From the NCBI GenBank assembly GCA_028382005.1, contig JAOESH010000003.1, positions 1-64,000 on the forward strand: 64,000 nucleotides of DNA, read 5' to 3'. Shown here piece by piece: positions 1 to 64,000 of the stretch. Each line of letters starts with the position of its first letter. Position 1 is the first letter of the stretch. Under the pieces are notes generated by a model, which saw nothing but the letters and a program-made list of their open reading frames with translations, made no database searches and had not been told where the DNA came from. Source of the DNA: Pseudomonadota bacterium (GTDB lineage Bacteria; Pseudomonadota; Alphaproteobacteria; Puniceispirillales; Marisalimonadaceae). The translations under genes were made by a program, and so were the position numbers.

Positions 1-117
1 AGATCCAGCATTTGATGTGTTTGATGCTGCTGAACTACTGACCACCTTCTGAGATGCTGTTTCACAAGCTGAAAGTAAAGATACAGCTCCAATCATAGCA
101 ATAATTTTCATTTTCAT
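1..117 (-). CDS. pal: Pal, peptidoglycan-associated outer-membrane lipoprotein (N-terminal fragment)
   Basis: Only the first 39 codons are inside the window. They encode a lipoprotein signal peptide: a basic start (MKMK), a hydrophobic stretch and an LLSAC lipobox whose Cys would be lipidated, then a Ser/Ala/Asn-rich linker typical of Pal ahead of its OmpA-like domain. A GGAG-type ribosome site sits just upstream of the ATG. The gene lies 109 bp downstream of tolB in the usual tolQRAB-pal order, which is the main reason for the name. Pal anchors the outer membrane to peptidoglycan and binds TolB. The OmpA domain is outside the window, so the identity rests on the lipobox and position. Confidence 0.8.
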   Translation of the reverse strand, partial: MKMKIIAMIGAVSLLSACETASQKVVSSSAASNTSNAGS

Positions 118-226
118 TTTACTCTCCTTAAAAACTAAACAATTGATAAATATTTATTTTATTAAAATTTTTTAGACCCTAACTCAATTAACTTTAAGTT
201 TCAACTTTTTTAAAAAAATCTAACTT

Positions 227-1579
227 TTAATTTGGTAACAAAGGTGACCAAGCAGGATCTGACCCATCACTTGGAGTTATAATTCTTGTTTCCCTAAAAC
301 CTGTAATGTCAATTTTATATAAATTAACACTAGAACTCCTACCATTGTCAACAGGTTCATTTTGTTTAAAATACATCAAAACCCTTCCATTGGGAGCCCA
401 AGTTGGACCTTCAACTAAATAACCTTGTGCTAATAATCTTTCATTTGAACCGTCTGGTGACATAACACCTATATAAAATTTCTTATTCAACATTTTTGTG
501 AATGCTATTAATTCTCCTTTTGGAGCCCAAACTGGTGTAGCATATCTCCCTTTTCCAAAAGATATTCTTTTTACTTTGTTACCTTTTGAATCCATAATAT
601 AAATTTGCTGAGAGCCACCACGGTCTGAGTTAAAAATAACTCTATTTCCATCTGGTGAAAAGCTAGGTGAGGTATCTATTGAACTATTATTTGTTAATCT
701 AATAACCTTTTGATTATTTAAATTCATAGTATAAATATCAGTTATACCTTTAGTCGCTAAACTCATTATAATTTTATCGCCTGATGGTGAAAACCTTGGC
801 GCAAATGTCATACCAGGAAACGATCCTAACAATTCTTGTTGTCCAGTTTCTAAATTGAAAATATAAACTCTAGGCTCATTTTTAAAATATGCTAGGTATG
901 TTATTTCTTGCGTAGTTGGTGAAAATCTTGGAGTTAGAACCAAAAAACTTCCATCAGTTAAATATTGATGGTTTTCACCATCTTGATCCATAATAGCCAG
1001 TCTTTTTAAACGGTTATTCTGAGGCCCAGACTCTGCAACATAAACTATTCTTGTATCAAAATAACCACTATCTCCAGAAAGTCTTTCGAAGATTTCGTCC
1101 GATATTATATGTGCAACTCTTCTCCATGCATTTGAGTTAACACTTAATCTTAGACCTATAAGGTCTGTTTCAGCAACAACGTCCCATAACCTAAATTCTA
1201 CTTCTACTTGTTGTTCGTTTATACTTTTAACAGAACCAGTAATTAAAGCCTTTATACCTAAGGGAGACCAGTCAGTAAAATTAGGTCTAACTGATGGACT
1301 AGTAGGAGGAGCTATAAAAGCAGCACTATCAACTGCTTTAAACTGACCAGAACCAACTAGGTTATTAGAAACAACTTCTGAAATCTGTCTACCTATTTCA
1401 TTGGCTTTACCATCTTGTCCAGTAAAGTCTGCAATAGCAATAGGAAGTGGTTCCACCTGTCCAGAACTAATTTTAATTCTAAGATCTTGAGCCCAAACTT
1501 GATTTATTAATAAAGGAAGGATTAAAATTAAAACCTTAAAAACTATGAAGTTTAATTTTTTATTCAAAATGAGCCTCAT
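227..1579 (-). CDS. tolB: TolB, periplasmic beta-propeller of the Tol-Pal system
   Basis: 450 residues. An N-terminal signal peptide (about residues 1-30, ending near VWAQ) directs the protein to the periplasm. The N-terminal domain (about 35-170) carries the ALITGSV-type strand of TolB. The C-terminal half is a six-bladed propeller with repeated SPxG/APxG blade turns such as FSPSGDK, FSPDGNR, WAPKGEL and WAPNGRV. TolB shuttles between Pal and TolA during outer-membrane constriction at division. Length matches the family. It lies between tolA (75 bp gap) and pal and is probably part of the same operon. No clear ribosome site precedes this ATG, but a later start would remove the signal peptide. 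Confidence 0.95.
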
Positions 1580-1654
1580 CTGTTAACCATTTATATTATG
1601 TTTCATTATATACTTTTATGAGGCATGATTATGGCAAAACTTTAAAAAACTCAA

Positions 1655-2542
1655 CTAATATCGATAAATAAATGAAGGGTCAAAATCCAAAATAAAGCTT
1701 TTAAATAATTTAGCTTTATTTTTTGGTAACGGTAGAGGTGAACAATCAATCACTGCCCTTCTTGCAGAGTCTGCAGTTGCTCTGTAAAAAGTATCCTTTG
1801 CATAAAATTTAGTATCTACAATTTCAACACCTTTTATTGATCCATCCATATTAGCACTAATTTTCAAAGGTATAATCATTTTAACTTCACTTGCACCAAA
1901 TGAAGTGTCCCAACATTTACCTATATAATTTTTAATTTTATCAATTTCAGTTTGACTTAGTTTAATTTCTGTCTCAACAACTCTTTTATTTGAATTTCCT
2001 ACTATTTGTTTTAATTTATTCAAAACGTTTCTGTTGTTTTTTTGTGATTTATTAACCTTATCTTTATTAATAATTGACTTCGGTTTTGTAAGTGTTTTTA
2101 GTATTCCTTTAGCTAAAAGTTTTTTTTGCATTTGTTTAATTTCTTTAGGCTTAATTTTTACTTTTGGTACGGAAACATTTTTATTTTTCTTGATTTTAGA
2201 TTTTGGTTTTTTCTTAATTAGCTCAGCCATTTCTTTAAGATTTTTTTTCTTTTTCAATTCTATATTTTTTTTGTCAATTGTTGTTTTACTAGGTAATGGG
2301 GGTGGGGGAGGAGGTGTTTTTGCAACTTTCTCTTCTTTAATTATTTCTTTTTTTATTTTTTTAATTTCCTTATTTTTAAGATTTCCAAGTTTAAGTGCCG
2401 TTTTAGAACTTATGGGAGTGTCCTCAACAATATCAATTGGTTGTTCAATAAGTTCTTTAACTTTGAACGAAGGCAGGCCATAATAAGAAACTAGTATAAA
2501 AAAAACATGAAGCCCTATTGAAATAAAAGTTGACTTAACCAT
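1655..2542 (-). CDS. tolA: TolA, transmembrane energy-transducing protein
   Basis: 295 residues. One N-terminal membrane anchor (about residues 5-24) is followed by a long Lys/Glu-rich helical spacer and a compact C-terminal domain (about 195-295). The spacer contains a run of six prolines (about 76-83), which recalls TonB. The C-terminal domain has two cysteines (CWDTS and DCSPL) placed as in the TolA domain III disulfide, so it probably reaches the periplasmic face of the outer membrane and contacts TolB and Pal. TolA passes proton-motive force from TolQR to the envelope. It starts 4 bp after tolR stops. TonB is the main alternative, but the operon position favours TolA. Confidence 0.9.
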   Translation of the reverse strand: MVKSTFISIGLHVFFILVSYYGLPSFKVKELIEQPIDIVEDTPISSKTALKLGNLKNKEIKKIKKEIIKEEKVAKTPPPPPPLPSKTTIDKKNIELKKKKNLKEMAELIKKKPKSKIKKNKNVSVPKVKIKPKEIKQMQKKLLAKGILKTLTKPKSIINKDKVNKSQKNNRNVLNKLKQIVGNSNKRVVETEIKLSQTEIDKIKNYIGKCWDTSFGASEVKMIIPLKISANMDGSIKGVEIVDTKFYAKDTFYRATADSARRAVIDCSPLPLPKNKAKLFKSFILDFDPSFIYRY

Positions 2543-2546
2543 ACCC

Positions 2547-2972
2547 TCAACTCTCTTTCAACTTAGCTACTAGCGCTACCTTCTTAAAACCAGCGCTTTT
2601 AATTTTTGCAATAGTATCTAAAACTATACCATAGGGGACGTCTTTATCACCTCTAACATATATTTTAAGATTTTTATTTCCAGCAGAGATAGCCTTTAGA
2701 CGAGGCAATAACTGAATAGAGTCAATTACTCTTTCTTGCAGATATAAATCTCCAGTTTTTTTTATACTGACTACAATAGGATCACCCTTTTGATTTAGCT
2801 GAGCAGCTTTAGTTTTTGGTAAATCAACTGATACTCCTACAGTTAAAAGAGGCGCTGTAATCATAAATACAATTAACAATACAAGCATGACATCAACAAA
2901 TGGAGTAACATTAATCTGATTGATTGATTTATTTTTTTTTCGTAAACTTTTTAAAAGTATTCGACTAGACAT
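2547..2972 (-). CDS. tolR: TolR, ExbD/TolR-family motor subunit
   Basis: 141 residues from the ATG at 2972, which overlaps the tolQ stop by 8 bp and suggests translational coupling. A longer in-frame ORF upstream runs inside tolQ and is unlikely to be used. One transmembrane segment follows the motif INVTPFVDVMLVLLIVFM; Asp27 is the conserved proton-carrying aspartate. The periplasmic domain (about 65-141) ends in the usual basic tail. TolR dimers sit inside the TolQ pentamer and couple proton flow to TolA motion. ExbD is the close relative, but the neighbours make TolR clear. Confidence 0.94.
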   Translation of the reverse strand: MSSRILLKSLRKKNKSINQINVTPFVDVMLVLLIVFMITAPLLTVGVSVDLPKTKAAQLNQKGDPIVVSIKKTGDLYLQERVIDSIQLLPRLKAISAGNKNLKIYVRGDKDVPYGIVLDTIAKIKSAGFKKVALVAKLKES

Positions 2973-3726
2973 TATACTTTTTTTCCATCTCATTAAGTTT
3001 TTTTGATAAAAACTCAATAGAAAAATATTCTAAACTACTATTAATTTTGTCTAAGTCACTTGAAAATTTATTATAAGCGGCGACCGCAGGAATTGCAGCT
3101 AATAGACCAAGAGCAGTAGCAAATAATGCTTCAGCTATACCAGGTGCTACAACTGCAAGACTGGTATTATTACTGATAGCGATTGATTGAAAAGCGTTCA
3201 CTATTCCCCAAACAGTCCCCAATAAACCAATAAAAGGACCAACAGAACCTATTGAAGCTAAAAAACTCATTCCCGTTTCTAATTCTTCAACTTCTTTAGC
3301 AATCTCTATTTGTAATACTGTTTCAACTCTTTGAATAAGTTCTTTTATTTTATATTTATCTCTCGCAAGCAAGCTATTTGAATGTATTTTATTAAATTCT
3401 ATCATCCCTCTCATGAAAATTTTTACTTGAGCATTTAGTTGGTTTTGATCTTTTATCTCACTTTTATAAAAATCAAATAATTCATCATCATCTACATCTT
3501 CATTTATAAAATTGACTTCAAAGTTTTTAGATATTTTTTTTTCTCTTCTTATCGTCTTTGATTTATTGATAATTATTGTCCAACACCAAATTGAGGCAAC
3601 TATGAGTAAAAACATTATTAACTGAACAAAAATGTCAGCGTCTGAAATCAATCCCAATAATGAAAGATCGTGACCTTCTGAAATTTTTTCTATATCAACT
3701 TGTGGAGCTTGTACTTCGTTAGCCAT
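2965..3726 (-). CDS. tolQ: TolQ, MotA/TolQ/ExbB proton-channel subunit
   Basis: 253 residues with three predicted membrane segments: about residues 33-52, about 150-175 (the glycine-rich SIGSVGPFIGLLGTVWGIV signature) and about 188-212. A large cytoplasmic loop lies between the first two. Conserved small and polar residues in the last two helices line the proton path around TolR Asp27. The protein forms the inner-membrane pentamer of the Tol motor that is recruited to the septum. It lies 22 bp downstream of the ybgC thioesterase gene, the standard order, and overlaps tolR. Confidence 0.96.
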   Translation of the reverse strand: MANEVQAPQVDIEKISEGHDLSLLGLISDADIFVQLIMFLLIVASIWCWTIIINKSKTIRREKKISKNFEVNFINEDVDDDELFDFYKSEIKDQNQLNAQVKIFMRGMIEFNKIHSNSLLARDKYKIKELIQRVETVLQIEIAKEVEELETGMSFLASIGSVGPFIGLLGTVWGIVNAFQSIAISNNTSLAVVAPGIAEALFATALGLLAAIPAVAAYNKFSSDLDKINSSLEYFSIEFLSKKLNEMEKKYNV

Positions 3727-3748
3727 AATTCAAACCTTTGATTTATAT

Positions 3749-4210
3749 TTATGATTTTTTTTGAAAAAATTTATGATTTAAAATTAAGTTCATTTTTTTT
3801 ACCTTGTATAGACTGTTAATAGCAACTATTTGGACAATACCTGAAACTAACAATTGATTTTGATTATTATTACTAACATATTTATATACATATTGATTAA
3901 GAGTTATACTTGAGTTTTTGGCATATTTAAGGCAAGTTTCTATTAAAAGCTTATCATTTAATTTTGCAGACTTATACCAACTAACATCTACTTTTTTAAC
4001 AACTAAGATTATATCATCTTCTTTTTTTATCTTTAATTGGTCAATTTTTAATAAGTTTAATAAAGAAGAACGGGCTCTCTCAAAATATTTTAAATAATTT
4101 GTATGATAAACAATTTGTCCAGCATCTGTGTCTTCATAAAAGACTCTCAGGCTATAAAAGTGTTTATCATCTTTAATAACACCAGCTAAATTTTCAAAAT
4201 TATTTGTCAT
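3749..4210 (-). CDS. ybgC: YbgC-type acyl-CoA thioesterase (hotdog fold)
   Basis: 153 residues, one hotdog domain. The signature FYEDTDAGQIVYHTNYLKYFERAR near residues 24-47 carries the catalytic aspartate (Asp29, equivalent to E. coli YbgC Asp18) and His36. The family hydrolyses acyl-CoA thioesters in the cytoplasm and is almost always the first gene of tol-pal operons, although its role in envelope function is not settled. It lies between ruvB (16 bp) and tolQ (22 bp), so ruvCAB and tol are probably co-transcribed. The C-terminal part is unusually rich in Lys and Asn, like the rest of this genome. Confidence 0.92.
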   Translation of the reverse strand: MTNNFENLAGVIKDDKHFYSLRVFYEDTDAGQIVYHTNYLKYFERARSSLLNLLKIDQLKIKKEDDIILVVKKVDVSWYKSAKLNDKLLIETCLKYAKNSSITLNQYVYKYVSNNNQNQLLVSGIVQIVAINSLYKVKKMNLILNHKFFQKKS

Positions 4211-4226
4211 TCAGTCTCAGTAAAGT

Positions 4227-5288
4227 TTATTTATTTTTTGATGTGCCCATCATATCTGATTGTTCTTCTGCTTTTGGAGGAGGTTCTAGGCCAAGGTGCC
4301 TCCATCCTGAGGCAGATATAAACCTGCCTCTTGATGATCTTTGTACCAAACCTCTTTGTAACAAATAAGGTTCAATAACCTCTTCAATCATATCTTTTTG
4401 TTCGGACAATACAGCTGACAAAGTATCTAACCCTACAGGACCACCTTGATATTTTTCAATTATGACATTTAAATATCGTCTATCAATTGCATCTAATCCA
4501 GATTTGTCTACATCTAACTGAACTAAAGCTTTATCTGCAAACTTGTAATCAATAATATTATCTTCTGATACGGATAAAATATCTCTCACACGTCTTAATA
4601 ATCTTCCAGCAACTCTTGGTGTTCCTCTTGAACGTTTTGCAATTTCATAAGCACCGTCTTGATTTAGACTAACTTTTAATTTATCAGCTAACTTAATTAA
4701 AATCTTTACTAGATCTGTTGAGTTATAAAACTCCATTCTAATTTGTATACCAAACCGATCTCTTAGTGGCGTGGTTAATAATCCGGATCGAGTTGTTGCT
4801 CCTACCAACGTAAATGGAGGCAAATCAATTTTAATAGTTCTAGCTGACGGACCTTCGCCAATTATTAAGTCCAACTGAAAATCTTCCATAGCTGGGTATA
4901 ATATTTCTTCTATATTTGGAGAAAGACGATGAATTTCATCAATAAACAATACATCTTTGGGTTGCAGGTTGGTTAACAAAGCTGCTAAGTCTCCAGCTTT
5001 ATTTATAATTGGCCCTGAAGTAGATCTAAAACCAACACCTAATTCATAAGATATAATCTGGGCAAGAGTAGTTTTACCGAGGCCAGGAGGACCGAATAAT
5101 AATGTATGATCCATTGCCTCTTCTCTTGAACCAGCAGCCGAAATAAAAGTAGATAAGTTTTTTTGAACTTGAGGCTGCCCTATGAATTCAGATAGTTTTT
5201 GGGGCCTTAAGCTTAAATCAGAGTTTTCAATTTTCTCAATAATTTCTGTATTAATTAACCTATTATCAATTTCGTTTTCATCTATCAT
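4227..5288 (-). CDS. ruvB: RuvB, Holliday-junction branch-migration ATPase
   Basis: 353 residues, close to the family length. The AAA+ domain has Walker [10 protein letters not shown] at residues 66-74, Walker B (FIDEIHRL), sensor 1 in GATTRSG and the arginine-finger region [10 protein letters not shown] winged-helix DNA-binding domain follows (about 265-340; [15 protein letters not shown], then [16 protein letters not shown]). RuvB hexamers pump DNA through the RuvA-bound junction in homologous recombination and repair. The gene begins 5 bp after ruvA and is followed by ybgC. Confidence 0.98.
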
Positions 5289-5293
5289 TCAAT

Positions 5294-5965
5294 TCACCTG
5301 GACAATTCTTTAAGGGCTAGAGGTACAATATTATTAACAGTAAACTCTTTATTTTTTTTATTAATACTAAAATCTTTTTTAATTTTCATTATTACAGAAA
5401 AAACTTCACTCCTGCCAAATCCAAGATTGACTAATGCAGAAATGATATCCTCCACAATCATTGTATAATCCTCGATTACTTCATCATTTTCTAGATTTAG
5501 CTTATCTTGGAATTTATCAGATTTTTGATTATAATTTATATCTTGCGATTTATTAGTGTTAAGAACAGAAACTTTATCCAACAATTCAGTAGTTATTCTT
5601 CCTGCAACCTTAGGACCAACACCATCTGCTCTGGAAATCATAGCTTTATCTCCAGAAGAAATTGCTAAGGTTATCTCATCAACAGAAAGAGTTGATAAAA
5701 TAGAAATAGCGGCTCTAGGCCCTACACCTTGAACAGATTGAAGTAATCTAAAAAAATTCTGATCATTAGACGTTGCAAAACCGTACATTATAATTTTATC
5801 ATCTTTAATCTGAAGATCAGTGAACAAAGACAAATTTGAACCTAAATCACCTAATGATGAAATTAATTTTGATGAAACATGTAAAAAATATCCAACGTTA
5901 TTTACTTCTAAAACAATGTCAGATTTACCTATCGATGTTAATGTGCCTTTTAAAGATGCTATCAT
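5294..5965 (-). CDS. ruvA: RuvA, Holliday-junction-binding subunit
   Basis: 223 residues. The OB-fold domain I (about 1-63) begins MIASLKGTL. Domain II has the helix-hairpin-helix motifs VQGVGPRAA and ADGVGPKVA, which bind the junction backbone. A Ser/Asn/Asp-rich linker leads to domain III (about 165-223; ALVNLGF), which contacts RuvB. RuvA tetramers hold the junction open for RuvB. The leader is unusual: the start codon overlaps the stop of a four-codon mini-ORF, preceded by an 8-bp tandem array at 5983-6022. The only Shine-Dalgarno-like sequence at normal distance from the ATG is a weak GGTAG, so start efficiency may depend on this leader. Confidence 0.97.
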   Translation of the reverse strand: MIASLKGTLTSIGKSDIVLEVNNVGYFLHVSSKLISSLGDLGSNLSLFTDLQIKDDKIIMYGFATSNDQNFFRLLQSVQGVGPRAAISILSTLSVDEITLAISSGDKAMISRADGVGPKVAGRITTELLDKVSVLNTNKSQDINYNQKSDKFQDKLNLENDEVIEDYTMIVEDIISALVNLGFGRSEVFSVIMKIKKDFSINKKNKEFTVNNIVPLALKELSR

Positions 5966-5979
5966 TAAAAATCTACCAT
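5966..5979 (-). other. Four-codon mini-ORF (M-V-D-F) overlapping the ruvA start
   Basis: On the minus strand an ATG at 5979 opens ATG GTA GAT TTT TAA, and the last A of the stop is the first A of the ruvA ATG (TAATG overlap). An AGGA motif supplied by the last unit of the tandem array lies 7 nt before this ATG, a good distance, whereas the same AGGA is about 20 nt from the ruvA ATG. This could couple ruvA translation to a mini-ORF, but such a short ORF can also arise by chance. The coordinates given exclude the shared base. Confidence 0.3.
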
Positions 5980-5982
5980 TCT

Positions 5983-6022
5983 ATAATCCTGTAATCCTAT
6001 AATCCTATAATCCTATAATCCT
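5983..6022. repeat. 8-bp tandem repeat, five units, between ruvC and ruvA
   Basis: The plus strand reads ATAATCCT five times head to tail, with one substitution in the second unit (GTAATCCT), followed by a degenerate ATAATTAT that contains the ruvC stop. In the ruvCAB mRNA each unit reads AGGATTAT and so contains AGGA, a partial Shine-Dalgarno motif. The array fills most of the 61-bp ruvC-ruvA gap. Short tandem arrays of this kind often change copy number by slipped pairing; any effect on ruvA expression is inference. Confidence 0.95.
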
Positions 6023-6026
6023 ATAA

Positions 6027-6578
6027 TTATGTTTTATTTTTTTCTTTTAATAAAGCCTTTGTAATAGCTTCATCTAAACTATTATTTGCTCCTTGTAAAT
6101 TTGAAGTCATGTTGTCATTCTTGATATATTGAGCCGAAATTGCAATTGCCAATGCATCTGCGCTATCTTCATTCTTAGGAATAATATGTAATAATTTTTC
6201 TATCATTGATTTGATTTGTTGTTTTGATGCTGAACCATAACCTGTAATAGTTTTTTTAACTAATTTTGGTGGGATTTCCGTAATATGCAAGCCTGATTCT
6301 GCTAGAACTGACATTGAAACTCCCCTTGCCATTCCTAGCTTTAAACTAGATCCAGCTCCAAAACCAACAAAGATCTGTTCTATAGCTGATTTATTTGGAA
6401 TATATTTTGAAATTATTTCTAACAATTGTTTCTTTATAAAAAACAACCTTTCACCATCAGGCATTGATGTTGATGGTGATATTCTTCCATCACCTATGTA
6501 ATTTAAATTATTATTTTTGAATTCAACAATTCCCCATCCAGTATGTCTCAATCCAGGATCAATACCAATAATACGCAA
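6027..6578 (-). CDS. ruvC: RuvC, Holliday-junction resolvase
   Basis: 183 residues with an RNase H fold. The first acidic residue is in RIIGIDPGLRHTGWG (Asp7). The others are in SAIEQIFVG and near the C-terminal end of the catalytic core (NEDSADALAIAI). RuvC cuts junctions symmetrically after RuvAB branch migration. The start is a TTG at 6578, because the usual N-terminus M-R-I-I-G-I-D-P-G begins there and no ATG lies nearby. It starts 14 bp after yebC stops, and its 3' end runs into the 8-bp tandem array. The C-terminal tail after about residue 160 is poorly conserved. Confidence 0.96.
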   Translation of the reverse strand: MRIIGIDPGLRHTGWGIVEFKNNNLNYIGDGRISPSTSMPDGERLFFIKKQLLEIISKYIPNKSAIEQIFVGFGAGSSLKLGMARGVSMSVLAESGLHITEIPPKLVKKTITGYGSASKQQIKSMIEKLLHIIPKNEDSADALAIAISAQYIKNDNMTSNLQGANNSLDEAITKALLKEKNKT

Positions 6579-6592
6579 AATAATTACTTTCT

Positions 6593-7339
6593 TTAAATGT
6601 CAATTTTTTTCATAATTTCTTCACTAATATCAAAGTTACCATAAACCCCCTGAACATCTTCACAGTTATCAAGTGTATCTAAAAGTTTTAATATAGAGGT
6701 AGCTCTTTTTTCGTCATCAACTCGAACATAATTCTCAGGTTGCCAAATTATCTCAGCTTGTTCGGGAGAACCAAGTAAGTTTTCTAACTTATCTCTAACA
6801 TTATTAAATTCATTTACGGAAGTAATTATTTCATGATTGGTTTGATCAGAAACAACATCATCAGCGCCAACATCAATTGCAATTTCTAAAATTTCATCAC
6901 CATTTTTAATATCTTTTTGATACAAAATCTGACCCACATTGTTAAACATAAAAGACACAGAACCAGTTTCACCTAAATTCCCTCCAAATTTAGTAAAAGA
7001 AGACCTAACTTCAGCTGCAGTTCTATTACGATTATCTGTAACGGCGTCAACAATTAAAGCAATACCTCCTGGAGCATATCCTTCATATCTTATTTCTTCT
7101 AAATTTAAATTTTCTCCAGATTCAGCCTTTTTTATTACTCTTTCAATATTATCTTTAGGCATATTTACAGCTCTACAAGCAGATAACGCCGATCTTAATC
7201 GAGGATTACTTGAGGGGTCTGTGCCACCTCTTACAGCAACTTGTAATTCTTTTGTTAACCGAGCAAATTTTTTGGCTCTTCTAGCATCTTGGGCTCCTTT
7301 GCGATGCATAATATTTTTAAATTTTGAGTGACCAGCCAT
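6593..7339 (-). CDS. yebC: YebC/PmpR-family protein
   Basis: 248 residues, the usual length. The N-terminus MAGHSKFKNIMHRKGAQDA is nearly invariant in the family, followed by ELQVAVRGG and MPKDNIERVIKKA, with YEGYAPGG and FMFNNVG further on. The family is described both as DNA-binding regulators (including of ruv and quorum-sensing genes) and, more recently, as translation factors that relieve ribosome stalling on difficult motifs. It lies directly upstream of ruvC, the standard arrangement. The sequence does not decide between the two roles. Confidence 0.95.
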   Translation of the reverse strand: MAGHSKFKNIMHRKGAQDARRAKKFARLTKELQVAVRGGTDPSSNPRLRSALSACRAVNMPKDNIERVIKKAESGENLNLEEIRYEGYAPGGIALIVDAVTDNRNRTAAEVRSSFTKFGGNLGETGSVSFMFNNVGQILYQKDIKNGDEILEIAIDVGADDVVSDQTNHEIITSVNEFNNVRDKLENLLGSPEQAEIIWQPENYVRVDDEKRATSILKLLDTLDNCEDVQGVYGNFDISEEIMKKIDI

Positions 7340-7371
7340 ATCAATATCTCCTATTAAATATTTTAATAAAT

Positions 7372-8187
7372 TTATTCTAATTTAGTTTGCTCTAACTTTC
7401 CTCCTAATCTTAAAGGCGTTATTGATTTGCTTAAACCTCTCTCATTACTCTCTATTATCACTCCACACAAAGTAGGTTCTCCAAGAGAAACTTCAAGTCT
7501 AGATTTTTTGTTTTGAGGAAATAAAAACCTATTGAGTGCATCTTTTTTATTCATACCTATTATAGAGTTATAGTCACCACTCATGCCAACATCAGTTATG
7601 TATGCAGTACCATTTTCTAATATCTGATGATCTGCGGTAGGTACATGTGTGTGAGTTCCAACTACTGCAGTTACATTTCCATCAAGTGCATTTCCTAACG
7701 CCATTTTTTCAGACGATGCTTCACCATGTATATCGATTAAAGAAAAATCTACATTAATTTTTAATTCTAATTTCTCTAATATTTCAGGCATTTTGTCAAA
7801 AACGTGGTCTGTTTTTTGCATAAATAAATTTGTCATTATATTTGCAACACCAATTTTCCCAGTATCTAACTGTACCGTAGTAATTCCTAAACCTGGTGTC
7901 CCTTCAATCATATTGAGAGGGCGAAGCAATCTATCATTTTTAGAAATATAAGAAATTATTTCTCTTTTATCCCAAATATGGTTTCCAGTAGTTAATACAT
8001 CAGCTCCTGCACGAAAAAAATCGTCACAAATAGAAGGTGTTACACCAAATCCTCCAGCAGCATTCTCAACATTCACTATTATTGCATCTAATTTTAACCT
8101 TGTTTTAAGTTCTACTATTTTATCTTGAACAAAATTTCTTGCCCTTCTTCCAACAATATCACCTATAAATAACACCTTCATGAACAT
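7372..8187 (-). CDS. YmdB-type metallophosphoesterase (TIGR00282 family)
   Basis: 271 residues. The motif LFIGDIVGRRARNFV at the N-terminus, NVENAAGGFG, TGNHIWDK and GTHTHVPTAD are the metal-binding signatures of the calcineurin-like phosphoesterases related to Bacillus YmdB, which hydrolyse 2',3'-cyclic mononucleotides. The full metal-ligand set (Asp, Asn/Glu, His) appears intact. The natural substrate in alphaproteobacteria is unknown to me. A second in-frame ATG two codons in gives the family N-terminus MKVLFIGD and may be the true start. It sits between the 5-FTHF cyclo-ligase gene and yebC. Confidence 0.9.
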   Translation of the reverse strand: MFMKVLFIGDIVGRRARNFVQDKIVELKTRLKLDAIIVNVENAAGGFGVTPSICDDFFRAGADVLTTGNHIWDKREIISYISKNDRLLRPLNMIEGTPGLGITTVQLDTGKIGVANIMTNLFMQKTDHVFDKMPEILEKLELKINVDFSLIDIHGEASSEKMALGNALDGNVTAVVGTHTHVPTADHQILENGTAYITDVGMSGDYNSIIGMNKKDALNRFLFPQNKKSRLEVSLGEPTLCGVIIESNERGLSKSITPLRLGGKLEQTKLE

Positions 8188-8207
8188 CTTCTTTTTTTAA
8201 CTTAATT

Positions 8208-8795
8208 TTAATCTACTCTTGAGAGTATTTCTTTTTCAGTCACTATGAAGTCTAACTTTTGGTCGTGACTTTCATATGGTATACTTTTAGTTTCTTGTTC
8301 GCTATAAGCAAGACCAATTGCAAAAAAATTTTTCTCTTTTCTATAAAAATTTTGTCTTAAACTAAATATAGATTTGTCATAATAACCACCTCCATATCCG
8401 AGCCTATTCAATTTTCTATCGAACATTAACATAGGCACAATAATAATTTGAGGCAAAACAGTTTTATTTGTAAGAGCCGGTTCATAATTTCCTAAACAAC
8501 CTTTTTGAAGATTTTCTTTTTTATCCCATTTTTTAAAAACCATTACCTTTGTGTTAATTTGAACAACTGGTAAAGCAGTTGTTATATGTTTAGTTTTTAA
8601 ATATTTTGAAAATCCTAAAGGTGATATTTCGTTAAAAATGGGATAGTATAAACCAATTACCTTTATATTGTTGTCTATAGAAAGAACTTTATCCAAACAG
8701 GAATTAATATACTTTAAAAAAGTATTTTCACTTTCAGAATTTAGAGTGATTAATGCTCTTTTTTTTTTAGCCTTAATTCTGAGACTACTTTTCAT
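8208..8795 (-). CDS. ygfA: 5-formyltetrahydrofolate cyclo-ligase
   Basis: 195 residues from the ATG at 8795 (MKSSLRIKAKKKRALI). The conserved tail LNRLGYGGGYYDKSI (ATP/folate loop) and the C-terminal region E-S-H-D-Q-K-L-D-F-I are family hallmarks. The enzyme converts 5-formyl-THF to 5,10-methenyl-THF using ATP. An upstream in-frame ATG at 8843 was not chosen, because the extra 16 codons run through the 3' part of the 6S RNA and match no family N-terminus. Linkage with ssrS and zapA upstream is a classic proteobacterial arrangement. Confidence 0.93.
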   Translation of the reverse strand: MKSSLRIKAKKKRALITLNSESENTFLKYINSCLDKVLSIDNNIKVIGLYYPIFNEISPLGFSKYLKTKHITTALPVVQINTKVMVFKKWDKKENLQKGCLGNYEPALTNKTVLPQIIIVPMLMFDRKLNRLGYGGGYYDKSIFSLRQNFYRKEKNFFAIGLAYSEQETKSIPYESHDQKLDFIVTEKEILSRVD

Positions 8796-8820
8796 TTTAA
8801 TTACTCTAGCATAAATAACG

Positions 8821-8968
8821 AAAGCCAAATGATCGTCGGACAAGTTATCCTATGTTGCCTGTTAAACAGGTGGGCACCATTTACTTTAACCACGGCTAAA
8901 ACAGTGACGGTTCCCTTAAGATACTTATGGCCCCAAGGATTAAAGTTCCTGACAAAAAATTCAGCTTT
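8821..8968 (-). ncRNA. ssrS: 6S RNA (ssrS), RNA polymerase-binding regulator
   Basis: The segment lies between zapA and the 5-FTHF cyclo-ligase gene, the standard 6S RNA position in proteobacteria. On the minus strand it folds as expected by eye. The ends pair AAAGC (8968-8964) with GCTTT (8825-8821). Further in, ATCCT pairs with AGGAT and GGGGCCAT pairs with ATGGTGCCC with one bulge. These enclose a weakly paired central region and a terminal hairpin closed by AACC/GGTT. The 3' strand carries a small CCTGTT/AACAGG hairpin. The length of about 148 nt suits an alphaproteobacterial 6S RNA. The ends are estimates from pairing, not mapped. Confidence 0.78.
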
Positions 8969-8979
8969 CATTAATTATT

Positions 8980-9321
8980 TTATTTAGTTTCTAATAGTTT
9001 TGCAACTTTATTCATTCTATTTGTGGCATTAGTTAACCAATCCAAAAGTTCATTAATACTTTGTGATTTGGTATCGTCTAAGTTTGACGTTTCTTTACTT
9101 TCTAACGCATTATCCTTTTCAATTAATTTATCTGCTAAAATTAAGGCCACCATAGCTAACAATCTAGTTTCACTAATACCACTTGAAATGGCTGAGAGTT
9201 CATCAATAGCTTTATTTACTTCATTCGAAGATTGGATCAGCCTATTTTCTTCACCTGATTCGCAGGCTACTGGATAAACTATATCATTTATATTCACTTT
9301 AATTGTTACTTTGTTTGACAT
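8980..9321 (-). CDS. zapA: ZapA, FtsZ-associated cell-division protein
   Basis: 113 residues. The N-terminal globular part (KVTIKVNINDIVYPVACESGEE) and the helix RLLAMVALILADKLIE are typical of ZapA, followed by a C-terminal coiled coil. ZapA tetramers cross-link FtsZ filaments at the division ring. An AAGG site precedes the ATG. It is 29 bp downstream of the small coiled-coil gene and immediately upstream of 6S RNA, as in many alphaproteobacteria. Confidence 0.92.
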   Translation of the reverse strand: MSNKVTIKVNINDIVYPVACESGEENRLIQSSNEVNKAIDELSAISSGISETRLLAMVALILADKLIEKDNALESKETSNLDDTKSQSINELLDWLTNATNRMNKVAKLLETK

Positions 9322-9350
9322 CTTTTACCTTAATTAACAAAACTATTAGG

Positions 9351-9578
9351 CTATTTTTTTAAATAATTCAATTTTATTTTTAAACTGTCGAGACACTCTT
9401 CAGCTTTATTAAATTTTTTATTAGCCTCAATCATGTCTTCTTTCATGACTTGTAGTTTTTGTTTATTAGTTATGCTTTCTGCAATGCTTTTTTCTAAAAG
9501 CTTCATACTATCATCAAATGCAGTTTTAATGCTTTTAATTTTTTCAAGATCAATAGGCTTTTCTCTTTTTTTATCCAT
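9351..9578 (-). CDS. Small coiled-coil protein (DUF4164-like), zapA partner gene
   Basis: 75 residues, almost entirely helical with heptad spacing (DSMKLLEKSIAESI, then AEECLDSLKIKLNYL) and no membrane segment or cysteines. In alphaproteobacteria a short coiled-coil gene, often annotated DUF4164, precedes zapA, and this one fits by length and position. A role with ZapA at the division site, similar in spirit to ZapB, is possible but not shown. It is the first gene of the minus-strand block, with a 165-bp divergent gap to the aldolase gene that should hold both promoters. Confidence 0.75.
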   Translation of the reverse strand: MDKKREKPIDLEKIKSIKTAFDDSMKLLEKSIAESITNKQKLQVMKEDMIEANKKFNKAEECLDSLKIKLNYLKK

Positions 9579-9743
9579 AAATCAATATCTCTCTAAATTA
9601 AAATCTATTCCAATAATAAATAATTTGTCTTACACTTCAACATTAAATATTTAAATTCTATTGTATTTCAAAATATTTAAATTTATAGATATATTAAGAA
9701 TTGATTAGATTTTAACTTAAGATATTGAATAGGATTTTAGGAT

Positions 9744-10670
9744 ATGAAATTCACCAGAAACATAAAGTCAATATTAAATAATTACGAAAGCGATAATCCA
9801 GGAGTTAAATCCAATTTAGCTAGAATTCTAATGTCCGGAAAACTTGCTGGAACCGGTAAATTAGTGATTCTTCCAGTTGACCAAGGATTTGAACATGGAC
9901 CAGCACGCTCGTTTGCAAAAAATGAAGACGGCTACGATCCCCATTATCATTTTAAGTTAGCCATTAATGCGGGTTTATCAGCTTTTGCAGCTCCATTAGG
10001 AATGCTTGAAGCTGGAGCAGATACTTTTGCTGGTCAAATTCCATTAATAATGAAAGTGAATAGTTCAAATTCATTATCAAGAGAAAAAAATTCTCCATCT
10101 CAAGCTATAACTGGTTCCGTTAGTGAAGCAATAAGATTAGGATGTTCCGCTATTGGCTTTACTATCTATCCAGGATCAGACGCAGCATTAGATATGATAT
10201 CGGATATCCAGGACATGGCTTTAGAAGCAAAAAGCGCTGGCCTTGCAGTTGTGGTTTGGAGCTACCCTCGAGGTGGTGATATTAGTAAAGAAGGTGAAAC
10301 AGCAATTGACATTGTAGCTTACGCTGCTCATATGGCAGCTTTAGTTGGAGCTCACATAATAAAAGTTAAACCTCCAACCTCACACATTGAACTTCAAGAA
10401 GCCAAAAAAGTTTATATTGATGAAAATATATTAATTGACACTCTAAGTAATAGAATAAAACATGTAGTAAAATCTTGTTTCCAAGGTAGAAGGTTAGTTG
10501 TTTTTTCAGGTGGAAACACAAAAGATAAGGGAAGCTTTTTAAATGAAATTAGAGGTTTGCATGCGGGTGGGGCTAGTGGTTCAATCATAGGTAGAAATTC
10601 ATTTCAAAGACCATATAAAGAAGCTTTAAGCCTGCTAAACGAAATCACAGATATTTATAGAGGTAAATAA
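9744..10670 (+). CDS. Class I fructose-bisphosphate aldolase (FbaB/DhnA type)
   Basis: 308 residues with a TIM-barrel fold. The motif VILPVDQGFEHGPARSF (about 41-57) and the Schiff-base region HIIKVKPPTSH (Lys207/Lys209) belong to the DhnA/FbaB class I aldolases, and SGG plus GASGSIIGRN form the phosphate-binding loops. The enzyme interconverts fructose-1,6-bisphosphate with dihydroxyacetone phosphate and glyceraldehyde-3-phosphate in the cytoplasm. An AGGAT site precedes the ATG. The next gene, efp, starts 1 bp after the stop. Related DhnA-family enzymes acting on other sugar phosphates cannot be excluded. Confidence 0.9.
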   Translation: MKFTRNIKSILNNYESDNPGVKSNLARILMSGKLAGTGKLVILPVDQGFEHGPARSFAKNEDGYDPHYHFKLAINAGLSAFAAPLGMLEAGADTFAGQIPLIMKVNSSNSLSREKNSPSQAITGSVSEAIRLGCSAIGFTIYPGSDAALDMISDIQDMALEAKSAGLAVVVWSYPRGGDISKEGETAIDIVAYAAHMAALVGAHIIKVKPPTSHIELQEAKKVYIDENILIDTLSNRIKHVVKSCFQGRRLVVFSGGNTKDKGSFLNEIRGLHAGGASGSIIGRNSFQRPYKEALSLLNEITDIYRGK

Positions 10671-10671
10671 T

Positions 10672-11238
10672 TTGAAGGTTAATGGTAATACAATTAAACC
10701 AGGAAATGTAATCGAACATAAAAAAGGTTTATGGGTTGCAGTTAAAACTAGTCACGTAAAACCAGGCAAAGGCGGAGCTTTTGCTCAAATAGAACTTAGA
10801 AATTTAAAAGATGGTACTAAACTTAATGAACGCTTTAGATCATCTGAAAATATTGAACGAGTTATATTAGAAGAAATACCCCATGTTTATTTGTACAAAG
10901 AGAATAATAACCTTATATTCATGAATAATAACACTTTTGATCAAATAAATATTGATGAAAACATGATTGGTGACCAATCTTCCTTTCTCCAAGATGGGAT
11001 GAATGTTATCATTAATATCTACAACGAAGAACCTGTTTCAGTTAACATGCCAGATAGTTGTATTGTAGAAGTAGTAGAAGCTGATGCCGTTATTAAGGGG
11101 CAAACTGTCTCATCTTCCTTTAAACCAGCTATTTTAAATAATGGTGTAAAAGTAATGGTCCCAGGTCACATAGAGGTTGGCGCAAAAATAGTTGTTAGAC
11201 CCTCTGATAGCACTTATATAGAAAAATCAAAAACGTAA
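10672..11238 (+). CDS. efp: Elongation factor P
   Basis: 188 residues, three beta-barrel domains. The domain I loop KPGKGGAF has the lysine that is beta-lysylated in many bacteria, so the protein should relieve ribosome stalling at polyproline. TolA, encoded in this window with six consecutive prolines, is an obvious client. The start is TTG at 10672, one base after the aldolase stop, with AGAGG in the end of the upstream gene as ribosome site. The C-terminal domain ends in the conserved GHIEVGAKIVVRPSDSTYIEK. The modifying enzymes are not in this window. Confidence 0.96.
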   Translation: MKVNGNTIKPGNVIEHKKGLWVAVKTSHVKPGKGGAFAQIELRNLKDGTKLNERFRSSENIERVILEEIPHVYLYKENNNLIFMNNNTFDQINIDENMIGDQSSFLQDGMNVIINIYNEEPVSVNMPDSCIVEVVEADAVIKGQTVSSSFKPAILNNGVKVMVPGHIEVGAKIVVRPSDSTYIEKSKT

Positions 11239-11277
11239 AGCATTTTTATCAATTTCATTATTAATTCTGGAGTGAAG

Positions 11278-12081
11278 ATGAGTAATAAATCACCACTTTT
11301 AAATATAATTTTTCAATCCTTAAATAAGGTAACAAGGAATATCCTCAGAGATTTTGGTGAAATAGAAAATCTACAAGTTTCACCAAATTCAATCTCGCAT
11401 TTTGTAACTAAAACAGAAGATAAGGTTGAAACTAGCTTAATTGAAGATTTATCTAAAGCCCGTCCAGACTGGGGATTCAAGTCTAAAACTGAAGAACCAA
11501 GTGATGAAAACAAATACTATTGGATAATTGATGCATTGAATGGCAAGACAAACTTTTCACATGCCTTTCCTTACTTTTCTATTTCTATTGCTGTTGAGTA
11601 TAATAACGAAATTATAACGAGTGTTATTTTAGACCCTCTAAGAGATGAAATGTTTTTTGCCGAAAAAGGAAAAGGTTCATATCAAAATGACAGAAGAATA
11701 AGAGTTTCTAAAAGAAACTCCATTAACTCTTGTATTTTTTCCATTTATGATGACCTAAAACTAGACTATAATTTGCCTGCTACAAATTACATTTCTATTA
11801 TTAAAAATTTAGCTACACAACATTCATCAGTAATGCGAGAATTTGGTTCATCTGCACTCAACTTTGCTTGGCTTGCATCTGGTAAAATTGATTGTCTTTT
11901 TACAACACATTTGAGTAAAAATCAAATTGCCTGCGGTGAACTTCTAATAAAAGAAGCAGGCGGATATATTTCTAATCTCAAATATATAAATGCTTATAAA
12001 GCACCTGAAGACCTATTAATAGCTGCAAACCCTATTATACACAAAGAATTATTAAAAAAAATAAATAGTATAAAGAAATGA
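11278..12081 (+). CDS. Inositol monophosphatase-fold protein with degenerate active site
   Basis: 267 residues from the ATG at 11278, chosen over a GTG two codons earlier because GGAG sits 5 nt before it. The fold is clearly that of the SuhB/HisN/CysQ family: TEEPS, WIIDALNGKTNF, PYFSISIAVEY, GSSALNFAWLASGKID and GELLIKEAGG. Active members have WIIDPLDGTTNF and a WDxAAG motif. Here the second metal aspartate is Asn (about residue 88), the following Thr is Lys, and the WD aspartate is Gln (about 216). Only the Glu pair and the first Asp remain. Catalysis is therefore doubtful. A non-catalytic role, as proposed for SuhB in rRNA antitermination, is speculation. It follows efp by 39 bp. Confidence 0.85.
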   Translation: MSNKSPLLNIIFQSLNKVTRNILRDFGEIENLQVSPNSISHFVTKTEDKVETSLIEDLSKARPDWGFKSKTEEPSDENKYYWIIDALNGKTNFSHAFPYFSISIAVEYNNEIITSVILDPLRDEMFFAEKGKGSYQNDRRIRVSKRNSINSCIFSIYDDLKLDYNLPATNYISIIKNLATQHSSVMREFGSSALNFAWLASGKIDCLFTTHLSKNQIACGELLIKEAGGYISNLKYINAYKAPEDLLIAANPIIHKELLKKINSIKK

Positions 12082-12162
12082 CGCTTAATTGAAAATTTAT
12101 ATTTGGTGTCATGAAAAAGTCATGTTTTAATGCTTTAAAGTAAATAAAACAAGGGGATAAAT

Positions 12163-13218
12163 ATGACAAATCCAAATAAATACGCTTTTAGAATGTTATT
12201 CTTACTTATAGTTGTAGTTATCCTAATATTTTTTCTTTTTAAACCTTTAAAATTAGCATTTGAAGGAAATGTCGCTCTTAATGGAGTAATTATAACTACA
12301 TTTATATTAGGAACAATATTTTCTTTCCGTCAAACATTTAGGTTAAGCAGAGAATCAAGATGGCTTAAATTCATAAAAAGAAAAGATAGTTTAATGCCTG
12401 CTAATGTAGCATTAAAAATAAAACCAATATTATTAGCTCCAGTTGCAGCAGTGTTATCTGAAACTCGAACGGATAATCCTTCTTTATCCGCCAACTCCTT
12501 AAGTACGATTCTTGATGGTGTATCGTCAAGACTAGATGAAAGTAGAGAAATTTTGAGATATATGATTGGTCTCTTGGTTTTTCTTGGATTATTAGGTACT
12601 TTTTGGGGACTTTTACAAACTATTTCGTCTGTATCAGGAGTTATTAATACTATTGACTTTAATATTAGTAATATATCAAAAGATGGTAATGCCTTGTTCA
12701 TGGATATTCAAAAAGGATTGAGCGCCCCACTTGATGGAATGTCAACTGCCTTCTCGTCGTCTTTATTTGGATTAGCAGGATCTTTGATACTTGGCTTTTT
12801 AGATCTTCAAGTAGGACAAGCAAGTAATAGATTTTTTAATGAATTAGAAGACTGGTTATCACAAATGGCTATTTTTACCGCAAGTGAAGTTGGAAATAAT
12901 GGTTTGAGCGAGTCTGCTATTGAAAATCTTGCATTTGTCGCAAAAAGAGCTAATCAAAATGAAAACGAAAAAATAAGAATTACAGAAAATATTAATGAAT
13001 TAACAATTGTTCTAAATAGACTTGTTGAAAAACTAGATGATGACAAAAATGTTAAAGACCATTTAATTAAAATTTCTTCACTTTTAAAAAATTTAGGTGA
13101 TCAAAATACAGATAAAATCTCAGAATTGCAGTCTAGTTTAACTATAGAATTAAGAGCCATTTCTAAACAACTATTAGAAATCGATAAATCAAACAAGAAT
13201 AATAGTAGAAATGGATAA
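12163..13218 (+). CDS. MotA/TolQ/ExbB-superfamily proton-channel protein, non-flagellar
   Basis: 351 residues. Four membrane segments are visible: about 10-28, 38-56, 138-165 (MIGLLVFLGLLGTFWGLLQ, the MotA/TolQ signature) and 190-213 (GMSTAFSSSLFGLAGSLILG). The pore helices are thus the last two, and a helical tail of about 120 residues continues into the cytoplasm. It is encoded directly before an OmpA/MotB-like partner and would form the outer pentamer of a 5:2 ion-driven motor. Similar pairs in alphaproteobacteria are often called MotA/MotB although they lie away from flagellar genes. No flagellar gene occurs here. AGGGG precedes the ATG. Confidence 0.88.
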   Translation: MTNPNKYAFRMLFLLIVVVILIFFLFKPLKLAFEGNVALNGVIITTFILGTIFSFRQTFRLSRESRWLKFIKRKDSLMPANVALKIKPILLAPVAAVLSETRTDNPSLSANSLSTILDGVSSRLDESREILRYMIGLLVFLGLLGTFWGLLQTISSVSGVINTIDFNISNISKDGNALFMDIQKGLSAPLDGMSTAFSSSLFGLAGSLILGFLDLQVGQASNRFFNELEDWLSQMAIFTASEVGNNGLSESAIENLAFVAKRANQNENEKIRITENINELTIVLNRLVEKLDDDKNVKDHLIKISSLLKNLGDQNTDKISELQSSLTIELRAISKQLLEIDKSNKNNSRNG

Positions 13219-13245
13219 CCCTTAAATTATATATAGAGATCCCTG

Positions 13246-14391
13246 ATGATACTAAGTAAAAAAAGAAAAAGAAATGTAGATTATACTTGGCCTGGCTTTG
13301 TAGACGCATTATCTAGCCTTTTAATGGTAATTATATTTGTTTTGATGATTTTTGTTTTATCTCAATTTTTTCTTTCCCAAAAAATGAATGGTCAAGACGA
13401 AGCTTTAGTTGAATTAAAGAGTAATTTAATAGAATTAAGCGAATTACTCTCAATTGAAAGAGGTGCAACAACTGAATTAACATCTCAGTTATCCTTACTA
13501 GAAAATAAGATAGTTGAACTTAGAACTGATTTAAATGAAGAAAAAAAAATAATTTCACAATATTTAGAAGAAATTTCAGGTAAAGATAATATAATATCTT
13601 TAAATGAAAATGAAATTAGAAATTTAAAAAATATTCTTGATAAAAAAAATAACGATTCTTTAAATATTAAAAAAAATCTATCACTTTTAACAAAAGAGAA
13701 TAATTATAAAAATAATCAAATAAAAGATAAAGAAAATATAATTAGAGCAAGCCAAGAAGAAATAAGAAATTTAATCTCAGCATCTTTAAAATTGAGAAAT
13801 AAATTATCTCAATTACAAACTCTTCTCTCCGCCTACAAGGCAAAAGATAAAAAAGAAAAAGTTAAAACAGTTAGTTTAGGAAAAGATGTCAATTCTGCTT
13901 TAGCTAGAAGAGTAGAAGAACTTCAAAAATTCAAATCAGATTTTTTTGGAAGAGTTAGAGCACTTATTAAAGGTCGCAAGGAAATAAGGATAGTTGGAGA
14001 TAGATTTGTTTTTCAATCAGAAGTCCTTTTTACATTAGGGTCAGATGAATTAGGAGAAAAAGGGCAATTAGAAATGATTAAACTTGCCTCAACTCTGACA
14101 GAAATAGAGAAGTCATTACCCACAGATATTGATTGGATCCTTCAGATAGATGGACACACTGATAATTTACCAGTAAAGCAAGGACAAAGTTTTAAGGATA
14201 ATTGGGAACTTTCAACAAAAAGAGCTTTATCTGTTTTAAGATTTTTAATTAAACAAGGTATTAAACCAAGTAGACTATCTGCTTCAGGATATGGTAGTTT
14301 TCAACCCATTGATAAAAGAAATTTAGTTGCCGCACGAATAAAAAATCGTCGTATTGAAATGAAAATAACTCAAAGTACAAAGTTAAAATGA
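13246..14391 (+). CDS. MotB-like OmpA-domain protein, partner of the MotA-like channel
   Basis: 381 residues. A short basic N-terminus leads to a single membrane helix in WPGFVDALSSLLMVIIFVLM; Asp20 is placed like the proton-carrying Asp of MotB and TolR. A long coiled coil follows (about 48-200), then an OmpA-like peptidoglycan-binding domain (about 255-375) with DGHTDNLPVK, WELSTKRALSVL, ASGYGSFQP and NRRIEMKI. The protein would anchor the motor to the cell wall. The long periplasmic coiled coil resembles peptidoglycan-anchored motors such as ZorB more than flagellar MotB, but no defence genes accompany it. The gap to the channel gene is 27 bp. Confidence 0.88.
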   Translation: MILSKKRKRNVDYTWPGFVDALSSLLMVIIFVLMIFVLSQFFLSQKMNGQDEALVELKSNLIELSELLSIERGATTELTSQLSLLENKIVELRTDLNEEKKIISQYLEEISGKDNIISLNENEIRNLKNILDKKNNDSLNIKKNLSLLTKENNYKNNQIKDKENIIRASQEEIRNLISASLKLRNKLSQLQTLLSAYKAKDKKEKVKTVSLGKDVNSALARRVEELQKFKSDFFGRVRALIKGRKEIRIVGDRFVFQSEVLFTLGSDELGEKGQLEMIKLASTLTEIEKSLPTDIDWILQIDGHTDNLPVKQGQSFKDNWELSTKRALSVLRFLIKQGIKPSRLSASGYGSFQPIDKRNLVAARIKNRRIEMKITQSTKLK

Positions 14392-14403
14392 TTAGAGAAA
14401 TAA

Positions 14404-14700
14404 TTGTTAAATAAGTTAGTCAAAAAATTTAACGCCAAATCAAATAAACATCTATTGATTATTTTTACTATTTTTGCTTTGAGTGGATCAGGTTCTTTAT
14501 TTATATCGTCTCCTATTTTATCTGCCATAAATTTAGAAGATTTAATTACATTCTATCCTTTATATGTCTTAGCAAGAATTATAATAATAATTCCAATCTA
14601 TCAATTAATGTTAATTATAATAGCTACAATATTTGGAGAGTTTAATTATTTTTGGAAATTTGAAAAAAAATTCCTTCAACGTTTAAAACTTATCAAATAG
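14404..14700 (+). CDS. Small two-helix membrane protein, DUF6787-like
   Basis: 98 residues from a TTG at 14404, 12 bp after the MotB-like gene. The protein has two hydrophobic segments (about 17-36 and 51-77), a G-S-G-S motif at the end of the first and a conserved-looking tail FGEFNYFWKFEKKFLQRL. The pattern recalls the small DUF6787 membrane proteins, but I judged this from memory of the motif. No function is known to me. Close spacing suggests co-expression with the motor pair, perhaps as an accessory subunit, which is inference. Confidence 0.65.
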   Translation: MLNKLVKKFNAKSNKHLLIIFTIFALSGSGSLFISSPILSAINLEDLITFYPLYVLARIIIIIPIYQLMLIIIATIFGEFNYFWKFEKKFLQRLKLIK

Positions 14701-14777
14701 ATTAATTAACTTGTATTTCACTATTTTTAAATGTAAAAGACTTGATGCAATCATAATTAATATATTTAGAGATTAAA

Positions 14778-15005
14778 ATGAAAAAAGACATCCACCCAGA
14801 TTATCATGAAATTACAGTAGTTATGACAGACGGAACAGAATATAAAACTCGTTCTACAATGGGAAAGCCCGGCGAAACACTTAAGCTTGACATTGACCCA
14901 AAATCCCACCCTGCGTGGACAGGACAACACAGAATTTTGGATTCAGGTGGACAAGTGGCTCGCTTTAATAAACGATTCTCAGGACTTGGCGTAAAAACTG
15001 ACTAG
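14778..15005 (+). CDS. rpmE: Ribosomal protein bL31, zinc-free type
   Basis: 75 residues starting [19 protein letters not shown]. The cysteines of zinc-binding bL31 are absent (no Cys in the whole protein), which is normal for alphaproteobacteria. Conserved elements are [17 protein letters not shown] and the C-terminal [15 protein letters not shown]. It is a large-subunit protein bridging the central protuberance. Its TAG stop lies inside a CTAG palindrome that also supplies the TAG stop of convergent glyS, so the two genes overlap by 4 bp. Confidence 0.96.
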
Positions 15006-17095
15006 TCTTCTAATAGGCTAAATTTTGAATATTGTATTATTATATTTCGTAAATTGACCAACAACATTAATCTATTGTTCTTAATAATATCGTCTTCATG
15101 GTTGACTATAATTTTTTCAAAAAAAACATCAATTGCATCACTTATTTTTATAATTTCTTTTAATATATTTTCTTGCTTCTCTACTTCATCTTTATTATTG
15201 ATAATTTCAAGTCTTAAATTATTAGTAACATCAAAAATGCCTTCCTCCTCAGATCCTTGAAATAAATTTTTATTAATTTTTATTTTTGAATTTTCTTGCA
15301 GTTGATTAGCCTTAATGATGTTGTTTAAACGTTTAAAATTAGATAAGAAAAATTTAAACTCTTCTGTTTTATACATATTATTTATATATTTTATTCTTTT
15401 ACATAAAACTTGAAATGGAATTTTGTATAAATCTGGTAAGCTGATAATGGATTCAATTATATCATCTCTCAAACCTTCTTTCTTTAGTATAAAACTAAAT
15501 TTGTCTACAATAAATGCTTGTAATTCAGTTTTAATTATTTCAGATGAATTATTAAATGTATTTAAAGATTCTGTAAAAAGGTCAGAAATACAGAAGTTAA
15601 GTTTAAATTCGATCATAATTTTAACTATTGAAAATCCAGATCGTCTAAGAGCAAAGGGGTCCTTTGAACCGCTTGGCTTCTTATTTATTCCAAAAAAACC
15701 AGTCAATGTATCAATATTGTCAATCATTGAAAGCATTGCTCCTAAGTTTGTTTTTGGCATATCATCAGCGAAGCCTTTAGGCTTATAGTGCTCAGAAATT
15801 GCAATTGAAACACTATTAGAAGAACCATTTATTTTTGAATAATACCCACCCATAATTCCTTGAAGTTCTGGAAACTCACCAACTATTTCTGAAGCTAGAT
15901 CCACTTTGGACAATAGAGCTGCCTCTTTTGCTAAAGAAGCATCTTCATTAAAATGAGTTGAAAAGTAATTAGAGATTTTGGAAATTCTTAATGTTTTGTC
16001 AAATATAGATCCAAGACCTTCATAGAATAAGATTTTTTCTATTTTTTTATTATAATGATCTAATGAGTTTGAAGTATCAACCTTCCAGAAAAAACTAGCG
16101 TCTGATAATCTTGCCCTTAACACTCTTTCATTTCCTTCAGTTATACTAATATTTCTATTTTCTTCTGAAAGAGCATTAGATACAAACAAGAATTTTGGAA
16201 CTAATTTATTATTATTGTCAATTATTGAAAAATATTTTTGATGTACTTTCATTGCCGTGGAAAGAACTTCAGGTGGTAAACTCATAAATTCATTATCTAT
16301 AGAACCAAGCATAACATTAGGGAACTCTACTAAACCGGTAATTTCATCTAATAGGGAGTTATCTTGCTTCAATTGCAAATGTTTTTTGTTTAATAATAGA
16401 CCTATATCATTAAGAATATTATTTTTTCTGATTTCTCTATCTAATATAACATTATGGTTATTTAATAACCTTTCATATTCATTAATATTTTTTACAATAA
16501 TTTTTTGCTCATTATGTCTATGGCCAAAAGTATAGTTTGTAAACTCTAAGTATGTATTATTCCCAATTTTAATTTTTCCTTCAACTAGTTCATCATTTAA
16601 TAATATTAATATATTTCTAAGTGGCCTAGCCCATTTTAAATCAGAATAAGCCCACCTTTGACTCTTCGACCATACAAAACCACGTATTATCTGATTAATA
16701 ATATCTGGCAAAATTTTAGCGCTATTTGCTCCAATTAGATTTTGTGAATAAAAATAAAAATCACCATTATTTGTATTTTTAATAATAGTGTCAGATAAAC
16801 TAATATTATTGGCTTTCAAAAAACCATTTATAGCCCTTTCATCCGAACCTAATCTTGGTCCTCTTTTTTCTATTACTTGATTTTTTTGAATAAGGTCTAT
16901 GTCTCTAATTATAATTGCTAAATGCCTAGGTCCAGTATAAATTTTACAAGAATTAAAATTTATATCTCTACTCACTAGGTTCTTTCGAAATAAATCTTCT
17001 AGTTGATCACCTGATCCAACTTGCATCCTTGCAGGAATTTCTTCTGAAAAGAATTCTACAAGTAAATCTCCTTTTAGCCTCTCATTTTTATTCAT
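15002..17095 (-). CDS. glyS: Glycyl-tRNA synthetase beta subunit
   Basis: 697 residues, as expected. The N-terminal [15 protein letters not shown], the TGPRHLAI block, [20 protein letters not shown] and the HD-type region [19 protein letters not shown] are all family signatures. The beta subunit binds tRNA-Gly in the heterotetrameric bacterial enzyme with GlyQ. The start overlaps the glyQ stop by 8 bp, consistent with coupled translation of the two subunits. The C-terminal anticodon-binding-like region is present. Confidence 0.97.
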
Positions 17096-17978
17096 TATTA
17101 TTTTTTTCCATCCAAGCTAAGCAACAGGATCTTGACATATTCCTGACTTTTAAAATATATGACTGTCTCTCAGAGGCTGAAATAACTCCTCTGGCGTCTA
17201 ACAAATTAAAGATATGACTAGCTTTTATACATTGATCATAAGCAGGCAAACACAAAGGTTTATCTTTATTTTTTAATAATGAGACACATTCTTTTTCAGC
17301 ATCGCTAAAATGTTGCAACAATATAGTTGAGTTTGATTTTTCAAAGTTATATGTAGAAAATTCCTTTTCTTGTTGTAAAAAGATATCTCCATAAGTTTTA
17401 CCACCTTTGGTTTGTTCAACACCGTCCCAGTCTAGATCATATACATTTTCAACTTTTTGAATAAACATTGCCAGACGTTCAAGACCATAAGTTATTTCAC
17501 TTGCAACAGGATTTACATCAATACCTCCAACTTGTTGAAAATACGTAAACTGGCTTATTTCCATACCATCACACCAGATTTCCCAACCAAGCCCTGAAGC
17601 TCCTAAGGTTGGGCTCTCCCAGTCATCTTCAACAAATCTGACATCATGATCTTTGGTGTTTAAACCAATAGCATTTAAACTTCCTAGATATAAATCTTGT
17701 ATATCATCAGGTGATGGCTGAATGATAACTTGAAACTGATAATAATGTTGTAATCTGTTAGGATTTTCTCCATATCTTCCATCAGTTGGTCTTCTACAGG
17801 GTTGAATGTAAGCAGCTTTCCAGATGGGATCTGGGCCCAATACACGTAATACTGTACTTGGATGAAACGTGCCTGCACCAACTTCTGAGTCGTATGGTTG
17901 CAATAATAAACAACCTTGATTTACCCAGTAAGATTGAAGAGCCATAAGAATGTTTTGGAATGACTTTTTTTTACTCAT
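17088..17978 (-). CDS. glyQ: Glycyl-tRNA synthetase alpha subunit
   Basis: 296 residues. This is the class II catalytic core: [53 protein letters not shown] (motif 2) and [12 protein letters not shown] (motif 3). It makes glycyl-adenylate and charges tRNA-Gly together with GlyS. It is transcribed before glyS with an 8-bp overlap. A 66-bp gap separates it from the upstream zinc-ribbon gene, and I see no riboswitch-like structure there. Confidence 0.98.
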
Positions 17979-18044
17979 TTTTCTACTATTATTTGATTTG
18001 TTATACTTACTTCAACTTTTAGAACTATAAAACAACTTTTAAGA

Positions 18045-18263
18045 TTATTCTTTGGAACACTCTTTATTGTTACATTTGTCACCAGTACTCCATAAACCAC
18101 AATTATTACATTTGTATGCGTCTATACCTTTTTTATTACTGTCTTCATTATTTTTGTTGCTATTTTTAGATATAATTTTACGTTTTTCTATAATTTTAAA
18201 AATATACCAAACAGAAGCGAGAATGATTAAAAGCCAAAATATTTTACTAATTGAAAGCATCAT
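18045..18263 (-). CDS. Small membrane-anchored zinc-ribbon protein
   Basis: 72 residues from the ATG at 18263, one base past the sppA stop. A longer in-frame reading would run into sppA. One hydrophobic helix (about 5-23) is followed by a basic Lys/Asn-rich linker and a C-terminal CxxC...C...C cluster (Cys52, Cys55, Cys64, Cys69) that looks like a zinc ribbon. The layout is like the PP0621-type small proteins. I do not know a function. Its position immediately after the S49 peptidase suggests co-expression and perhaps an adaptor role at the membrane. Confidence 0.75.
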   Translation of the reverse strand: MMLSISKIFWLLIILASVWYIFKIIEKRKIISKNSNKNNEDSNKKGIDAYKCNNCGLWSTGDKCNNKECSKE

Positions 18264-18264
18264 C

Positions 18265-19074
18265 TTATAGACCAAACCTATTATATATGCTTTTTTCTTC
18301 AAATCTATGAATTAACATATCAAGGGCTCCAGATAACAAACTACTAAAACCAAAAAGCTTTTTCTTTGGAGCAAATTCTTTTATTTTAACTTGGCTACCG
18401 AACCTTTCTTTAAGAATACATTTCATTTCGCCGAAAGAATCAATTAATCCTAATTCTAAACTCTTTTCGCCTGACCAAAAAGCTCCAGTGAAAACTTCTT
18501 TATTATCATCTTTAATTTTACTACCACGTCTAGATTTGACAAATGTAATAAATTGGATATGAAGTTCATTTTGTATAGCTTTTAACCTTTTGATATCTTC
18601 AGGATTCTCTGGTAAAAACGGGTCTAAAATTGCCTTGTTATCACCAGAGGTATATAGACGCCTATCAATTCCAATTTTTTCTATTGCTTTATTGAACCCA
18701 AAGCCTGAAGAAACAACACCAATAGATCCAATTATCGAGGCTTTACTGGCAATAATTTCATCAGCTGCGCATGCAAGCCAATATCCCCCTGAAGCAGCCA
18801 CATCCTCTACAAAAGCTAATACTGGGATATTATTTTTATCTGACAACTCCCTTATACGATTTGCAATCATTTCTGACTGTACTGGTGATCCACCTGGCGA
18901 ATTAATTTGCAAAGCAACAGCCTTCAAATTTTTTACAGAAAAAGCTTGTTCAATATACTTATCAAGCTCATTCAAATTCAAACCTTTTCTTCTACCCATA
19001 TTTGCAGCAATAACTCCATTAAGCGGAATTACTGATACATTCTTGGACTTTCTAAAAACAGAAAGGAAACCCAT
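18265..19074 (-). CDS. S49-family membrane-associated serine peptidase (SppA-like)
   Basis: 269 residues, the short single-domain form. The region NGVIAANMGRRKGLN precedes the oxyanion loop QINSPGGSPVQS. The catalytic Ser is in FVEDVAASGGYWLACAADEI, and the general-base Lys is expected in VKSRRGSKI. Signal-peptide peptidase A enzymes degrade cleaved signal peptides. No obvious signal peptide or membrane helix is visible at this start, unlike E. coli SppA, so it may be peripheral. GAGG precedes the ATG. It is encoded 89 bp after the TrmN6-like methyltransferase gene. Confidence 0.88.
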   Translation of the reverse strand: MGFLSVFRKSKNVSVIPLNGVIAANMGRRKGLNLNELDKYIEQAFSVKNLKAVALQINSPGGSPVQSEMIANRIRELSDKNNIPVLAFVEDVAASGGYWLACAADEIIASKASIIGSIGVVSSGFGFNKAIEKIGIDRRLYTSGDNKAILDPFLPENPEDIKRLKAIQNELHIQFITFVKSRRGSKIKDDNKEVFTGAFWSGEKSLELGLIDSFGEMKCILKERFGSQVKIKEFAPKKKLFGFSSLLSGALDMLIHRFEEKSIYNRFGL

Positions 19075-19163
19075 AAAAACCTCTTCAATAAAATTATCAG
19101 AATATTTAATTAATTATGATACCCATAAACTACAACATTTATTTAATTTCTTAAATGAATTGT

Positions 19164-19907
19164 TTAATAAAAATTTAGAACACCTTCTTCACTTAACATA
19201 GTAGCTTTTTTGCTTTCAACACCTTTACTATTATATAATTTTAAGCCTGGCATCAATTCAGTTGGACTAGCACCACCTTTTTTAGCAAAAAGTATGATCC
19301 TTTTTGAAGATTTTTTTGAATCTGGCCAAATAGGAAAAATTTTGAAGGATCCAGTTTTATTGCTTAGTTTCACTAATACAATATTTAAAACATCAGTTGG
19401 AATAATTATAAAAAGCGTTCCTTTATTTTTTAGCAGCTTCACACAACCTTCCATCCATTTTTCAAAATCAATCATTCTTTTAGCCACATCTTTAAATTTA
19501 TTGTTCGATTTATTACTACTTTTATTATGGAATGGAGGATTAGAAACGACAATATTAAAATGATTAATTAGATTATTGTTGATGTTAAGAATATCATTGT
19601 TAACAATCTTAATATTGTTCATAAATTTATTTTCTAAAATGTTTTCTTCTGCAATTTTTATATATTCTTCATTATTCTCTATAGAGCTAATTTTTATATT
19701 TTTATTTTTAAGAGCTAAGATTAGACTGATTGTACCAACACCTGAGCCTACGTCTGCTAATAATATTTCTTTTTTATTATTCTTTAAATAACCATTAACA
19801 AAAGCAGCTAGACAGACTGCATCAAAGCCGTATCTGTAACCGTGCTTCATCTGTGTTATAGTTATTTTACCTCTTAAAATTTTATCGGTGGTTTTGTCTA
19901 ACTGCAC
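19164..19907 (-). CDS. TrmN6-type RNA/protein adenine-N6 methyltransferase
   Basis: 247 residues with a Rossmann methyltransferase domain. MKHGYRYGFDAVCLAAF, ADVGSGVGTISLILA (SAM motif I) and the catalytic NPPFH motif match tRNA1(Val) A37 N6-methyltransferases (YfiC/TrmN6). The C-terminal AKKGGASPTELMPGLKLYN is also typical. The probable product is m6A in a tRNA, although family members methylate other targets. The start is GTG at 19907, preceded by a GGGAT site. It diverges from the polyprenyl synthase gene. Confidence 0.85.
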   Translation of the reverse strand: MQLDKTTDKILRGKITITQMKHGYRYGFDAVCLAAFVNGYLKNNKKEILLADVGSGVGTISLILALKNKNIKISSIENNEEYIKIAEENILENKFMNNIKIVNNDILNINNNLINHFNIVVSNPPFHNKSSNKSNNKFKDVAKRMIDFEKWMEGCVKLLKNKGTLFIIIPTDVLNIVLVKLSNKTGSFKIFPIWPDSKKSSKRIILFAKKGGASPTELMPGLKLYNSKGVESKKATMLSEEGVLNFY

Positions 19908-19946
19908 TATGCAAATCCCAAATAATTATTTTATAAAGGTTTATTA

Positions 19947-19968
19947 TATAATGTTTGCACGTTATAAT
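19947..19968 (+). promoter_or_regulatory. Candidate -10 elements upstream of the polyprenyl synthase gene
   Basis: Two perfect TATAAT hexamers (19947-19952 and 19963-19968) lie 35-50 bp before the ATG at 20003, inside the divergent gap to the methyltransferase gene. I see no good TTGACA-like -35 at 16-18 bp from either. In DNA this AT-rich such hexamers are common, so this is a weak prediction. Confidence 0.3.
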
Positions 19969-20002
19969 GAAAACATAAATTTTTTTGGAAATTTCAAATA
20001 AC

Positions 20003-21001
20003 ATGGCTGAATCAAAAAAATATCAAGATAGCGTTGGTAAACTAACTAAATTATTAGAATCAAACCTAAAAAAAGTTGACCAAGAAATAATATATAGACT
20101 TGATAAATCAATTCCTTTAATAAACGACATTGGAATACATCTAATAAACGCATCTGGAAAACGATTACGTCCCCTACTAACTTTGGCAATGGCCGCTCAA
20201 CTAAATGATTATTCTCAAAACCCTGTAATACTAGCAGCTGCAGTCGAATTTATTCATACAGCTACTTTACTTCATGATGATGTAGTAGATGAATCAAACT
20301 TAAGAAGAGGTAAAAAAACTGCCAACATTATATGGGGGAATGAATTTAGTGTCCTTGCAGGGGATTTTCTATTTGCTCAATCTTTCGAGTTAATGGTTGA
20401 AACTGGTTCTATTCAAGCTTTATCAAGCTTAGCTAGTGCATCATGCAAGATAACTCAAGGTGAATTTCAACAGATGCAAATAGCAAAAAAACCTGAGACA
20501 ACTAGAAAACAATATCTAGATGTAATTGGTAAAAAAACAGCTGAGCTTTTTGGAGCATCTTGTGAAAGTGGAGTTATTGTTGCAAACGGCAGTTTAGTAG
20601 AACAAAAAGCGGCTTATAATTATGGTTTTAATTTAGGTTTAGCTTTTCAAATTATTGATGACCTTATGGATTTTAATGCACAAAGTAAAAAAACAGGTAA
20701 AAATTTAGGTGATGATTTTAAATTAGGAAAAACAACACTTCCAATTATTTTAGCTTGGGAAAAAAGCAATACTTCTGAAAAACAGTTTTGGAATAAAACT
20801 TTAAAAGAATTAAAACAAGATACTAATGATTTTGAAAAAGCATTAACTATCTTTCATAAATATAATATATTTGAAAGTTGTAAATTAAAAGCTCAAGAAT
20901 TTATTTCAAAATCTAAAATATCATTAGACCAATTACCAGACACTGAGATTAAAGAGCATTTAATTGGTTTAGCTGACGAAAGTATTCAAAGGTCAAGATG
21001 A
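20003..21001 (+). CDS. ispB: Polyprenyl diphosphate synthase (octaprenyl/decaprenyl type)
   Basis: 332 residues from the ATG at 20003; a TTG six codons upstream is possible but less likely. It has the isoprenyl-synthase signatures GKRLRPLL, the first Asp-rich motif DDVVDESNLRRG (from about residue 92) and the second DDLMDF, plus the GKT and KLGKTTLPII blocks. The enzyme condenses IPP onto an allylic primer to make the long side chain of ubiquinone; chain length cannot be read with certainty. The 3' end overlaps the next gene by ATGA. Ubiquinone use fits the bc1 complex and UbiK elsewhere in this window. Confidence 0.92.
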   Translation: MAESKKYQDSVGKLTKLLESNLKKVDQEIIYRLDKSIPLINDIGIHLINASGKRLRPLLTLAMAAQLNDYSQNPVILAAAVEFIHTATLLHDDVVDESNLRRGKKTANIIWGNEFSVLAGDFLFAQSFELMVETGSIQALSSLASASCKITQGEFQQMQIAKKPETTRKQYLDVIGKKTAELFGASCESGVIVANGSLVEQKAAYNYGFNLGLAFQIIDDLMDFNAQSKKTGKNLGDDFKLGKTTLPIILAWEKSNTSEKQFWNKTLKELKQDTNDFEKALTIFHKYNIFESCKLKAQEFISKSKISLDQLPDTEIKEHLIGLADESIQRSR

Positions 21002-21663
21002 GCTTAAGTATGACAGATAGTTTATTGACAAATGAGGTTCAAGAGTACGAGGATAATAACAATTATATAAGAGAAAAATTAAAACTTATTATTTCTAAAA
21101 ATACTAAATATAACCTTCGTGAACTATCAAGATATTTAAATAAAAATGATGCTTATTTGCAACAATATTTATATCGTAGCACGCCTAAAATTCTACCTGA
21201 AGAGTATAGATATAAATTATCAAATATACTTGAGATTGATGTTGACGAATTATCTCCTAAATGGACTAAAGATTATTCAAATAAAACTGAACAAGTTTCT
21301 ATTAGAAATATTGAAAAAGATGATCTCTCTAAAACTCAAAACATATCTTTTTCAAAACATCTTTTAAATGATTTAGATTTGTCCAAATTAGAATCTTTAT
21401 TCTTCTTTCAAATAACAACTGATCAATGCACAGTAACAAATATTATTGATATAAATATTAATAGTTATAAAGAACCAGGCCTTTATTTATTAAATGATAA
21501 AAATATATATTTTCTGGTCTATCTTGATGTGAATGATCAGGATAATAATAAAATAAGCGTAAAGCCATACTTAAAAACATTTTCACCATTTCATATTGTC
21601 AAAAATGCTTTAAACATAAGTGCTAGAGTTATCTGGCAAAGCTCAAAAATATTTTTAAAATGA
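20998..21663 (+). CDS. CI-like protein: HTH domain plus degenerate S24-like domain
   Basis: 221 residues. Residues about 22-85 look like a Cro/CI-type helix-turn-helix (NLRELSRYLNKNDAYLQQYL, then ILPEEYRYKLSNILEIDVDELSP). The C-terminal part (about 150-221) has the strand order of LexA/CI peptidase domains (PGLYLLNDKN... ARVIWQSSKIF), but the catalytic Ser of the usual D-S-M-E-P motif and the Lys of V-K-R are not recognisable. It overlaps the upstream synthase and the downstream methyltransferase genes by ATGA, so it is embedded in a tightly coupled operon. It may bind DNA without self-cleavage. The family call is moderate. Confidence 0.6.
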   Translation: MSLSMTDSLLTNEVQEYEDNNNYIREKLKLIISKNTKYNLRELSRYLNKNDAYLQQYLYRSTPKILPEEYRYKLSNILEIDVDELSPKWTKDYSNKTEQVSIRNIEKDDLSKTQNISFSKHLLNDLDLSKLESLFFFQITTDQCTVTNIIDININSYKEPGLYLLNDKNIYFLVYLDVNDQDNNKISVKPYLKTFSPFHIVKNALNISARVIWQSSKIFLK

Positions 21664-23003
21664 AGAAAGCAAAAAAATTATCAAAAAATTTTGATCCTAA
21701 AATACTTTCCGTTAATCACGTAGGATCAAGAGGTGAAGGAGTGGCTGAACTCTTCACTGAATTTGATTACAAAGAACAAAATTATAATTTTTTTATCCCT
21801 TTTTCATTACCAAATGAATTAATTTTGGCTAAACCTTATTATTTTTCCGCTGAAGGTGTAAGAGCAGAATTACTAGAACTTAAACAACCATCCAGTGAAA
21901 GAGTTGAACCTAAGTGCAAGCATTTTTTTAAATGTGGCGGATGTACATTACAGCACTGGAATTTTAAAAGTTACAATAATTGGAAAACTAACAAGGTGTT
22001 TTCTCGAATAAATATACTTTCTTCCAGTGTGGAAATTAAAGAAATGTTGACTTCGTCATTAAAAAATCGTCGACATGCAAAGTTTATTGCTAAAAAAACT
22101 AAATCAGATACGATTATTGGTTTCAACGAATATAAGAGTCATTTTATTTCAGAAATTGATGAATGTATAATTCTTCATGAAGTACTTATTAAGACACTTA
22201 AAGAAATAAAAGCTCCAATTGATAAATTACTTAAAGTTGGGCAAACAATAAATATTCATGCAAACGTTTTAGATCATGGAGTAGATCTATTAATAGATGG
22301 ATTAGATAATGTTCCTTATAACCAACTTATTAAATTTAACGAATATATGATGAAAACAAATGTTATAAGGCTTAATCGATCAAAATTAAAACAACCCAAC
22401 GATTTACTCTTTGTTAAAGAAAATACAAATCTATCTAATCTTACATACTCATCAACTATTTTCCCTCCTCCGGGAAGTTTTCTCCAAGCAACTTTAGATG
22501 GTGAAAATGCAATTATAGAAACTGTTATTAAAGGTTTAGAAAAAATAAATAAAAAAAAATTAGTTTGTGAGCTATTTTCTGGATGTGGAACTATTACATT
22601 ACCTTTACTTTCAAGAGGATTTAAAATAAATGCTTATGAAATAGACACTCAATCTGTCGAGGCTATCAATTTTGCTAGTAAAAAACAAGGTCATGGAAAT
22701 AAAGTAGATTCACAATCTAGAAACTTAAAAAATAATCCTTTAACATCTGAAGAGTTAAATAAATTCAATGCTATAATTATTGATCCTCCAAGATCAGGTG
22801 CAAAGTCGCAATTTTTAAACATTGCACATTCAAATGTACCTATCGTAATAAGTATATCATGCAACATTAATACTTTTGTTAGAGATGCTAAACTATTAAT
22901 TGAAAAAAATTATAAATTAAAATGGGTTCAACCTATCGATCAATTCTTGTTTACACATCACGTTGAAGTTGTTGGTCTGTTTGAATTAAATTTGGTAAAT
23001 TAA
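21660..23003 (+). CDS. TrmA/RlmD-family 23S rRNA/tRNA uracil-C5 methyltransferase with Fe-S cluster
   Basis: 447 residues. Cysteines 86, 92 and 95 (CKHFFKCGGC) and Cys169 match the four [4Fe-4S] ligands of RlmD. The SAM fold is marked by ELFSGCGTITLPLLSRG, then IDPPRSGAKSQ, and the catalytic Cys lies in SISCNINTF near residue 400. The protein methylates uracil C5 in rRNA or tRNA. The TRAM-like N-terminal region (VGSRGEGVAEL) is present but short. Which uracil is modified cannot be told from the sequence. It starts by ATGA overlap with the CI-like gene. Confidence 0.88.
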   Translation: MKKAKKLSKNFDPKILSVNHVGSRGEGVAELFTEFDYKEQNYNFFIPFSLPNELILAKPYYFSAEGVRAELLELKQPSSERVEPKCKHFFKCGGCTLQHWNFKSYNNWKTNKVFSRINILSSSVEIKEMLTSSLKNRRHAKFIAKKTKSDTIIGFNEYKSHFISEIDECIILHEVLIKTLKEIKAPIDKLLKVGQTINIHANVLDHGVDLLIDGLDNVPYNQLIKFNEYMMKTNVIRLNRSKLKQPNDLLFVKENTNLSNLTYSSTIFPPPGSFLQATLDGENAIIETVIKGLEKINKKKLVCELFSGCGTITLPLLSRGFKINAYEIDTQSVEAINFASKKQGHGNKVDSQSRNLKNNPLTSEELNKFNAIIIDPPRSGAKSQFLNIAHSNVPIVISISCNINTFVRDAKLLIEKNYKLKWVQPIDQFLFTHHVEVVGLFELNLVN

Positions 23004-23201
23004 ATGCTGATTAAGAAATCTATTACTTTAAAGAAACATCGAACGTCCTTATCCTTAGAAATAGAATTTTGGGAAGCTTTGTCTAAAATTGCTGAAAAAA
23101 AAAATCTTTCTATTGAAAGGTTAATTTCTGAAATAGATATAAAAAGAAAATCTTCTTTAGCATCATCAACAAGAGTTTTCATTCTAAAATACTTTGAATA
23201 G
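23004..23201 (+). CDS. Ribbon-helix-helix protein (RHH_4 type)
   Basis: 65 residues, starting on the base after the methyltransferase stop. The sequence KKSITLKKHRTSLSLEIEFW, then LSKIAEKKNLSIERLISEID and SLASSTRVFILKYF has the strand-helix-helix pattern of small alphaproteobacterial RHH proteins. Such proteins bind DNA as dimers, but the target of this family is unknown to me. The stop is 2 bp from that of convergent uxaA. Confidence 0.85.
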   Translation: MLIKKSITLKKHRTSLSLEIEFWEALSKIAEKKNLSIERLISEIDIKRKSSLASSTRVFILKYFE

Positions 23202-23203
23202 GT

Positions 23204-24751
23204 TTAGCCCGTAATGCCAATTTGCCAAGGTGCAAACTCATGTCTTCCAAGATTTAAAACTTCGCTTTTTGTTTTCTTACCAGATGCAAAGGAAATAAAT
23301 TCTTCAAAAATTTCTTTTCCCATTTCATCTATATTTTTTTTACCATCAATAACTAAACCACAATTGATATCCATGTCTTCGTTCATTCGTTCATATAAAT
23401 TAGAGTTAGTGGCAAGCTTAATAGATGGTGTTGGTTTAGCACCAAAACATGATCCTCTTCCAGTGGTAAAAGCAACTAGGTTTGCACCTCCTGCAATTTG
23501 TCCTGTAGCAGAAACTGGGTCAAAACCCGGGGTATCCATAAATACAAAACCTTTTTGGTCTACTTTTTCAGCGTAATTATAAACTTCCATGAGACCAGTT
23601 GTACCACCCTTCATTGCTGACCCTAGTGATTTTTCTAAAATATTTGCCAGTCCCCCTTTCTGGTTACCTGGACTTACCGTGCCGTTAATTTGAACATCTC
23701 TTCCTACAGAATATACATCTTTCCACCAATTAACTTTATTCATTAATTTTTCTGCAACTTTATTGTTAACAGCTCTTGCGGTTAAACTATTTTCAACACC
23801 ATAAATTTCAGGTGTTTCTGATAAAATCGCAGTACCGCCATGAGCTACTAATATATCTACTGCTTTACCCAAAGCAGGATTAGCAGATAAAGAAGAAAAT
23901 GCATCTGAACCACCACATTGTAATCCAACAATTAAAGAAGAAAGAGGTGTTTCAACTCTTTCAATTTTATTTGCCTCTTCTAACATCTCTTCAATACACT
24001 TTATTCCAGCTTTAATTGTTGCTGTTGTTCCGCCATTTTCTTGCATAACTAATGTTCTTAATTTGTTACTTTCTAATATACCTTGGCTTTCAAATAACCC
24101 ACCAACTTGACATCTCTCGCACCCCAGTCCAACAACAAGTGATGACGCAACATTTGGATGACTTATATAACCACCAAGTGTTCTATGGAGTAAATTCATT
24201 GGCTCACCAGATAATTCCATGCCACACCCAGTAGAATGACTAAATGCTGCCACACCATCTACATTTGTGTATTTTTTGAGCTTTTCTTGTGAGAAATACG
24301 AAGCTATTTCATGCACCACTGTAGCTGAACAATTTACTGTAGAAACTACTGCTATAAAATTTCTTGTACCTACTCTACCATCTTTCCTTTTGAAGCCCAT
24401 AAAAGATCTCTCACTAGATTCATTAACAAACCTCGTTGGTTGGTATTTTGCACAATAGTCATGCTCTCGAATAAATTCTTTGAAAACAACGTTAGAGTTA
24501 GTTAAAACTTGCCCTTTAATAATATTGGAGTCTGCAAAACCAATAATGGTTCCATATTTATATATTGGAGAATTTGCAGAGATATCAACTTTTGCAATTT
24601 TTTGACCTGACAATATAGGTGCATCTATAGTTAAATTAAATTGTTTTAAGTATTGCCCAGCATTCATATTATCTAATGCTACTAATATATTATCATTGTC
24701 ATTTAAAATTATTGCGTTAGCATTTTCTTTATTTTTTGTTATATTTTCCAT
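23204..24751 (-). CDS. UxaA/GarD-family sugar-acid dehydratase
   Basis: 515 residues, full-length fusion form. An N-terminal SAF domain (about 10-95; NDNILVALDNMNAGQ) is followed by the catalytic part with GFKRKDGRVGTRNF, STGCGMELSG, GLGCERCQ and LQCGGSDAFSSLSANPALG, then DTPGFDPVSATGQIAGGANLVAFTTGRGS. These Cys/His-rich motifs bind the metal of altronate and galactarate dehydratases, which turn hexuronic or aldaric acids into 2-keto-3-deoxy acids. It is the last gene of a three-gene cluster with an RraA-type and an IlvD/Edd-type enzyme. The exact substrate is not predictable. Confidence 0.88.
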   Translation of the reverse strand: MENITKNKENANAIILNDNDNILVALDNMNAGQYLKQFNLTIDAPILSGQKIAKVDISANSPIYKYGTIIGFADSNIIKGQVLTNSNVVFKEFIREHDYCAKYQPTRFVNESSERSFMGFKRKDGRVGTRNFIAVVSTVNCSATVVHEIASYFSQEKLKKYTNVDGVAAFSHSTGCGMELSGEPMNLLHRTLGGYISHPNVASSLVVGLGCERCQVGGLFESQGILESNKLRTLVMQENGGTTATIKAGIKCIEEMLEEANKIERVETPLSSLIVGLQCGGSDAFSSLSANPALGKAVDILVAHGGTAILSETPEIYGVENSLTARAVNNKVAEKLMNKVNWWKDVYSVGRDVQINGTVSPGNQKGGLANILEKSLGSAMKGGTTGLMEVYNYAEKVDQKGFVFMDTPGFDPVSATGQIAGGANLVAFTTGRGSCFGAKPTPSIKLATNSNLYERMNEDMDINCGLVIDGKKNIDEMGKEIFEEFISFASGKKTKSEVLNLGRHEFAPWQIGITG

Positions 24752-24776
24752 ATTTTAAATATCTCCGTATAAGTAA

Positions 24777-25496
24777 TTAATTCTCCTCAGAATTATTCTT
24801 TAACCACTTTTCGTATGTTTTCTTTTCATTTTCATCCGTAAGTGGATATAAGCCTTTTATTGCAGATCCATTTCTAACTTTATGAATTACATAGTCCTCA
24901 TAAATTGTCATAGGGCTCACCTCATTGGCAATTTCTTCTATAATATTAGCAGGGACTGTTACCACACCTTCTTTGTCGCCTACTAGTAAATCTCCAGGCC
25001 ATACCGCTACATCTCCGCAGGCAATCGGAACATTGATATCTACAGCCTGATGTAAAGTAAGATTAGTAGGAGAAGATGGCCTTTTATGGTATGCTGGTAT
25101 TGGAATATTTTTTATTTCATCAGAGTCCCTAAAACCACCGTCTGTGACAACTCCCGCACAACCTTTGACCATCAATCTAGTTATCAGAATAGCGCCAGCA
25201 GATGCTGCTCTAGGATCTTTACGACTATCAAATATTAAGACATAATCTTTTGGGCATTCTTCTATCGCTACACGTTGAGGATGCTTAGGGTTTTTAAAGA
25301 CCTCTAATGTATTAAGATCTTCTCTAGCAGGAATATATCTTACTGTGTAAGCAAAACCAACCATGTTGGGAAGATTTGAGTTAATGGGATAAAGATCTTG
25401 AATAAATTGGTTTTTTAGCCCTCGTTTAAATAGAGCTGTACATATAGTTGCTACGCTTGCTTTCAAATAAATTTCTTTTATGTGATTAGATAACAT
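24777..25496 (-). CDS. RraA-family aldolase/decarboxylase-like protein
   Basis: 239 residues. The core GAILITRLMVKGCAGVVTDGGFRDSDEI contains the Arg-Asp pair and Gly-rich loop used by HMG/CHA aldolases (4-hydroxy-4-methyl-2-oxoglutarate aldolase), and PGDLLVGDKEGVVTVP is the usual C-terminal motif. Despite the name (regulator of RNase E activity), members beside sugar-acid dehydratases most likely cleave or decarboxylate 2-oxo acids. It sits between araD-like and uxaA-like genes with 9 and 25 bp gaps. A metabolic role is favoured by context. Confidence 0.82.
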   Translation of the reverse strand: MLSNHIKEIYLKASVATICTALFKRGLKNQFIQDLYPINSNLPNMVGFAYTVRYIPAREDLNTLEVFKNPKHPQRVAIEECPKDYVLIFDSRKDPRAASAGAILITRLMVKGCAGVVTDGGFRDSDEIKNIPIPAYHKRPSSPTNLTLHQAVDINVPIACGDVAVWPGDLLVGDKEGVVTVPANIIEEIANEVSPMTIYEDYVIHKVRNGSAIKGLYPLTDENEKKTYEKWLKNNSEEN

Positions 25497-25505
25497 ATTG
25501 CCTCT

Positions 25506-27239
25506 CTAAAAAATATCTGGTTCTTTAGCAGATTTACCAAAACTAGTTTCCAAAAAATCAAAATCACAGCCGTTATTGGCTTGGGTTACATGGTTACTAT
25601 ACATCCACAACCAGCCTCTTCCTGCTTTAGGTTCTAAAGGTTTAAAATCTTTTTTTCTTTCAAATAAGATTTTATCATCTACTAACATATTAATAGATCG
25701 TAATTCAACATCCAGTTCAATAATATCACCTGTTTCTAATAAAGATAAAGGTCCACCAATATAACTTTCAGGAGCTACGTGAAGAATACATGCTCCATAG
25801 CTTGTACCACTCATTCTAGCATCTGATATCCTGACCATGTCCCTAACTCCTTTTTTAAGAAGTTTTTTTGGAATAGGCATCATACCCCATTCAGGCATAC
25901 CCGGACCACCAACTGGACCAACATTTCTTAAAACTAAAACATGATTTTCAGTTACATCAAAATCGTCTCTATCAATAACAGCTTTCATTTCAGGATAACT
26001 ATTAAACACTACAGCTGGACCTTTATGTTTAAAAAATTTTTTGTCGCACGCTGCTGGTTTAATAACGCACCCATCAGGAGCTAAGTTTCCTTTTAAAACT
26101 GCTAGCGAACCTTCTTCATAAATTGGATTGTTTAATGGGCGAATTATATCTTCATTTATAGTTTTTGTTTTAGAGATAAGCTCTCTTAAACTTAAACCTG
26201 AAACAGTTACTTCATCCAAATTAAGCTTTTCACTTAGTTCATGCATTAAAGCTAAAATGCCACCCGCATAGAAAAAATCTTCCATTAAATAATCTTTACC
26301 TGAAGGTCTAATGTTAGCAATAAGAGGAATTTCTCTACCTTTTTTATCTAAATCATCCATTGTTAAATTTATACCAGCTCGCCTTGCCATTGCAATTAAA
26401 TGAATAATAGCGTTTGTAGAGCAACCCATTGCCATAGCTACAGTAACAGAATTATCAATTGATTTTTCAGTTATAATTTTAGATGGGGTTAAATTTTCCC
26501 AAACCATATCTACGATTCTTCTTCCTACATTAGTTGACATTCTTATATGATTTGAATCAGCTGCAGGAATTGAACTTGCACCTGGCAAAGATAAACCCAT
26601 AGCTTCTGTTATTGCCGTCATAGTGCTAGCTGTTCCCATAGTCATGCAATGTCCGTATGATCTAGCAATTCCTGCCTCTACATCTTGCCAATCTTTATTA
26701 CTAATATTACCTGCTCTTAATTCATCCCAGTATTTCCAGCCATCTGACCCGCTTCCTAAATACTTACCTTTATAATTGCCTCTTAGCATTGGACCAGCCG
26801 GCAAAAAAATCATTGGTAAGTCTACACTAATTGCCCCCATTGTTAAAGCTGGAGCTGTCTTGTCACATCCTCCCATTAAAACCACACCGTCAATTGGATG
26901 AGATCTTATTAATTCTTCAACTTCCATTGAAAGCATGTTTCTATAGAGCATAGTAGTTGGCTTTACATACATTTCAGCTAGAGATATAGCGGGCAGCTCA
27001 ACTGGCAACCCTCCCGATTGGTAGATACCCTTTTTAACATCCTCAACTCTTTGTTTAAAATGTGTGTGGCAAGGTTGTATATCAGACCAAGTATTAATTA
27101 TGCCTATTAGAGGCTTATTTTCCCAGTCTTGTTTACTCAAACCCATTTGCATAGCTCTAGATCTATGACCAAAGGATCTAACATCTTCTGGTGCAAACCA
27201 TCTAGAACTTCTCAAATCAGTATAATTTCTTTTACTCAT
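25506..27239 (-). CDS. IlvD/Edd-family dehydratase, sugar-acid type (L-arabonate/D-xylonate dehydratase-like)
   Basis: 577 residues. The opening LRSSRWFAPEDVRSFGHRSR and the block PIDGVVLMGGCDKTAPALTMGA are typical of pentonate dehydratases in the IlvD/Edd family. Conserved Cys in GGCDKT and in YGHCMTMGTASTM would bind the Fe-S cluster together with a third Cys (AMGCSTNAIIH). The expected reaction removes water from an aldonic acid to give a 2-keto-3-deoxy acid. True dihydroxy-acid dehydratase for valine/isoleucine synthesis is less likely given the neighbours. It is the promoter-proximal gene of the cluster. Confidence 0.88.
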   Translation of the reverse strand: MSKRNYTDLRSSRWFAPEDVRSFGHRSRAMQMGLSKQDWENKPLIGIINTWSDIQPCHTHFKQRVEDVKKGIYQSGGLPVELPAISLAEMYVKPTTMLYRNMLSMEVEELIRSHPIDGVVLMGGCDKTAPALTMGAISVDLPMIFLPAGPMLRGNYKGKYLGSGSDGWKYWDELRAGNISNKDWQDVEAGIARSYGHCMTMGTASTMTAITEAMGLSLPGASSIPAADSNHIRMSTNVGRRIVDMVWENLTPSKIITEKSIDNSVTVAMAMGCSTNAIIHLIAMARRAGINLTMDDLDKKGREIPLIANIRPSGKDYLMEDFFYAGGILALMHELSEKLNLDEVTVSGLSLRELISKTKTINEDIIRPLNNPIYEEGSLAVLKGNLAPDGCVIKPAACDKKFFKHKGPAVVFNSYPEMKAVIDRDDFDVTENHVLVLRNVGPVGGPGMPEWGMMPIPKKLLKKGVRDMVRISDARMSGTSYGACILHVAPESYIGGPLSLLETGDIIELDVELRSINMLVDDKILFERKKDFKPLEPKAGRGWLWMYSNHVTQANNGCDFDFLETSFGKSAKEPDIF

Positions 27240-27332
27240 CTTAACCTCAATAAAACAATGTTTTATTTATTATATTACAGACTAAAAATGTTAACTACAA
27301 AAAAATTATGAAACAAAATTTGTTAAAAAAGT

Positions 27333-27409
27333 TGGTAGGCCTGGAGGGACTTGAACCCCCAACCACTCCGTTATGAGCGGAGGGCTCTAACCAGTTGAGC
27401 TACAGGCCT
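27333..27409 (-). tRNA. tRNA with CAT anticodon, probably tRNA-Ile2 (lysidine-modified)
   Basis: On the minus strand the cloverleaf is complete: acceptor AGGCCTG pairs with CAGGCCT, the D stem is GCTC/GAGC, the anticodon stem CTCCG/CGGAG encloses the loop CTCATAA (anticodon complement at 27373-27375), the T loop is TTCAAGT, and discriminator A is followed by an encoded CCA. The A1-U72 acceptor is very similar to that of bacterial tRNA-Ile(GAU), which favours Ile2, where TilS converts C34 to lysidine, over elongator Met. The initiator is unlikely because the 1-72 pair is Watson-Crick. It lies 104 bp downstream of rpoD on the same strand. Confidence 0.92.
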
Positions 27410-27513
27410 ATAATATTCAGAATAGAGATTTATTCAAATACGCACCTTATACAAGGACAAAACAACTATGTAAAGAATAAGAATGAAAGATTAGACTTGA
27501 ATATTTTAAAAAA

Positions 27514-29508
27514 TTAATTTTCAAGGAATGACCTTAGTTTTCTTGATCTTGATGGATGTTTTAATTTCCTTAGAGCTTTAGCTTCTATTTGTCTAATTCT
27601 TTCTCTAGTAACGCTAAACTGCTGACCAACTTCTTCAAGAGTATGATCTGTATTCATTCCAATTCCAAAGCGCATCCTTAAAACTCTTTCTTCTCTTGGA
27701 GTTAAACTAGCTAAAATTCTTGTTGTTGTTTCTCTTAAATTAGCATGTATAGCGGCTTCTAGAGGTTGAACTGCCATTTTATCTTCTATAAAGTCTCCTA
27801 AATGGCTGTCATCTTCATCACCAACAGGAGTTTCTAATGAAATTGGCTCTTTTGCTATTTTCAAAACCTTCCTAACTTTATCAAGTGGCATTGATATCTT
27901 TTCAGATAACTCTTCAGGTGTAGGTTCTCTTCCAATTTCGTGAAGCATTTGCCTTGAGGTTCTAACAAGTTTATTGATAGTCTCTATCATATGAACTGGT
28001 ATTCTTATCGTTCTTGCTTGATCTGCAATTGATCTCGTAATTGCTTGCCTTATCCACCATGTTGCATATGTGGAGAATTTGTAACCTCTCCTATATTCAA
28101 ATTTGTCTACAGCCTTCATCAAACCTATATTACCTTCTTGAATAAGATCTAAGAATTGCAGTCCTCTATTTGTATATTTTTTTGCAATAGAAATAACTAA
28201 TCTCAAATTAGCCTCAACCATTTCTTTTTTTGCTCTTGAAGCTTCGCGTTCTCCTCTTTGGACAATTTGTATTAATTTTTTATATTCTTGAACAGGCATA
28301 TTTACATTATTAACAAAATCAAAAACCTGATCACAAATTCCTATTATTTCGTCACTATGTTCGCTTGTAAATTTTTCCCAACTTTTAGATTTTCCAGGGT
28401 TGATTGCCCAATTGTGATTAATTTCATTTCCAACCCAACTACTGATAAAATCTTTTCTTTTTACCCCACAATTTTCAGCCATTCTTAGTAAATTACCTTC
28501 AACAGACGAAATTTGCCTGTTAAGCCCATACATTTGATCTATTAATTCTTCCTGCCTATTATGATTTAGATATATTTTTTCCATTTGCTCTATAAGAATT
28601 ACTCTCAGTTCCATCAATCTTTTTTCAGACCTATTGACTAAAGGTTCCGCTTTTCTCATTCGTGCAATTCTTCTGTCACTGAGAGTCAAAATTTCTTTAA
28701 ATGACTTAGCTACTTCATCAATCATGCTCAAAATTTGCTCTTTAATTTCAGCTTCCATCGCGACTAATGACAGGTTTATATCATCTTCATTATCGTCATC
28801 ATTATCGTCATCTTCGTTTTGATCTTCATTTTCTTTGTCATTTTTATTTAAATTTGCATCGGTAGTATTTTTTTTATCTACATCGAGATCGTCTGTTTCA
28901 GCTTTAATTTTGTTTAATTTAACAACTTGAATATTATCTGCATTAATAATTGGTTCGTTGGCGCCTCCGTTTATACGAGCATAGGTAGTTTCTAAATCAA
29001 TTACATCTCTTAATAACATAGACCCGTCGTCTATTTCGTCTCGCCATTTTAAAAAAGCTCTCATAGCAAGAGGTGATTCGTAAATACCACCAATCATCAA
29101 CTCTTTTCCTGCTTCTATTCTTTTAGCAATAGATATTTCACCTTCTCGTGATAAGAGTTCCACTGAGCCCATTTCTCTAAGATACATCCTTACTGGATCG
29201 TCAGAACGAGCACCTTCTTCATCAGATAAGTTTCCAGCACTTCTATCTTCTGCTTCCTCAGAGGAAGCATCTTCCTGTTGGTCAACTATGTTGAAACCCA
29301 TTTCACTTATAGCTGAATGAATATCTTCAATTTGTTCAGAACTATACTCACCAGGCGGAAGAGCAGCATTTAATTGATCAAGAGTTACAAAGCCATTAAG
29401 TTTGCCTTTCTTAATTAAAGATTTTATTGCAGAATTATTTAAATCTAAAACTGGGCCGTCATTAATTAATTTCTGATCATTTTTTTTATTTTGAGTTTTA
29501 GCTAACAT
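27514..29508 (-). CDS. rpoD: RpoD, primary sigma factor (sigma70)
   Basis: 664 residues. Region 1.1 is at the N-terminus; region 1.2 has [12 protein letters not shown]; a non-conserved, very acidic insert (many Asp/Glu/Asn, about residues 215-245) follows; region 2 is [20 protein letters not shown] through [14 protein letters not shown]; region 3 is [14 protein letters not shown]; region 4 is [27 protein letters not shown], which reads the -35. It directs RNA polymerase to housekeeping promoters and is the target of the 6S RNA found in this window. It lies 54 bp downstream of dnaG. Confidence 0.98.
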
Positions 29509-29562
29509 GTATTATCTCACTTAAAATTTTAATTTAAATAATCCACTAATTTCAATGGATAG

Positions 29563-31230
29563 TTAAATGTGATTGTTATTTATCAAATTTAACAGCTCTT
29601 TGAAAGTTTTATTCACATTTTCAGAATTTATGTTATCTTCATCAAGATTAAGTCTAGAAGAATAATTACTTCGCATAAATTTTGATATTTGAATAGCAAA
29701 ACCTTTATTTATAATTTCCTGTTTCAAATTCTCAGAACTTATATCTGGGTTACTGAAAACAGACTGTAATATTAAATCCTTTAATTTATTGAGATCTTCT
29801 TTTTTAAAATTTAACAGCGAGATATTTTCATCATAAGTTATACATATTTTAGGATATAATAACATAATATAGATAATGGCTCCAATCTTAATTTCAACTC
29901 CTGTTTTTGGTAATTCTGTTTTAGGAAGTATAAAGTTAGAGTTTATTTGTTTTGTATATAAGTTTTTTTGAAAATTACCCTTAGATTTACCTCTAAATAT
30001 TTTGATCCTCTTTTCAATTTCGTCTTTGAATGCTAATTTAATATTAATGTCCTCAATACTATTGACTTTTTCTCTTACATAATTCCAAAAAATAACGTTC
30101 GTTTCTGGCTCATTTTGTCGAACTAATTTTAAACCCTCCATCCAAATTAGATCAATTATACCAATTGCTTTATCTAATATATTTTCAAATTCGGTGACAC
30201 CATACTTTTTAATAAAGTCTTCTGGGTCTAAACTTTCTGGAAGAAATACAAATTTTAATTTTTTGTTTATCTTTAACATTGGCAAATATTTTTCAAACAC
30301 CCTTAATGTTGCGTTTTTGCCAGCAGAATCTCCATCAAAAACTAAAAAAGCTTCGTCTGTAATTTTGAATATACTATCTATTTGCTTTTCAGTCATAGAA
30401 GTTCCTAAGGATGCCAAGGACGGATATCCATGTTTAGTAAGAGAGATACTGTCCATATAACCTTCACATACTATAAATTTTTTTTTATTCAGAAGTTTTT
30501 TAGCATGGAAATTTCCAAATAATTGCTTTCCTTTCTGAAACAATATTGTCTCAGGAGAATTTAAATATTTTGGGTTACCTGAACCTATTATTCTACCTCC
30601 AAAAGCTATCACTTTCCCTGAATTATTTAATATAGGAAACATAATTCTTTGACTAAAATAAAAAACTAAATCATTATTTTGATTCTTTTTAGCTAATCCA
30701 ACATTAATTATGTCTTCCAATAAAAAACCTTCTTTTATTAAGCAAGATACCAAAAATTTATTCGATTTTAAATTTCCAGAGTAACCAATTAAAAAATTTT
30801 GTATAACAGATGAGTTAATCTCTCTTTTATTTAAGTATTCTCTAGCATTTTGACCAATTGGAGAATTAAGATTTTGGATATAAGAATCAGAAACTCTTTT
30901 TAACAGATTAAAAAGAGTTGTAGTTTTAGGATCAAGCTTAAAATTTGTGGAAGTATATTCAATCCCAGCTAGTTCTGCTAGCCTTTTTAAGGCTTCTAAG
31001 AAACTAATATTTTCCATTTCCATTATATAACTAAAAACATCTCCATTCTTTCCGCATCCAAAGCAATGATAAAACCCTTTGTCGTCTGAAATATTAAACG
31101 AAGGTGTTTTCTCCTTGTGGAATGGGCATAGACCAATAAAATTGGACTTGTCACGTTGCTTTAAAGCTATATTTTTTTTTATTAAGTCAGAAAGCTTTAT
31201 TGAGCTCTTAATGTCTTCTTTTAAATCCAT
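29563..31230 (-). CDS. dnaG: DnaG, DNA primase
   Basis: 555 residues, on the short side. The CHC2 zinc finger is Cys35, His38, Cys56 and Cys59 (CPFHKEKTPSF... FYHCFGCG). The polymerase core follows, with the TOPRIM motifs FIVCEGYMDSISL and VFDGDSAGKNATLRVF. The C-terminal helicase-binding region is shorter and divergent. Primase makes RNA primers for replication with DnaB. The order yqeY-dnaG-rpoD recalls the macromolecular-synthesis operon, but rpsU is not next to it. Confidence 0.96.
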   Translation of the reverse strand: MDLKEDIKSSIKLSDLIKKNIALKQRDKSNFIGLCPFHKEKTPSFNISDDKGFYHCFGCGKNGDVFSYIMEMENISFLEALKRLAELAGIEYTSTNFKLDPKTTTLFNLLKRVSDSYIQNLNSPIGQNAREYLNKREINSSVIQNFLIGYSGNLKSNKFLVSCLIKEGFLLEDIINVGLAKKNQNNDLVFYFSQRIMFPILNNSGKVIAFGGRIIGSGNPKYLNSPETILFQKGKQLFGNFHAKKLLNKKKFIVCEGYMDSISLTKHGYPSLASLGTSMTEKQIDSIFKITDEAFLVFDGDSAGKNATLRVFEKYLPMLKINKKLKFVFLPESLDPEDFIKKYGVTEFENILDKAIGIIDLIWMEGLKLVRQNEPETNVIFWNYVREKVNSIEDINIKLAFKDEIEKRIKIFRGKSKGNFQKNLYTKQINSNFILPKTELPKTGVEIKIGAIIYIMLLYPKICITYDENISLLNFKKEDLNKLKDLILQSVFSNPDISSENLKQEIINKGFAIQISKFMRSNYSSRLNLDEDNINSENVNKTFKELLNLINNNHI

Positions 31231-31265
31231 TTTATTTTTATTTCAAAATAAGGTTTTTAACATCA

Positions 31266-31730
31266 TTATAGATTAAGAAGCTTTTCTTTAATAATTTTAC
31301 TAACTACCCCAAAATCCATTTTACCATTATACTCATCTTTAATTAAATTAATTACTTTACCCATGTCTTTTATTGAATTGGCACCACTTGATTGAATTGT
31401 TTTAATAATAACATCATCTATTTCACTTTGTGATAATTGCTCAGGCAAAAAATTAGAAATGACTTTAATTTCATCTTCTTCAATTTTAACAAGATCATCT
31501 CTCTTACCTTGAATATACATTTCGATGGATACATTTCTTTGTTTGATCATATTTTGTAGAAGGGAGATAATTTCTGTTTCATTTATGCCAGTAGAATTAC
31601 CATTAATTCTAGAACTAATATCCTTATCTTTCAATGCAGCGAGAACAAGTCTTAAAGTATTTGTTAATTTCATATCTTTTTTTATCATTGCTTCTTTGAG
31701 CAATTTAGAAATATTTTCTCTTATAGTCAT
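31266..31730 (-). CDS. YqeY/GatB-like domain protein
   Basis: 154 residues, single domain. MTIRENISKLLKEAMIKKD, TLRLVLAALKDK, QRNVSIEMYIQGKRDDL and FLPEQLSQSEID are typical of the YqeY family, which shares the tRNA-binding tail fold of GatB. It may act in tRNA-dependent amidation or another tRNA contact; the function is not settled. GAGGAA precedes the ATG. It is the first gene of the yqeY-dnaG-rpoD-tRNA unit and diverges from carA across 231 bp. Confidence 0.9.
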   Translation of the reverse strand: MTIRENISKLLKEAMIKKDMKLTNTLRLVLAALKDKDISSRINGNSTGINETEIISLLQNMIKQRNVSIEMYIQGKRDDLVKIEEDEIKVISNFLPEQLSQSEIDDVIIKTIQSSGANSIKDMGKVINLIKDEYNGKMDFGVVSKIIKEKLLNL

Positions 31731-31961
31731 TAATTATTTCCTCTATTAATACTAATTTATACACTCAAAATAATAAAAATTACATTTTATAAATCAATAA
31801 ATTCCAATGGTAAATATTATTAAATCTTATTGACGAAAATACTAATACATTCTAATTACATTCTTATGAAAAATGTGGATAGAATTATTAGTTGCAGATT
31901 TTATTGAATTTTAAAACATTGTATTTCAATCCTCTATTGATTTAAACTAATAAGGTATGGA
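31731..31961. promoter_or_regulatory. Largest intergenic gap; divergent promoter region yqeY/carA
   Basis: At 231 bp this is the longest non-coding stretch in the window. It should hold promoters for yqeY-dnaG-rpoD leftward and carAB rightward. A TTGACG at 31830-31835 resembles a -35 for carA, but no convincing -10 follows at 16-18 bp. I see no long hairpin, tRNA or riboswitch-like conserved core. A TAAGG at 31951-31955 is the carA ribosome site. Confidence 0.4.
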
Positions 31962-33194
31962 ATGAAAGAAGCAAAAAGAAAAACTAACCTTCCTGATGAT
32001 GGCTATATTCCTTTCAATTTAGATGAAATTAATAAAACAAATATATTAAATTCCATTTTAATTTTAGATGATGGAAGTATATTTTTGGGGAGATCATTTG
32101 GGTCAAAAAAAACTAGTGTCGGTGAGATATGTTTCAATACTTCACTTACAGGTTATCAAGAAATAATTACAGATCCATCTTATGCAAATCAAATTATAAC
32201 GTTTACTTTCCCACATGTTGGTAATGTTGGTTCTAATAATTTTGATAACGAAGGCAACACCAAGTCTGTAGCTGGAATTGTAGTTAGACAATACCCTACA
32301 AATCCATCCAATTGGCGTTCTGACAAAAATTTTAATGAATGGCTAGTAGAAAATGATATTCCTGGAATTTCTGGTATTGATACAAGGCTATTAACAAAAG
32401 CTCTCCGAAAATATAAAACCTGTAACGCTTTACTCGGATATAATAAAAAAGGTGAATTTGACATAGGGAACTTAAAAGAAAAATTAAAAAAACATCCAAG
32501 TATGAATGGTTTAAATCTTTCATCCTTGGTAACTACAAAAAATCAATATTCTTTTAGTGAAACTCTTCATAATTTCGTTTCCACACAACATTTTTTTGCC
32601 AGTAGCTTCAAGCCTAAAATTGTGGTTATTGATTTTGGAGTTAAACAAAATATCCTTCGTCATCTTGTTAATATAAATGCTGAAATAACAGTAATATCTG
32701 AAAACTCTAAAATTGAAGATATAATCAAATTTGAACCTGATGGAATTTTTCTATCTAATGGACCTGGAGACCCCTCAGCAACGGAACAAAAATGCAGGCA
32801 ACTTCTTCGTTCATTATTCCAATTGAAAATACCAGTTTTTGGGATATGTATAGGTCACCAATTATTTGGGTTATCATTTGGAGCAAAAACTATTAAAATG
32901 CCGCAAGGTCACCGTGGAGCAAACCACCCAGTTAAAAACTTAATTAATAATAAAGTAGAAATAACCAGTCAAAATCACGGTTACCAAATTGAATTAAAAA
33001 CTCTTCCTGAATGCTTAAAAGTAACTCATATTTCACTTTTTGATAAATCAATAGAAGGAATAAAGCACAAAGATTTACCTTTTTTTTCAGTCCAATATCA
33101 TCCTGAAGCGTCTCCTGGTCCAACAGAGTCGTCATATTTATTTGAAGAATTTTTAAACCTTATTAAAGTGTCAAAAGCAAATGCCAAAACGTAA
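31962..33194 (+). CDS. carA: Carbamoyl-phosphate synthase small subunit (glutaminase)
   Basis: 410 residues. After an N-terminal extension of about 25 residues, the carA-specific domain starts with [16 protein letters not shown] and contains [20 protein letters not shown]. The class I glutaminase domain has LSNGPGDPS, nucleophile Cys296 in [11 protein letters not shown], and the His/Glu pair in [10 protein letters not shown]. It releases ammonia from glutamine and channels it to CarB for arginine and pyrimidine synthesis. The stop overlaps carB by 14 bp. Confidence 0.97.
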
Positions 33195-36100
33195 TGATAT
33201 TAAGTCCATTTTGATTATTGGAGCAGGACCAATTATAATTGGCCAAGCTTGTGAGTTTGATTATTCGGGAGCACAAGCTTGTAAAGCTCTTAAAGAAGAA
33301 GGTATTAGAGTAATATTAATTAACTCCAATCCAGCAACTATTATGACAGATCCAATGATGGCTGATTCAACATATATAGAACCTATTGAAAAAAATATAA
33401 TTGAAAAAATTATAAAAATAGAAAAACCTGATGCTATTCTTCCAACTATGGGAGGACAAACAGCTCTCAACGCAACACTTGAACTGTTTCACTCTGGAGT
33501 TCTTGATAAATACAATATTGAAATTATCGGTGCTAAACCTGAATCTATTAATAAAGCAGAAGATAGAGAATTATTTAAAGAATGCATGGATAAAATTGGT
33601 TTGGAATCTGCAAAAGCTAAAATTGCCAAAAACCTTGATGATGCTAAATTAGCACTAGAATTTGTTGGGTTACCAGCTATTATAAGACCATCTTTCACCC
33701 TAGGTGGAGAGGGTGGGGGGATTGCTTATAATAATGAAGAATTTTTAGAAATAGTCTCAAACGGCCTAAAACTTTCTCCAAATACAGAAGTTTTAATAGA
33801 AGAATCTCTCCTCGGTTGGAAAGAATTTGAAATGGAAGTTGTAAGAGACCACTCAGATAACTGTATAATTATATGCTCAATTGAAAATGTTGATCCAATG
33901 GGCGTACATACAGGCGACTCTATAACTGTTGCTCCTGCATTAACCTTAACTGATAAAGAATATCAAAAAATGAGAAATGCAAGTATTGCAGTTCTTAGAG
34001 AAATTGGTGTTGATACAGGTGGTTCTAATGTACAATTCGCTCTAAATCCTATAGATGGTAGATTAATAGTCATAGAAATGAACCCTAGAGTAAGCAGATC
34101 TTCAGCATTAGCATCAAAAGCAACTGGATTTCCAATAGCAAAAATTGCTGCAAAACTAGCTATTGGTTACAGTTTAGACGAATTACAAAATGATATTACC
34201 AAATCTACACCTGCCAGTTTTGAACCAACTATAGACTATATAGTAACTAAAATACCTCGTTTTACATTTGAAAAATTCCCTGGAAGCAACAATTTTTTAT
34301 CAACATCTATGAAATCTGTTGGTGAAGCAATGGCTATTGGAAGATCTTTTCAAGAATCTCTTCAGAAGGCATTAAGATCTCTAGAAACTGACCTATCAGG
34401 TTTGAACAACGTATCTTTTCCAATACAAATTAAACAGTCACAAGGCAAGGATAACTTAGCTGGATGGTTGGCAGAACAAGTACCAGAACGAATCTTGAGA
34501 ATTGCGACTGCTTTTAGAAATAATATTTCTATAGAAGAAGTTTCAAGAATAACTGGATGGGACAAGTGGTTTCTAAGTCAAATATATGGTATTATCCAAG
34601 TTGAAGAAATGTTAAAGGATAAAACTTTAAATATAGACGCACCCACTTTACGAAACGTTAAATCTATGGGTTTTTCAGACAAACGTATTTCTGAACTATT
34701 ACAAACTAGTGAAGATGAAATACATAAACTCAAACATAAATTTAAAGTTTTTCCAACCTACAAAAGAGTTGATACATGCGCAGCAGAATTTTCTTCTGAA
34801 ACCGCGTATCTCTATAGTTCTTATGAACAAAGCGATATAAATGAATGTGAGGTTCATCCCTCTAATAAAAAGAAAGTCATCATTTTAGGAGGGGGGCCAA
34901 ACAGAATAGGTCAAGGAATAGAATTTGATTATTGTTGTGTGCATGCAGCATATAGTTTAACTGAAAGTAATTATGAAACTATAATGATAAATTGTAATCC
35001 TGAAACAGTTTCTACAGATTATGACACGTCAGATAAATTATATTTTGAACCTCTTACACATGAAGATGTTTTTTCTATCTTTGAAAAAGAAAATCAAAAC
35101 GGAGAAGTAATAGGGGTAATAGTTCAATTAGGTGGACAAACTCCTCTTAAAATTGCTTCTAGTCTAGAAAACGCAGGAATTAAAATTTTAGGAACGACAG
35201 TTGACTCTATTGATCTTGCAGAAGATAGGAAAAGATTTAAAGAACTTTTACAGACTTTAGGATTGAACCAACCATCAAACGGCGTTGCCAGCAGTAAAAC
35301 AGAAGCAGTTAAAATTGCTAATAAAATTGGTTTTCCTGTAGTTATAAGACCAAGCTATGTAATTGGCGGACGTGCTATGGAAATAGTACATAATCACGAT
35401 CAATTACAAAAATATATTAACGACGCTGTAAAAGTATCTGGTAATAACCCAGTCTTAATAGATAGTTTTTTAAAAAACGCCCTTGAAGTTGATGTAGATG
35501 CTCTATCAGACGGAGATGAAACTTTCATAGCTGGGATAATGGAACATATAGAAGAGGCTGGAATTCATTCTGGTGATTCAGCTTGCGCTCTTCCACCTCA
35601 GACATTAAATAAAGAAATAATCGAAGAAATAGTTATACAAACAAAAAAACTTGCCAAATCTCTTAATGTAATTGGATTTATCAATATCCAATTTGCAATT
35701 CAAAATAAGAATATTTTTATTCTAGAAGTTAATCCTAGAGGAAGTAGAACAATACCTTTTGTAGCTAAATCTATCGGTATTCCCTTAGCAAAAATTGCTT
35801 CTAAAATAATGGTTGGTGAAAAACTATCAAATTTTAATTTAACTGATTATAAATTCAGTCACATAGCTGTGAAAGAAGCAGTTTTTCCATTTGCAAGATT
35901 TCCTGGTACAGATGTTATTCTTGGCCCTGAAATGAAATCTACTGGTGAAGTTATGGGTATAGGATCTACGTTTGGAGAAGCATTTGCTAAAAGTCAACTT
36001 GGAGCAAATGTTAATCTCCCTCAAAAAGGAGAAGTATTTATTTCAATCAAAGATGATGATAAAAAAAATATAATTCCTATTGCCAAAAAACTTGCTTCTT

Positions 36101-36420
36101 TAGGATTTACAATATGTGCGACAACTGGAACTGCTAAAACTTTAAATGATCACAAAATAAAGACTAAATATATTAAAAAGGTTGTTGAAGGTAGACCAAA
36201 CGTAGTAGATGCAATGTTATCAAACGATATTCAACTTGTTATAAATACAGTAGAGGGTGCCACCTCTATTAAAGATAGTTTTTCTTTAAGGCAAACAGCT
36301 CTTTTAAACAAGATACCCTATTATACAACGTTGCAAGGTGCTAACGCAGCTACATTGGCAATCAAATCTATAATTGATAAATCTATAAACGTAAAATCTA
36401 TCCAATCATATTTTGAATAA
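33181..36420 (+). CDS. carB: Carbamoyl-phosphate synthase large subunit
   Basis: 1079 residues, normal length. Two homologous ATP-grasp halves are present: [22 protein letters not shown] with [12 protein letters not shown] in the first and [20 protein letters not shown] with [12 protein letters not shown] in the second. The C-terminal MGS-like allosteric domain (about 940-1079) includes GTAKTLNDH and is the usual site of UMP/ornithine control. It makes carbamoyl phosphate from bicarbonate, ATP and ammonia. The ATG lies inside the end of carA, in another frame. Confidence 0.98.
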
Positions 36421-36474
36421 TTTTTTATTTTATATTATAATTTATTTCAGTAATTTTTATAAATGGATATCAAA

Positions 36475-36954
36475 ATGGACAAAATACCTTTCACATTACC
36501 TGGTCTGGAAAATATAAAATCAGAGTTAAATAATCTCAAAAAAGAAGAAAGACCACAAGTAATTAAAGCTATTTCTACTGCAAGAGAACATGGTGATTTA
36601 AAAGAAAATGCCGAATACCATGCAGCAAAAGATAAACAATCATTTATAGAAGGCAGAATAACAGAACTTGAAGATGTTGTTAGTAGAGCAGAAGTAATAG
36701 ATTTAAATAAGTTGTCAGGTAAAATAATTACATTTGGTACTAAAATAAAAATTGTTGATGAAGAAACAGATCAAGAAACGGATTATCAAATAGTTGGCCC
36801 ATATGAAGCAAACCTTGAATTAGGTCTTATTTCAATTGCATCTCCAATTGCAAAAGCGTTAATAGGTAAAGAAAAAGGATATTCTGTTGAGGTAAAAACT
36901 CCAAGCGGGACTAAAAATTATGAAATATTATCTATAGAGGTAATTAAATTATAG
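36475..36954 (+). CDS. greA: GreA, transcript-cleavage elongation factor
   Basis: 159 residues from the ATG at 36475, which gives the family N-terminus M-x-K-I-P-x-T; an ATG four codons earlier is also possible. The N-terminal coiled coil carries the catalytic acidic tip (EHGDLKENAEYHAAKDKQ) and the C-terminal domain ends VKTPSGTKNYEILSIE. GreA rescues backtracked RNA polymerase. It follows carB by 54 bp, a common alphaproteobacterial order, and its 3' end overlaps the convergent lrp gene by 11 bp. Confidence 0.96.
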   Translation: MDKIPFTLPGLENIKSELNNLKKEERPQVIKAISTAREHGDLKENAEYHAAKDKQSFIEGRITELEDVVSRAEVIDLNKLSGKIITFGTKIKIVDEETDQETDYQIVGPYEANLELGLISIASPIAKALIGKEKGYSVEVKTPSGTKNYEILSIEVIKL

Positions 36955-37429
36955 TTTCAAATGGTATTCCAGGTAAATTTTTTATATTTCTAATATTTAA
37001 AGATGTTTTAACATTACTTACCTTTGGAGCTTGAGTAAGCTTACCAGTTAAGAACTTTTGAAAATCATCCCAATCCTTAGCTACAATTTTTAAAAGAAAA
37101 TCTACATCTCCTATAAGCATATGACATTCTCTTACCTCAGGAAATACAGAAATATAGTTTTCAAAAGTTTGAAGATCAGTCTCGGCTTGACTTTCAAGGC
37201 CAACATAAGCAAAAACGGTAACTTTAAAATTTAAAAGTTCTGCATTAATTTCTGCATTATAACCTTTTATAAAATTTGTATCCTCTAATGCCTTGACTCT
37301 TCTTAAACACGAAGGTGGCGATATATTTACTAAATTTGCTAGTTCCACATTACTTATTCTTCCATTTAACTGCAACTGGTTCAAAATTTGTAAATCAATT
37401 TTATCTAACTTTTTTTTTTGAGTTTTCAT
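36944..37429 (-). CDS. Lrp/AsnC-family transcriptional regulator
   Basis: 161 residues. An N-terminal winged helix-turn-helix (LDKIDLQILNQLQLNGRISNVELANLVNISPPSCLRRVKAL) is followed by the RAM ligand-binding domain (VTVFAYVGLES, VRECHMLIGDVDFLLKIVAKDW). This is the Lrp-type alphaproteobacterial regulator that responds to amino acids. The gene diverges from the ELM1-family gene across 131 bp that contains an exact 12-bp direct repeat, a candidate binding site. The target genes are unknown. Confidence 0.92.
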   Translation of the reverse strand: MKTQKKKLDKIDLQILNQLQLNGRISNVELANLVNISPPSCLRRVKALEDTNFIKGYNAEINAELLNFKVTVFAYVGLESQAETDLQTFENYISVFPEVRECHMLIGDVDFLLKIVAKDWDDFQKFLTGKLTQAPKVSNVKTSLNIRNIKNLPGIPFETII

Positions 37430-37461
37430 TTATTTAATATTTCTTTATGTTAATGATAAAG

Positions 37462-37496
37462 TATAATTAATGTAATATTATTAATATAATTAATGT
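37462..37496. promoter_or_regulatory. 12-bp direct repeat, candidate Lrp operator
   Basis: TATAATTAATGT occurs exactly twice, at 37462-37473 and 37485-37496, 23 bp apart start to start, i.e. about two helical turns. The flanks continue similarly (AATATT and TAATAT), and the intervening segment is itself a near-palindrome. It lies in the divergent region between lrp and the ELM1 gene. Lrp-family proteins bind AT-rich dyads in phased arrays and often regulate their own gene, so a role as operator is plausible, but base composition makes chance repeats more likely here. Confidence 0.4.
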
Positions 37497-37560
37497 TAAT
37501 ATGCAATTTTATTTCAATATTTGTGTAAGATATTAATTTTTTTGAAAAGTTAGGAATAAA

Positions 37561-38505
37561 TTGACAGAGACGACCAAAAACACTTCCTTGGTAATAAGTG
37601 ATGGAACTAAAGGTATGGAAAATCAATCATTAGCTGTTGCAAAGTTATTGGGTTTTGATTTTGAATTGATAAATTACAAACCACATTACTTATTAAGAAA
37701 AATTCCTCTAGTTGGAAAATTTATTCTTACCTCAAAAATTATAAGAAATTTAAAACAGAAACCTTTGCCTACATTTGTTATAACAACAGGCAGAAGAATG
37801 ACAGGTATTTCAATAGCAATAAAGTCTTATTTTAAGAATAATATTAAAACTATTCACATCCAAAATCCAAAAATATCAAGTAAATATTTTGACCTTTTAT
37901 TAATACCAGAACATGATAAAATAAATGGTAAAAATATAATCCAAACAAAAGGTGCATTATCTTTTTTTTTAAATCATGAACTTAAAAATAAAAAAAATTT
38001 AACTGCTAAAAAACCTATAATTTTTTTAATGGTAGGCGGAAATAACAAAAGATATAATCCTCAAAATTACGATTATTATGATTTAGGCATGAAAGTAGCT
38101 CATGCTTCGAAATTATTGAATGCGAGATTAATTATTTCTACCTCTAGACGTACAGGCAGAAAAGCTGAAAAAGTTTTGAAATCAACTTTTACAAAACAAT
38201 TGAATAATTTTGAATTGTATGGATTTAATGATATTAATCCTTATCCAGAAATTCTTAAGACCGCGAATTACTTAATAGTTACAAGTGATAGCGTGAATAT
38301 GGTTTCAGAAGCAGCAACTATTTCAACACCACTATTTATTTCATATTTTAGAAAAGAAGACGGTAAAATTTTAAATTTTTTAGAAAACCTTAAGGATTTA
38401 AGAATTATTAAGAAATTTGAAGGAACATTATTTAATTTCAACAAGAATAACTTAAATACAAATTCTGAGACAATTTTAAAAATTAACAATTTTTTCAGCT
38501 CCTAA
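37561..38505 (+). CDS. ELM1-family (DUF1022) protein, GT-B fold
   Basis: 314 residues starting at TTG, with AGGA 7 nt upstream. The motif VISDGTKGMENQSLAVA at the N-terminus, TTGRRMTGISIAIK, HIQNPKISSKYFDLLLIPEHD and TSDSVNMVSEAA match bacterial homologues of the plant mitochondrial-fission protein ELM1. The fold is related to glycosyltransferase family GT-B, and the bacterial role is unknown. A nucleoside-sugar-dependent transfer is possible. Its 3' end overlaps convergent selO by 30 bp. Confidence 0.87.
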   Translation: MTETTKNTSLVISDGTKGMENQSLAVAKLLGFDFELINYKPHYLLRKIPLVGKFILTSKIIRNLKQKPLPTFVITTGRRMTGISIAIKSYFKNNIKTIHIQNPKISSKYFDLLLIPEHDKINGKNIIQTKGALSFFLNHELKNKKNLTAKKPIIFLMVGGNNKRYNPQNYDYYDLGMKVAHASKLLNARLIISTSRRTGRKAEKVLKSTFTKQLNNFELYGFNDINPYPEILKTANYLIVTSDSVNMVSEAATISTPLFISYFRKEDGKILNFLENLKDLRIIKKFEGTLFNFNKNNLNTNSETILKINNFFSS

Positions 38506-39903
38506 TATATTTCCAAGGGTTCTAAAGCTCTTAATTTTTTCTTCAAGCACATTCCAATTATCATGAAGTGAAATTTGTTCCCAAATCTTTTCAACTTCAT
38601 TTATTAATAAATTTTCACGGCTCTGATCTAGCATGTGTTTTTTTTCTATACTTGTATTGAGCGGTATACTGTTTTTTAAAATATCGGTAATTAATGAAAT
38701 GTTATTAACTTTGTATTTGTTACCGTAGGTACTTTTTAGACAATCTATTACACTATCGCGACCACCATAAAAGTCATAAAAAAAAGACCCATAATCAATC
38801 TTATGACTATCACTCTCTTTTAATAATATTTGCATTATTTTATTTAAGTCCTTTGGATCAATATCTTGAATACCCAATCTCCAACAAAAATGACTTTTAA
38901 GAGAAGAATGAAAGTTTCTAGAAAATTGATTTAAAATTTCAGTTGTTTTTTCTTCACTTATAAATTCTTTTAAACTTTTCCCTAACTGGGTTAATGCCCA
39001 CAAAGCAGCTTCCGGCTGACTACCAAATGAATAACGTCCATTATAATCAAAATAAGCTGCAGTAAAATTTGGATTTGTGTATTCTATGAACCTCCAGGGA
39101 CCATAATCAAAAATTTCACCTGTAACATTAAAATTATCAGTGTTTAGAACTCCATGAACAAATCCTGAAACAATAATACGTCCCATTGAGCTTGCTATTT
39201 TTTCTACAGATCTTAAAAAGAAATCCTCTGCCAAGGTACTTGTACTCGTATATTCTTTAGTGAAGCAAAAATAATTTTTAACTACATGCATCAGTAATTT
39301 TTCTATATTTTGATTTTCATTAAAGTACGCTAATCTTTGAAAAGTTCCTATTCTTACATGACTATTACTTCGCCTAACTAAAACCGCTGATCTTGTAGGA
39401 GACGGTTCATCATTTCTTTGAAGGTTTTCACCTGTTTCAATTATAGATAATGTTTGGCTAGTTGGAACCCCTAAGGCCGATAGAAATTCTGTTGCCAGCA
39501 ATTCTCGAACAGCTCCTTTTAATGTTAATCTTCCATCACCTCCTCTACTAAAATTAGTTTGACCAGACCCTTTGGTTCCTAAATCCCATAAAATTTTATT
39601 TTTATCTAAAAACTGCGCTAGCAAAAAACCTCTACCATCTCCTAGATCTGAATTATAATGCCCAAATTGATGTCCGTGATATTTTAATGCTAATGGAGAA
39701 TGAATAACTCCAGGATACCTATCAAATTTTCCAAAATAATTTATCCACTCTTCATCAGTAAGACTGTCTAAACCAATTATTTTAGCTGACCTATTATTTC
39801 TAAATCTTAAAGTATGATTAGGAAATTGAGCTTGAGTAGCAACATCAAAAAAATCATTACCTAAGTTAAAATGAGAACTAACAGGTTTGGGTTGATTTTT
39901 CAT
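38476..39903 (-). CDS. selO: SelO, protein adenylyltransferase (pseudokinase fold)
   Basis: 475 residues. LGDGRGFLLAQFLD, LGTKGSGQTNFSRGGDGRLTLKGAVRE and GVLNTDNFNVTGEIFDYGPWRF are the nucleotide and metal motifs of SelO, which AMPylates proteins on Ser/Thr/Tyr with ATP bound in a flipped orientation. The E. coli enzyme targets redox proteins and helps oxidative-stress survival. There is no selenocysteine; the C-terminus ends in an ordinary sequence. It is encoded 18 bp downstream of msrP, another redox-repair gene, and both are probably one operon with the aminotransferase. Confidence 0.93.
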   Translation of the reverse strand: MKNQPKPVSSHFNLGNDFFDVATQAQFPNHTLRFRNNRSAKIIGLDSLTDEEWINYFGKFDRYPGVIHSPLALKYHGHQFGHYNSDLGDGRGFLLAQFLDKNKILWDLGTKGSGQTNFSRGGDGRLTLKGAVRELLATEFLSALGVPTSQTLSIIETGENLQRNDEPSPTRSAVLVRRSNSHVRIGTFQRLAYFNENQNIEKLLMHVVKNYFCFTKEYTSTSTLAEDFFLRSVEKIASSMGRIIVSGFVHGVLNTDNFNVTGEIFDYGPWRFIEYTNPNFTAAYFDYNGRYSFGSQPEAALWALTQLGKSLKEFISEEKTTEILNQFSRNFHSSLKSHFCWRLGIQDIDPKDLNKIMQILLKESDSHKIDYGSFFYDFYGGRDSVIDCLKSTYGNKYKVNNISLITDILKNSIPLNTSIEKKHMLDQSRENLLINEVEKIWEQISLHDNWNVLEEKIKSFRTLGNILGAEKIVNF

Positions 39904-39921
39904 AAATAAGCTACCCTAAAA

Positions 39922-40893
39922 TTATCTAAAAAGGGCGTTCTTTAAAGTTGGTTCAAGCCCATTATACATATTTGCAACCTGTGAACCATATCCGTTATAA
40001 ATCATGGTTGGAATTTTGCCATTAACACCTAATTGCTGTTCGGTGGTTTGGGACCATCTAGGATGAGAGACATTTGGGTTTACATTTGCCCAAAATCCAT
40101 ATTCTAATGGAGCAATTTTTTCCCACATACCCATAGGTTTTTTGTCTACAAAGCTTATCTTTACAAGAGATTTAATAGACTTAAATCCATATTTCCATGG
40201 AAGAACTAAACGTAAGGGAGCACCATTTTGATTTGGCATTTTTTTACCATAAATGCCCGTGGCAAGAAAACTTAAATCATTTTTAGCTTCATCAATAGTT
40301 ATACCCTCTACATAAGGCCAAGGATACCATTTTTGTTTTTGACCCGGTGCAACATCAGGATCAAAAAAAGTCTCAAATCTTAAAAATTTTGCACTAGTTT
40401 TAGGTTCGACAAGAGATAAAATCTTATTTAAAGCAAAACCAGACCATGGAACAGTCATTGACCACGCCTCTACACACCTAAATCTGTAAACGCGCTCCTC
40501 AATTCCGCCAACTTTTTTTAATAATTCTCTTGTATCAATCGTTACTGGTTTTTCTACTAGTCCATCAATTGTTAACGTCCATGGCTTAGTTTTAAGCAAT
40601 GCAGCTCTTCTCCAAATATTTTTACTAGAACCAAATTCATAAAAATTTGTGTAAGTTGTAGCTAATTTTTCTTCAGTTATTTCTCTGTTAACCTTATAAA
40701 CACTATTATTAGTAGCTGGATAAAAAGAGTTGGCATTTCCAAATACAGCGGTAGGTAATGAAGCTAAACCAGCGAGAGCTATTGAACCTCCAGCCAAGTT
40801 TTGTAAAACTTGTCTTCTTGATTTAAAAATATGTTCTGGTGTGGTCTGATTATCTTTTATATCCCAGACATTTTTACCTATTATATTATACAT
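39922..40893 (-). CDS. msrP: MsrP, periplasmic methionine-sulfoxide reductase, molybdoenzyme subunit
   Basis: 323 residues. A twin-arginine signal (KSRRQVLQNLAGG, near residue 26) exports the folded protein with its molybdopterin. The catalytic Cys is in VYRFRCVEAWSMTVPWSG, and GAPLRLVLPWKYGFKSIKS is a family block. MsrP repairs oxidised methionine in periplasmic proteins using electrons from membrane MsrQ. MsrQ is not encoded beside it here, so electrons must come from an unlinked MsrQ or another donor. Molybdopterin synthase genes moaD and moaE lie 7 kb away. Confidence 0.93.
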   Translation of the reverse strand: MYNIIGKNVWDIKDNQTTPEHIFKSRRQVLQNLAGGSIALAGLASLPTAVFGNANSFYPATNNSVYKVNREITEEKLATTYTNFYEFGSSKNIWRRAALLKTKPWTLTIDGLVEKPVTIDTRELLKKVGGIEERVYRFRCVEAWSMTVPWSGFALNKILSLVEPKTSAKFLRFETFFDPDVAPGQKQKWYPWPYVEGITIDEAKNDLSFLATGIYGKKMPNQNGAPLRLVLPWKYGFKSIKSLVKISFVDKKPMGMWEKIAPLEYGFWANVNPNVSHPRWSQTTEQQLGVNGKIPTMIYNGYGSQVANMYNGLEPTLKNALFR

Positions 40894-40908
40894 ATGTTAC
40901 CTCAAAAA

Positions 40909-42111
40909 TTATGATAAATTAGAAACCGATCTTTCAATTCTATCCATCGCGTCTGTTAAAAGTTCTAAACTTGTTGCGTATGATACTCTAAAGTAAGGCT
41001 CTAAACCAAAGGCTACTCCAGGCACAGCCGCAACTTCTGCTGTTTCCAAGAGCCATTCAACTATTTCCGTGTCATTGTTTAAGGTTCTTCCTTCAGCAGT
41101 TTTTTTGCCTATTAATCCAGAGATGTTCGGATATGCATAAAATGCTCCTTCTGGTAATATACAACTTATTCCTGGTATATTATTAAGTCTATTCACAACA
41201 TATATTCTTCTCTCATCAAAAGCTTCTAAACAAGGTTTTAAAAAATCATTACTTCCCCCTATTCCAGCTAAAGCTGCATATTGTGAAATAGAGGACGCAT
41301 TAGAAGTTGATTGACCTTGAATTTTTATCATAGCTTTTATTAATACTGACGGTCCAACTGCATAGCCAATTCTCCATCCCGTCATACAATGACTTTTGGA
41401 GACACCATTTACAGTTAGAGTTCGATCTTTTAAATCAGGTGCTACTTGAGCGAAAGTGTGAAATTTAAAATTATCATATACAATATATTCATAAATATCG
41501 TCTGTCATTACGTGTAAGTTTTTATGTTTTCTTACTACATCAGCAATAGCATTCAGCTCATCCTTGGAATAACATGCACCTGTTGGATTAGATGGACTAT
41601 TTAAAATTAGCCACTTACTTTTTTTTGTTACAGCTTTTTCTAACGCTTCAGCTGTAAGCTTAAAACCTGTTTCAGAGGTGCAACTTACAATGACTGGTGT
41701 TCCACCAGCTAATAATGTCATATCAGGGTATGAAACCCAATATGGTGCTGGAATAATAACTTCATCATTAATATTTATTGAGCTAATAAGAGCATTATAC
41801 AAAATTTGCTTTCCACCAGTCCCAACAATAACATCATTTATTGTATAATTTAAATTATTATCTTTTTTGAACTTATCCACTATTACTTGTCTAAGTTCGG
41901 GAATACCTTCTACGTTAGTGTATTTAGTATAACCTTTTTTTATAGCCTCAATAGCTGCTTCTTTTACGTGATCAGGTGTGTCGAAATCTGGTTCTCCAGC
42001 TGATAGCCCTATAACTTTTTTTCCTTCTCTTTTTAATTGTGTGGCTTTAGCTGTTATAACCATTGTTGCAGAAGGTTTAATTCTATTTAAATTGTCAGAA
42101 ATAAAAGGCAT
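40909..42111 (-). CDS. Aspartate (or aspartate/prephenate) aminotransferase
   Basis: 400 residues, class I PLP enzyme of the alphaproteobacterial AatA type. GLSAGEPDFDTP, YTNVEGIPELR, NSPSNPTGA and GVSKSHCMTGWRIGY are present, with Lys239 as the PLP-binding residue and the substrate-binding Arg in YFRVSYATS. It interconverts aspartate and oxaloacetate with glutamate as amino donor; some members also use prephenate. GGAG precedes the ATG. It is 15 bp upstream of msrP. Confidence 0.92.
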   Translation of the reverse strand: MPFISDNLNRIKPSATMVITAKATQLKREGKKVIGLSAGEPDFDTPDHVKEAAIEAIKKGYTKYTNVEGIPELRQVIVDKFKKDNNLNYTINDVIVGTGGKQILYNALISSININDEVIIPAPYWVSYPDMTLLAGGTPVIVSCTSETGFKLTAEALEKAVTKKSKWLILNSPSNPTGACYSKDELNAIADVVRKHKNLHVMTDDIYEYIVYDNFKFHTFAQVAPDLKDRTLTVNGVSKSHCMTGWRIGYAVGPSVLIKAMIKIQGQSTSNASSISQYAALAGIGGSNDFLKPCLEAFDERRIYVVNRLNNIPGISCILPEGAFYAYPNISGLIGKKTAEGRTLNNDTEIVEWLLETAEVAAVPGVAFGLEPYFRVSYATSLELLTDAMDRIERSVSNLS

Positions 42112-42254
42112 ATCATAACTCCAAATAAAAATTTAAAATATTAATAAGATTTACTACAAATTAGGCTAGTTAAAAATCTTTTTTATTAATTAATAGATTA
42201 TTTTTTGATATAGATTAGTTCTTCAACAATTTATGCGGTATACGTAGATAAAAA

Positions 42255-44321
42255 ATGAATGAATTAGAAAAATTAAACTATAAATTATCAAACACTTCTA
42301 AATCTATTTTTTCATTAGAATCTGATTTTATTCCTACTGGTGATCAACCCCATGCTATTGGAGAGTTAATTTCAGGAATTAATAATAATGATAAAGATCA
42401 AGTGCTTCTTGGTGTCACCGGTTCTGGGAAGACCTTTACAATGGCTCATGTCATAAATTCCTTGAACAGACCATCTTTGTTAATGGCGCCAAATAAAACA
42501 CTCGCTGCCCAACTTTATGGAGAAATGAAAGAATTTTTTCCTCATAATGCTGTTGAATATTTTGTTTCTTACTATGATTATTATCAACCTGAAGCATATG
42601 TTCCACGATCTGATACATATATAGAAAAAGAATCTAGTATAAATGACCAAATTGATAGAATGCGCCACTCAGCAACTAGAGCTTTATTAGAAAGAAAAGA
42701 TGTAATTATAGTTGCCTCGGTTTCATGTATTTATGGAATAGGATCCGTAGAAACATACTCACAAATGACTATAGAACTACAAGAACGACAAGAAGTATCG
42801 CGTCAAAAATTATTAAGACAATTTACTGAGTTACAATACACAAGAAATGATATGTCTTTCGTAAGAGGTACATTCAGAGTTAGGGGTGATATAGTAGAAA
42901 TTTTTCCCGCTCATTTAGAGACAGTGGCATGGAGAATTACTTTATTTGGAGATGAAATAGAAAATATATTTGAAGTAGATGCACTAACTGGAGAAAAGTT
43001 ATCAAAATTAAAGTCAATAAAAATTTATGCTAATTCTCATTATGTAACTCCTAAACCAACTATAAACCAAGCCATTAAGTCTATTAAAGAAGAGTTAAAG
43101 AACCATTTAAACATTTTATACGAAAACAACAAACTTGTTGAAGCACAAAGATTAGAGCAACGAACTAATTTTGATATTGAAATGATGCAAGCCGCAGGTA
43201 CCTGTCCAGGAATAGAGAATTACAGTAGATATTTATCAGGAAGAAACCCCGGAGAACCGCCACCAACACTTTTTGAGTATTTACCTAATGATGCACTGGT
43301 ATTTACCGATGAAAGTCATGTAACTGTTAGTCAAATAGGTGCTATGTACAAGGGTGATTTTAGAAGAAAATCAACATTGTCTGAGTATGGTTTCAGACTC
43401 CCATCATGTATGGATAACCGTCCACTAAAATTTGAAGAATGGGAAGCTTTTAGACCGCAGACGATACATGTGTCTGCAACTCCTGGAGAATGGGAATTAA
43501 ATAAAACAAGTGGTGTTTTTGTAGAACAATCAGTTAGGCCAACAGGGTTAATAGATCCTGAAATAATTATTAAACCAACAAAAACTCAGGTTGATGACCT
43601 TATACATGAAACAAAGTTACAATCAAAAAAAGGTAATAGAGTATTAATAACTACACTTACAAAAAAAATGGCTGAAGCATTGAGTGAGTATATGTTTGAG
43701 GCAGGCTTAAAAGTAAGATATATTCATTCTGATGTAGACACACTTGAACGCATAGAAATCATAAGAGATCTTCGCTTAGGGTTGTTTGACGCATTAATTG
43801 GTATCAACCTTTTAAGAGAAGGTTTAGACATACCTGAATGTGCCCTTGTAGCAATTCTTGACGCTGATAAAGAAGGGTTTCTTAGGTCAAAGACATCATT
43901 AATACAGACAATAGGAAGAGCAGCAAGACACATAGAAGGAAAAGTAATACTATATGCAGATAGGATAACGGGTTCAATGCAATACGCAATAGACGAGACA
44001 GACAGAAGAAGAGAAAAACAAATTAGTTATAACAAAAAGAATAAAATAATTCCCAAGTCTGTAATTAGTAAAATTTCTGATATATTAGCTGAATTAAACC
44101 AAAGTAATGAAAATGATGAAGGTAATAAATCTCAAAAGATTGGAAAAACCATAAAACAATCTATCGAAGAGCTTCAGTTAGAAATGGAAAATGCAGCAAG
44201 TAATTTGGAATTTGAAGAAGCGGCAAAAATTAGAGATGAGATTAAGAAGCTACAGCAGAGGGAATTAGGCTTGATAGCAGCACCAAAAGAAAATTATAAA
44301 CGTAAGTTTAAGAAAAAATAA
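42255..44321 (+). CDS. uvrB: UvrB, excision-nuclease subunit B
   Basis: 688 residues. Walker A GVTGSGKT, the DNA-inserting beta-hairpin [14 protein letters not shown], helicase motifs ([34 protein letters not shown]) and a C-terminal UVR domain that binds UvrC ([18 protein letters not shown]) are all present. UvrB verifies damage after UvrA loading. It is followed 43 bp later by uvrC, a useful pairing for repair. No LexA-like GTTC-N7-GTTC box was found in the 143-bp upstream gap. Confidence 0.98.
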
Positions 44322-44364
44322 TAATAATTTATTATTAAGATTAAAATTTATAAAAATAGCAATA

Positions 44365-46242
44365 ATGAACAAAAACAAAAAAATATCACTAAATGAAGGA
44401 ATAGTAGTAATAAAAAATGAATTAATTACTATTCCTAACAAACCAGGTGTTTATCAAATGATTGGCCAGAATGAGGAACATCTCTATATTGGTAAAGCCA
44501 AAAATCTTAAAAATAGAGTAACTTTTTACACTCAACCTAAAAGGTTAAATTCTAGATTAACTGTTATGGTATCTAACACTAAACGCATGGAAATTATTAT
44601 TACTTCATCTGAAATGGAAGCTTTGCTATTAGAATCAAATCTAATTAAAAAATTTGAACCTACTTTTAATATATTACTAAAAGATGATAAAAGTTTTAGC
44701 TCTATACTTTTCAGTTTATCGCATCCATTTCCTCAATTGTCTGCCCATCGAGGAAGAAGAAATATAAAAGGAGATTATTTTGGACCTTTTGTATCTAAAA
44801 GAACTATTTATAAAACAATAGAAACACTTCAAAAGGCATTCTTAATAAGAACTTGTAATGACAATATGTTTAAGTCAAGAACAAGGCCATGTTTACAATT
44901 TCAAATAAAAAGGTGCAGCGCGCCATGTGTAAATTTAATTAATAAAGAGACTTACAAAGAAAGTTTAAATCAAGCTAAAAACTTTCTCTTAGGTAACTCT
45001 AAAGAAATTAAAGAAAATTTAATTAATAAAATGTATGAGGCATCTAATCTTCAAAATTTCGAAGCTGCTGCTATTTATCGAAATAGAATTAAAGCCTTAA
45101 CTGAAGTTACAGCTAACCAGAATATAAATATACCTAATATAAATGACGCTGACTTTCTTGTTTTAAAAAAAATAGAAAATAAAGTTGTTATACAAATGAA
45201 CATTATTAGAAACGGTTCTAGTTATGGTTCTAAAGCTTATTTTCCTAATATAGGTAAAAACGCAATTGATGTGAATGACGATGAAATTATGCAAGCATTC
45301 ATATGTCAGTTTTATGATAAGAATGTCCCTGCAACAAACATTTTAGTTAACCAATATCCAAAAGATAAAACATTGATTGAAGAACTATTAAGTAAAAAAC
45401 ATAAAATCAAAGTTAAGATAGATTTACCTCAGAGAGGTAAAAAATTAGATATTCTAAATTCAGCTTTAAAAAATGCAGATGAAAGTCTTAATAGAAAAAT
45501 ATTTGAGAAAACATCAAATAAAAATAATCTTCTTAACATCAAAAAGATATTTGGGTTTAAAAATGATCTTAACAAAATTGAAACCTACGACAACTCACAT
45601 CATCAGGGCAAATCTCCAATAGGCGCAATGGTTGCATTCAACGAAGATGGATTTTCTAAATCTTTGTATAGAAGATATAATATTAATTTAGAATACAATA
45701 AAAATTCTCAATCTTTAACAGATATTCATACTAATAATAACGACTATTTAATGATGGAAGAAGTTATCAAAAGAAGGTTTAAAGGTAAAAATATTATAAA
45801 TTTTCCAGATTTATTAATAATTGATGGAGGTAAAGGACATCTAAATACTGTTTTATCAGTACTTAAAAAAATAAAAGTAGAAAATGTAGAAGTTCTAGCA
45901 ATTTCAAAAGGACTTAAAAGAGACGCAGGAAGAGAAAATTTTCATACAAAAAATATAAGTAATTTCAAATTTAATAAAGATGATCCAACATTGTTTTTTC
46001 TTCAAAACTTAAGAGATGAAGTGCATAGATATGCTATTGCAGGTCATAGGCTAAAAAGTAAAAAAACACTTTTTAAAAACCCGCTCGATGAAATAAATGG
46101 GATAGGAGCTAATAGAAAAAAATCTCTTCTAGAAGAATTTGGTTCTGCAAAAGCTGTTGGAAGTGCAAGTATAGACGACTTAATGAAGGTTGAGGGTATA
46201 AATAAATCAACAGCAAAAAATATATTTAATTTTTTTAATTAA
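44365..46242 (+). CDS. uvrC: UvrC, excision-nuclease subunit C
   Basis: 625 residues. The N-terminal GIY-YIG nuclease (NKPGVYQMIG, HLYIGKAKNLKNRV) makes the 3' cut. A Cys-rich segment (RPCLQFQIKRCSAPC) and UVR domain (NFEAAAIYRNRI) follow, then the RNase H-like nuclease for the 5' cut (ETYDNSHHQGKSPIGAMV and LIIDGGKGHL) and helix-hairpin-helix motifs at the end (INGIGANRKKSLLEEF, VEGINKSTAKNIF). It acts with UvrB. pgsA follows after 76 bp, as in many alphaproteobacteria. Confidence 0.98.
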   Translation: MNKNKKISLNEGIVVIKNELITIPNKPGVYQMIGQNEEHLYIGKAKNLKNRVTFYTQPKRLNSRLTVMVSNTKRMEIIITSSEMEALLLESNLIKKFEPTFNILLKDDKSFSSILFSLSHPFPQLSAHRGRRNIKGDYFGPFVSKRTIYKTIETLQKAFLIRTCNDNMFKSRTRPCLQFQIKRCSAPCVNLINKETYKESLNQAKNFLLGNSKEIKENLINKMYEASNLQNFEAAAIYRNRIKALTEVTANQNINIPNINDADFLVLKKIENKVVIQMNIIRNGSSYGSKAYFPNIGKNAIDVNDDEIMQAFICQFYDKNVPATNILVNQYPKDKTLIEELLSKKHKIKVKIDLPQRGKKLDILNSALKNADESLNRKIFEKTSNKNNLLNIKKIFGFKNDLNKIETYDNSHHQGKSPIGAMVAFNEDGFSKSLYRRYNINLEYNKNSQSLTDIHTNNNDYLMMEEVIKRRFKGKNIINFPDLLIIDGGKGHLNTVLSVLKKIKVENVEVLAISKGLKRDAGRENFHTKNISNFKFNKDDPTLFFLQNLRDEVHRYAIAGHRLKSKKTLFKNPLDEINGIGANRKKSLLEEFGSAKAVGSASIDDLMKVEGINKSTAKNIFNFFN

Positions 46243-46318
46243 TTAATAAAAGCTTAACTATACAAAAAATTATCTTTAGAGTGATAAATATTTAAAAATT
46301 TTAGATCAAGGCCTCTTA

Positions 46319-46909
46319 ATGCAAAAAAACTTAATTAAAAAGACTATCCCTAACAGTTTAACAATTTTTAGATGTATTACTGCAATCATTCTTCCATTGA
46401 TTATTATATATGGTGGTGACAATGGAGCATTCATTGCGGCACCATTACTTTTATTAGCTGGGTTAAGTGACTACTTCGACGGTTTTTATGCTAGAAAATA
46501 TGATGTAGTATCTAATTTTGGTAAAATTATAGATCCAATTGCAGACAAACTTTTAGTAATTGGCGTATTGCTAGCATTAGCTTCAGAGAATATGTTAGAT
46601 TATAATTATTCATTTATTGCTGCCCTTATTATAATTTTGAGAGAAGTTTTAATTTCTGGTTTACGAGAAAGTGTGTCTTCTTATAAAATATCTTTAGAAG
46701 TGTCAATATTGTCAAAATGGAAAACAGCTATCCAATTGTTGTGCTGTGGATCATTTTTAGTATGGAGATCAGATATCTTATTATATGAAATAAAATTGTT
46801 AGGTTTGATTTCTTATACTGTTTTGTGGTTTGCTGCAATAATAACTGCTATTACTGGAATTGAATATATTTTAAAAGTAAATTTATTTTTCAAAGATCAA
46901 AAAAAATAA
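46319..46909 (+). CDS. pgsA: PgsA, CDP-diacylglycerol-glycerol-3-phosphate 3-phosphatidyltransferase
   Basis: 196 residues, several membrane helices. The CDP-alcohol phosphotransferase motif is complete: SDYFDGFYARKYDVVSNFGK followed by IIDPIADK, giving D-G-x2-A-R-x8-G-x3-D-x3-D. The enzyme makes phosphatidylglycerol phosphate in the inner membrane, the precursor of phosphatidylglycerol that Lgt (also in this window) uses as lipid donor. It lies between uvrC and moaD. Confidence 0.94.
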   Translation: MQKNLIKKTIPNSLTIFRCITAIILPLIIIYGGDNGAFIAAPLLLLAGLSDYFDGFYARKYDVVSNFGKIIDPIADKLLVIGVLLALASENMLDYNYSFIAALIIILREVLISGLRESVSSYKISLEVSILSKWKTAIQLLCCGSFLVWRSDILLYEIKLLGLISYTVLWFAAIITAITGIEYILKVNLFFKDQKK

Positions 46910-46918
46910 GGAGTTTAA

Positions 46919-47170
46919 ATGGTTATTAAATACTTTTCTTGGATAAGAGAACACATTGGAAAATCTGAAGAAAGTTTTGATTTACCTAGCGAAGTAACAA
47001 CAATAAACGAGCTAATTAACTATTTAAATGGTCTAAATGATAAATACAAACATGCCTTTGCAAAAAGAAGCCTTATTAAAATAGCTGTAAATAAAACATA
47101 CTCTCCAATTGAATCTAAAATAAATAACAATGATGAGGTTGCTTTTTTTCCTCCTGTTACAGGTGGATAA
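46919..47170 (+). CDS. moaD: MoaD, molybdopterin synthase small subunit
   Basis: 83 residues with a ubiquitin-like fold. It begins MVIKYFSWIREHIGKSEESF and ends FFPPVTGG; the terminal Gly-Gly is adenylated and thiocarboxylated to carry sulfur. An AAGGAG site lies upstream. It is followed directly by moaE with no gap. Molybdopterin made here would serve MsrP. Confidence 0.95.
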   Translation: MVIKYFSWIREHIGKSEESFDLPSEVTTINELINYLNGLNDKYKHAFAKRSLIKIAVNKTYSPIESKINNNDEVAFFPPVTGG

Positions 47171-47647
47171 ATGAAAAAAAAAAATAGTCCTTTAATTGAT
47201 ATTAAAATTCAAAGTGAAGATTTTGATGTCACTAAAGAAAATAAAAAACTACACAATAATCAGCCCGGGGCAATTGTAAATTTTGTTGGTATTGTAAGAG
47301 GGGTTGATGAAAAAAAAAATGAAACCATCGACTCTCTTTCATTAGAACATTATCCTGGAATGACAGAATTAGAAATAGAAAATATAGTAAAGGAAAGTTG
47401 TCAGAGATGGGACATCTCTGCTGTAACAGTCATACATAGAATTGGAAAATTATTACCTTCAGATCAAATAGTTTTTGTTGGTGTTGCATCTAAACATAGG
47501 CAAAATGCATTTGATGGCTGTAATTTTGTTATGGATTGGCTGAAAACAAAAGCACCTTTTTGGAAGGTTGAAGAAAATAAAAACAAAAAGAAATGGGTTG
47601 AATTTAATTCACTAGATAACGATGCTACAAAAAAGTGGAAAACTTAA
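47171..47647 (+). CDS. moaE: MoaE, molybdopterin synthase catalytic subunit
   Basis: 158 residues. Conserved parts are GAIVNFVGIVRG, LEHYPGMTELEIENI, VTVIHRIGKLLPSDQIVFVGVAS, and the C-terminal block KHRQNAFDGCNFVMDW with KTKAPFWK, which contains the catalytic lysines. MoaE with MoaD converts cPMP to molybdopterin. It begins right after the moaD stop, with GGTGG as ribosome site. Its stop is 8 bp from that of convergent ilvE. Confidence 0.95.
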   Translation: MKKKNSPLIDIKIQSEDFDVTKENKKLHNNQPGAIVNFVGIVRGVDEKKNETIDSLSLEHYPGMTELEIENIVKESCQRWDISAVTVIHRIGKLLPSDQIVFVGVASKHRQNAFDGCNFVMDWLKTKAPFWKVEENKNKKKWVEFNSLDNDATKKWKT

Positions 47648-47655
47648 CCTTACAT

Positions 47656-48534
47656 TTATTTTCCATTAACTAAGTCAGTATAAGCCTTTGTTAGCTTAAG
47701 GCAAAATTCCCCAGGTATAAACTTATAATCTCCAATTGATTGAACAGGTGTAACTTCAGCAGCAGTTCCCGTCAGAAAACATTCTTCAGCATCAGCCATT
47801 TCCTCTGGCATTATTTTTCTTTCAACAATGTCTATGCCGTTAGCTTTTGCTAGGTCCATTACAGTTCTTCTTGTAATACCATCCAAAAAACAATCTGCCA
47901 AAGGAGTATGAAGTTTACCGTCTGACATCTTAAAAAATATGTTAGCTCCTGTAGCTTCAGCAATTTGTCCTCTATAATCTAACATTAAAGCATCACTATA
48001 TCCTTTGGCTTCAGCCTCATGTTTAGAAAGAGTACAAATCATATATAAACCTGCAGCTTTTGCGTGAACAGGGCCACATTCAGGGCTAGGACGTCTCCAC
48101 TTAGCTATATCAAGCTTGATACCTTGCATTTTTTGATCAGGGTCAAAATAACTTGGCCAATCCCAAACAGCAATTGCAATATTTATTTTAGTTGCTTGAG
48201 CTGAGACAGCCATCATTTCGCTACCTCTCCAGACTATAGGCCTAACATAGGCATCAACTAATGAATTTTTTTTCAATAATATGTCCTTAGCTTCGTGTAT
48301 TTCTTCCTTAGTAAAAGGTATCTTCATATCAAGGGATTCAGCTGATTTAAACAATCTAGCCGTATGTTTTTCAGTTTCAAATATTTTACCGTTATATGCC
48401 CTTTCTCCTTCAAAAACAGCACTAGCATAGTGTAACCCATGATTTAAAACATGAACGTTAGCAGTTTTCCAATCTACAATATTACCATTATACCAAATAT
48501 AACCTTCACGATTATCAAACGACAAATTAACCAA
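47656..48534 (-). CDS. ilvE: Branched-chain amino-acid aminotransferase
   Basis: 292 residues from a TTG at 48534, chosen because a perfect AGGAGG (48541-48546) lies 6 nt before it; an upstream ATG would place this site inside the gene. Family motifs are GYIWYNGNIVDWKTANVHVLNHGLHYASAVFEG split across the N-terminus, RPIVWRGSEMM and AEATGANIFF. The PLP lysine is expected in VHAKAAGLYM. This class IV enzyme performs the last step of Leu, Ile and Val synthesis. It stands alone between two plus-strand operons and diverges from the two-component genes. Confidence 0.93.
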   Translation of the reverse strand: MVNLSFDNREGYIWYNGNIVDWKTANVHVLNHGLHYASAVFEGERAYNGKIFETEKHTARLFKSAESLDMKIPFTKEEIHEAKDILLKKNSLVDAYVRPIVWRGSEMMAVSAQATKINIAIAVWDWPSYFDPDQKMQGIKLDIAKWRRPSPECGPVHAKAAGLYMICTLSKHEAEAKGYSDALMLDYRGQIAEATGANIFFKMSDGKLHTPLADCFLDGITRRTVMDLAKANGIDIVERKIMPEEMADAEECFLTGTAAEVTPVQSIGDYKFIPGEFCLKLTKAYTDLVNGK

Positions 48535-48705
48535 AAAATTCCTCCTAATTAAGATATTATTTATAATCCACATTATTTTTAAATAATCAAATATTAAGAA
48601 ATAAGTTTTGTAATTAATTAAGTAATTTAGTATTTTAATACTTGAATAAAACTTTTAAAAATACTTTCTATTTATAATAATTCAGATTAAAGCTAAGTTA
48701 TTAAA

Positions 48706-49434
48706 ATGAATAAACAAAATTTACAAAAGCAAAATTTTCATATTTTAGTTATTGATGATGATCAAAAACTAAGATTGTTACTTAAACAATTTTTAGAAAA
48801 CAATGGCTTCAGAGTATCTGACGCAGAAGATACAATAAAAGCAAAGAAAATAATGGAAAGTTTAATCTTTGACTTGCTAGTAGTTGACATAATGATGCCT
48901 GGTCAAAATGGATTAGAGTTTTTAAAAGAAATAAGACAATCTAACTCAATACCAACTTTAATGCTCACAGCGATGTCAAACCCTGAAGACAGACTTGATG
49001 GTCTAGAATATGGCGCTGATGACTATATGACCAAACCTTTTGAACCGCGAGAGCTTTTGCTTAGAATTCAAAATATACTTAAGCGGTATACATCAAACTT
49101 TATTAAAAGTAAGGATATAAACAATACTAGATTTGGTCCTTTCTTATTTAATCAAAAATCATTAAATTTATATAAAAATAATATTCCAGTACATCTAACA
49201 ACTTCAGAACAAAAATTACTAAATTGTTTTTGTTTGTTACCTAATAAGGCTTTTACAAGAGAGGATATTAATATTTCACTTGGAGGGACAATGGAATCTC
49301 GTTCTATTGATGTAGCAATTGCAAGAATACGGCGTAAAATAGAAGAGGATCAAAGATACCCTATTTATTTACAAACCGTAAGGGGTATTGGTTGGATGCT
49401 ACAAACTCATGATGATAAAATTGATAATGAATAA
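48706..49434 (+). CDS. OmpR-family response regulator
   Basis: 242 residues. The receiver domain has the acidic pair Asp18/Asp19 (VIDDDQ), phospho-acceptor Asp61 (VVDIMMPG), and Lys in MTKPFEPREL. The C-terminal winged helix (about 140-235) contains LTTSEQKLLNCF and YLQTVRGIGWML. It is the cognate regulator of the kinase encoded 18 bp later. The combination of ilvE, an OmpR-type regulator and kinase is seen in alphaproteobacteria near the PetR-like regulators, but the MarR partner PetP is not present here. A TATAAT at 48673-48678 may be its -10. Confidence 0.92.
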   Translation: MNKQNLQKQNFHILVIDDDQKLRLLLKQFLENNGFRVSDAEDTIKAKKIMESLIFDLLVVDIMMPGQNGLEFLKEIRQSNSIPTLMLTAMSNPEDRLDGLEYGADDYMTKPFEPRELLLRIQNILKRYTSNFIKSKDINNTRFGPFLFNQKSLNLYKNNIPVHLTTSEQKLLNCFCLLPNKAFTREDINISLGGTMESRSIDVAIARIRRKIEEDQRYPIYLQTVRGIGWMLQTHDDKIDNE

Positions 49435-49452
49435 TAAAAAGGCGAGTAAATT

Positions 49453-50763
49453 ATGAGATTTCGTAACATTACACCTAAAAGTCTTTTTGGCAGAATGTTA
49501 GCTATTATTCTTGTTCCAATAATCCTTGTTCAAATTATATCAGTTTCAATATTTTATGAAAGACATTGGGACTGGGTTTCTAGGCATATGTCAAAAAATT
49601 TAGCAAAAGATTTAGGATTATTAATAGATGAATTAGGAAACGATCCTTCAAAAGATCAAAGAGCTCTATCTGCTGTAAGAGCAAGGCAATACTTTGATAT
49701 TATATTCTATTGGCTCGAAGGAGGAATATTACAGCCAAATCAATCTTTTAATTCTAAATTTAAAAATTTTCGTACCTCATTAGAAATGAGGATAAAAGAA
49801 CCTTTTTATCTTTCTACAATTGACGACTCAAGACAATTTTATGTTGATATACAACTAGCAAACGGGATTGTAAGAATGAATATAGATAACAAAAGGTTAT
49901 TTGTTCCTACTGGAATTACGTTTATTATGTGGTCCGTGGGCGCCTCTGTAATACTTTTTTCAATTGCAATTATTTTTCTTCGAGGCCAGGTAAGACCTAT
50001 ACTTAGATTGGCAAATGCCGCTAGACAAATTGGGTTTGGAAGAGAAGTTAGTAACTATAATATTGAAGGTGCAACTGAGGTGCGAATTGCTGGAAGAGCT
50101 TTTCAAGCTATGAGACATAGAATAAATAAACAAATATCGGAAAGAACATCTCTTCTTGCTGGTGTTAGTCATGATTTGAAAACACCTCTTACTAGAATGA
50201 GACTCCAATTAGCTATGATGGACAATATTGAAGATATAAAAATAGATTTTGAAAATGAAATAATAGAATTAGAAAACATGATTGACGCATATTTAGATTT
50301 TGCGAGAAATGACCGTGAAGAACAAATGGTTGACGCCAGTCTATTTAAATTACTTCAACAAGCTGCAAAATCTTCAGATCCTGATGGTAAAAAAATTCAT
50401 ATTGCCATTCCACCTGAGAATCTTGCAGTTTTCCCCATACAAGTTCAATCAATTAGACGAGCATTAATAAATCTTTTTACTAATGCAATTAGATATGCAG
50501 GAAAAGCCAACGCCCAAATACAAATATTTGATGATCATAGTGAAATTATAATTGATGATAATGGTCCTGGAATTCCAAGAGACAAAAGAGATGAAGTTGT
50601 TTTACCATTTACAAGATTAGATAATTCAAGGAACAACAAAACTGGAGGTACTGGTCTCGGCTTATCTATAGCTAAAAATGCTGCGCTCAATCATGGTGGT
50701 GAGCTCATACTTGAAGACAGCCCTTTGGGTGGCTTAAGAGTAAGGTTATTGTTACCTTTGTGA
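49453..50763 (+). CDS. EnvZ-type sensor histidine kinase
   Basis: 436 residues. Two membrane helices (about 13-34 and 157-176) flank a periplasmic sensor of about 120 residues. A HAMP domain (GQVRPILRLANAARQIG) follows, then the phospho-acceptor His240 in GVSHDLKTPLTRMR, and the ATPase boxes NLFTNAIRYA (N), IDDNGPGIP (G1), FTRLDNS (F) and GGTGLGLSIAKNA (G2). It should phosphorylate the adjacent OmpR-type regulator in response to an envelope signal such as osmolarity or acidity; the signal is unknown. Its stop is one base from that of the convergent TetR-like gene. Confidence 0.93.
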   Translation: MRFRNITPKSLFGRMLAIILVPIILVQIISVSIFYERHWDWVSRHMSKNLAKDLGLLIDELGNDPSKDQRALSAVRARQYFDIIFYWLEGGILQPNQSFNSKFKNFRTSLEMRIKEPFYLSTIDDSRQFYVDIQLANGIVRMNIDNKRLFVPTGITFIMWSVGASVILFSIAIIFLRGQVRPILRLANAARQIGFGREVSNYNIEGATEVRIAGRAFQAMRHRINKQISERTSLLAGVSHDLKTPLTRMRLQLAMMDNIEDIKIDFENEIIELENMIDAYLDFARNDREEQMVDASLFKLLQQAAKSSDPDGKKIHIAIPPENLAVFPIQVQSIRRALINLFTNAIRYAGKANAQIQIFDDHSEIIIDDNGPGIPRDKRDEVVLPFTRLDNSRNNKTGGTGLGLSIAKNAALNHGGELILEDSPLGGLRVRLLLPL

Positions 50764-50764
50764 T

Positions 50765-51373
50765 TTAATTTTTAATCACTCCAATAAAATATCCGACATC
50801 TTCAAAATCTCTTAAAAATTTATCTAAATTTCGAATAGTACTGTCTAAATTATGATCATTTTCTTTTAAAAATATGTTCATAGCTCTAAGAAATACTATG
50901 TTTAAAGCTATAGATTTTAGCATTTTTATGCTTTGGTTCTGACTACTTTCAACTATATCTAACAAATCTGACATAAATGAACAATTATTTTCAAGTAGTT
51001 TTAAAAAATTTAAAACTTTAGTATTTTGGTTTTGACTTAAAGTTTTAAAACTTTTTCTGTATGGTAAAAAACTCTCAAGTCTTAAAGTTAAACCTTCAAG
51101 AATTTTTTCGTAAGTATTTGATATTGTATCTTCAGCAATGTCGATTTTGAATTCAGATAAAGTTTGAGCATCTAGTTTTGAAAGCAATATTTTTAAAAAG
51201 AAAATATTATAATTTTTATTATTTTCAGATATTATTTTATTAGCGTCATTAGGCTTGACCTTACTAACAAAAATTAACTCATCAAAAGTGACTGATTCTT
51301 TTAAAGATGAATCTATTATTGCAAAGTACGCTTTGCATAATTTCCATTTGAGAGCTTGCTTGTCTGTTTTCAT
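50765..51373 (-). CDS. TetR/COQ9-like regulatory protein, divergent
   Basis: 202 residues from the ATG at 51373; a TTG at 51385 overlapping the proC stop is an alternative. The protein is all-helical with no membrane segment. The N-terminal 50 residues have TetR-like spacing (LKESVTFDELIFVSKVKPNDANKI), but the HTH is weak. The C-terminal part (TLRLESFLPYRKSF, FLRAMNIFLKENDHNLDSTIRNLDKFL) resembles alphaproteobacterial TetR-type proteins encoded near proC and ubiK. DNA binding may be lost. Whether it acts as a regulator or in ubiquinone metabolism like COQ9 is open. Confidence 0.6.
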   Translation of the reverse strand: MKTDKQALKWKLCKAYFAIIDSSLKESVTFDELIFVSKVKPNDANKIISENNKNYNIFFLKILLSKLDAQTLSEFKIDIAEDTISNTYEKILEGLTLRLESFLPYRKSFKTLSQNQNTKVLNFLKLLENNCSFMSDLLDIVESSQNQSIKMLKSIALNIVFLRAMNIFLKENDHNLDSTIRNLDKFLRDFEDVGYFIGVIKN

Positions 51374-51381
51374 TATATTTT

Positions 51382-52206
51382 TCAATTATTTGAGTTTAAA
51401 TAAATTGCTCTTTGCTTTGCTCTATTAATTGTTGAATTGAGCAAATTAAACAAGCCTGTTTTTTTAGAAGTAAGTATTTCTAACCCAGCTTCTGTTGTTC
51501 CACCTGGACTAGTAACATTTTGCCTTAAAATTTTTGGATCAATTTTTGAGAATTCAAGTAATCTAGCCGATCCAATTAATGTTTCTAGAGCTAAAGTCTT
51601 AGCGGATTCTTCTGATAACCCTTCATGCTTGCCAATTTCAGAAAGAACTTCAACTAAGTAAAAAATATATGCAGGGCCAGAACCAGATATTGCTGTGACA
51701 ACATCAATCAAATCTTCATTATCAAGATACACCGCTTTACCAAACGAGTTCAACAAAACTCTTGTATTTTCTTCTTCGTTTGAACTTAAATTATCACTTT
51801 TACAATAACCAGTGACTCCTTTGCCAACTGATGCTGGTAGATTTGGCATAGCTCTTACAATTTTTACATTCTGATCAATTTTATTTTTAAACCAAGAAAA
51901 TGACAATCCAGCTGCAATAGAAACAAAAAGTGTCTTCTGAAAATCAAGAATATGAAATTGTTTTACAGCTTCAGTCATCTGTTGAGGCTTAACAGCGAGA
52001 AATATTATATCAATATTTTCAACATCTGAGTTTTTGAGTATTTGTTCAATATCGTTATATGCTTTAAAGCCATCTTTTTTAGCTTTTTCTCTTAATAAAG
52101 TCTCTTTTTCAATAATATAAAAATTAAAATTTAATTTTTTCAAGCGCCATCCATTTGCAATAGACGATCCCATCTTTCCATATCCAAATAAAGCTATATT
52201 TTTCAT
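51382..52206 (-). CDS. proC: ProC, pyrroline-5-carboxylate reductase
   Basis: 274 residues. The Rossmann NAD(P) motif is at the start (IALFGYGKMGSSIANGW), FLAVKPQQM and RAMPNLPASVGKG follow, and the C-terminal dimer domain has AISGSGPAYIFYLVEVL and NVTSPGGTTEAGLEIL. It catalyses the last step of proline synthesis. GGAT precedes the ATG. Order ubiK-ybjN-proC-TetR-like on the minus strand is common in alphaproteobacteria. Confidence 0.96.
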   Translation of the reverse strand: MKNIALFGYGKMGSSIANGWRLKKLNFNFYIIEKETLLREKAKKDGFKAYNDIEQILKNSDVENIDIIFLAVKPQQMTEAVKQFHILDFQKTLFVSIAAGLSFSWFKNKIDQNVKIVRAMPNLPASVGKGVTGYCKSDNLSSNEEENTRVLLNSFGKAVYLDNEDLIDVVTAISGSGPAYIFYLVEVLSEIGKHEGLSEESAKTLALETLIGSARLLEFSKIDPKILRQNVTSPGGTTEAGLEILTSKKTGLFNLLNSTINRAKQRAIYLNSNN

Positions 52207-52258
52207 TTCTAATCCAATAATTAATTATAACTAACGTGGAACATAAAATTGTTAACAA

Positions 52259-52747
52259 CTAAGCATTACCTTTAGTTTTTAACAACATTAATTCTACAAG
52301 TTCTTGTGAGCTAGTTTCACTGTAAGCTAAATTATGAACAAATAGTGTAAAATTATGAAATAAATAATATGTCAGTTTTAAATTACTATCAATCAAATCT
52401 AAAAGAATTTCGTAAGTTATATTATCTAAATAGTGTTTAGAAAAATGATATTTAATAATATTGTCTTTCAAATTAAAAGTGAAATACCCATCAACTGATC
52501 TCTCATTTATAACATTTACTAAGATAAAGAAATCATGAATTTTGTTTTTAGGAACCTGTAAATCTAAAATATACTCAAAATTTATTTTTTTTTCTTTATG
52601 ACTTACATTGAGATAATAATCTGCAATATCACCTTTATAATTGTAAGTGTAATTAAATTTAGACTTAGCTTCTCTTTTCCAACGATGTTTTTGGAAAACA
52701 TTTAGGATTTCTTCTGAAATAATAATATTGTTAAAGTTTTTTATCAT
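52259..52747 (-). CDS. YbjN-domain protein
   Basis: 162 residues, no signal peptide or membrane helix. The pattern WKREAKSKFNYTYNYKGD, INFEYILDLQVPKNKIHDFFILVNVINE, DGYFTFNLKDN and a C-terminal helical pair fits the YbjN family, which has a type III secretion-chaperone-like fold; the function is unclear. It lies between ubiK and proC. The sequence ATATAGTATATA (52758-52769), just upstream of the start, is the reverse complement of part of the palindrome between ubiK and lgt. Confidence 0.78.
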   Translation of the reverse strand: MIKNFNNIIISEEILNVFQKHRWKREAKSKFNYTYNYKGDIADYYLNVSHKEKKINFEYILDLQVPKNKIHDFFILVNVINERSVDGYFTFNLKDNIIKYHFSKHYLDNITYEILLDLIDSNLKLTYYLFHNFTLFVHNLAYSETSSQELVELMLLKTKGNA

Positions 52748-52826
52748 TTACAACTAGATATAGTATATATTTATTAATTCTCAATTATTATACACTACAT
52801 GTAGAATTTTTAAACAATAAAATTGA

Positions 52827-53081
52827 TTATTTATCTTTTAATCTAGTTTTAACCGGGGGTTTTTCCAATTTAATCTTTAATAGATTAAATTCTGAATTCA
52901 ATTTTTCATGTCTATCAACAAGCGCTTCAAAATCTTCTCTACTAACAATACCTTGTGAGTTTATAAATTTTTCAAATCTACTTTTAATTATATTATCAAT
53001 CTCATTTTTCAAATCAGAAAAGGTTGAAAGTGCTCCAGAAATCATAGAGGCTGTATCTTTCAAAAAAAAAATTTTTTTCAT
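52827..53081 (-). CDS. ubiK: UbiK, ubiquinone-biosynthesis accessory factor (BMFP family)
   Basis: 84 residues. An N-terminal amphipathic helix (DTASMISGALSTFSDLKNEIDNII) and a C-terminal trimeric coiled coil (VSREDFEALVDRHEKLNSEFNLLKIKLE) define the BMFP/COG2960 family. E. coli UbiK binds UbiJ and lipids to assist aerobic ubiquinone synthesis. AGGA lies 7 nt before the ATG. It diverges from lgt across an 89-bp gap that contains a perfect 16-bp palindrome. Confidence 0.87.
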   Translation of the reverse strand: MKKIFFLKDTASMISGALSTFSDLKNEIDNIIKSRFEKFINSQGIVSREDFEALVDRHEKLNSEFNLLKIKLEKPPVKTRLKDK

Positions 53082-53109
53082 TTAAATTCCTATACATCAT
53101 AATTTTATA

Positions 53110-53125
53110 TATACTATATAGTATA
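53110..53125. promoter_or_regulatory. 16-bp perfect palindrome between ubiK and lgt
   Basis: TATACTATATAGTATA reads the same on both strands and lies in the middle of the 89-bp divergent gap. The 12-mer TATATACTATAT that includes its left half (53108-53119) recurs in inverted orientation at 52758-52769, just before the YbjN gene. It contains TATACT, a -10-like hexamer, so it could be overlapping promoters, an operator, or both. No protein is assigned. Confidence 0.4.
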
Positions 53126-53170
53126 AAAATTAATTAAATCGAAGAATTTTATAATTTGATGATGTTATAA

Positions 53171-53956
53171 ATGCTAGAATTTCCAAATATTAACCCAATT
53201 GCTATTGACTTAGGTGTTATTCAAATCAGATGGTATGCTATCTCCTATATTGCTGGAATTCTATTAAGCTGGGCTCTAATTCTTAAGATTATAAAATTTA
53301 AGAGCCTTAAAATCAATAAGAATGTTATTAGTGAATTAATCAGCAACTCAATGATTGGGATTATTGTAGGTGGACGATTAGGTTATGTGATATTTTATAA
53401 TCCAGAGTATTTTATAAATAATCTAGTAGAAATTTTTAAACTTTGGAATGGTGGTATGTCCTTTCATGGTGGTTTTATTGGTGTAATAATTGCTGTCATT
53501 TACACAAGTAAAGTATCTAAAATACCTATTATGTTATTAGCAGATTTAATCGCTGTTGTGTCTCCTGTCGGGATATTTTTTGGCCGTTTAGCAAATTTTA
53601 TTAATGGAGAACTTTATGGAAGAATTACCAATCACCGTTTTGGAATGATATTTCCAAATGGCGGTAATTTACCGAGGCATCCCAGTCAATTATACGAAGC
53701 TTTTTTTGAAGGGCTTTTTCTTTTTATTGTAATGTTATTATTTATTCAATTAACTAATATTTTAAATAAAAGAGGATTTATGACTTCATTATTTATATCC
53801 TGTTATGGTTTTTTTAGGTTCTGTATAGAATTTTTTAGAGAACCAGATATTCATATTGGATTACTCTATTTTAATTTTTCAATGGGGCAATTATTATCTT
53901 TGCCAATGATTATAATTGGACTTTATTTTATAATAATGACTACTAAAAAAAATTAA
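53171..53956 (+). CDS. lgt: Lgt, prolipoprotein diacylglyceryl transferase
   Basis: 261 residues, about seven membrane helices. Family motifs are RWYAISYIAGILLSW, GGRLGYVIFYNPEYF, NGGMSFHGGFIGVI (conserved His), GRLANFINGELYGR (signature with the essential Arg) and PRHPSQLYEAFFEG. It transfers diacylglycerol from phosphatidylglycerol to the lipobox Cys of prolipoproteins such as the Pal fragment at the start of this window. It heads a plus-strand operon with pgeF 36 bp downstream. Confidence 0.96.
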   Translation: MLEFPNINPIAIDLGVIQIRWYAISYIAGILLSWALILKIIKFKSLKINKNVISELISNSMIGIIVGGRLGYVIFYNPEYFINNLVEIFKLWNGGMSFHGGFIGVIIAVIYTSKVSKIPIMLLADLIAVVSPVGIFFGRLANFINGELYGRITNHRFGMIFPNGGNLPRHPSQLYEAFFEGLFLFIVMLLFIQLTNILNKRGFMTSLFISCYGFFRFCIEFFREPDIHIGLLYFNFSMGQLLSLPMIIIGLYFIIMTTKKN

Positions 53957-53992
53957 ACTCGTTTAAAAAATAAATTTATTTAGAATATATTC

Positions 53993-54775
53993 ATGACTAT
54001 CTTAAAAATACAACATCCAATTTTAGACGATTTTAAAATTACTTATGGTTTTTTTACAAGATCTGGAGGAACCTCAAAAAAACCGTTTGACACTTTAAAT
54101 TGCAGTTTTAATAACGAAGACTCTTTAAAAAATGTCAAAGAAAATTTGGAATTAGTAAGGAAAGAGCTAAATCTCAATACAATCATCCAACTGAACCAAA
54201 CACATTCCACAGATGTGATTACCTTGAAAGATGAAAGTGAAAATTTTAATCTTAAAGAGGCTGATGGACTTGTTACAAATTTGAAGGGTATAGGCTTATC
54301 GATTCTTGGAGCAGATTGCGCTCCAATTCTATTCTATGATAACGCATTGAAAATTATTGGAGCCTGCCATGCGGGTTGGCGAGGTGCTGTTAATAACATA
54401 ATTGAAACTACAGTAACAAAAATGGAAAGTATAGGGTCAAAAAGAAACAATATTACTGCTATAATCGGACCCACAATACATAAAAAATCTTATGAAATAA
54501 AAGAGGATGTTGCCACTATAGTTAGGAGTAGTTTATTTTATAAAGAAAACAGATCAATTTTATTTAATAGAAAAAAAGACGAGTATTTATTTGACCTTCC
54601 TTTATTATTAAAAGAAAGCCTGAAATTATCAAAAATAAAAAAAATTGGTGACGTAGGTATAGATACTTATACCAACTCAAATCTTTTTTTTAGTCATAGA
54701 AAGTCCACACATGAAAGTACGAAACAAAAAATTAAGACAGGCCGACAAATATCAGTTATTGGAATTTTAAACTAG
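53993..54775 (+). CDS. pgeF: PgeF/YfiH-type laccase-domain protein
   Basis: 260 residues. The metal-site motifs are NQTHSTDVI, ADGLVTNLKGIGLSILGADCAPI, ACHAGWRGAVNNI and GPTIHKKSYEI, giving the His/Cys/His set of the polyphenol-oxidase (laccase) family. Members were linked to peptidoglycan-editing factor and purine nucleoside phosphorylase activities. Position after lgt is typical for alphaproteobacteria. The TAG stop overlaps an AGGA that serves the next, very short ORF. Confidence 0.92.
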   Translation: MTILKIQHPILDDFKITYGFFTRSGGTSKKPFDTLNCSFNNEDSLKNVKENLELVRKELNLNTIIQLNQTHSTDVITLKDESENFNLKEADGLVTNLKGIGLSILGADCAPILFYDNALKIIGACHAGWRGAVNNIIETTVTKMESIGSKRNNITAIIGPTIHKKSYEIKEDVATIVRSSLFYKENRSILFNRKKDEYLFDLPLLLKESLKLSKIKKIGDVGIDTYTNSNLFFSHRKSTHESTKQKIKTGRQISVIGILN

Positions 54776-54782
54776 GATTTAA

Positions 54783-54848
54783 ATGCCACATTTAATCATA
54801 TTTTTTATTGTATTAATCTTAGGGTTGTTTATTTTGATGTTTATATAG
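54783..54848 (+). CDS. 21-residue hydrophobic small protein (putative)
   Basis: An ATG at 54783, preceded 5 nt upstream by AGGA, opens a 21-codon frame ending in TAG. The peptide starts MPHLIIFFIVL and is almost entirely hydrophobic, with a Gly in the middle (LILGLFIL), so it is one membrane helix with no charged residues. It lies 7 bp after pgeF, in an otherwise empty 160-bp stretch before prs. Small single-helix proteins of this type are real in bacteria, but chance cannot be excluded. No function is assigned. Confidence 0.45.
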   Translation: MPHLIIFFIVLILGLFILMFI

Positions 54849-54935
54849 TTTATAATTATTTTTTTTAATGAAACTTGTTATAATTTCTATCAAACTGCTA
54901 TTAGAATTATTTAAAACTTGTTGGAAAAACGTCTT

Positions 54936-55868
54936 ATGAAAATACTTGCGTGTAACTCAAACATAAACTTAGCTGAGAGCATCTCTAAAACACTCAATAC
55001 TCAGCTAGTTAAAGCTGAAGTTAAAAGATTTTCTGATATGGAAGTGTTTGTTGAAGTTCAGGAAAATGTAAGAGGTGAAGATATGTTTATAATACAATCT
55101 ACATCTTATCCAGCAAATGATAATTTAATGGAGTTACTTGTATCCCTAGATGCACTTAGAAGAGCTAGTGCCAGAAGAATAACAGCAGTGATTCCTTATT
55201 ACGGTTATGCAAGACAGGATAGAAAGTCAGGACCAAGAACACCTATTTCTGCTAAACTAGTAGCAAACCTGATAACTAAAGCGGGAGCAGATAGGATCTT
55301 AACTATGGATCTACACGCTGGCCAAATACAAGGTTTTTTTGATATTCCTACTGATAATCTATTTGCAGCTCCTGTTTTTATTAAAAACATAGAGGAAAGG
55401 TACAAAGACAAACCTGTTGTAATTGTTTCTCCAGATGTTGGTGGTGTAGTAAGGGCCAGAGCTGTTGCAAGGCGAATCAATGCTAATTTGGCTATTATAG
55501 ATAAAAGAAGAGAAAAAGCTGGATCGTCAGAAGTAATGAATATTATTGGTGACGTTTCAAATCATCACTGTATTTTAGTTGATGATATAATCGACTCTGG
55601 AGGTACATTATGCAATGCTGCAAAAGCTCTAATGGATGTTGGAGCAATTAGTGTTGACGCTTACGTCACGCATGGAGTACTTTCAGGATCAGCTGTTAGC
55701 AAAATTAGTAACTCCCCATTAAGCACACTAGTTACTACAGATTCTATCACTGCAACCGAAGCTGTTAGAATGTCAGATAGTATAAAACAAATCTCAATTG
55801 CTCCTATTATTGGAGAAGCGATACGCCGTGTTCATATGGAACAATCTGTTTCAAGTCTTTTTGAATAA
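54936..55868 (+). CDS. prs: Ribose-phosphate pyrophosphokinase (PRPP synthase)
   Basis: 310 residues from the ATG at 54936 (MKILACNSN); an in-frame TTG six codons upstream is less likely. Signatures are [33 protein letters not shown], the [18 protein letters not shown] metal/ATP motif and the PRPP loop [14 protein letters not shown]. It makes PRPP for nucleotide, histidine and tryptophan synthesis. It follows pgeF and precedes the bL25 gene. Confidence 0.97.
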
Positions 55869-55884
55869 ATTTTTATATAAATTG

Positions 55885-55907
55885 CTTTATATTTTTTAAA
55901 TATAAGG
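55885..55907 (+). terminator. AT-rich stem-loop after prs (possible terminator or attenuator)
   Basis: A 10-bp stem with a 3-nt loop (5' arm 55885-55894, loop TTT, 3' arm 55898-55907; outer C-G and one T-G wobble) starts 16 bp after the prs stop. It lacks a clean T-run downstream, so it is not a classic intrinsic terminator. It may partly separate prs from the rplY transcript. Confidence 0.35.
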
Positions 55908-55970
55908 TTATGTATGCATTATTCTATTGCACCCCTGGAGGCAAAGAATTATTAAAAGGAGATAATCTAA

Positions 55971-56612
55971 ATGGAAACTATCGATATTAAAGCCGAAGTG
56001 CGAAGTCAGGTTGGTAAGGGGTCTGCCAGAGCTGCAAGGCGTGCGGGGTTAGTCCCTGCAGTAATTTATGGAAATAAAGATATAGCTGTACCTATTACAT
56101 TAAATGCTAATCAATGGCGTCAATTGATGCATAAACCTGGTATTTTCAGTCAACTTATAAACATTGATGTTAACAATGAAACACACTTTGTTTTACCTCG
56201 TGATATTCAACAGCATCCAGTTTCTGAAGAAGCTGAGCATGTTGACTTTTTAAGAGTTACCAAAAATGCAACTGTGGCTGTCGGGATTGCGGTTGAATTC
56301 ATAAATGAAGATATATGTACGGGATTGAAACTAGGTGGAGTTCTAAATATAGTTAGATCCCAAGTTGAACTTAACTGCCCTGCAATTTCAATACCTGAGA
56401 AATTAACTGTTGATTTAGAAGGTCTAAACGTAGGTCATACTATCCACATTAGTTCAATTGAACTCCCTGAGGGATGTACCCCAACCATAACTGACAGAGA
56501 CTTTACTGTTGCAACTATAGCCGCACCAAGAGGTGGATTGGGTGATGATGACGAAAATGTAGAAACAGTAGAAGCTTCCGACGATACAGAAGAAAGTAAA
56601 AGTGATAGTTAG
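55971..56612 (+). CDS. rplY: Ribosomal protein bL25 (CTC family, long form)
   Basis: 213 residues. The N-terminal 5S-rRNA-binding domain (about 1-95) contains VGKGSARAARRAGLVPAVIYG, and the CTC-type C-terminal domain follows (about 100-190), ending in a Glu/Asp-rich tail. It binds 5S rRNA in the large subunit; long forms are linked to general stress. A strong AAGGAG site lies before the ATG. The gene order rplY-pth-ychF is standard. Confidence 0.96.
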   Translation: METIDIKAEVRSQVGKGSARAARRAGLVPAVIYGNKDIAVPITLNANQWRQLMHKPGIFSQLINIDVNNETHFVLPRDIQQHPVSEEAEHVDFLRVTKNATVAVGIAVEFINEDICTGLKLGGVLNIVRSQVELNCPAISIPEKLTVDLEGLNVGHTIHISSIELPEGCTPTITDRDFTVATIAAPRGGLGDDDENVETVEASDDTEESKSDS

Positions 56613-56654
56613 AAATATCTATCACCATAACTAAAGTGAGTGTTAATTTTTAAA

Positions 56655-57224
56655 ATGTTTCTGTTAGTTGGTCTAGGAAATCCAGGCGTGGGTTATAGTA
56701 ACAATAGACATAATTTAGGATTTAAAGTTTTAGAAAATATAGAAAAACTTTATAATCCACCAAAGTTTACTAAAAAATTTAAATCTGAATATACGAAATT
56801 ATTATTTAACGAAAATGTATTTTTCTTGTTAAAACCTATGACTTATATGAATAATTCAGGAATAGCTGTTAAAGAATTTAAAGAGTTCTATAATATAGAT
56901 ATTCAAAATATTTATGTTATTCACGATGAAATCGATCTTGATTGTGGTCAAATTAAAATTAAAAATGGCGGCGGCCATAACGGTCATAATGGTCTTAGAA
57001 GTATAGATCAATCTATTGGTAAGGGATATAATAGAATAAAAGTGGGAGTATCACGACCTTCAAAACTATACGAAAAAAATATTAATGAAAACATATCAAG
57101 TTGGGTCCTTTCAGATTTTACTTCAGAAGACAGTGTAAAATGGCTTGATAATACCATTGATAAAATTTCAAAGGATATTTCATTATTAATTGAAAAAAAT
57201 ACAAATATTAAAAAATTAACTTAA
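56655..57224 (+). CDS. pth: Peptidyl-tRNA hydrolase
   Basis: 189 residues from the ATG at 56655 (MFLLVGLGNPGVGY); a GTG five codons upstream is the other option. The active-site Asn and His are in GNPGVGYSNNRHNLGF, the second Asn is in MTYMNNSG, and the catalytic Asp is in IHDEIDLD. GGGHNGHNGLRSID is the tRNA-binding motif. The enzyme recycles peptidyl-tRNA released by stalled ribosomes. It precedes ychF by 9 bp. Confidence 0.96.
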   Translation: MFLLVGLGNPGVGYSNNRHNLGFKVLENIEKLYNPPKFTKKFKSEYTKLLFNENVFFLLKPMTYMNNSGIAVKEFKEFYNIDIQNIYVIHDEIDLDCGQIKIKNGGGHNGHNGLRSIDQSIGKGYNRIKVGVSRPSKLYEKNINENISSWVLSDFTSEDSVKWLDNTIDKISKDISLLIEKNTNIKKLT

Positions 57225-57233
57225 GGTTTTATA

Positions 57234-58331
57234 ATGGGGTTTAAATGTGGAATAGTTGGATTACCAAATGTCGGTAAATCAACTTTATTTAACGCTCTTA
57301 CCGAAACAGCTTCTGCTGAAGCTGCTAACTATCCTTTTTGTACCATTGAACCAAATACGGGAATTGTTTCAGTCCCCGATAAAAGATTAAAAGAGCTTTC
57401 AGATCTTGCCAAATCTCAAAAAATTATTCCTGCGCAAATGCAATTTGTTGATATAGCTGGTCTTGTAAGCGGAGCTAGTAAAGGTGAGGGATTAGGGAAT
57501 AAATTCCTTTCTCACATAAGAGAGGTTGATGCAATAATTCACGTCTTAAGATGCTTTGAAGATGATGATATAACTCATGTTGAAAATAATATAAATCCGC
57601 TAAGAGACGCCGAAATAATTGAAACAGAATTAATGTTAGCTGATATAGAAAGTTTAGATCGTCAAATACAAAACTTAACTAAAAAAGCTAAAACAAATGT
57701 TCAAGATGCTAAAAGCGACTTACTTTTAATGAATGAATTATATGCTCTTTTGTCAGAAGGTACACCTATACGTTTAGGAGATTTTACAGATGACAAAGTT
57801 AAACAATATAAAAATTTTAACTTATTGTCATCAAAACCGATATTATATGTTTGTAATGTTAATGAAAATGATGCTGCTTCTGGAAATACTTTTACTCAAT
57901 CCATATATGAAAAAGCTAAAAATGAAAATTGTGAAGCTGTGATAATTTCAGGTTCTATTGAAGCTGAGATAGCTTTACTTGATTATAACGAAAAGTTTGA
58001 TTTTCTTAAAGATTTAGATTTAGAAGAATCAGGCTTATCAAGATTAATAAAAGCAGGTTTTGGACTTCTTGATTTAATTACATTTTTTACAATTGGCCCT
58101 AAAGAAGCTAGAGCATGGACATTAAAAAATAATTCAACAGCACCTAAAGCTGCTGGGGTAATTCATACAGATTTTGAAAAAGGTTTTATAAGAGCAGAAA
58201 CTATTTCTTGTGATGACTACTTAAAATACAAAAGTGAACAATCTGCTAAAGATGCTGGACGAGTGAGAGTTGAGGGTGCAGAATATTTAGTAAAAGATGG
58301 GGATGTTTTTCACTTTAGATTTAACGTTTAA
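57234..58331 (+). CDS. ychF: YchF/OLA1-family ATPase
   Basis: 365 residues. G1 is GLPNVGKSTLFN; switch regions include NYPFCTIEPNTG and DIAGLVSGASKGEGLGNKFL. The TGS domain is at the C-terminus (FFTIGPKEARAWTLKNNSTAPKAAGVIHTDFEKGFIRAE in part), ending DGDVFHFRFNV. YchF binds ATP rather than GTP and associates with ribosomes, affecting stress responses. AAGG precedes the ATG. pth is its standard neighbour. Confidence 0.97.
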   Translation: MGFKCGIVGLPNVGKSTLFNALTETASAEAANYPFCTIEPNTGIVSVPDKRLKELSDLAKSQKIIPAQMQFVDIAGLVSGASKGEGLGNKFLSHIREVDAIIHVLRCFEDDDITHVENNINPLRDAEIIETELMLADIESLDRQIQNLTKKAKTNVQDAKSDLLLMNELYALLSEGTPIRLGDFTDDKVKQYKNFNLLSSKPILYVCNVNENDAASGNTFTQSIYEKAKNENCEAVIISGSIEAEIALLDYNEKFDFLKDLDLEESGLSRLIKAGFGLLDLITFFTIGPKEARAWTLKNNSTAPKAAGVIHTDFEKGFIRAETISCDDYLKYKSEQSAKDAGRVRVEGAEYLVKDGDVFHFRFNV

Positions 58332-58349
58332 ATTATTAGGAGCTTTAAT

Positions 58350-59015
58350 ATGAATAGTTTTCTTGATTTGACTGCAAGCGACAATCATAATTTTTCAGCA
58401 TATTTAGCTCAACCTGATAAAAAACCAAAAGCAGGCCTTGTTATTCTACAAGAAATATTTGGAGTAAATACTCATATTCAACAAGTAGCAGATCTCTTTT
58501 CTAATAAGGGTTATCTTGCAATTGCACCTTCATTATTTGATCGGGAAGAAAAAAATGTTCAGCTTTCATATGACGAAAAAGGAGTGTCAAAAGGTAGAAA
58601 ATTGAAAGATTTATGTGATAATGAAGCGCTTAAAGATATTGAAGCATCTATTTCATTAGTTGCGTCCGCAGGGAAAGTTGGAGTAATTGGATATTGTTGG
58701 GGAGGTTCTCTTGCATGGAGAATTGCTTGTCAATCTAATCATTTATCAGGATCCGTTTCATATTATGGTGGTGATATTCCAAACCTTAAACATTATAATC
58801 CAAAATGTAGTTTTTTGTCTCATTTTGGAGAATTGGACCAAGGCATACCAATTGAAAACGTTAATATTTTTAAACAATTTAAACCAGAAGTTGAAGTTTT
58901 CACGTACCCTGCAGATCATGGCTTCAATTGCAATCATAGAAAACAGTACAACGAAACAAGTTCAAAGGTTGCGCTAGATAGAACATTAAAGTTCTTAGAA
59001 AAAAATCTTGGTTAA
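58350..59015 (+). CDS. Dienelactone hydrolase-family protein
   Basis: 221 residues, alpha/beta hydrolase. LVILQEIFGVNTHIQQVAD holds the conserved Glu, the nucleophile is the Cys in GVIGYCWGGSLAWRIA, the acid is in GELDQGIP and the His is in ADHGFNCNHR. Carboxymethylenebutenolidase opens dienelactone in aromatic degradation, but most members have unknown substrates, and no aromatic pathway lies nearby. AGGAG precedes the ATG. The TAA stop overlaps the petC stop by 4 bp (TTAA). Confidence 0.87.
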   Translation: MNSFLDLTASDNHNFSAYLAQPDKKPKAGLVILQEIFGVNTHIQQVADLFSNKGYLAIAPSLFDREEKNVQLSYDEKGVSKGRKLKDLCDNEALKDIEASISLVASAGKVGVIGYCWGGSLAWRIACQSNHLSGSVSYYGGDIPNLKHYNPKCSFLSHFGELDQGIPIENVNIFKQFKPEVEVFTYPADHGFNCNHRKQYNETSSKVALDRTLKFLEKNLG

Positions 59016-59809
59016 ATTTCCCTATTTTTGATAGGAGCCCATATTTTCTTCATAGCAAAATATGATAAGGTTGTAAGAACTAACAAAAATAGAATTACAG
59101 CTATACCTGTCTTTTTTCTTTCCTCTAACTCAGGCTCAGACGCCCAAGCTAAAAATGCTGTTACATCTTTTGCCATTTGTTCTTGAGTTGCTTTTGTTCC
59201 ATCAGCATAAGTTACTCCGTCCTCATATAGTGGTTGAGGCATACCTATTAAGTTACCTGAGTAATATTTATTATAATACATTCCGTCAGGAACTTTTTTT
59301 TCTGAAGGGGCTTCAACATAACCAGTTAGTAGAGCGTGTAAATAATTTGCTCCGTCTGATCTTGCTTTAACAATTAAAGATAAATCTGGAGGGTATGCCC
59401 CTCCGTTAGCTGCTCTTGCCGATTGTATATTAGGATAAGGGGAAACAAACTTATCACTTGGCCTTGCAGATCTTTCAATTATTTCCCCTTCATCGTCAAT
59501 AGCATTTACACTGTTCTCTGCAGCAAAAGCTTTAACTTCATTATCTTTATAACCTATTGCTTTTAAATTTCTGTAAGCAAGCAACCTCAATCCATGACAG
59601 CCTGAACAAACTTCTTTGTAAACTTGAAGACCTCGTTGTTGAGAGGCCCTATCAAAAGTTCCGGTAATCCCAGAGAACGACCATTCTTTCTGAGGATAAG
59701 TAATTTTATCACCAGCCGCAAAGGACAGATGAGCACCAAACAGAATACACACAATAGTTAAAACATAAATTAAACTTGCTTTAGCAGTTTTAATAAGCAT
59801 TAAAACCAT
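59012..59809 (-). CDS. petC: Cytochrome c1 of the bc1 complex
   Basis: 265 residues. A signal peptide (about 1-32) leads to the haem-binding CSGCHG motif (near residue 68) in YKEVCSGCHGLRLLAYRNL. A C-terminal membrane anchor (about 236-258) ends the protein; IGMPQPL may hold the Met ligand. It passes electrons from the Rieske protein to soluble cytochrome c. The ATG directly follows the petB stop, with AGGGAG inside the end of petB. It is the last gene of pcnB-hemF-petABC. Confidence 0.95.
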   Translation of the reverse strand: MVLMLIKTAKASLIYVLTIVCILFGAHLSFAAGDKITYPQKEWSFSGITGTFDRASQQRGLQVYKEVCSGCHGLRLLAYRNLKAIGYKDNEVKAFAAENSVNAIDDEGEIIERSARPSDKFVSPYPNIQSARAANGGAYPPDLSLIVKARSDGANYLHALLTGYVEAPSEKKVPDGMYYNKYYSGNLIGMPQPLYEDGVTYADGTKATQEQMAKDVTAFLAWASEPELEERKKTGIAVILFLLVLTTLSYFAMKKIWAPIKNREI

Positions 59810-61060
59810 TTATTTTTTCTCCCTAACTGCAAAGGCTGAGGCTGTAGAAGCCCCACTTAAAACTGGTACTGAAATTGATATTGGAAGAGGTTTAGTTTTT
59901 TCAATATAAGGTAATAAAGGAAAAAGAATTAAAAAATGAAAGAAGTAATAAGCCGTAGCAATTCTTGATAGAATAACATAAATCCCTTCAGCTGGCATAG
60001 CACCCAAATATCCTAATAAAATACAATCAAAAACTAATACCCAGAAAAATATTTTAAAAATTGGTCTAAATTGGGATGATCTCACAGGTGATCTATCTAA
60101 CCAAGGTAAAATAAATAATACTGCTATAGAACCGAACATAAATAAAACTCCACCAAGTTTGTCTGGAATAGCTCTTAAAATTGCATAAAAAGGAAGAAAA
60201 TACCATTCAGGAACAATATGAGCAGGAGTGACCATTGGATTGGCTTCTATGTAGTTGTCTGGATGGCCCATAAAATTCGGAAAGAAAAAAACAGCTGCTG
60301 CGAAAAAAGTTAAGAATACACCCAGGCCAAATAAGTCTTTAATTGTATAGTAAGGACTAAACGGTAAAGTGTCTTGTGTACCTTTCACATCAATACCAAT
60401 TGGGTTATTTGAACCAAATCTGTGCAGTGCTATTAAATGGAGAATTACAACACCAACTATGACAAACGGTAATACAAAATGAAGAGAAAAAAATCTATTT
60501 AATGTAGAATTATCAACGGAAAAACCACCCCATAACCAAGTAACAATACTTTCTCCAACAACTGGTATTGCTGAAAATAAATTAGTGATAACTGTAGCTC
60601 CCCAAAAGCTCATTTGACCCCAAGGTAACACATAACCCATAAAAGCTGTCGCCATCATTAATAAGAGTATTAGAACTCCCAATATCCATAAAAGTTCTCT
60701 TGGAGCTTTATATGAACCATAATAAAGGCCTCTAAATATATGAACAAAAACTACAATAAAGAAAAAACTTGCCCCATTCATGTGAATGTATCTTATCAAC
60801 CAACCATGATTAACATCACGCATAATTCTTTCAACTGAATCAAAAGCATAATCAACATGAGCTGTATAATTCATTGATAAAACAATACCAGTTATAATCA
60901 TTGTAACTAAAGCTATCCCAGCAAGTGAACCAAAATTCCAAAAATAATTTAAATTCTTTGGAGTAGGATAATGATTTAACTCATGATCCATAAAAGTAAA
61001 GATTGGAAGTCTATAGTCAATCCACTTAACTACTGGGTTCTTAAACTTAGGCTTCGACAT
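59810..61060 (-). CDS. petB: Cytochrome b of the bc1 complex
   Basis: 416 residues with eight membrane helices. His pairs for haems bL and bH lie in [20 protein letters not shown] and [20 protein letters not shown] (the motifs run a little longer). The Qo-site [13 protein letters not shown] motif and the WGATVITNL region are present. The N-terminus shows [16 protein letters not shown]. It is the quinol-oxidising core subunit. AGGAG precedes the ATG. It lies 38 bp after petA. Confidence 0.97.
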
Positions 61061-61098
61061 TCATAACTCCTGAAAATAGCAAAATATAGTAAATCATT

Positions 61099-61644
61099 TT
61101 AACCAATTCTGATTAAGGTATCAGATAAAAATTTATAAGAAGGGACTTCTAAATTAGTAGGGGCTGGACCTTTCCTAATTCTACCCGAGTGATCATAATG
61201 AGATCCATGACATGGACAAAACCAACCTCCATATTGACCTTTAATGTCCCCTGTCTTTTGACCTAGAGGTACACATCCTAAGTGTGTACAAACACCTACT
61301 AATACAATATATTTCTCATTAGTAACTCGATCAGAATCTGTTTGTGGATCTCTCATACCGTCAATTAAAACTTCTTTAGCTTGTTTGATTTCATCTGGAG
61401 TTCTGTGACGAACAAAAACAGGTTTACCTCTCCATTTAACAGTAATAGATTGACCTTCTTCGAGAGATGATAAATCTATCTCTGTAGAGGCGAGAGCCAA
61501 TGTATCTGCAGCAGGATTCATCTGGTCAATTAATGGCCATGCAAAAGAGGCTGCTCCAACTCCAGCTAATGCATATGTAGAAACAATAAGAAAATCTCTC
61601 TTGGTTTCATTTTTCTCAATTTTTGAACTCGATTTAATAGACAC
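61099..61644 (-). CDS. petA: Rieske iron-sulfur subunit of the bc1 complex
   Basis: 181 residues from a GTG at 61644, chosen because GAGG is 5-6 nt upstream. The cluster ligands are in [10 protein letters not shown] and [12 protein letters not shown]. The TAT-like membrane anchor is at about 20-45 ([17 protein letters not shown]); the first Arg of the usual R-R pair is replaced by Lys, a variant that TAT often tolerates in Rieske proteins. The order petA-petB-petC is standard. It is 82 bp downstream of hemF and may share its transcript. Confidence 0.95.
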
Positions 61645-61738
61645 TTTACACCTCAATATGTGATAATACTTATATAAACCTGGTTGAAGAAAATTTCTAG
61701 TCTTTTTGAGTGTAAAATTTATTTTTTTTAGAATGAAT

Positions 61739-62638
61739 CTAAATCCAACTAACTTTGGGTGGTAAACTCATCAAAACTGCCTCGGTATTCCCCCCAGTTT
61801 TTAATCCAAAAATTGTACCTCTATCATATAGTAAATTAAACTCAACATATCTTCCTCTCCTAATGAGTTGTTCTTTTCTGTCATTTTTAGTAAATTTGTA
61901 GTTAATTCTACTATTAATTATTTCTAAATACGAAGATAAGAAAGTTTTCCCAATATCTTTAACAAAAGACAAATCATTTTCCCAATTATTACTATTTAAA
62001 TAATCAAAAAAAACACCTCCAATACCTCTTGTTTCTTTTCTATGAGGCAAATAAAAATATTCATCACACCAATGTTTAAATCTAGGATAATAGTCTGTAT
62101 TGTATTTTTCACAACTCAATTTAAAGTTTTTATGAAATAAGCTTGATGCCTTTTCATCTTCAAAAATTGGAGTCAAATCTCCACCTCCACCAAACCAAAT
62201 TTTTTTTTTATCTCCTTCACCTGTAACTAATAGCCGGGTGTTCATATGAGCGGCTGGTACATATGGATTACACATATGCGATACGACGGATATGCCTGAT
62301 GCCCAGAACTTACCATTATCTTCAGCACCTGGTATTTGCGATCTAAATTCTTTAGAAAACTCTCCATGAACAGTAGATATATTTACTCCAACTTTTTCAA
62401 AAACATTTCCCTTCATAACTGAAATAACTCCTCCACCTCCACCATTTCTTTCCCATTTCTTTTTATGAAAATTTATATTTTGTTTATTGTTGAATTGATT
62501 TTTTTCAATTTTTTCAAAAGATGCACATATCTCATCTCGAAGATCTGTAAACCAACTACTTGCAATCATTTTTTTGTTATCAAGTAACTGTTCATCATCT
62601 AAACATTTTTGTTGTTTTAAGTTTTCTAACATTTCCAT
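61739..62638 (-). CDS. hemF: HemF, oxygen-dependent coproporphyrinogen III oxidase
   Basis: 299 residues from the ATG at 62638, one base after the CCA-enzyme stop; a longer reading would overlap that gene by about 30 bp. Motifs are [38 protein letters not shown] split over a stretch, [27 protein letters not shown] and [19 protein letters not shown]. It makes protoporphyrinogen IX with O2, so the organism has an aerobic haem pathway. Position before petABC links haem supply with cytochrome synthesis. Confidence 0.96.
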
Positions 62639-62639
62639 T

Positions 62640-64000
62640 TTAATTGTCATTTTTATAATTGCCACCAAGCTTTTTTTTTAAAAAAGCTGTAATTTCGTCA
62701 GACGAACTTTTAAAATCACTGTTGACCCAAAATTGTTCAGCTTTATTTATTAAATTATTAATTTGAATATAATCCTTTTGCATATGCATGTCTTCAACTT
62801 GCTGCCTATTAATAGGAAATGTTGGCCATTTCATATTACACAAATCTATTCCTTCTATATTTTTTAAAGGAATTATATGAAATAAAGCTAGTTTATACCA
62901 ATTAAAGGGTGTTTTATCATTTTTAAAGAATGTTTTATTATTTGGATAAATATTGCATCTCATTTTCCATATAAATTTAAGCGTGTTAATTTGTTGTTCT
63001 CTGACATTTTTAGATTTTAATATTTTATTATCATATAAATGAGAAAAACTTAATAGGCGCATTGTAAATTTATTAAAATTGATTTTTTTATTATTTAATT
63101 CAAATCTATAAATAATACTTTCAAGTTTACCAAAACCATATAGGAGAGGCATCAGGACAGAAATTAAATCTAATTTTTCTTCATTTATTATATTTAATGC
63201 AAAGGATTTTATATACGTAAGAGTTATAAAGTTTTTTGTTTTAAAACCTTCATGAATTTCATTTTTTTTATCTAATAAAATATATTTATCTATTTCTAAT
63301 TCAGACATAACAGATAAACTTTTTGAAAAATTTTCAACCATAAATATTTTTATAAACTCTTCTTTCATTCTTTTATTTGATAAAATTCTAATATTAGTTA
63401 ATTTTTTCATAATTTTATTTTTTAAAAGATATGAAATATCTTTGTTTGGGAACGTAGCAAAGAATCGACAGAACCTTATAACTCTTAAATAATCTTCTTC
63501 AATTCTGAGTGCAGGATCACCAATAAATTTCAATTCTTTATTCATAATGTCATTAAACCCTCCAAGAGGATCTATTAAATGCCCTTTTCTATTCAAGTAT
63601 AGTGCATTGACTGTAAAATCTCTTCTTAAAGAATCTTGATACAAGCTTTCTGCAGAACTAACATATGCTTGTCTTCCAAGTGTAATTAAATCTTTTCTAA
63701 AACTAGTAATTTGATATTCATTATTATCTAGTATTATAGAGATCGTCTTATATTGGATATTATTTTGATAAATTTTAATTTTTTCACTTGATAATTTCTT
63801 TAAGAATAAATCCATATCCATATTTGTAACAAAATCTATATCGTTTATTATCTTGTTACTTAAAAAATCTCGAATTGCTCCACCAACTATCCAAATTTTG
63901 GCATTTATACTTTCTCCTAAATTAAAAATAGTTTGAATATTTTTATCTTGAAGAAAGATACCATTTGCACTTTGTTTAATAATAAATATGTCCTTTTTCT
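62640..64000 (-). CDS. CCA tRNA nucleotidyltransferase / poly(A) polymerase family (5' end outside window)
   Basis: At least 453 residues; the start lies beyond 64000. The frame stays open to the edge and contains IWIVGGAIRDFL and NDIDFVT (nucleotidyltransferase signature with two metal Asp) between 63800 and 63900, then RRDFTVNALYLNRKGHLIDPLGG, IGDPALRIEEDYLRVIRFCRFF and a helical C-terminal region. Class II enzymes of this kind add or repair CCA on tRNA; the tRNA in this window encodes CCA, so repair is likely. The RNA-binding part is Lys/Asn-rich. hemF follows after 1 bp. Confidence 0.92.
   Translation of the reverse strand, partial: KKDIFIIKQSANGIFLQDKNIQTIFNLGESINAKIWIVGGAIRDFLSNKIINDIDFVTNMDMDLFLKKLSSEKIKIYQNNIQYKTISIILDNNEYQITSFRKDLITLGRQAYVSSAESLYQDSLRRDFTVNALYLNRKGHLIDPLGGFNDIMNKELKFIGDPALRIEEDYLRVIRFCRFFATFPNKDISYLLKNKIMKKLTNIRILSNKRMKEEFIKIFMVENFSKSLSVMSELEIDKYILLDKKNEIHEGFKTKNFITLTYIKSFALNIINEEKLDLISVLMPLLYGFGKLESIIYRFELNNKKINFNKFTMRLLSFSHLYDNKILKSKNVREQQINTLKFIWKMRCNIYPNNKTFFKNDKTPFNWYKLALFHIIPLKNIEGIDLCNMKWPTFPINRQQVEDMHMQKDYIQINNLINKAEQFWVNSDFKSSSDEITAFLKKKLGGNYKNDN

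Follow-up and report, generated by a model that had tools for sequence, protein, structure and literature searches.

An eight-nucleotide tandem array with Shine-Dalgarno-like cores between ruvC and ruvA of an alphaproteobacterium

Anatomy of the ruvC–ruvA spacer

The window analysed here is the whole stretch of 64,000 nt at positions 1 to 64,000 of contig JAOESH010000003.1. In it the genes ruvC and ruvA lie on the minus strand, separated by a spacer that holds a tandem array of 8-nt units and, running into the ruvA start, a four-codon open reading frame (the mini-ORF). RuvAB acts on recombination junctions and stalled forks. The features of the locus are as follows.

6027..6578, minus strand: ruvC, 183 aa, Pfam RuvC; its TAA (6029-6027) lies directly before the array
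5966..6026, minus strand: ruvC–ruvA spacer of 61 nt, compared with 21-33 nt in 27 genomes of the same genus
6015-6022, minus strand: array unit 1, AGGATTAT
6007-6014, minus strand: array unit 2, AGGATTAT
5999-6006, minus strand: array unit 3, AGGATTAT
5991-5998, minus strand: array unit 4, AGGATTAC
5983-5990, minus strand: array unit 5, the last, AGGATTAT
5987..5990, minus strand: last AGGA, Shine-Dalgarno-like, as read from the sequence; 7 nt from the mini-ORF ATG and 21 nt from the ruvA ATG
5965..5979, minus strand: mini-ORF M-V-D-F-stop (ATG GTA GAT TTT TAA), starting at 5979
5294..5965, minus strand: ruvA, 223 aa, ATG at 5965; Pfam RuvA_N, HHH_5 and RuvA_C

The five units occupy 5983-6022, the fourth differing from the others by its final C, and each contributes one AGGA. 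These coordinates bear out the initial annotation, which had described five 8-nt repeats with one substituted unit and an AGGA every 8 nt; the range it gave, 5966-6022, takes in the array together with the mini-ORF, the array proper being 5983-6022. Tandem Repeats Finder places the array at 5981-6027 with a period of 8, 5.9 copies and 94% matches, and its score of 87 is the top one among the program's 61 rows in the window, compared with a maximum of 76 and a mean of maxima of 55.4 in 100 dinucleotide-preserving shuffles of the whole window. With head-to-tail copies beyond chance, the array is a simple sequence repeat, or microsatellite (unit of 1-11 nt). The two-unit pattern (AGGATTATx2, up to 3 mismatches) matches 8 times in the window against 2.14 expected, a number that 0 of 100 shuffles reach, and six of the eight matches overlap the array. 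Across 458 kb of the genome (the window plus 20 further stretches, out of 1.81 Mb), three arrays of longer period outscore this one, and among perfect arrays with a period of 5-12 only two reach four units, the ruvC–ruvA array and a heptamer.

Between the last unit and the mini-ORF ATG lies AGA, and the final A of the mini-ORF TAA (5965) is also the A of the ruvA ATG, giving TAATG. Both the 7 nt that separate the last AGGA (5990-5987) from the ATG at 5979 and the four-codon M-V-D-F frame whose stop overlaps the ruvA start had been pointed out before, and both are present in the sequence. The start of ruvA itself, ATGAT(A/C)GC, is common to the relatives' loci displayed. An alternative ruvA start was considered and rejected: the frame is closed by a TAG just upstream of the mini-ORF, and reading by eye showed no in-frame ATG, GTG or TTG between that TAG and 5965.

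Neither the RNA leader (5926-6045, fold z-score 0.13) nor the DNA of the spacer region (5966-6030, fold z-score 0.24) has unusual structure, and over the window the Rfam matches at gathering scores were limited to a tRNA and a 6S RNA. The 6S RNA lies at 8818-8970 on the minus strand (57.4 bits against a gathering score of 46.4), adjoining an ORF at 8208-8843 that we take to be 5-formyltetrahydrofolate cyclo-ligase-like. On the other side of the locus, the contig ends 5.1-5.6 kb beyond ruvA in 17 of the 29 same-genus genomes with ruvA, the window's own included. The break point in the nine cases inspected (window 1-230, G000:C33, and L128-L135) falls either between tolB and pal or early in pal, and in six genomes that cross the spot, inspection by eye showed tolB, a pal-like lipoprotein and more ORFs but nothing unusual, inverted repeats having been looked at in three of them.

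Shine-Dalgarno use and the route to ruvA

The Shine-Dalgarno (SD) motifs AGGA, GGAG or GAGG occur at -16..-3 of 30.9% of 375 ORFs in the 458 kb surveyed, as against 3.2%, 4.5% and 3.2% in three control windows further upstream; the ORFs were of at least 150 aa and their first ATG was taken as the start, so that some starts are wrong. The 3′ end of 16S rRNA carries CACCTCC (anti-SD CCTCC) in 10 of 10 loci from relatives; a search of the window's own genome found no 16S gene. In a genome that uses SD sites to this extent, it is reasonable to regard the AGGA units as SD-like, as the initial annotation had done. Motifs lie most often 5-9 nt from the ATG, with 129 at these five distances and 1 at 21 nt, so that the last unit is at a good distance from the mini-ORF start (7 nt) and at a poor one from that of ruvA (21 nt). 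The site of ruvA itself is weak, again as first described, its best anti-SD duplex within -20..-3 being -2.9 kcal/mol; the mini-ORF has a duplex of -4.1 kcal/mol.

The mini-ORF thus combines an SD at working distance (7 nt) with a stop that overlaps the downstream start, two marks of a coupled short upstream ORF. The most likely function of the last unit is that of an ordinary SD, serving the ATG at 5979. A ribosome would initiate at the mini-ORF by way of the last AGGA, make M-V-D-F, stop at the TAA and reinitiate on the overlapping ATG of ruvA, and the upstream units of the array would add little to translation. Initiation at the mini-ORF followed by reinitiation at TAATG is, we infer, the likeliest path to RuvA. 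Such an arrangement is no general device in the surveyed genome, since SD-led mini-ORFs whose stop overlaps the next start precede only 3 of 372 genes, where 200 shuffles that keep the letters and not the dinucleotides give 1.5 on average.

Ribosome sites before ruvA vary among relatives. In 27 same-genus genomes the anti-SD duplex ranges from -2.2 to -5.3 kcal/mol; two sites are weaker than that of the window (L008, -2.2; L028, -2.7) and two are about equal to it (L012 and L027, -3.0), and none of the four genomes has the array. The weak site of ruvA is thus not a gap that an array must fill, because relatives with weaker sites have none. In six of the 27 (L003, L004, L005, L007, L009 and L010), an out-of-frame ATG at -38, within the last codons of ruvC, opens a frame of 12-13 codons that has no SD before its ATG and ends with a stop overlapping the ruvA start (TAATG in three, ATGA in three). 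An overlapping stop at the start of ruvA is therefore not confined to the window. Delivery of ribosomes by such a stop could be an older trait of the ruvA start, bearing in mind that the six genomes are related and that an open frame of this length is unsurprising.

Relatives, other arrays and the origin of the repeat

Matches to ruvA were found in 51 of 61 genomes, including the window's own and 28 of 36 same-genus relatives; the other eight gave no match, and the genomes are incomplete. The spacer could be read in 27 relatives, one locus (L029, from G003) having been dropped as its ruvA is cut by the contig start; L030, in which ruvC and ruvA overlap, lies outside the genus. The spacer measures 21-33 nt in these 27 genomes and 29-33 nt in 24 of them, and the 61 nt of the window exceed all 27. 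The array is absent from every one of the 27 spacers, as is the M-V-D-F mini-ORF, so that the conservation expected of a coupled upstream ORF was not seen among them. With the patterns used, the array was found in one of the 61 genomes, and four exact AGGA at period 8 occur at one place in its own genome and in none of 60 relatives. A dispersed repeat was considered and rejected: the 16-mer, with at most one mismatch, is found once each in 3 of 60 relatives, compared with 7 matches in 6 genomes for a reversed-letter control, and is therefore not enriched.

The closest relative by RuvA (G030, 82% identical, listed with 5% contamination) has the spacer TTAAAGGATCATAAAATTTCAA, which contains one unit-like AGGATCAT whose AGGA stands 14 nt from the ruvA ATG; among the 27 genomes, only this one has an octamer within one mismatch of the unit. 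The SD-like motif in that spacer (L002, G030:C130) is AAAGGA, and the own-genome survey has 0 motifs at a distance of 14 nt. Alignment of the window's locus with that of G030 shows one long gap of 39 nt (61 versus 22 nt), located at the array, between flanks of 86% identity (on the ruvC side 469 of 544 aligned letters agree, and in ruvA 565 of 661). When copy number is compared across related genomes, as the initial annotation had suggested, it does differ between species, with five units here, one (within one mismatch) in G030 and none in 26 other members of the genus; the array itself was found, with the patterns used, in none of the 60 relatives.

These comparisons lead us to a reading that we hold to be somewhat probable, namely that the array is a lineage-specific, microsatellite-like expansion by slippage of one SD-bearing unit, that its copy number has no selected role, and that its last unit serves the mini-ORF and, by reinitiation, ruvA. 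Both slippage as the cause and the lack of a selected role for copy number are what we infer from the comparisons above. An ancestral short spacer would have carried a single SD-bearing stretch, as G030 still does (AAAGGATCAT); replication slippage would have multiplied an 8-nt stretch to five units in the lineage of the window; and about 7 nt more would have appeared beside the array, bringing the new ATG. The change probably ran from short to long, as the other genus members read also have short spacers, and the ruvA ribosome site may have shifted in this lineage before the array grew. The likeness of AGGATCAT in G030 to the unit extends over 7 of 8 letters and could be a coincidence around a required SD rather than homology. 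The identity of four of the five units means that the expansion is recent or that something keeps the units alike. Two features count against a neutral expansion: there is an SD core within the unit, with the final copy ideally placed for the ATG, which neutral expansion need not give, and the mini-ORF with its TAATG fits a functional layout.

Arrays elsewhere serve as natural controls. A second short array in the same genome, CATAATT x4 (L115 8045-8072, G000:C17), is also intercistronic, with its first unit over the stop codon of the upstream gene; it lies about 20 nt before the next start, and the SD, AAGGA at 8 nt from the ATG, lies outside the repeat. Short spacer arrays therefore arise in this genome regardless of SD content. 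A search of 40 relatives, 24 of which belong to the same genus, did not find the exact three-unit pattern of CATAATT.

Three exact units of AGGATTAT (AGGATTATx3) occur in 13 stretches of other genomes, eight of them Bacteroidota by record title, in a scan that may leave out records near the window's own genome. Counting ORFs of at least 90 aa, a same-strand start follows within 200 nt in four of the 13 (at 59, 155, 182 and 189 nt) and within 50 nt in none, where L043, with only 57 nt downstream, cannot be judged. At L042, purine-rich units of imperfect match continue almost as far as the start of a 23S_rRNA_IVP gene, which weakens the use of the 13 stretches as a clean control. On balance, intergenic expansion of the octamer need not involve a part in translation. 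Small genes follow three of the 13 foreign arrays (L042 4536-4978; L037 4187-4873, minus strand; L033 5906-6507); two of them encode 23S_rRNA_IVP (PF05635) and one PDDEXK_3 (PF13366), and these gene families may tend to have octamer arrays. Among the literature matches listed for four-helix-bundle or GxxExxY genes with repeats, nothing was on the subject by title. In viral contigs, the two-copy pattern is present in 45 stretches.

The role of copy number and comparison with known systems

The initial annotation had proposed that a slippable array could act as a ribosome-loading region whose copy number tunes RuvA. In such a region, tandem AGGA sites would raise the local concentration of 30S subunits, and slippage would change the number of sites and with it the output of RuvA. 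We consider this unlikely, although an AGGA every 8 nt, a leader without unusual structure and a last unit well placed in an SD-using genome all agree with it, as do the imperfect units that reach the 23S_rRNA_IVP gene at L042 and the gor octamer array of Moraxella catarrhalis, which differs between strains (PMC7302503). The claim of tuning found no footing in the comparisons: the array was found in one of 61 genomes, all 27 same-genus spacers are without it, and added upstream units leave the spacing of the last SD unchanged, so that nothing but crowding or a standby effect could register how many units there are. Moreover, the two relatives with weaker ruvA sites (L008 and L028) manage without an array, and three exact units stand within 50 nt of a same-strand ORF start in none of the 13 foreign stretches, with the reservation noted for L042. 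In one experimental study, translation rates were equal with two, three or four standby modules in the 5′ UTR (PMC3936740), although these were structured modules and not SD repeats, a caution rather than a refutation, and no variation of the gor array was seen within either of two Moraxella strains tested (PMC7302503). Tuning of RuvA by copy number is possible, with no positive evidence found for it, and the fuller scheme in which tandem SD units feed a four-codon coupling ORF and slippage sets RuvA output in small steps seems to us quite improbable. If true, a ribosome-loading microsatellite would tie the dose of a repair gene to a site prone to replication errors, and a copy number that mattered would make the array a rare repeat tuning the translation, not the transcription, of a housekeeping repair gene.

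At the other extreme, the expansion may be inert and the mini-ORF coincidental, ruvA being initiated directly from its weak site or by ribosomes coming from ruvC, with both array and mini-ORF irrelevant. We regard this as possible if doubtful. It would fit the scarcity of SD-led mini-ORFs in the genome (3 of 372, against the shuffled 1.5) and the four relatives with ruvA sites weaker than that of the window (two) or within 0.1 kcal/mol of it (two), which are without an ATG-started ORF overlapping the ruvA start. Yet the 61-nt spacer is longer than those of all 27 relatives, so coupling to ruvC should be weaker here; the mini-ORF has the stronger SD (-4.1 versus -2.9 kcal/mol); and the TAATG makes reinitiation likely if the mini-ORF is translated at all. 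On the plus strand, the same letters give TATAAT, a -10 hexamer, every 8 bp with one gap (five perfect copies, at 5982, 5998, 6006, 6014 and 6022), which might form an array of promoters sending antisense RNA into ruvC, but no hexamer has a -35-like partner at the threshold of the scan and the plus strand of the window has 91 copies of TATAAT in any case, which makes the idea highly improbable. A CsrA-type protein that binds the repeated GGA and blocks ribosome entry deserves almost no credence: five GGA motifs do lie 8 nt apart in the leader, but CsrA (PF02599) is found in 0 of 61 genomes, the window's own (81% complete) included, and in 0 of 23 near-complete ones, while control genomes gave matches in 3 of 14, and a CsrA-regulated leader was rejected on this ground. 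The array is real, a lineage-private short tandem repeat for which an ordinary part in initiation through its last unit is plausible. If inert, it would be a small, clear example of a spacer growing by slippage yet keeping a working ribosome site, with the mini-ORF taking over delivery.

Searches of the open-access literature for tandem SD sequences, and for simple repeats with ribosome sites, returned no description that we recognised of an array of SD units among the matches listed, and none was found there of octamer repeats with ruvA. The phase-variable repeats of uspA2 (AGAT; PMC7302503) and nadA (PMC2791445) share with the ruvA array a slippable tandem repeat upstream of a gene, but they are reported to have copy-number variants and to act on the transcription of surface proteins, whereas the ruvA array is known from one genome of its species.

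The closest published likenesses in form are the TAACTGA repeats of marine Beggiatoaceae, short tandem direct repeats directly upstream of start codons, some of them of presumably essential genes, for which a role in translation is proposed rather than shown in that report; between two Cyanothece strains, indels in the repeat are mostly in 7-nt steps (PMC4679880). Like these, the ruvA array is a short intergenic tandem repeat just upstream of a start codon. In the TAACTGA system, however, a single genome has 169 sets, which share one unit with little likeness to an SD (PMC4679880), while the ruvA repeat is one array with an SD core, and its unit, AGGATTAT, at a single place in its own genome and in 0 of 60 relatives, places it outside that family. 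Moraxella catarrhalis has octamer and heptamer tracts upstream of housekeeping genes, among them, 25 bp ahead of gor, the octamer GACTGTTT, of which five genomes carry 2-17 copies (PMC7302503). The gor tract and the ruvA array are alike in having an 8-nt unit some tens of bases upstream of a gene for a non-surface product, and gor copies differ between strains; they differ in that the gor unit is without an SD core and, in the strains described, without variation within a strain (PMC7302503), and in that the ruvA array comes from a single genome of its species.

The mini-ORF has a different set of counterparts. A short upstream ORF can deliver ribosomes by overlap with the next start, TAATG being a known coupling geometry (PMC12548453), and the bicistronic design is an engineered form of such an overlap-coupled ORF (PMC5995908). 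Unlike an established ORF of this kind, the M-V-D-F mini-ORF is found in 0 of 27 relatives, and nothing therefore indicates that selection made or keeps it. In its layout, the likeness is close: at ruvA, as in the coupled upstream ORFs described, an SD-led mini-ORF precedes the main gene and its stop overlaps the main start, with a spacing of -1 nt (PMC12548453, PMC5995908).
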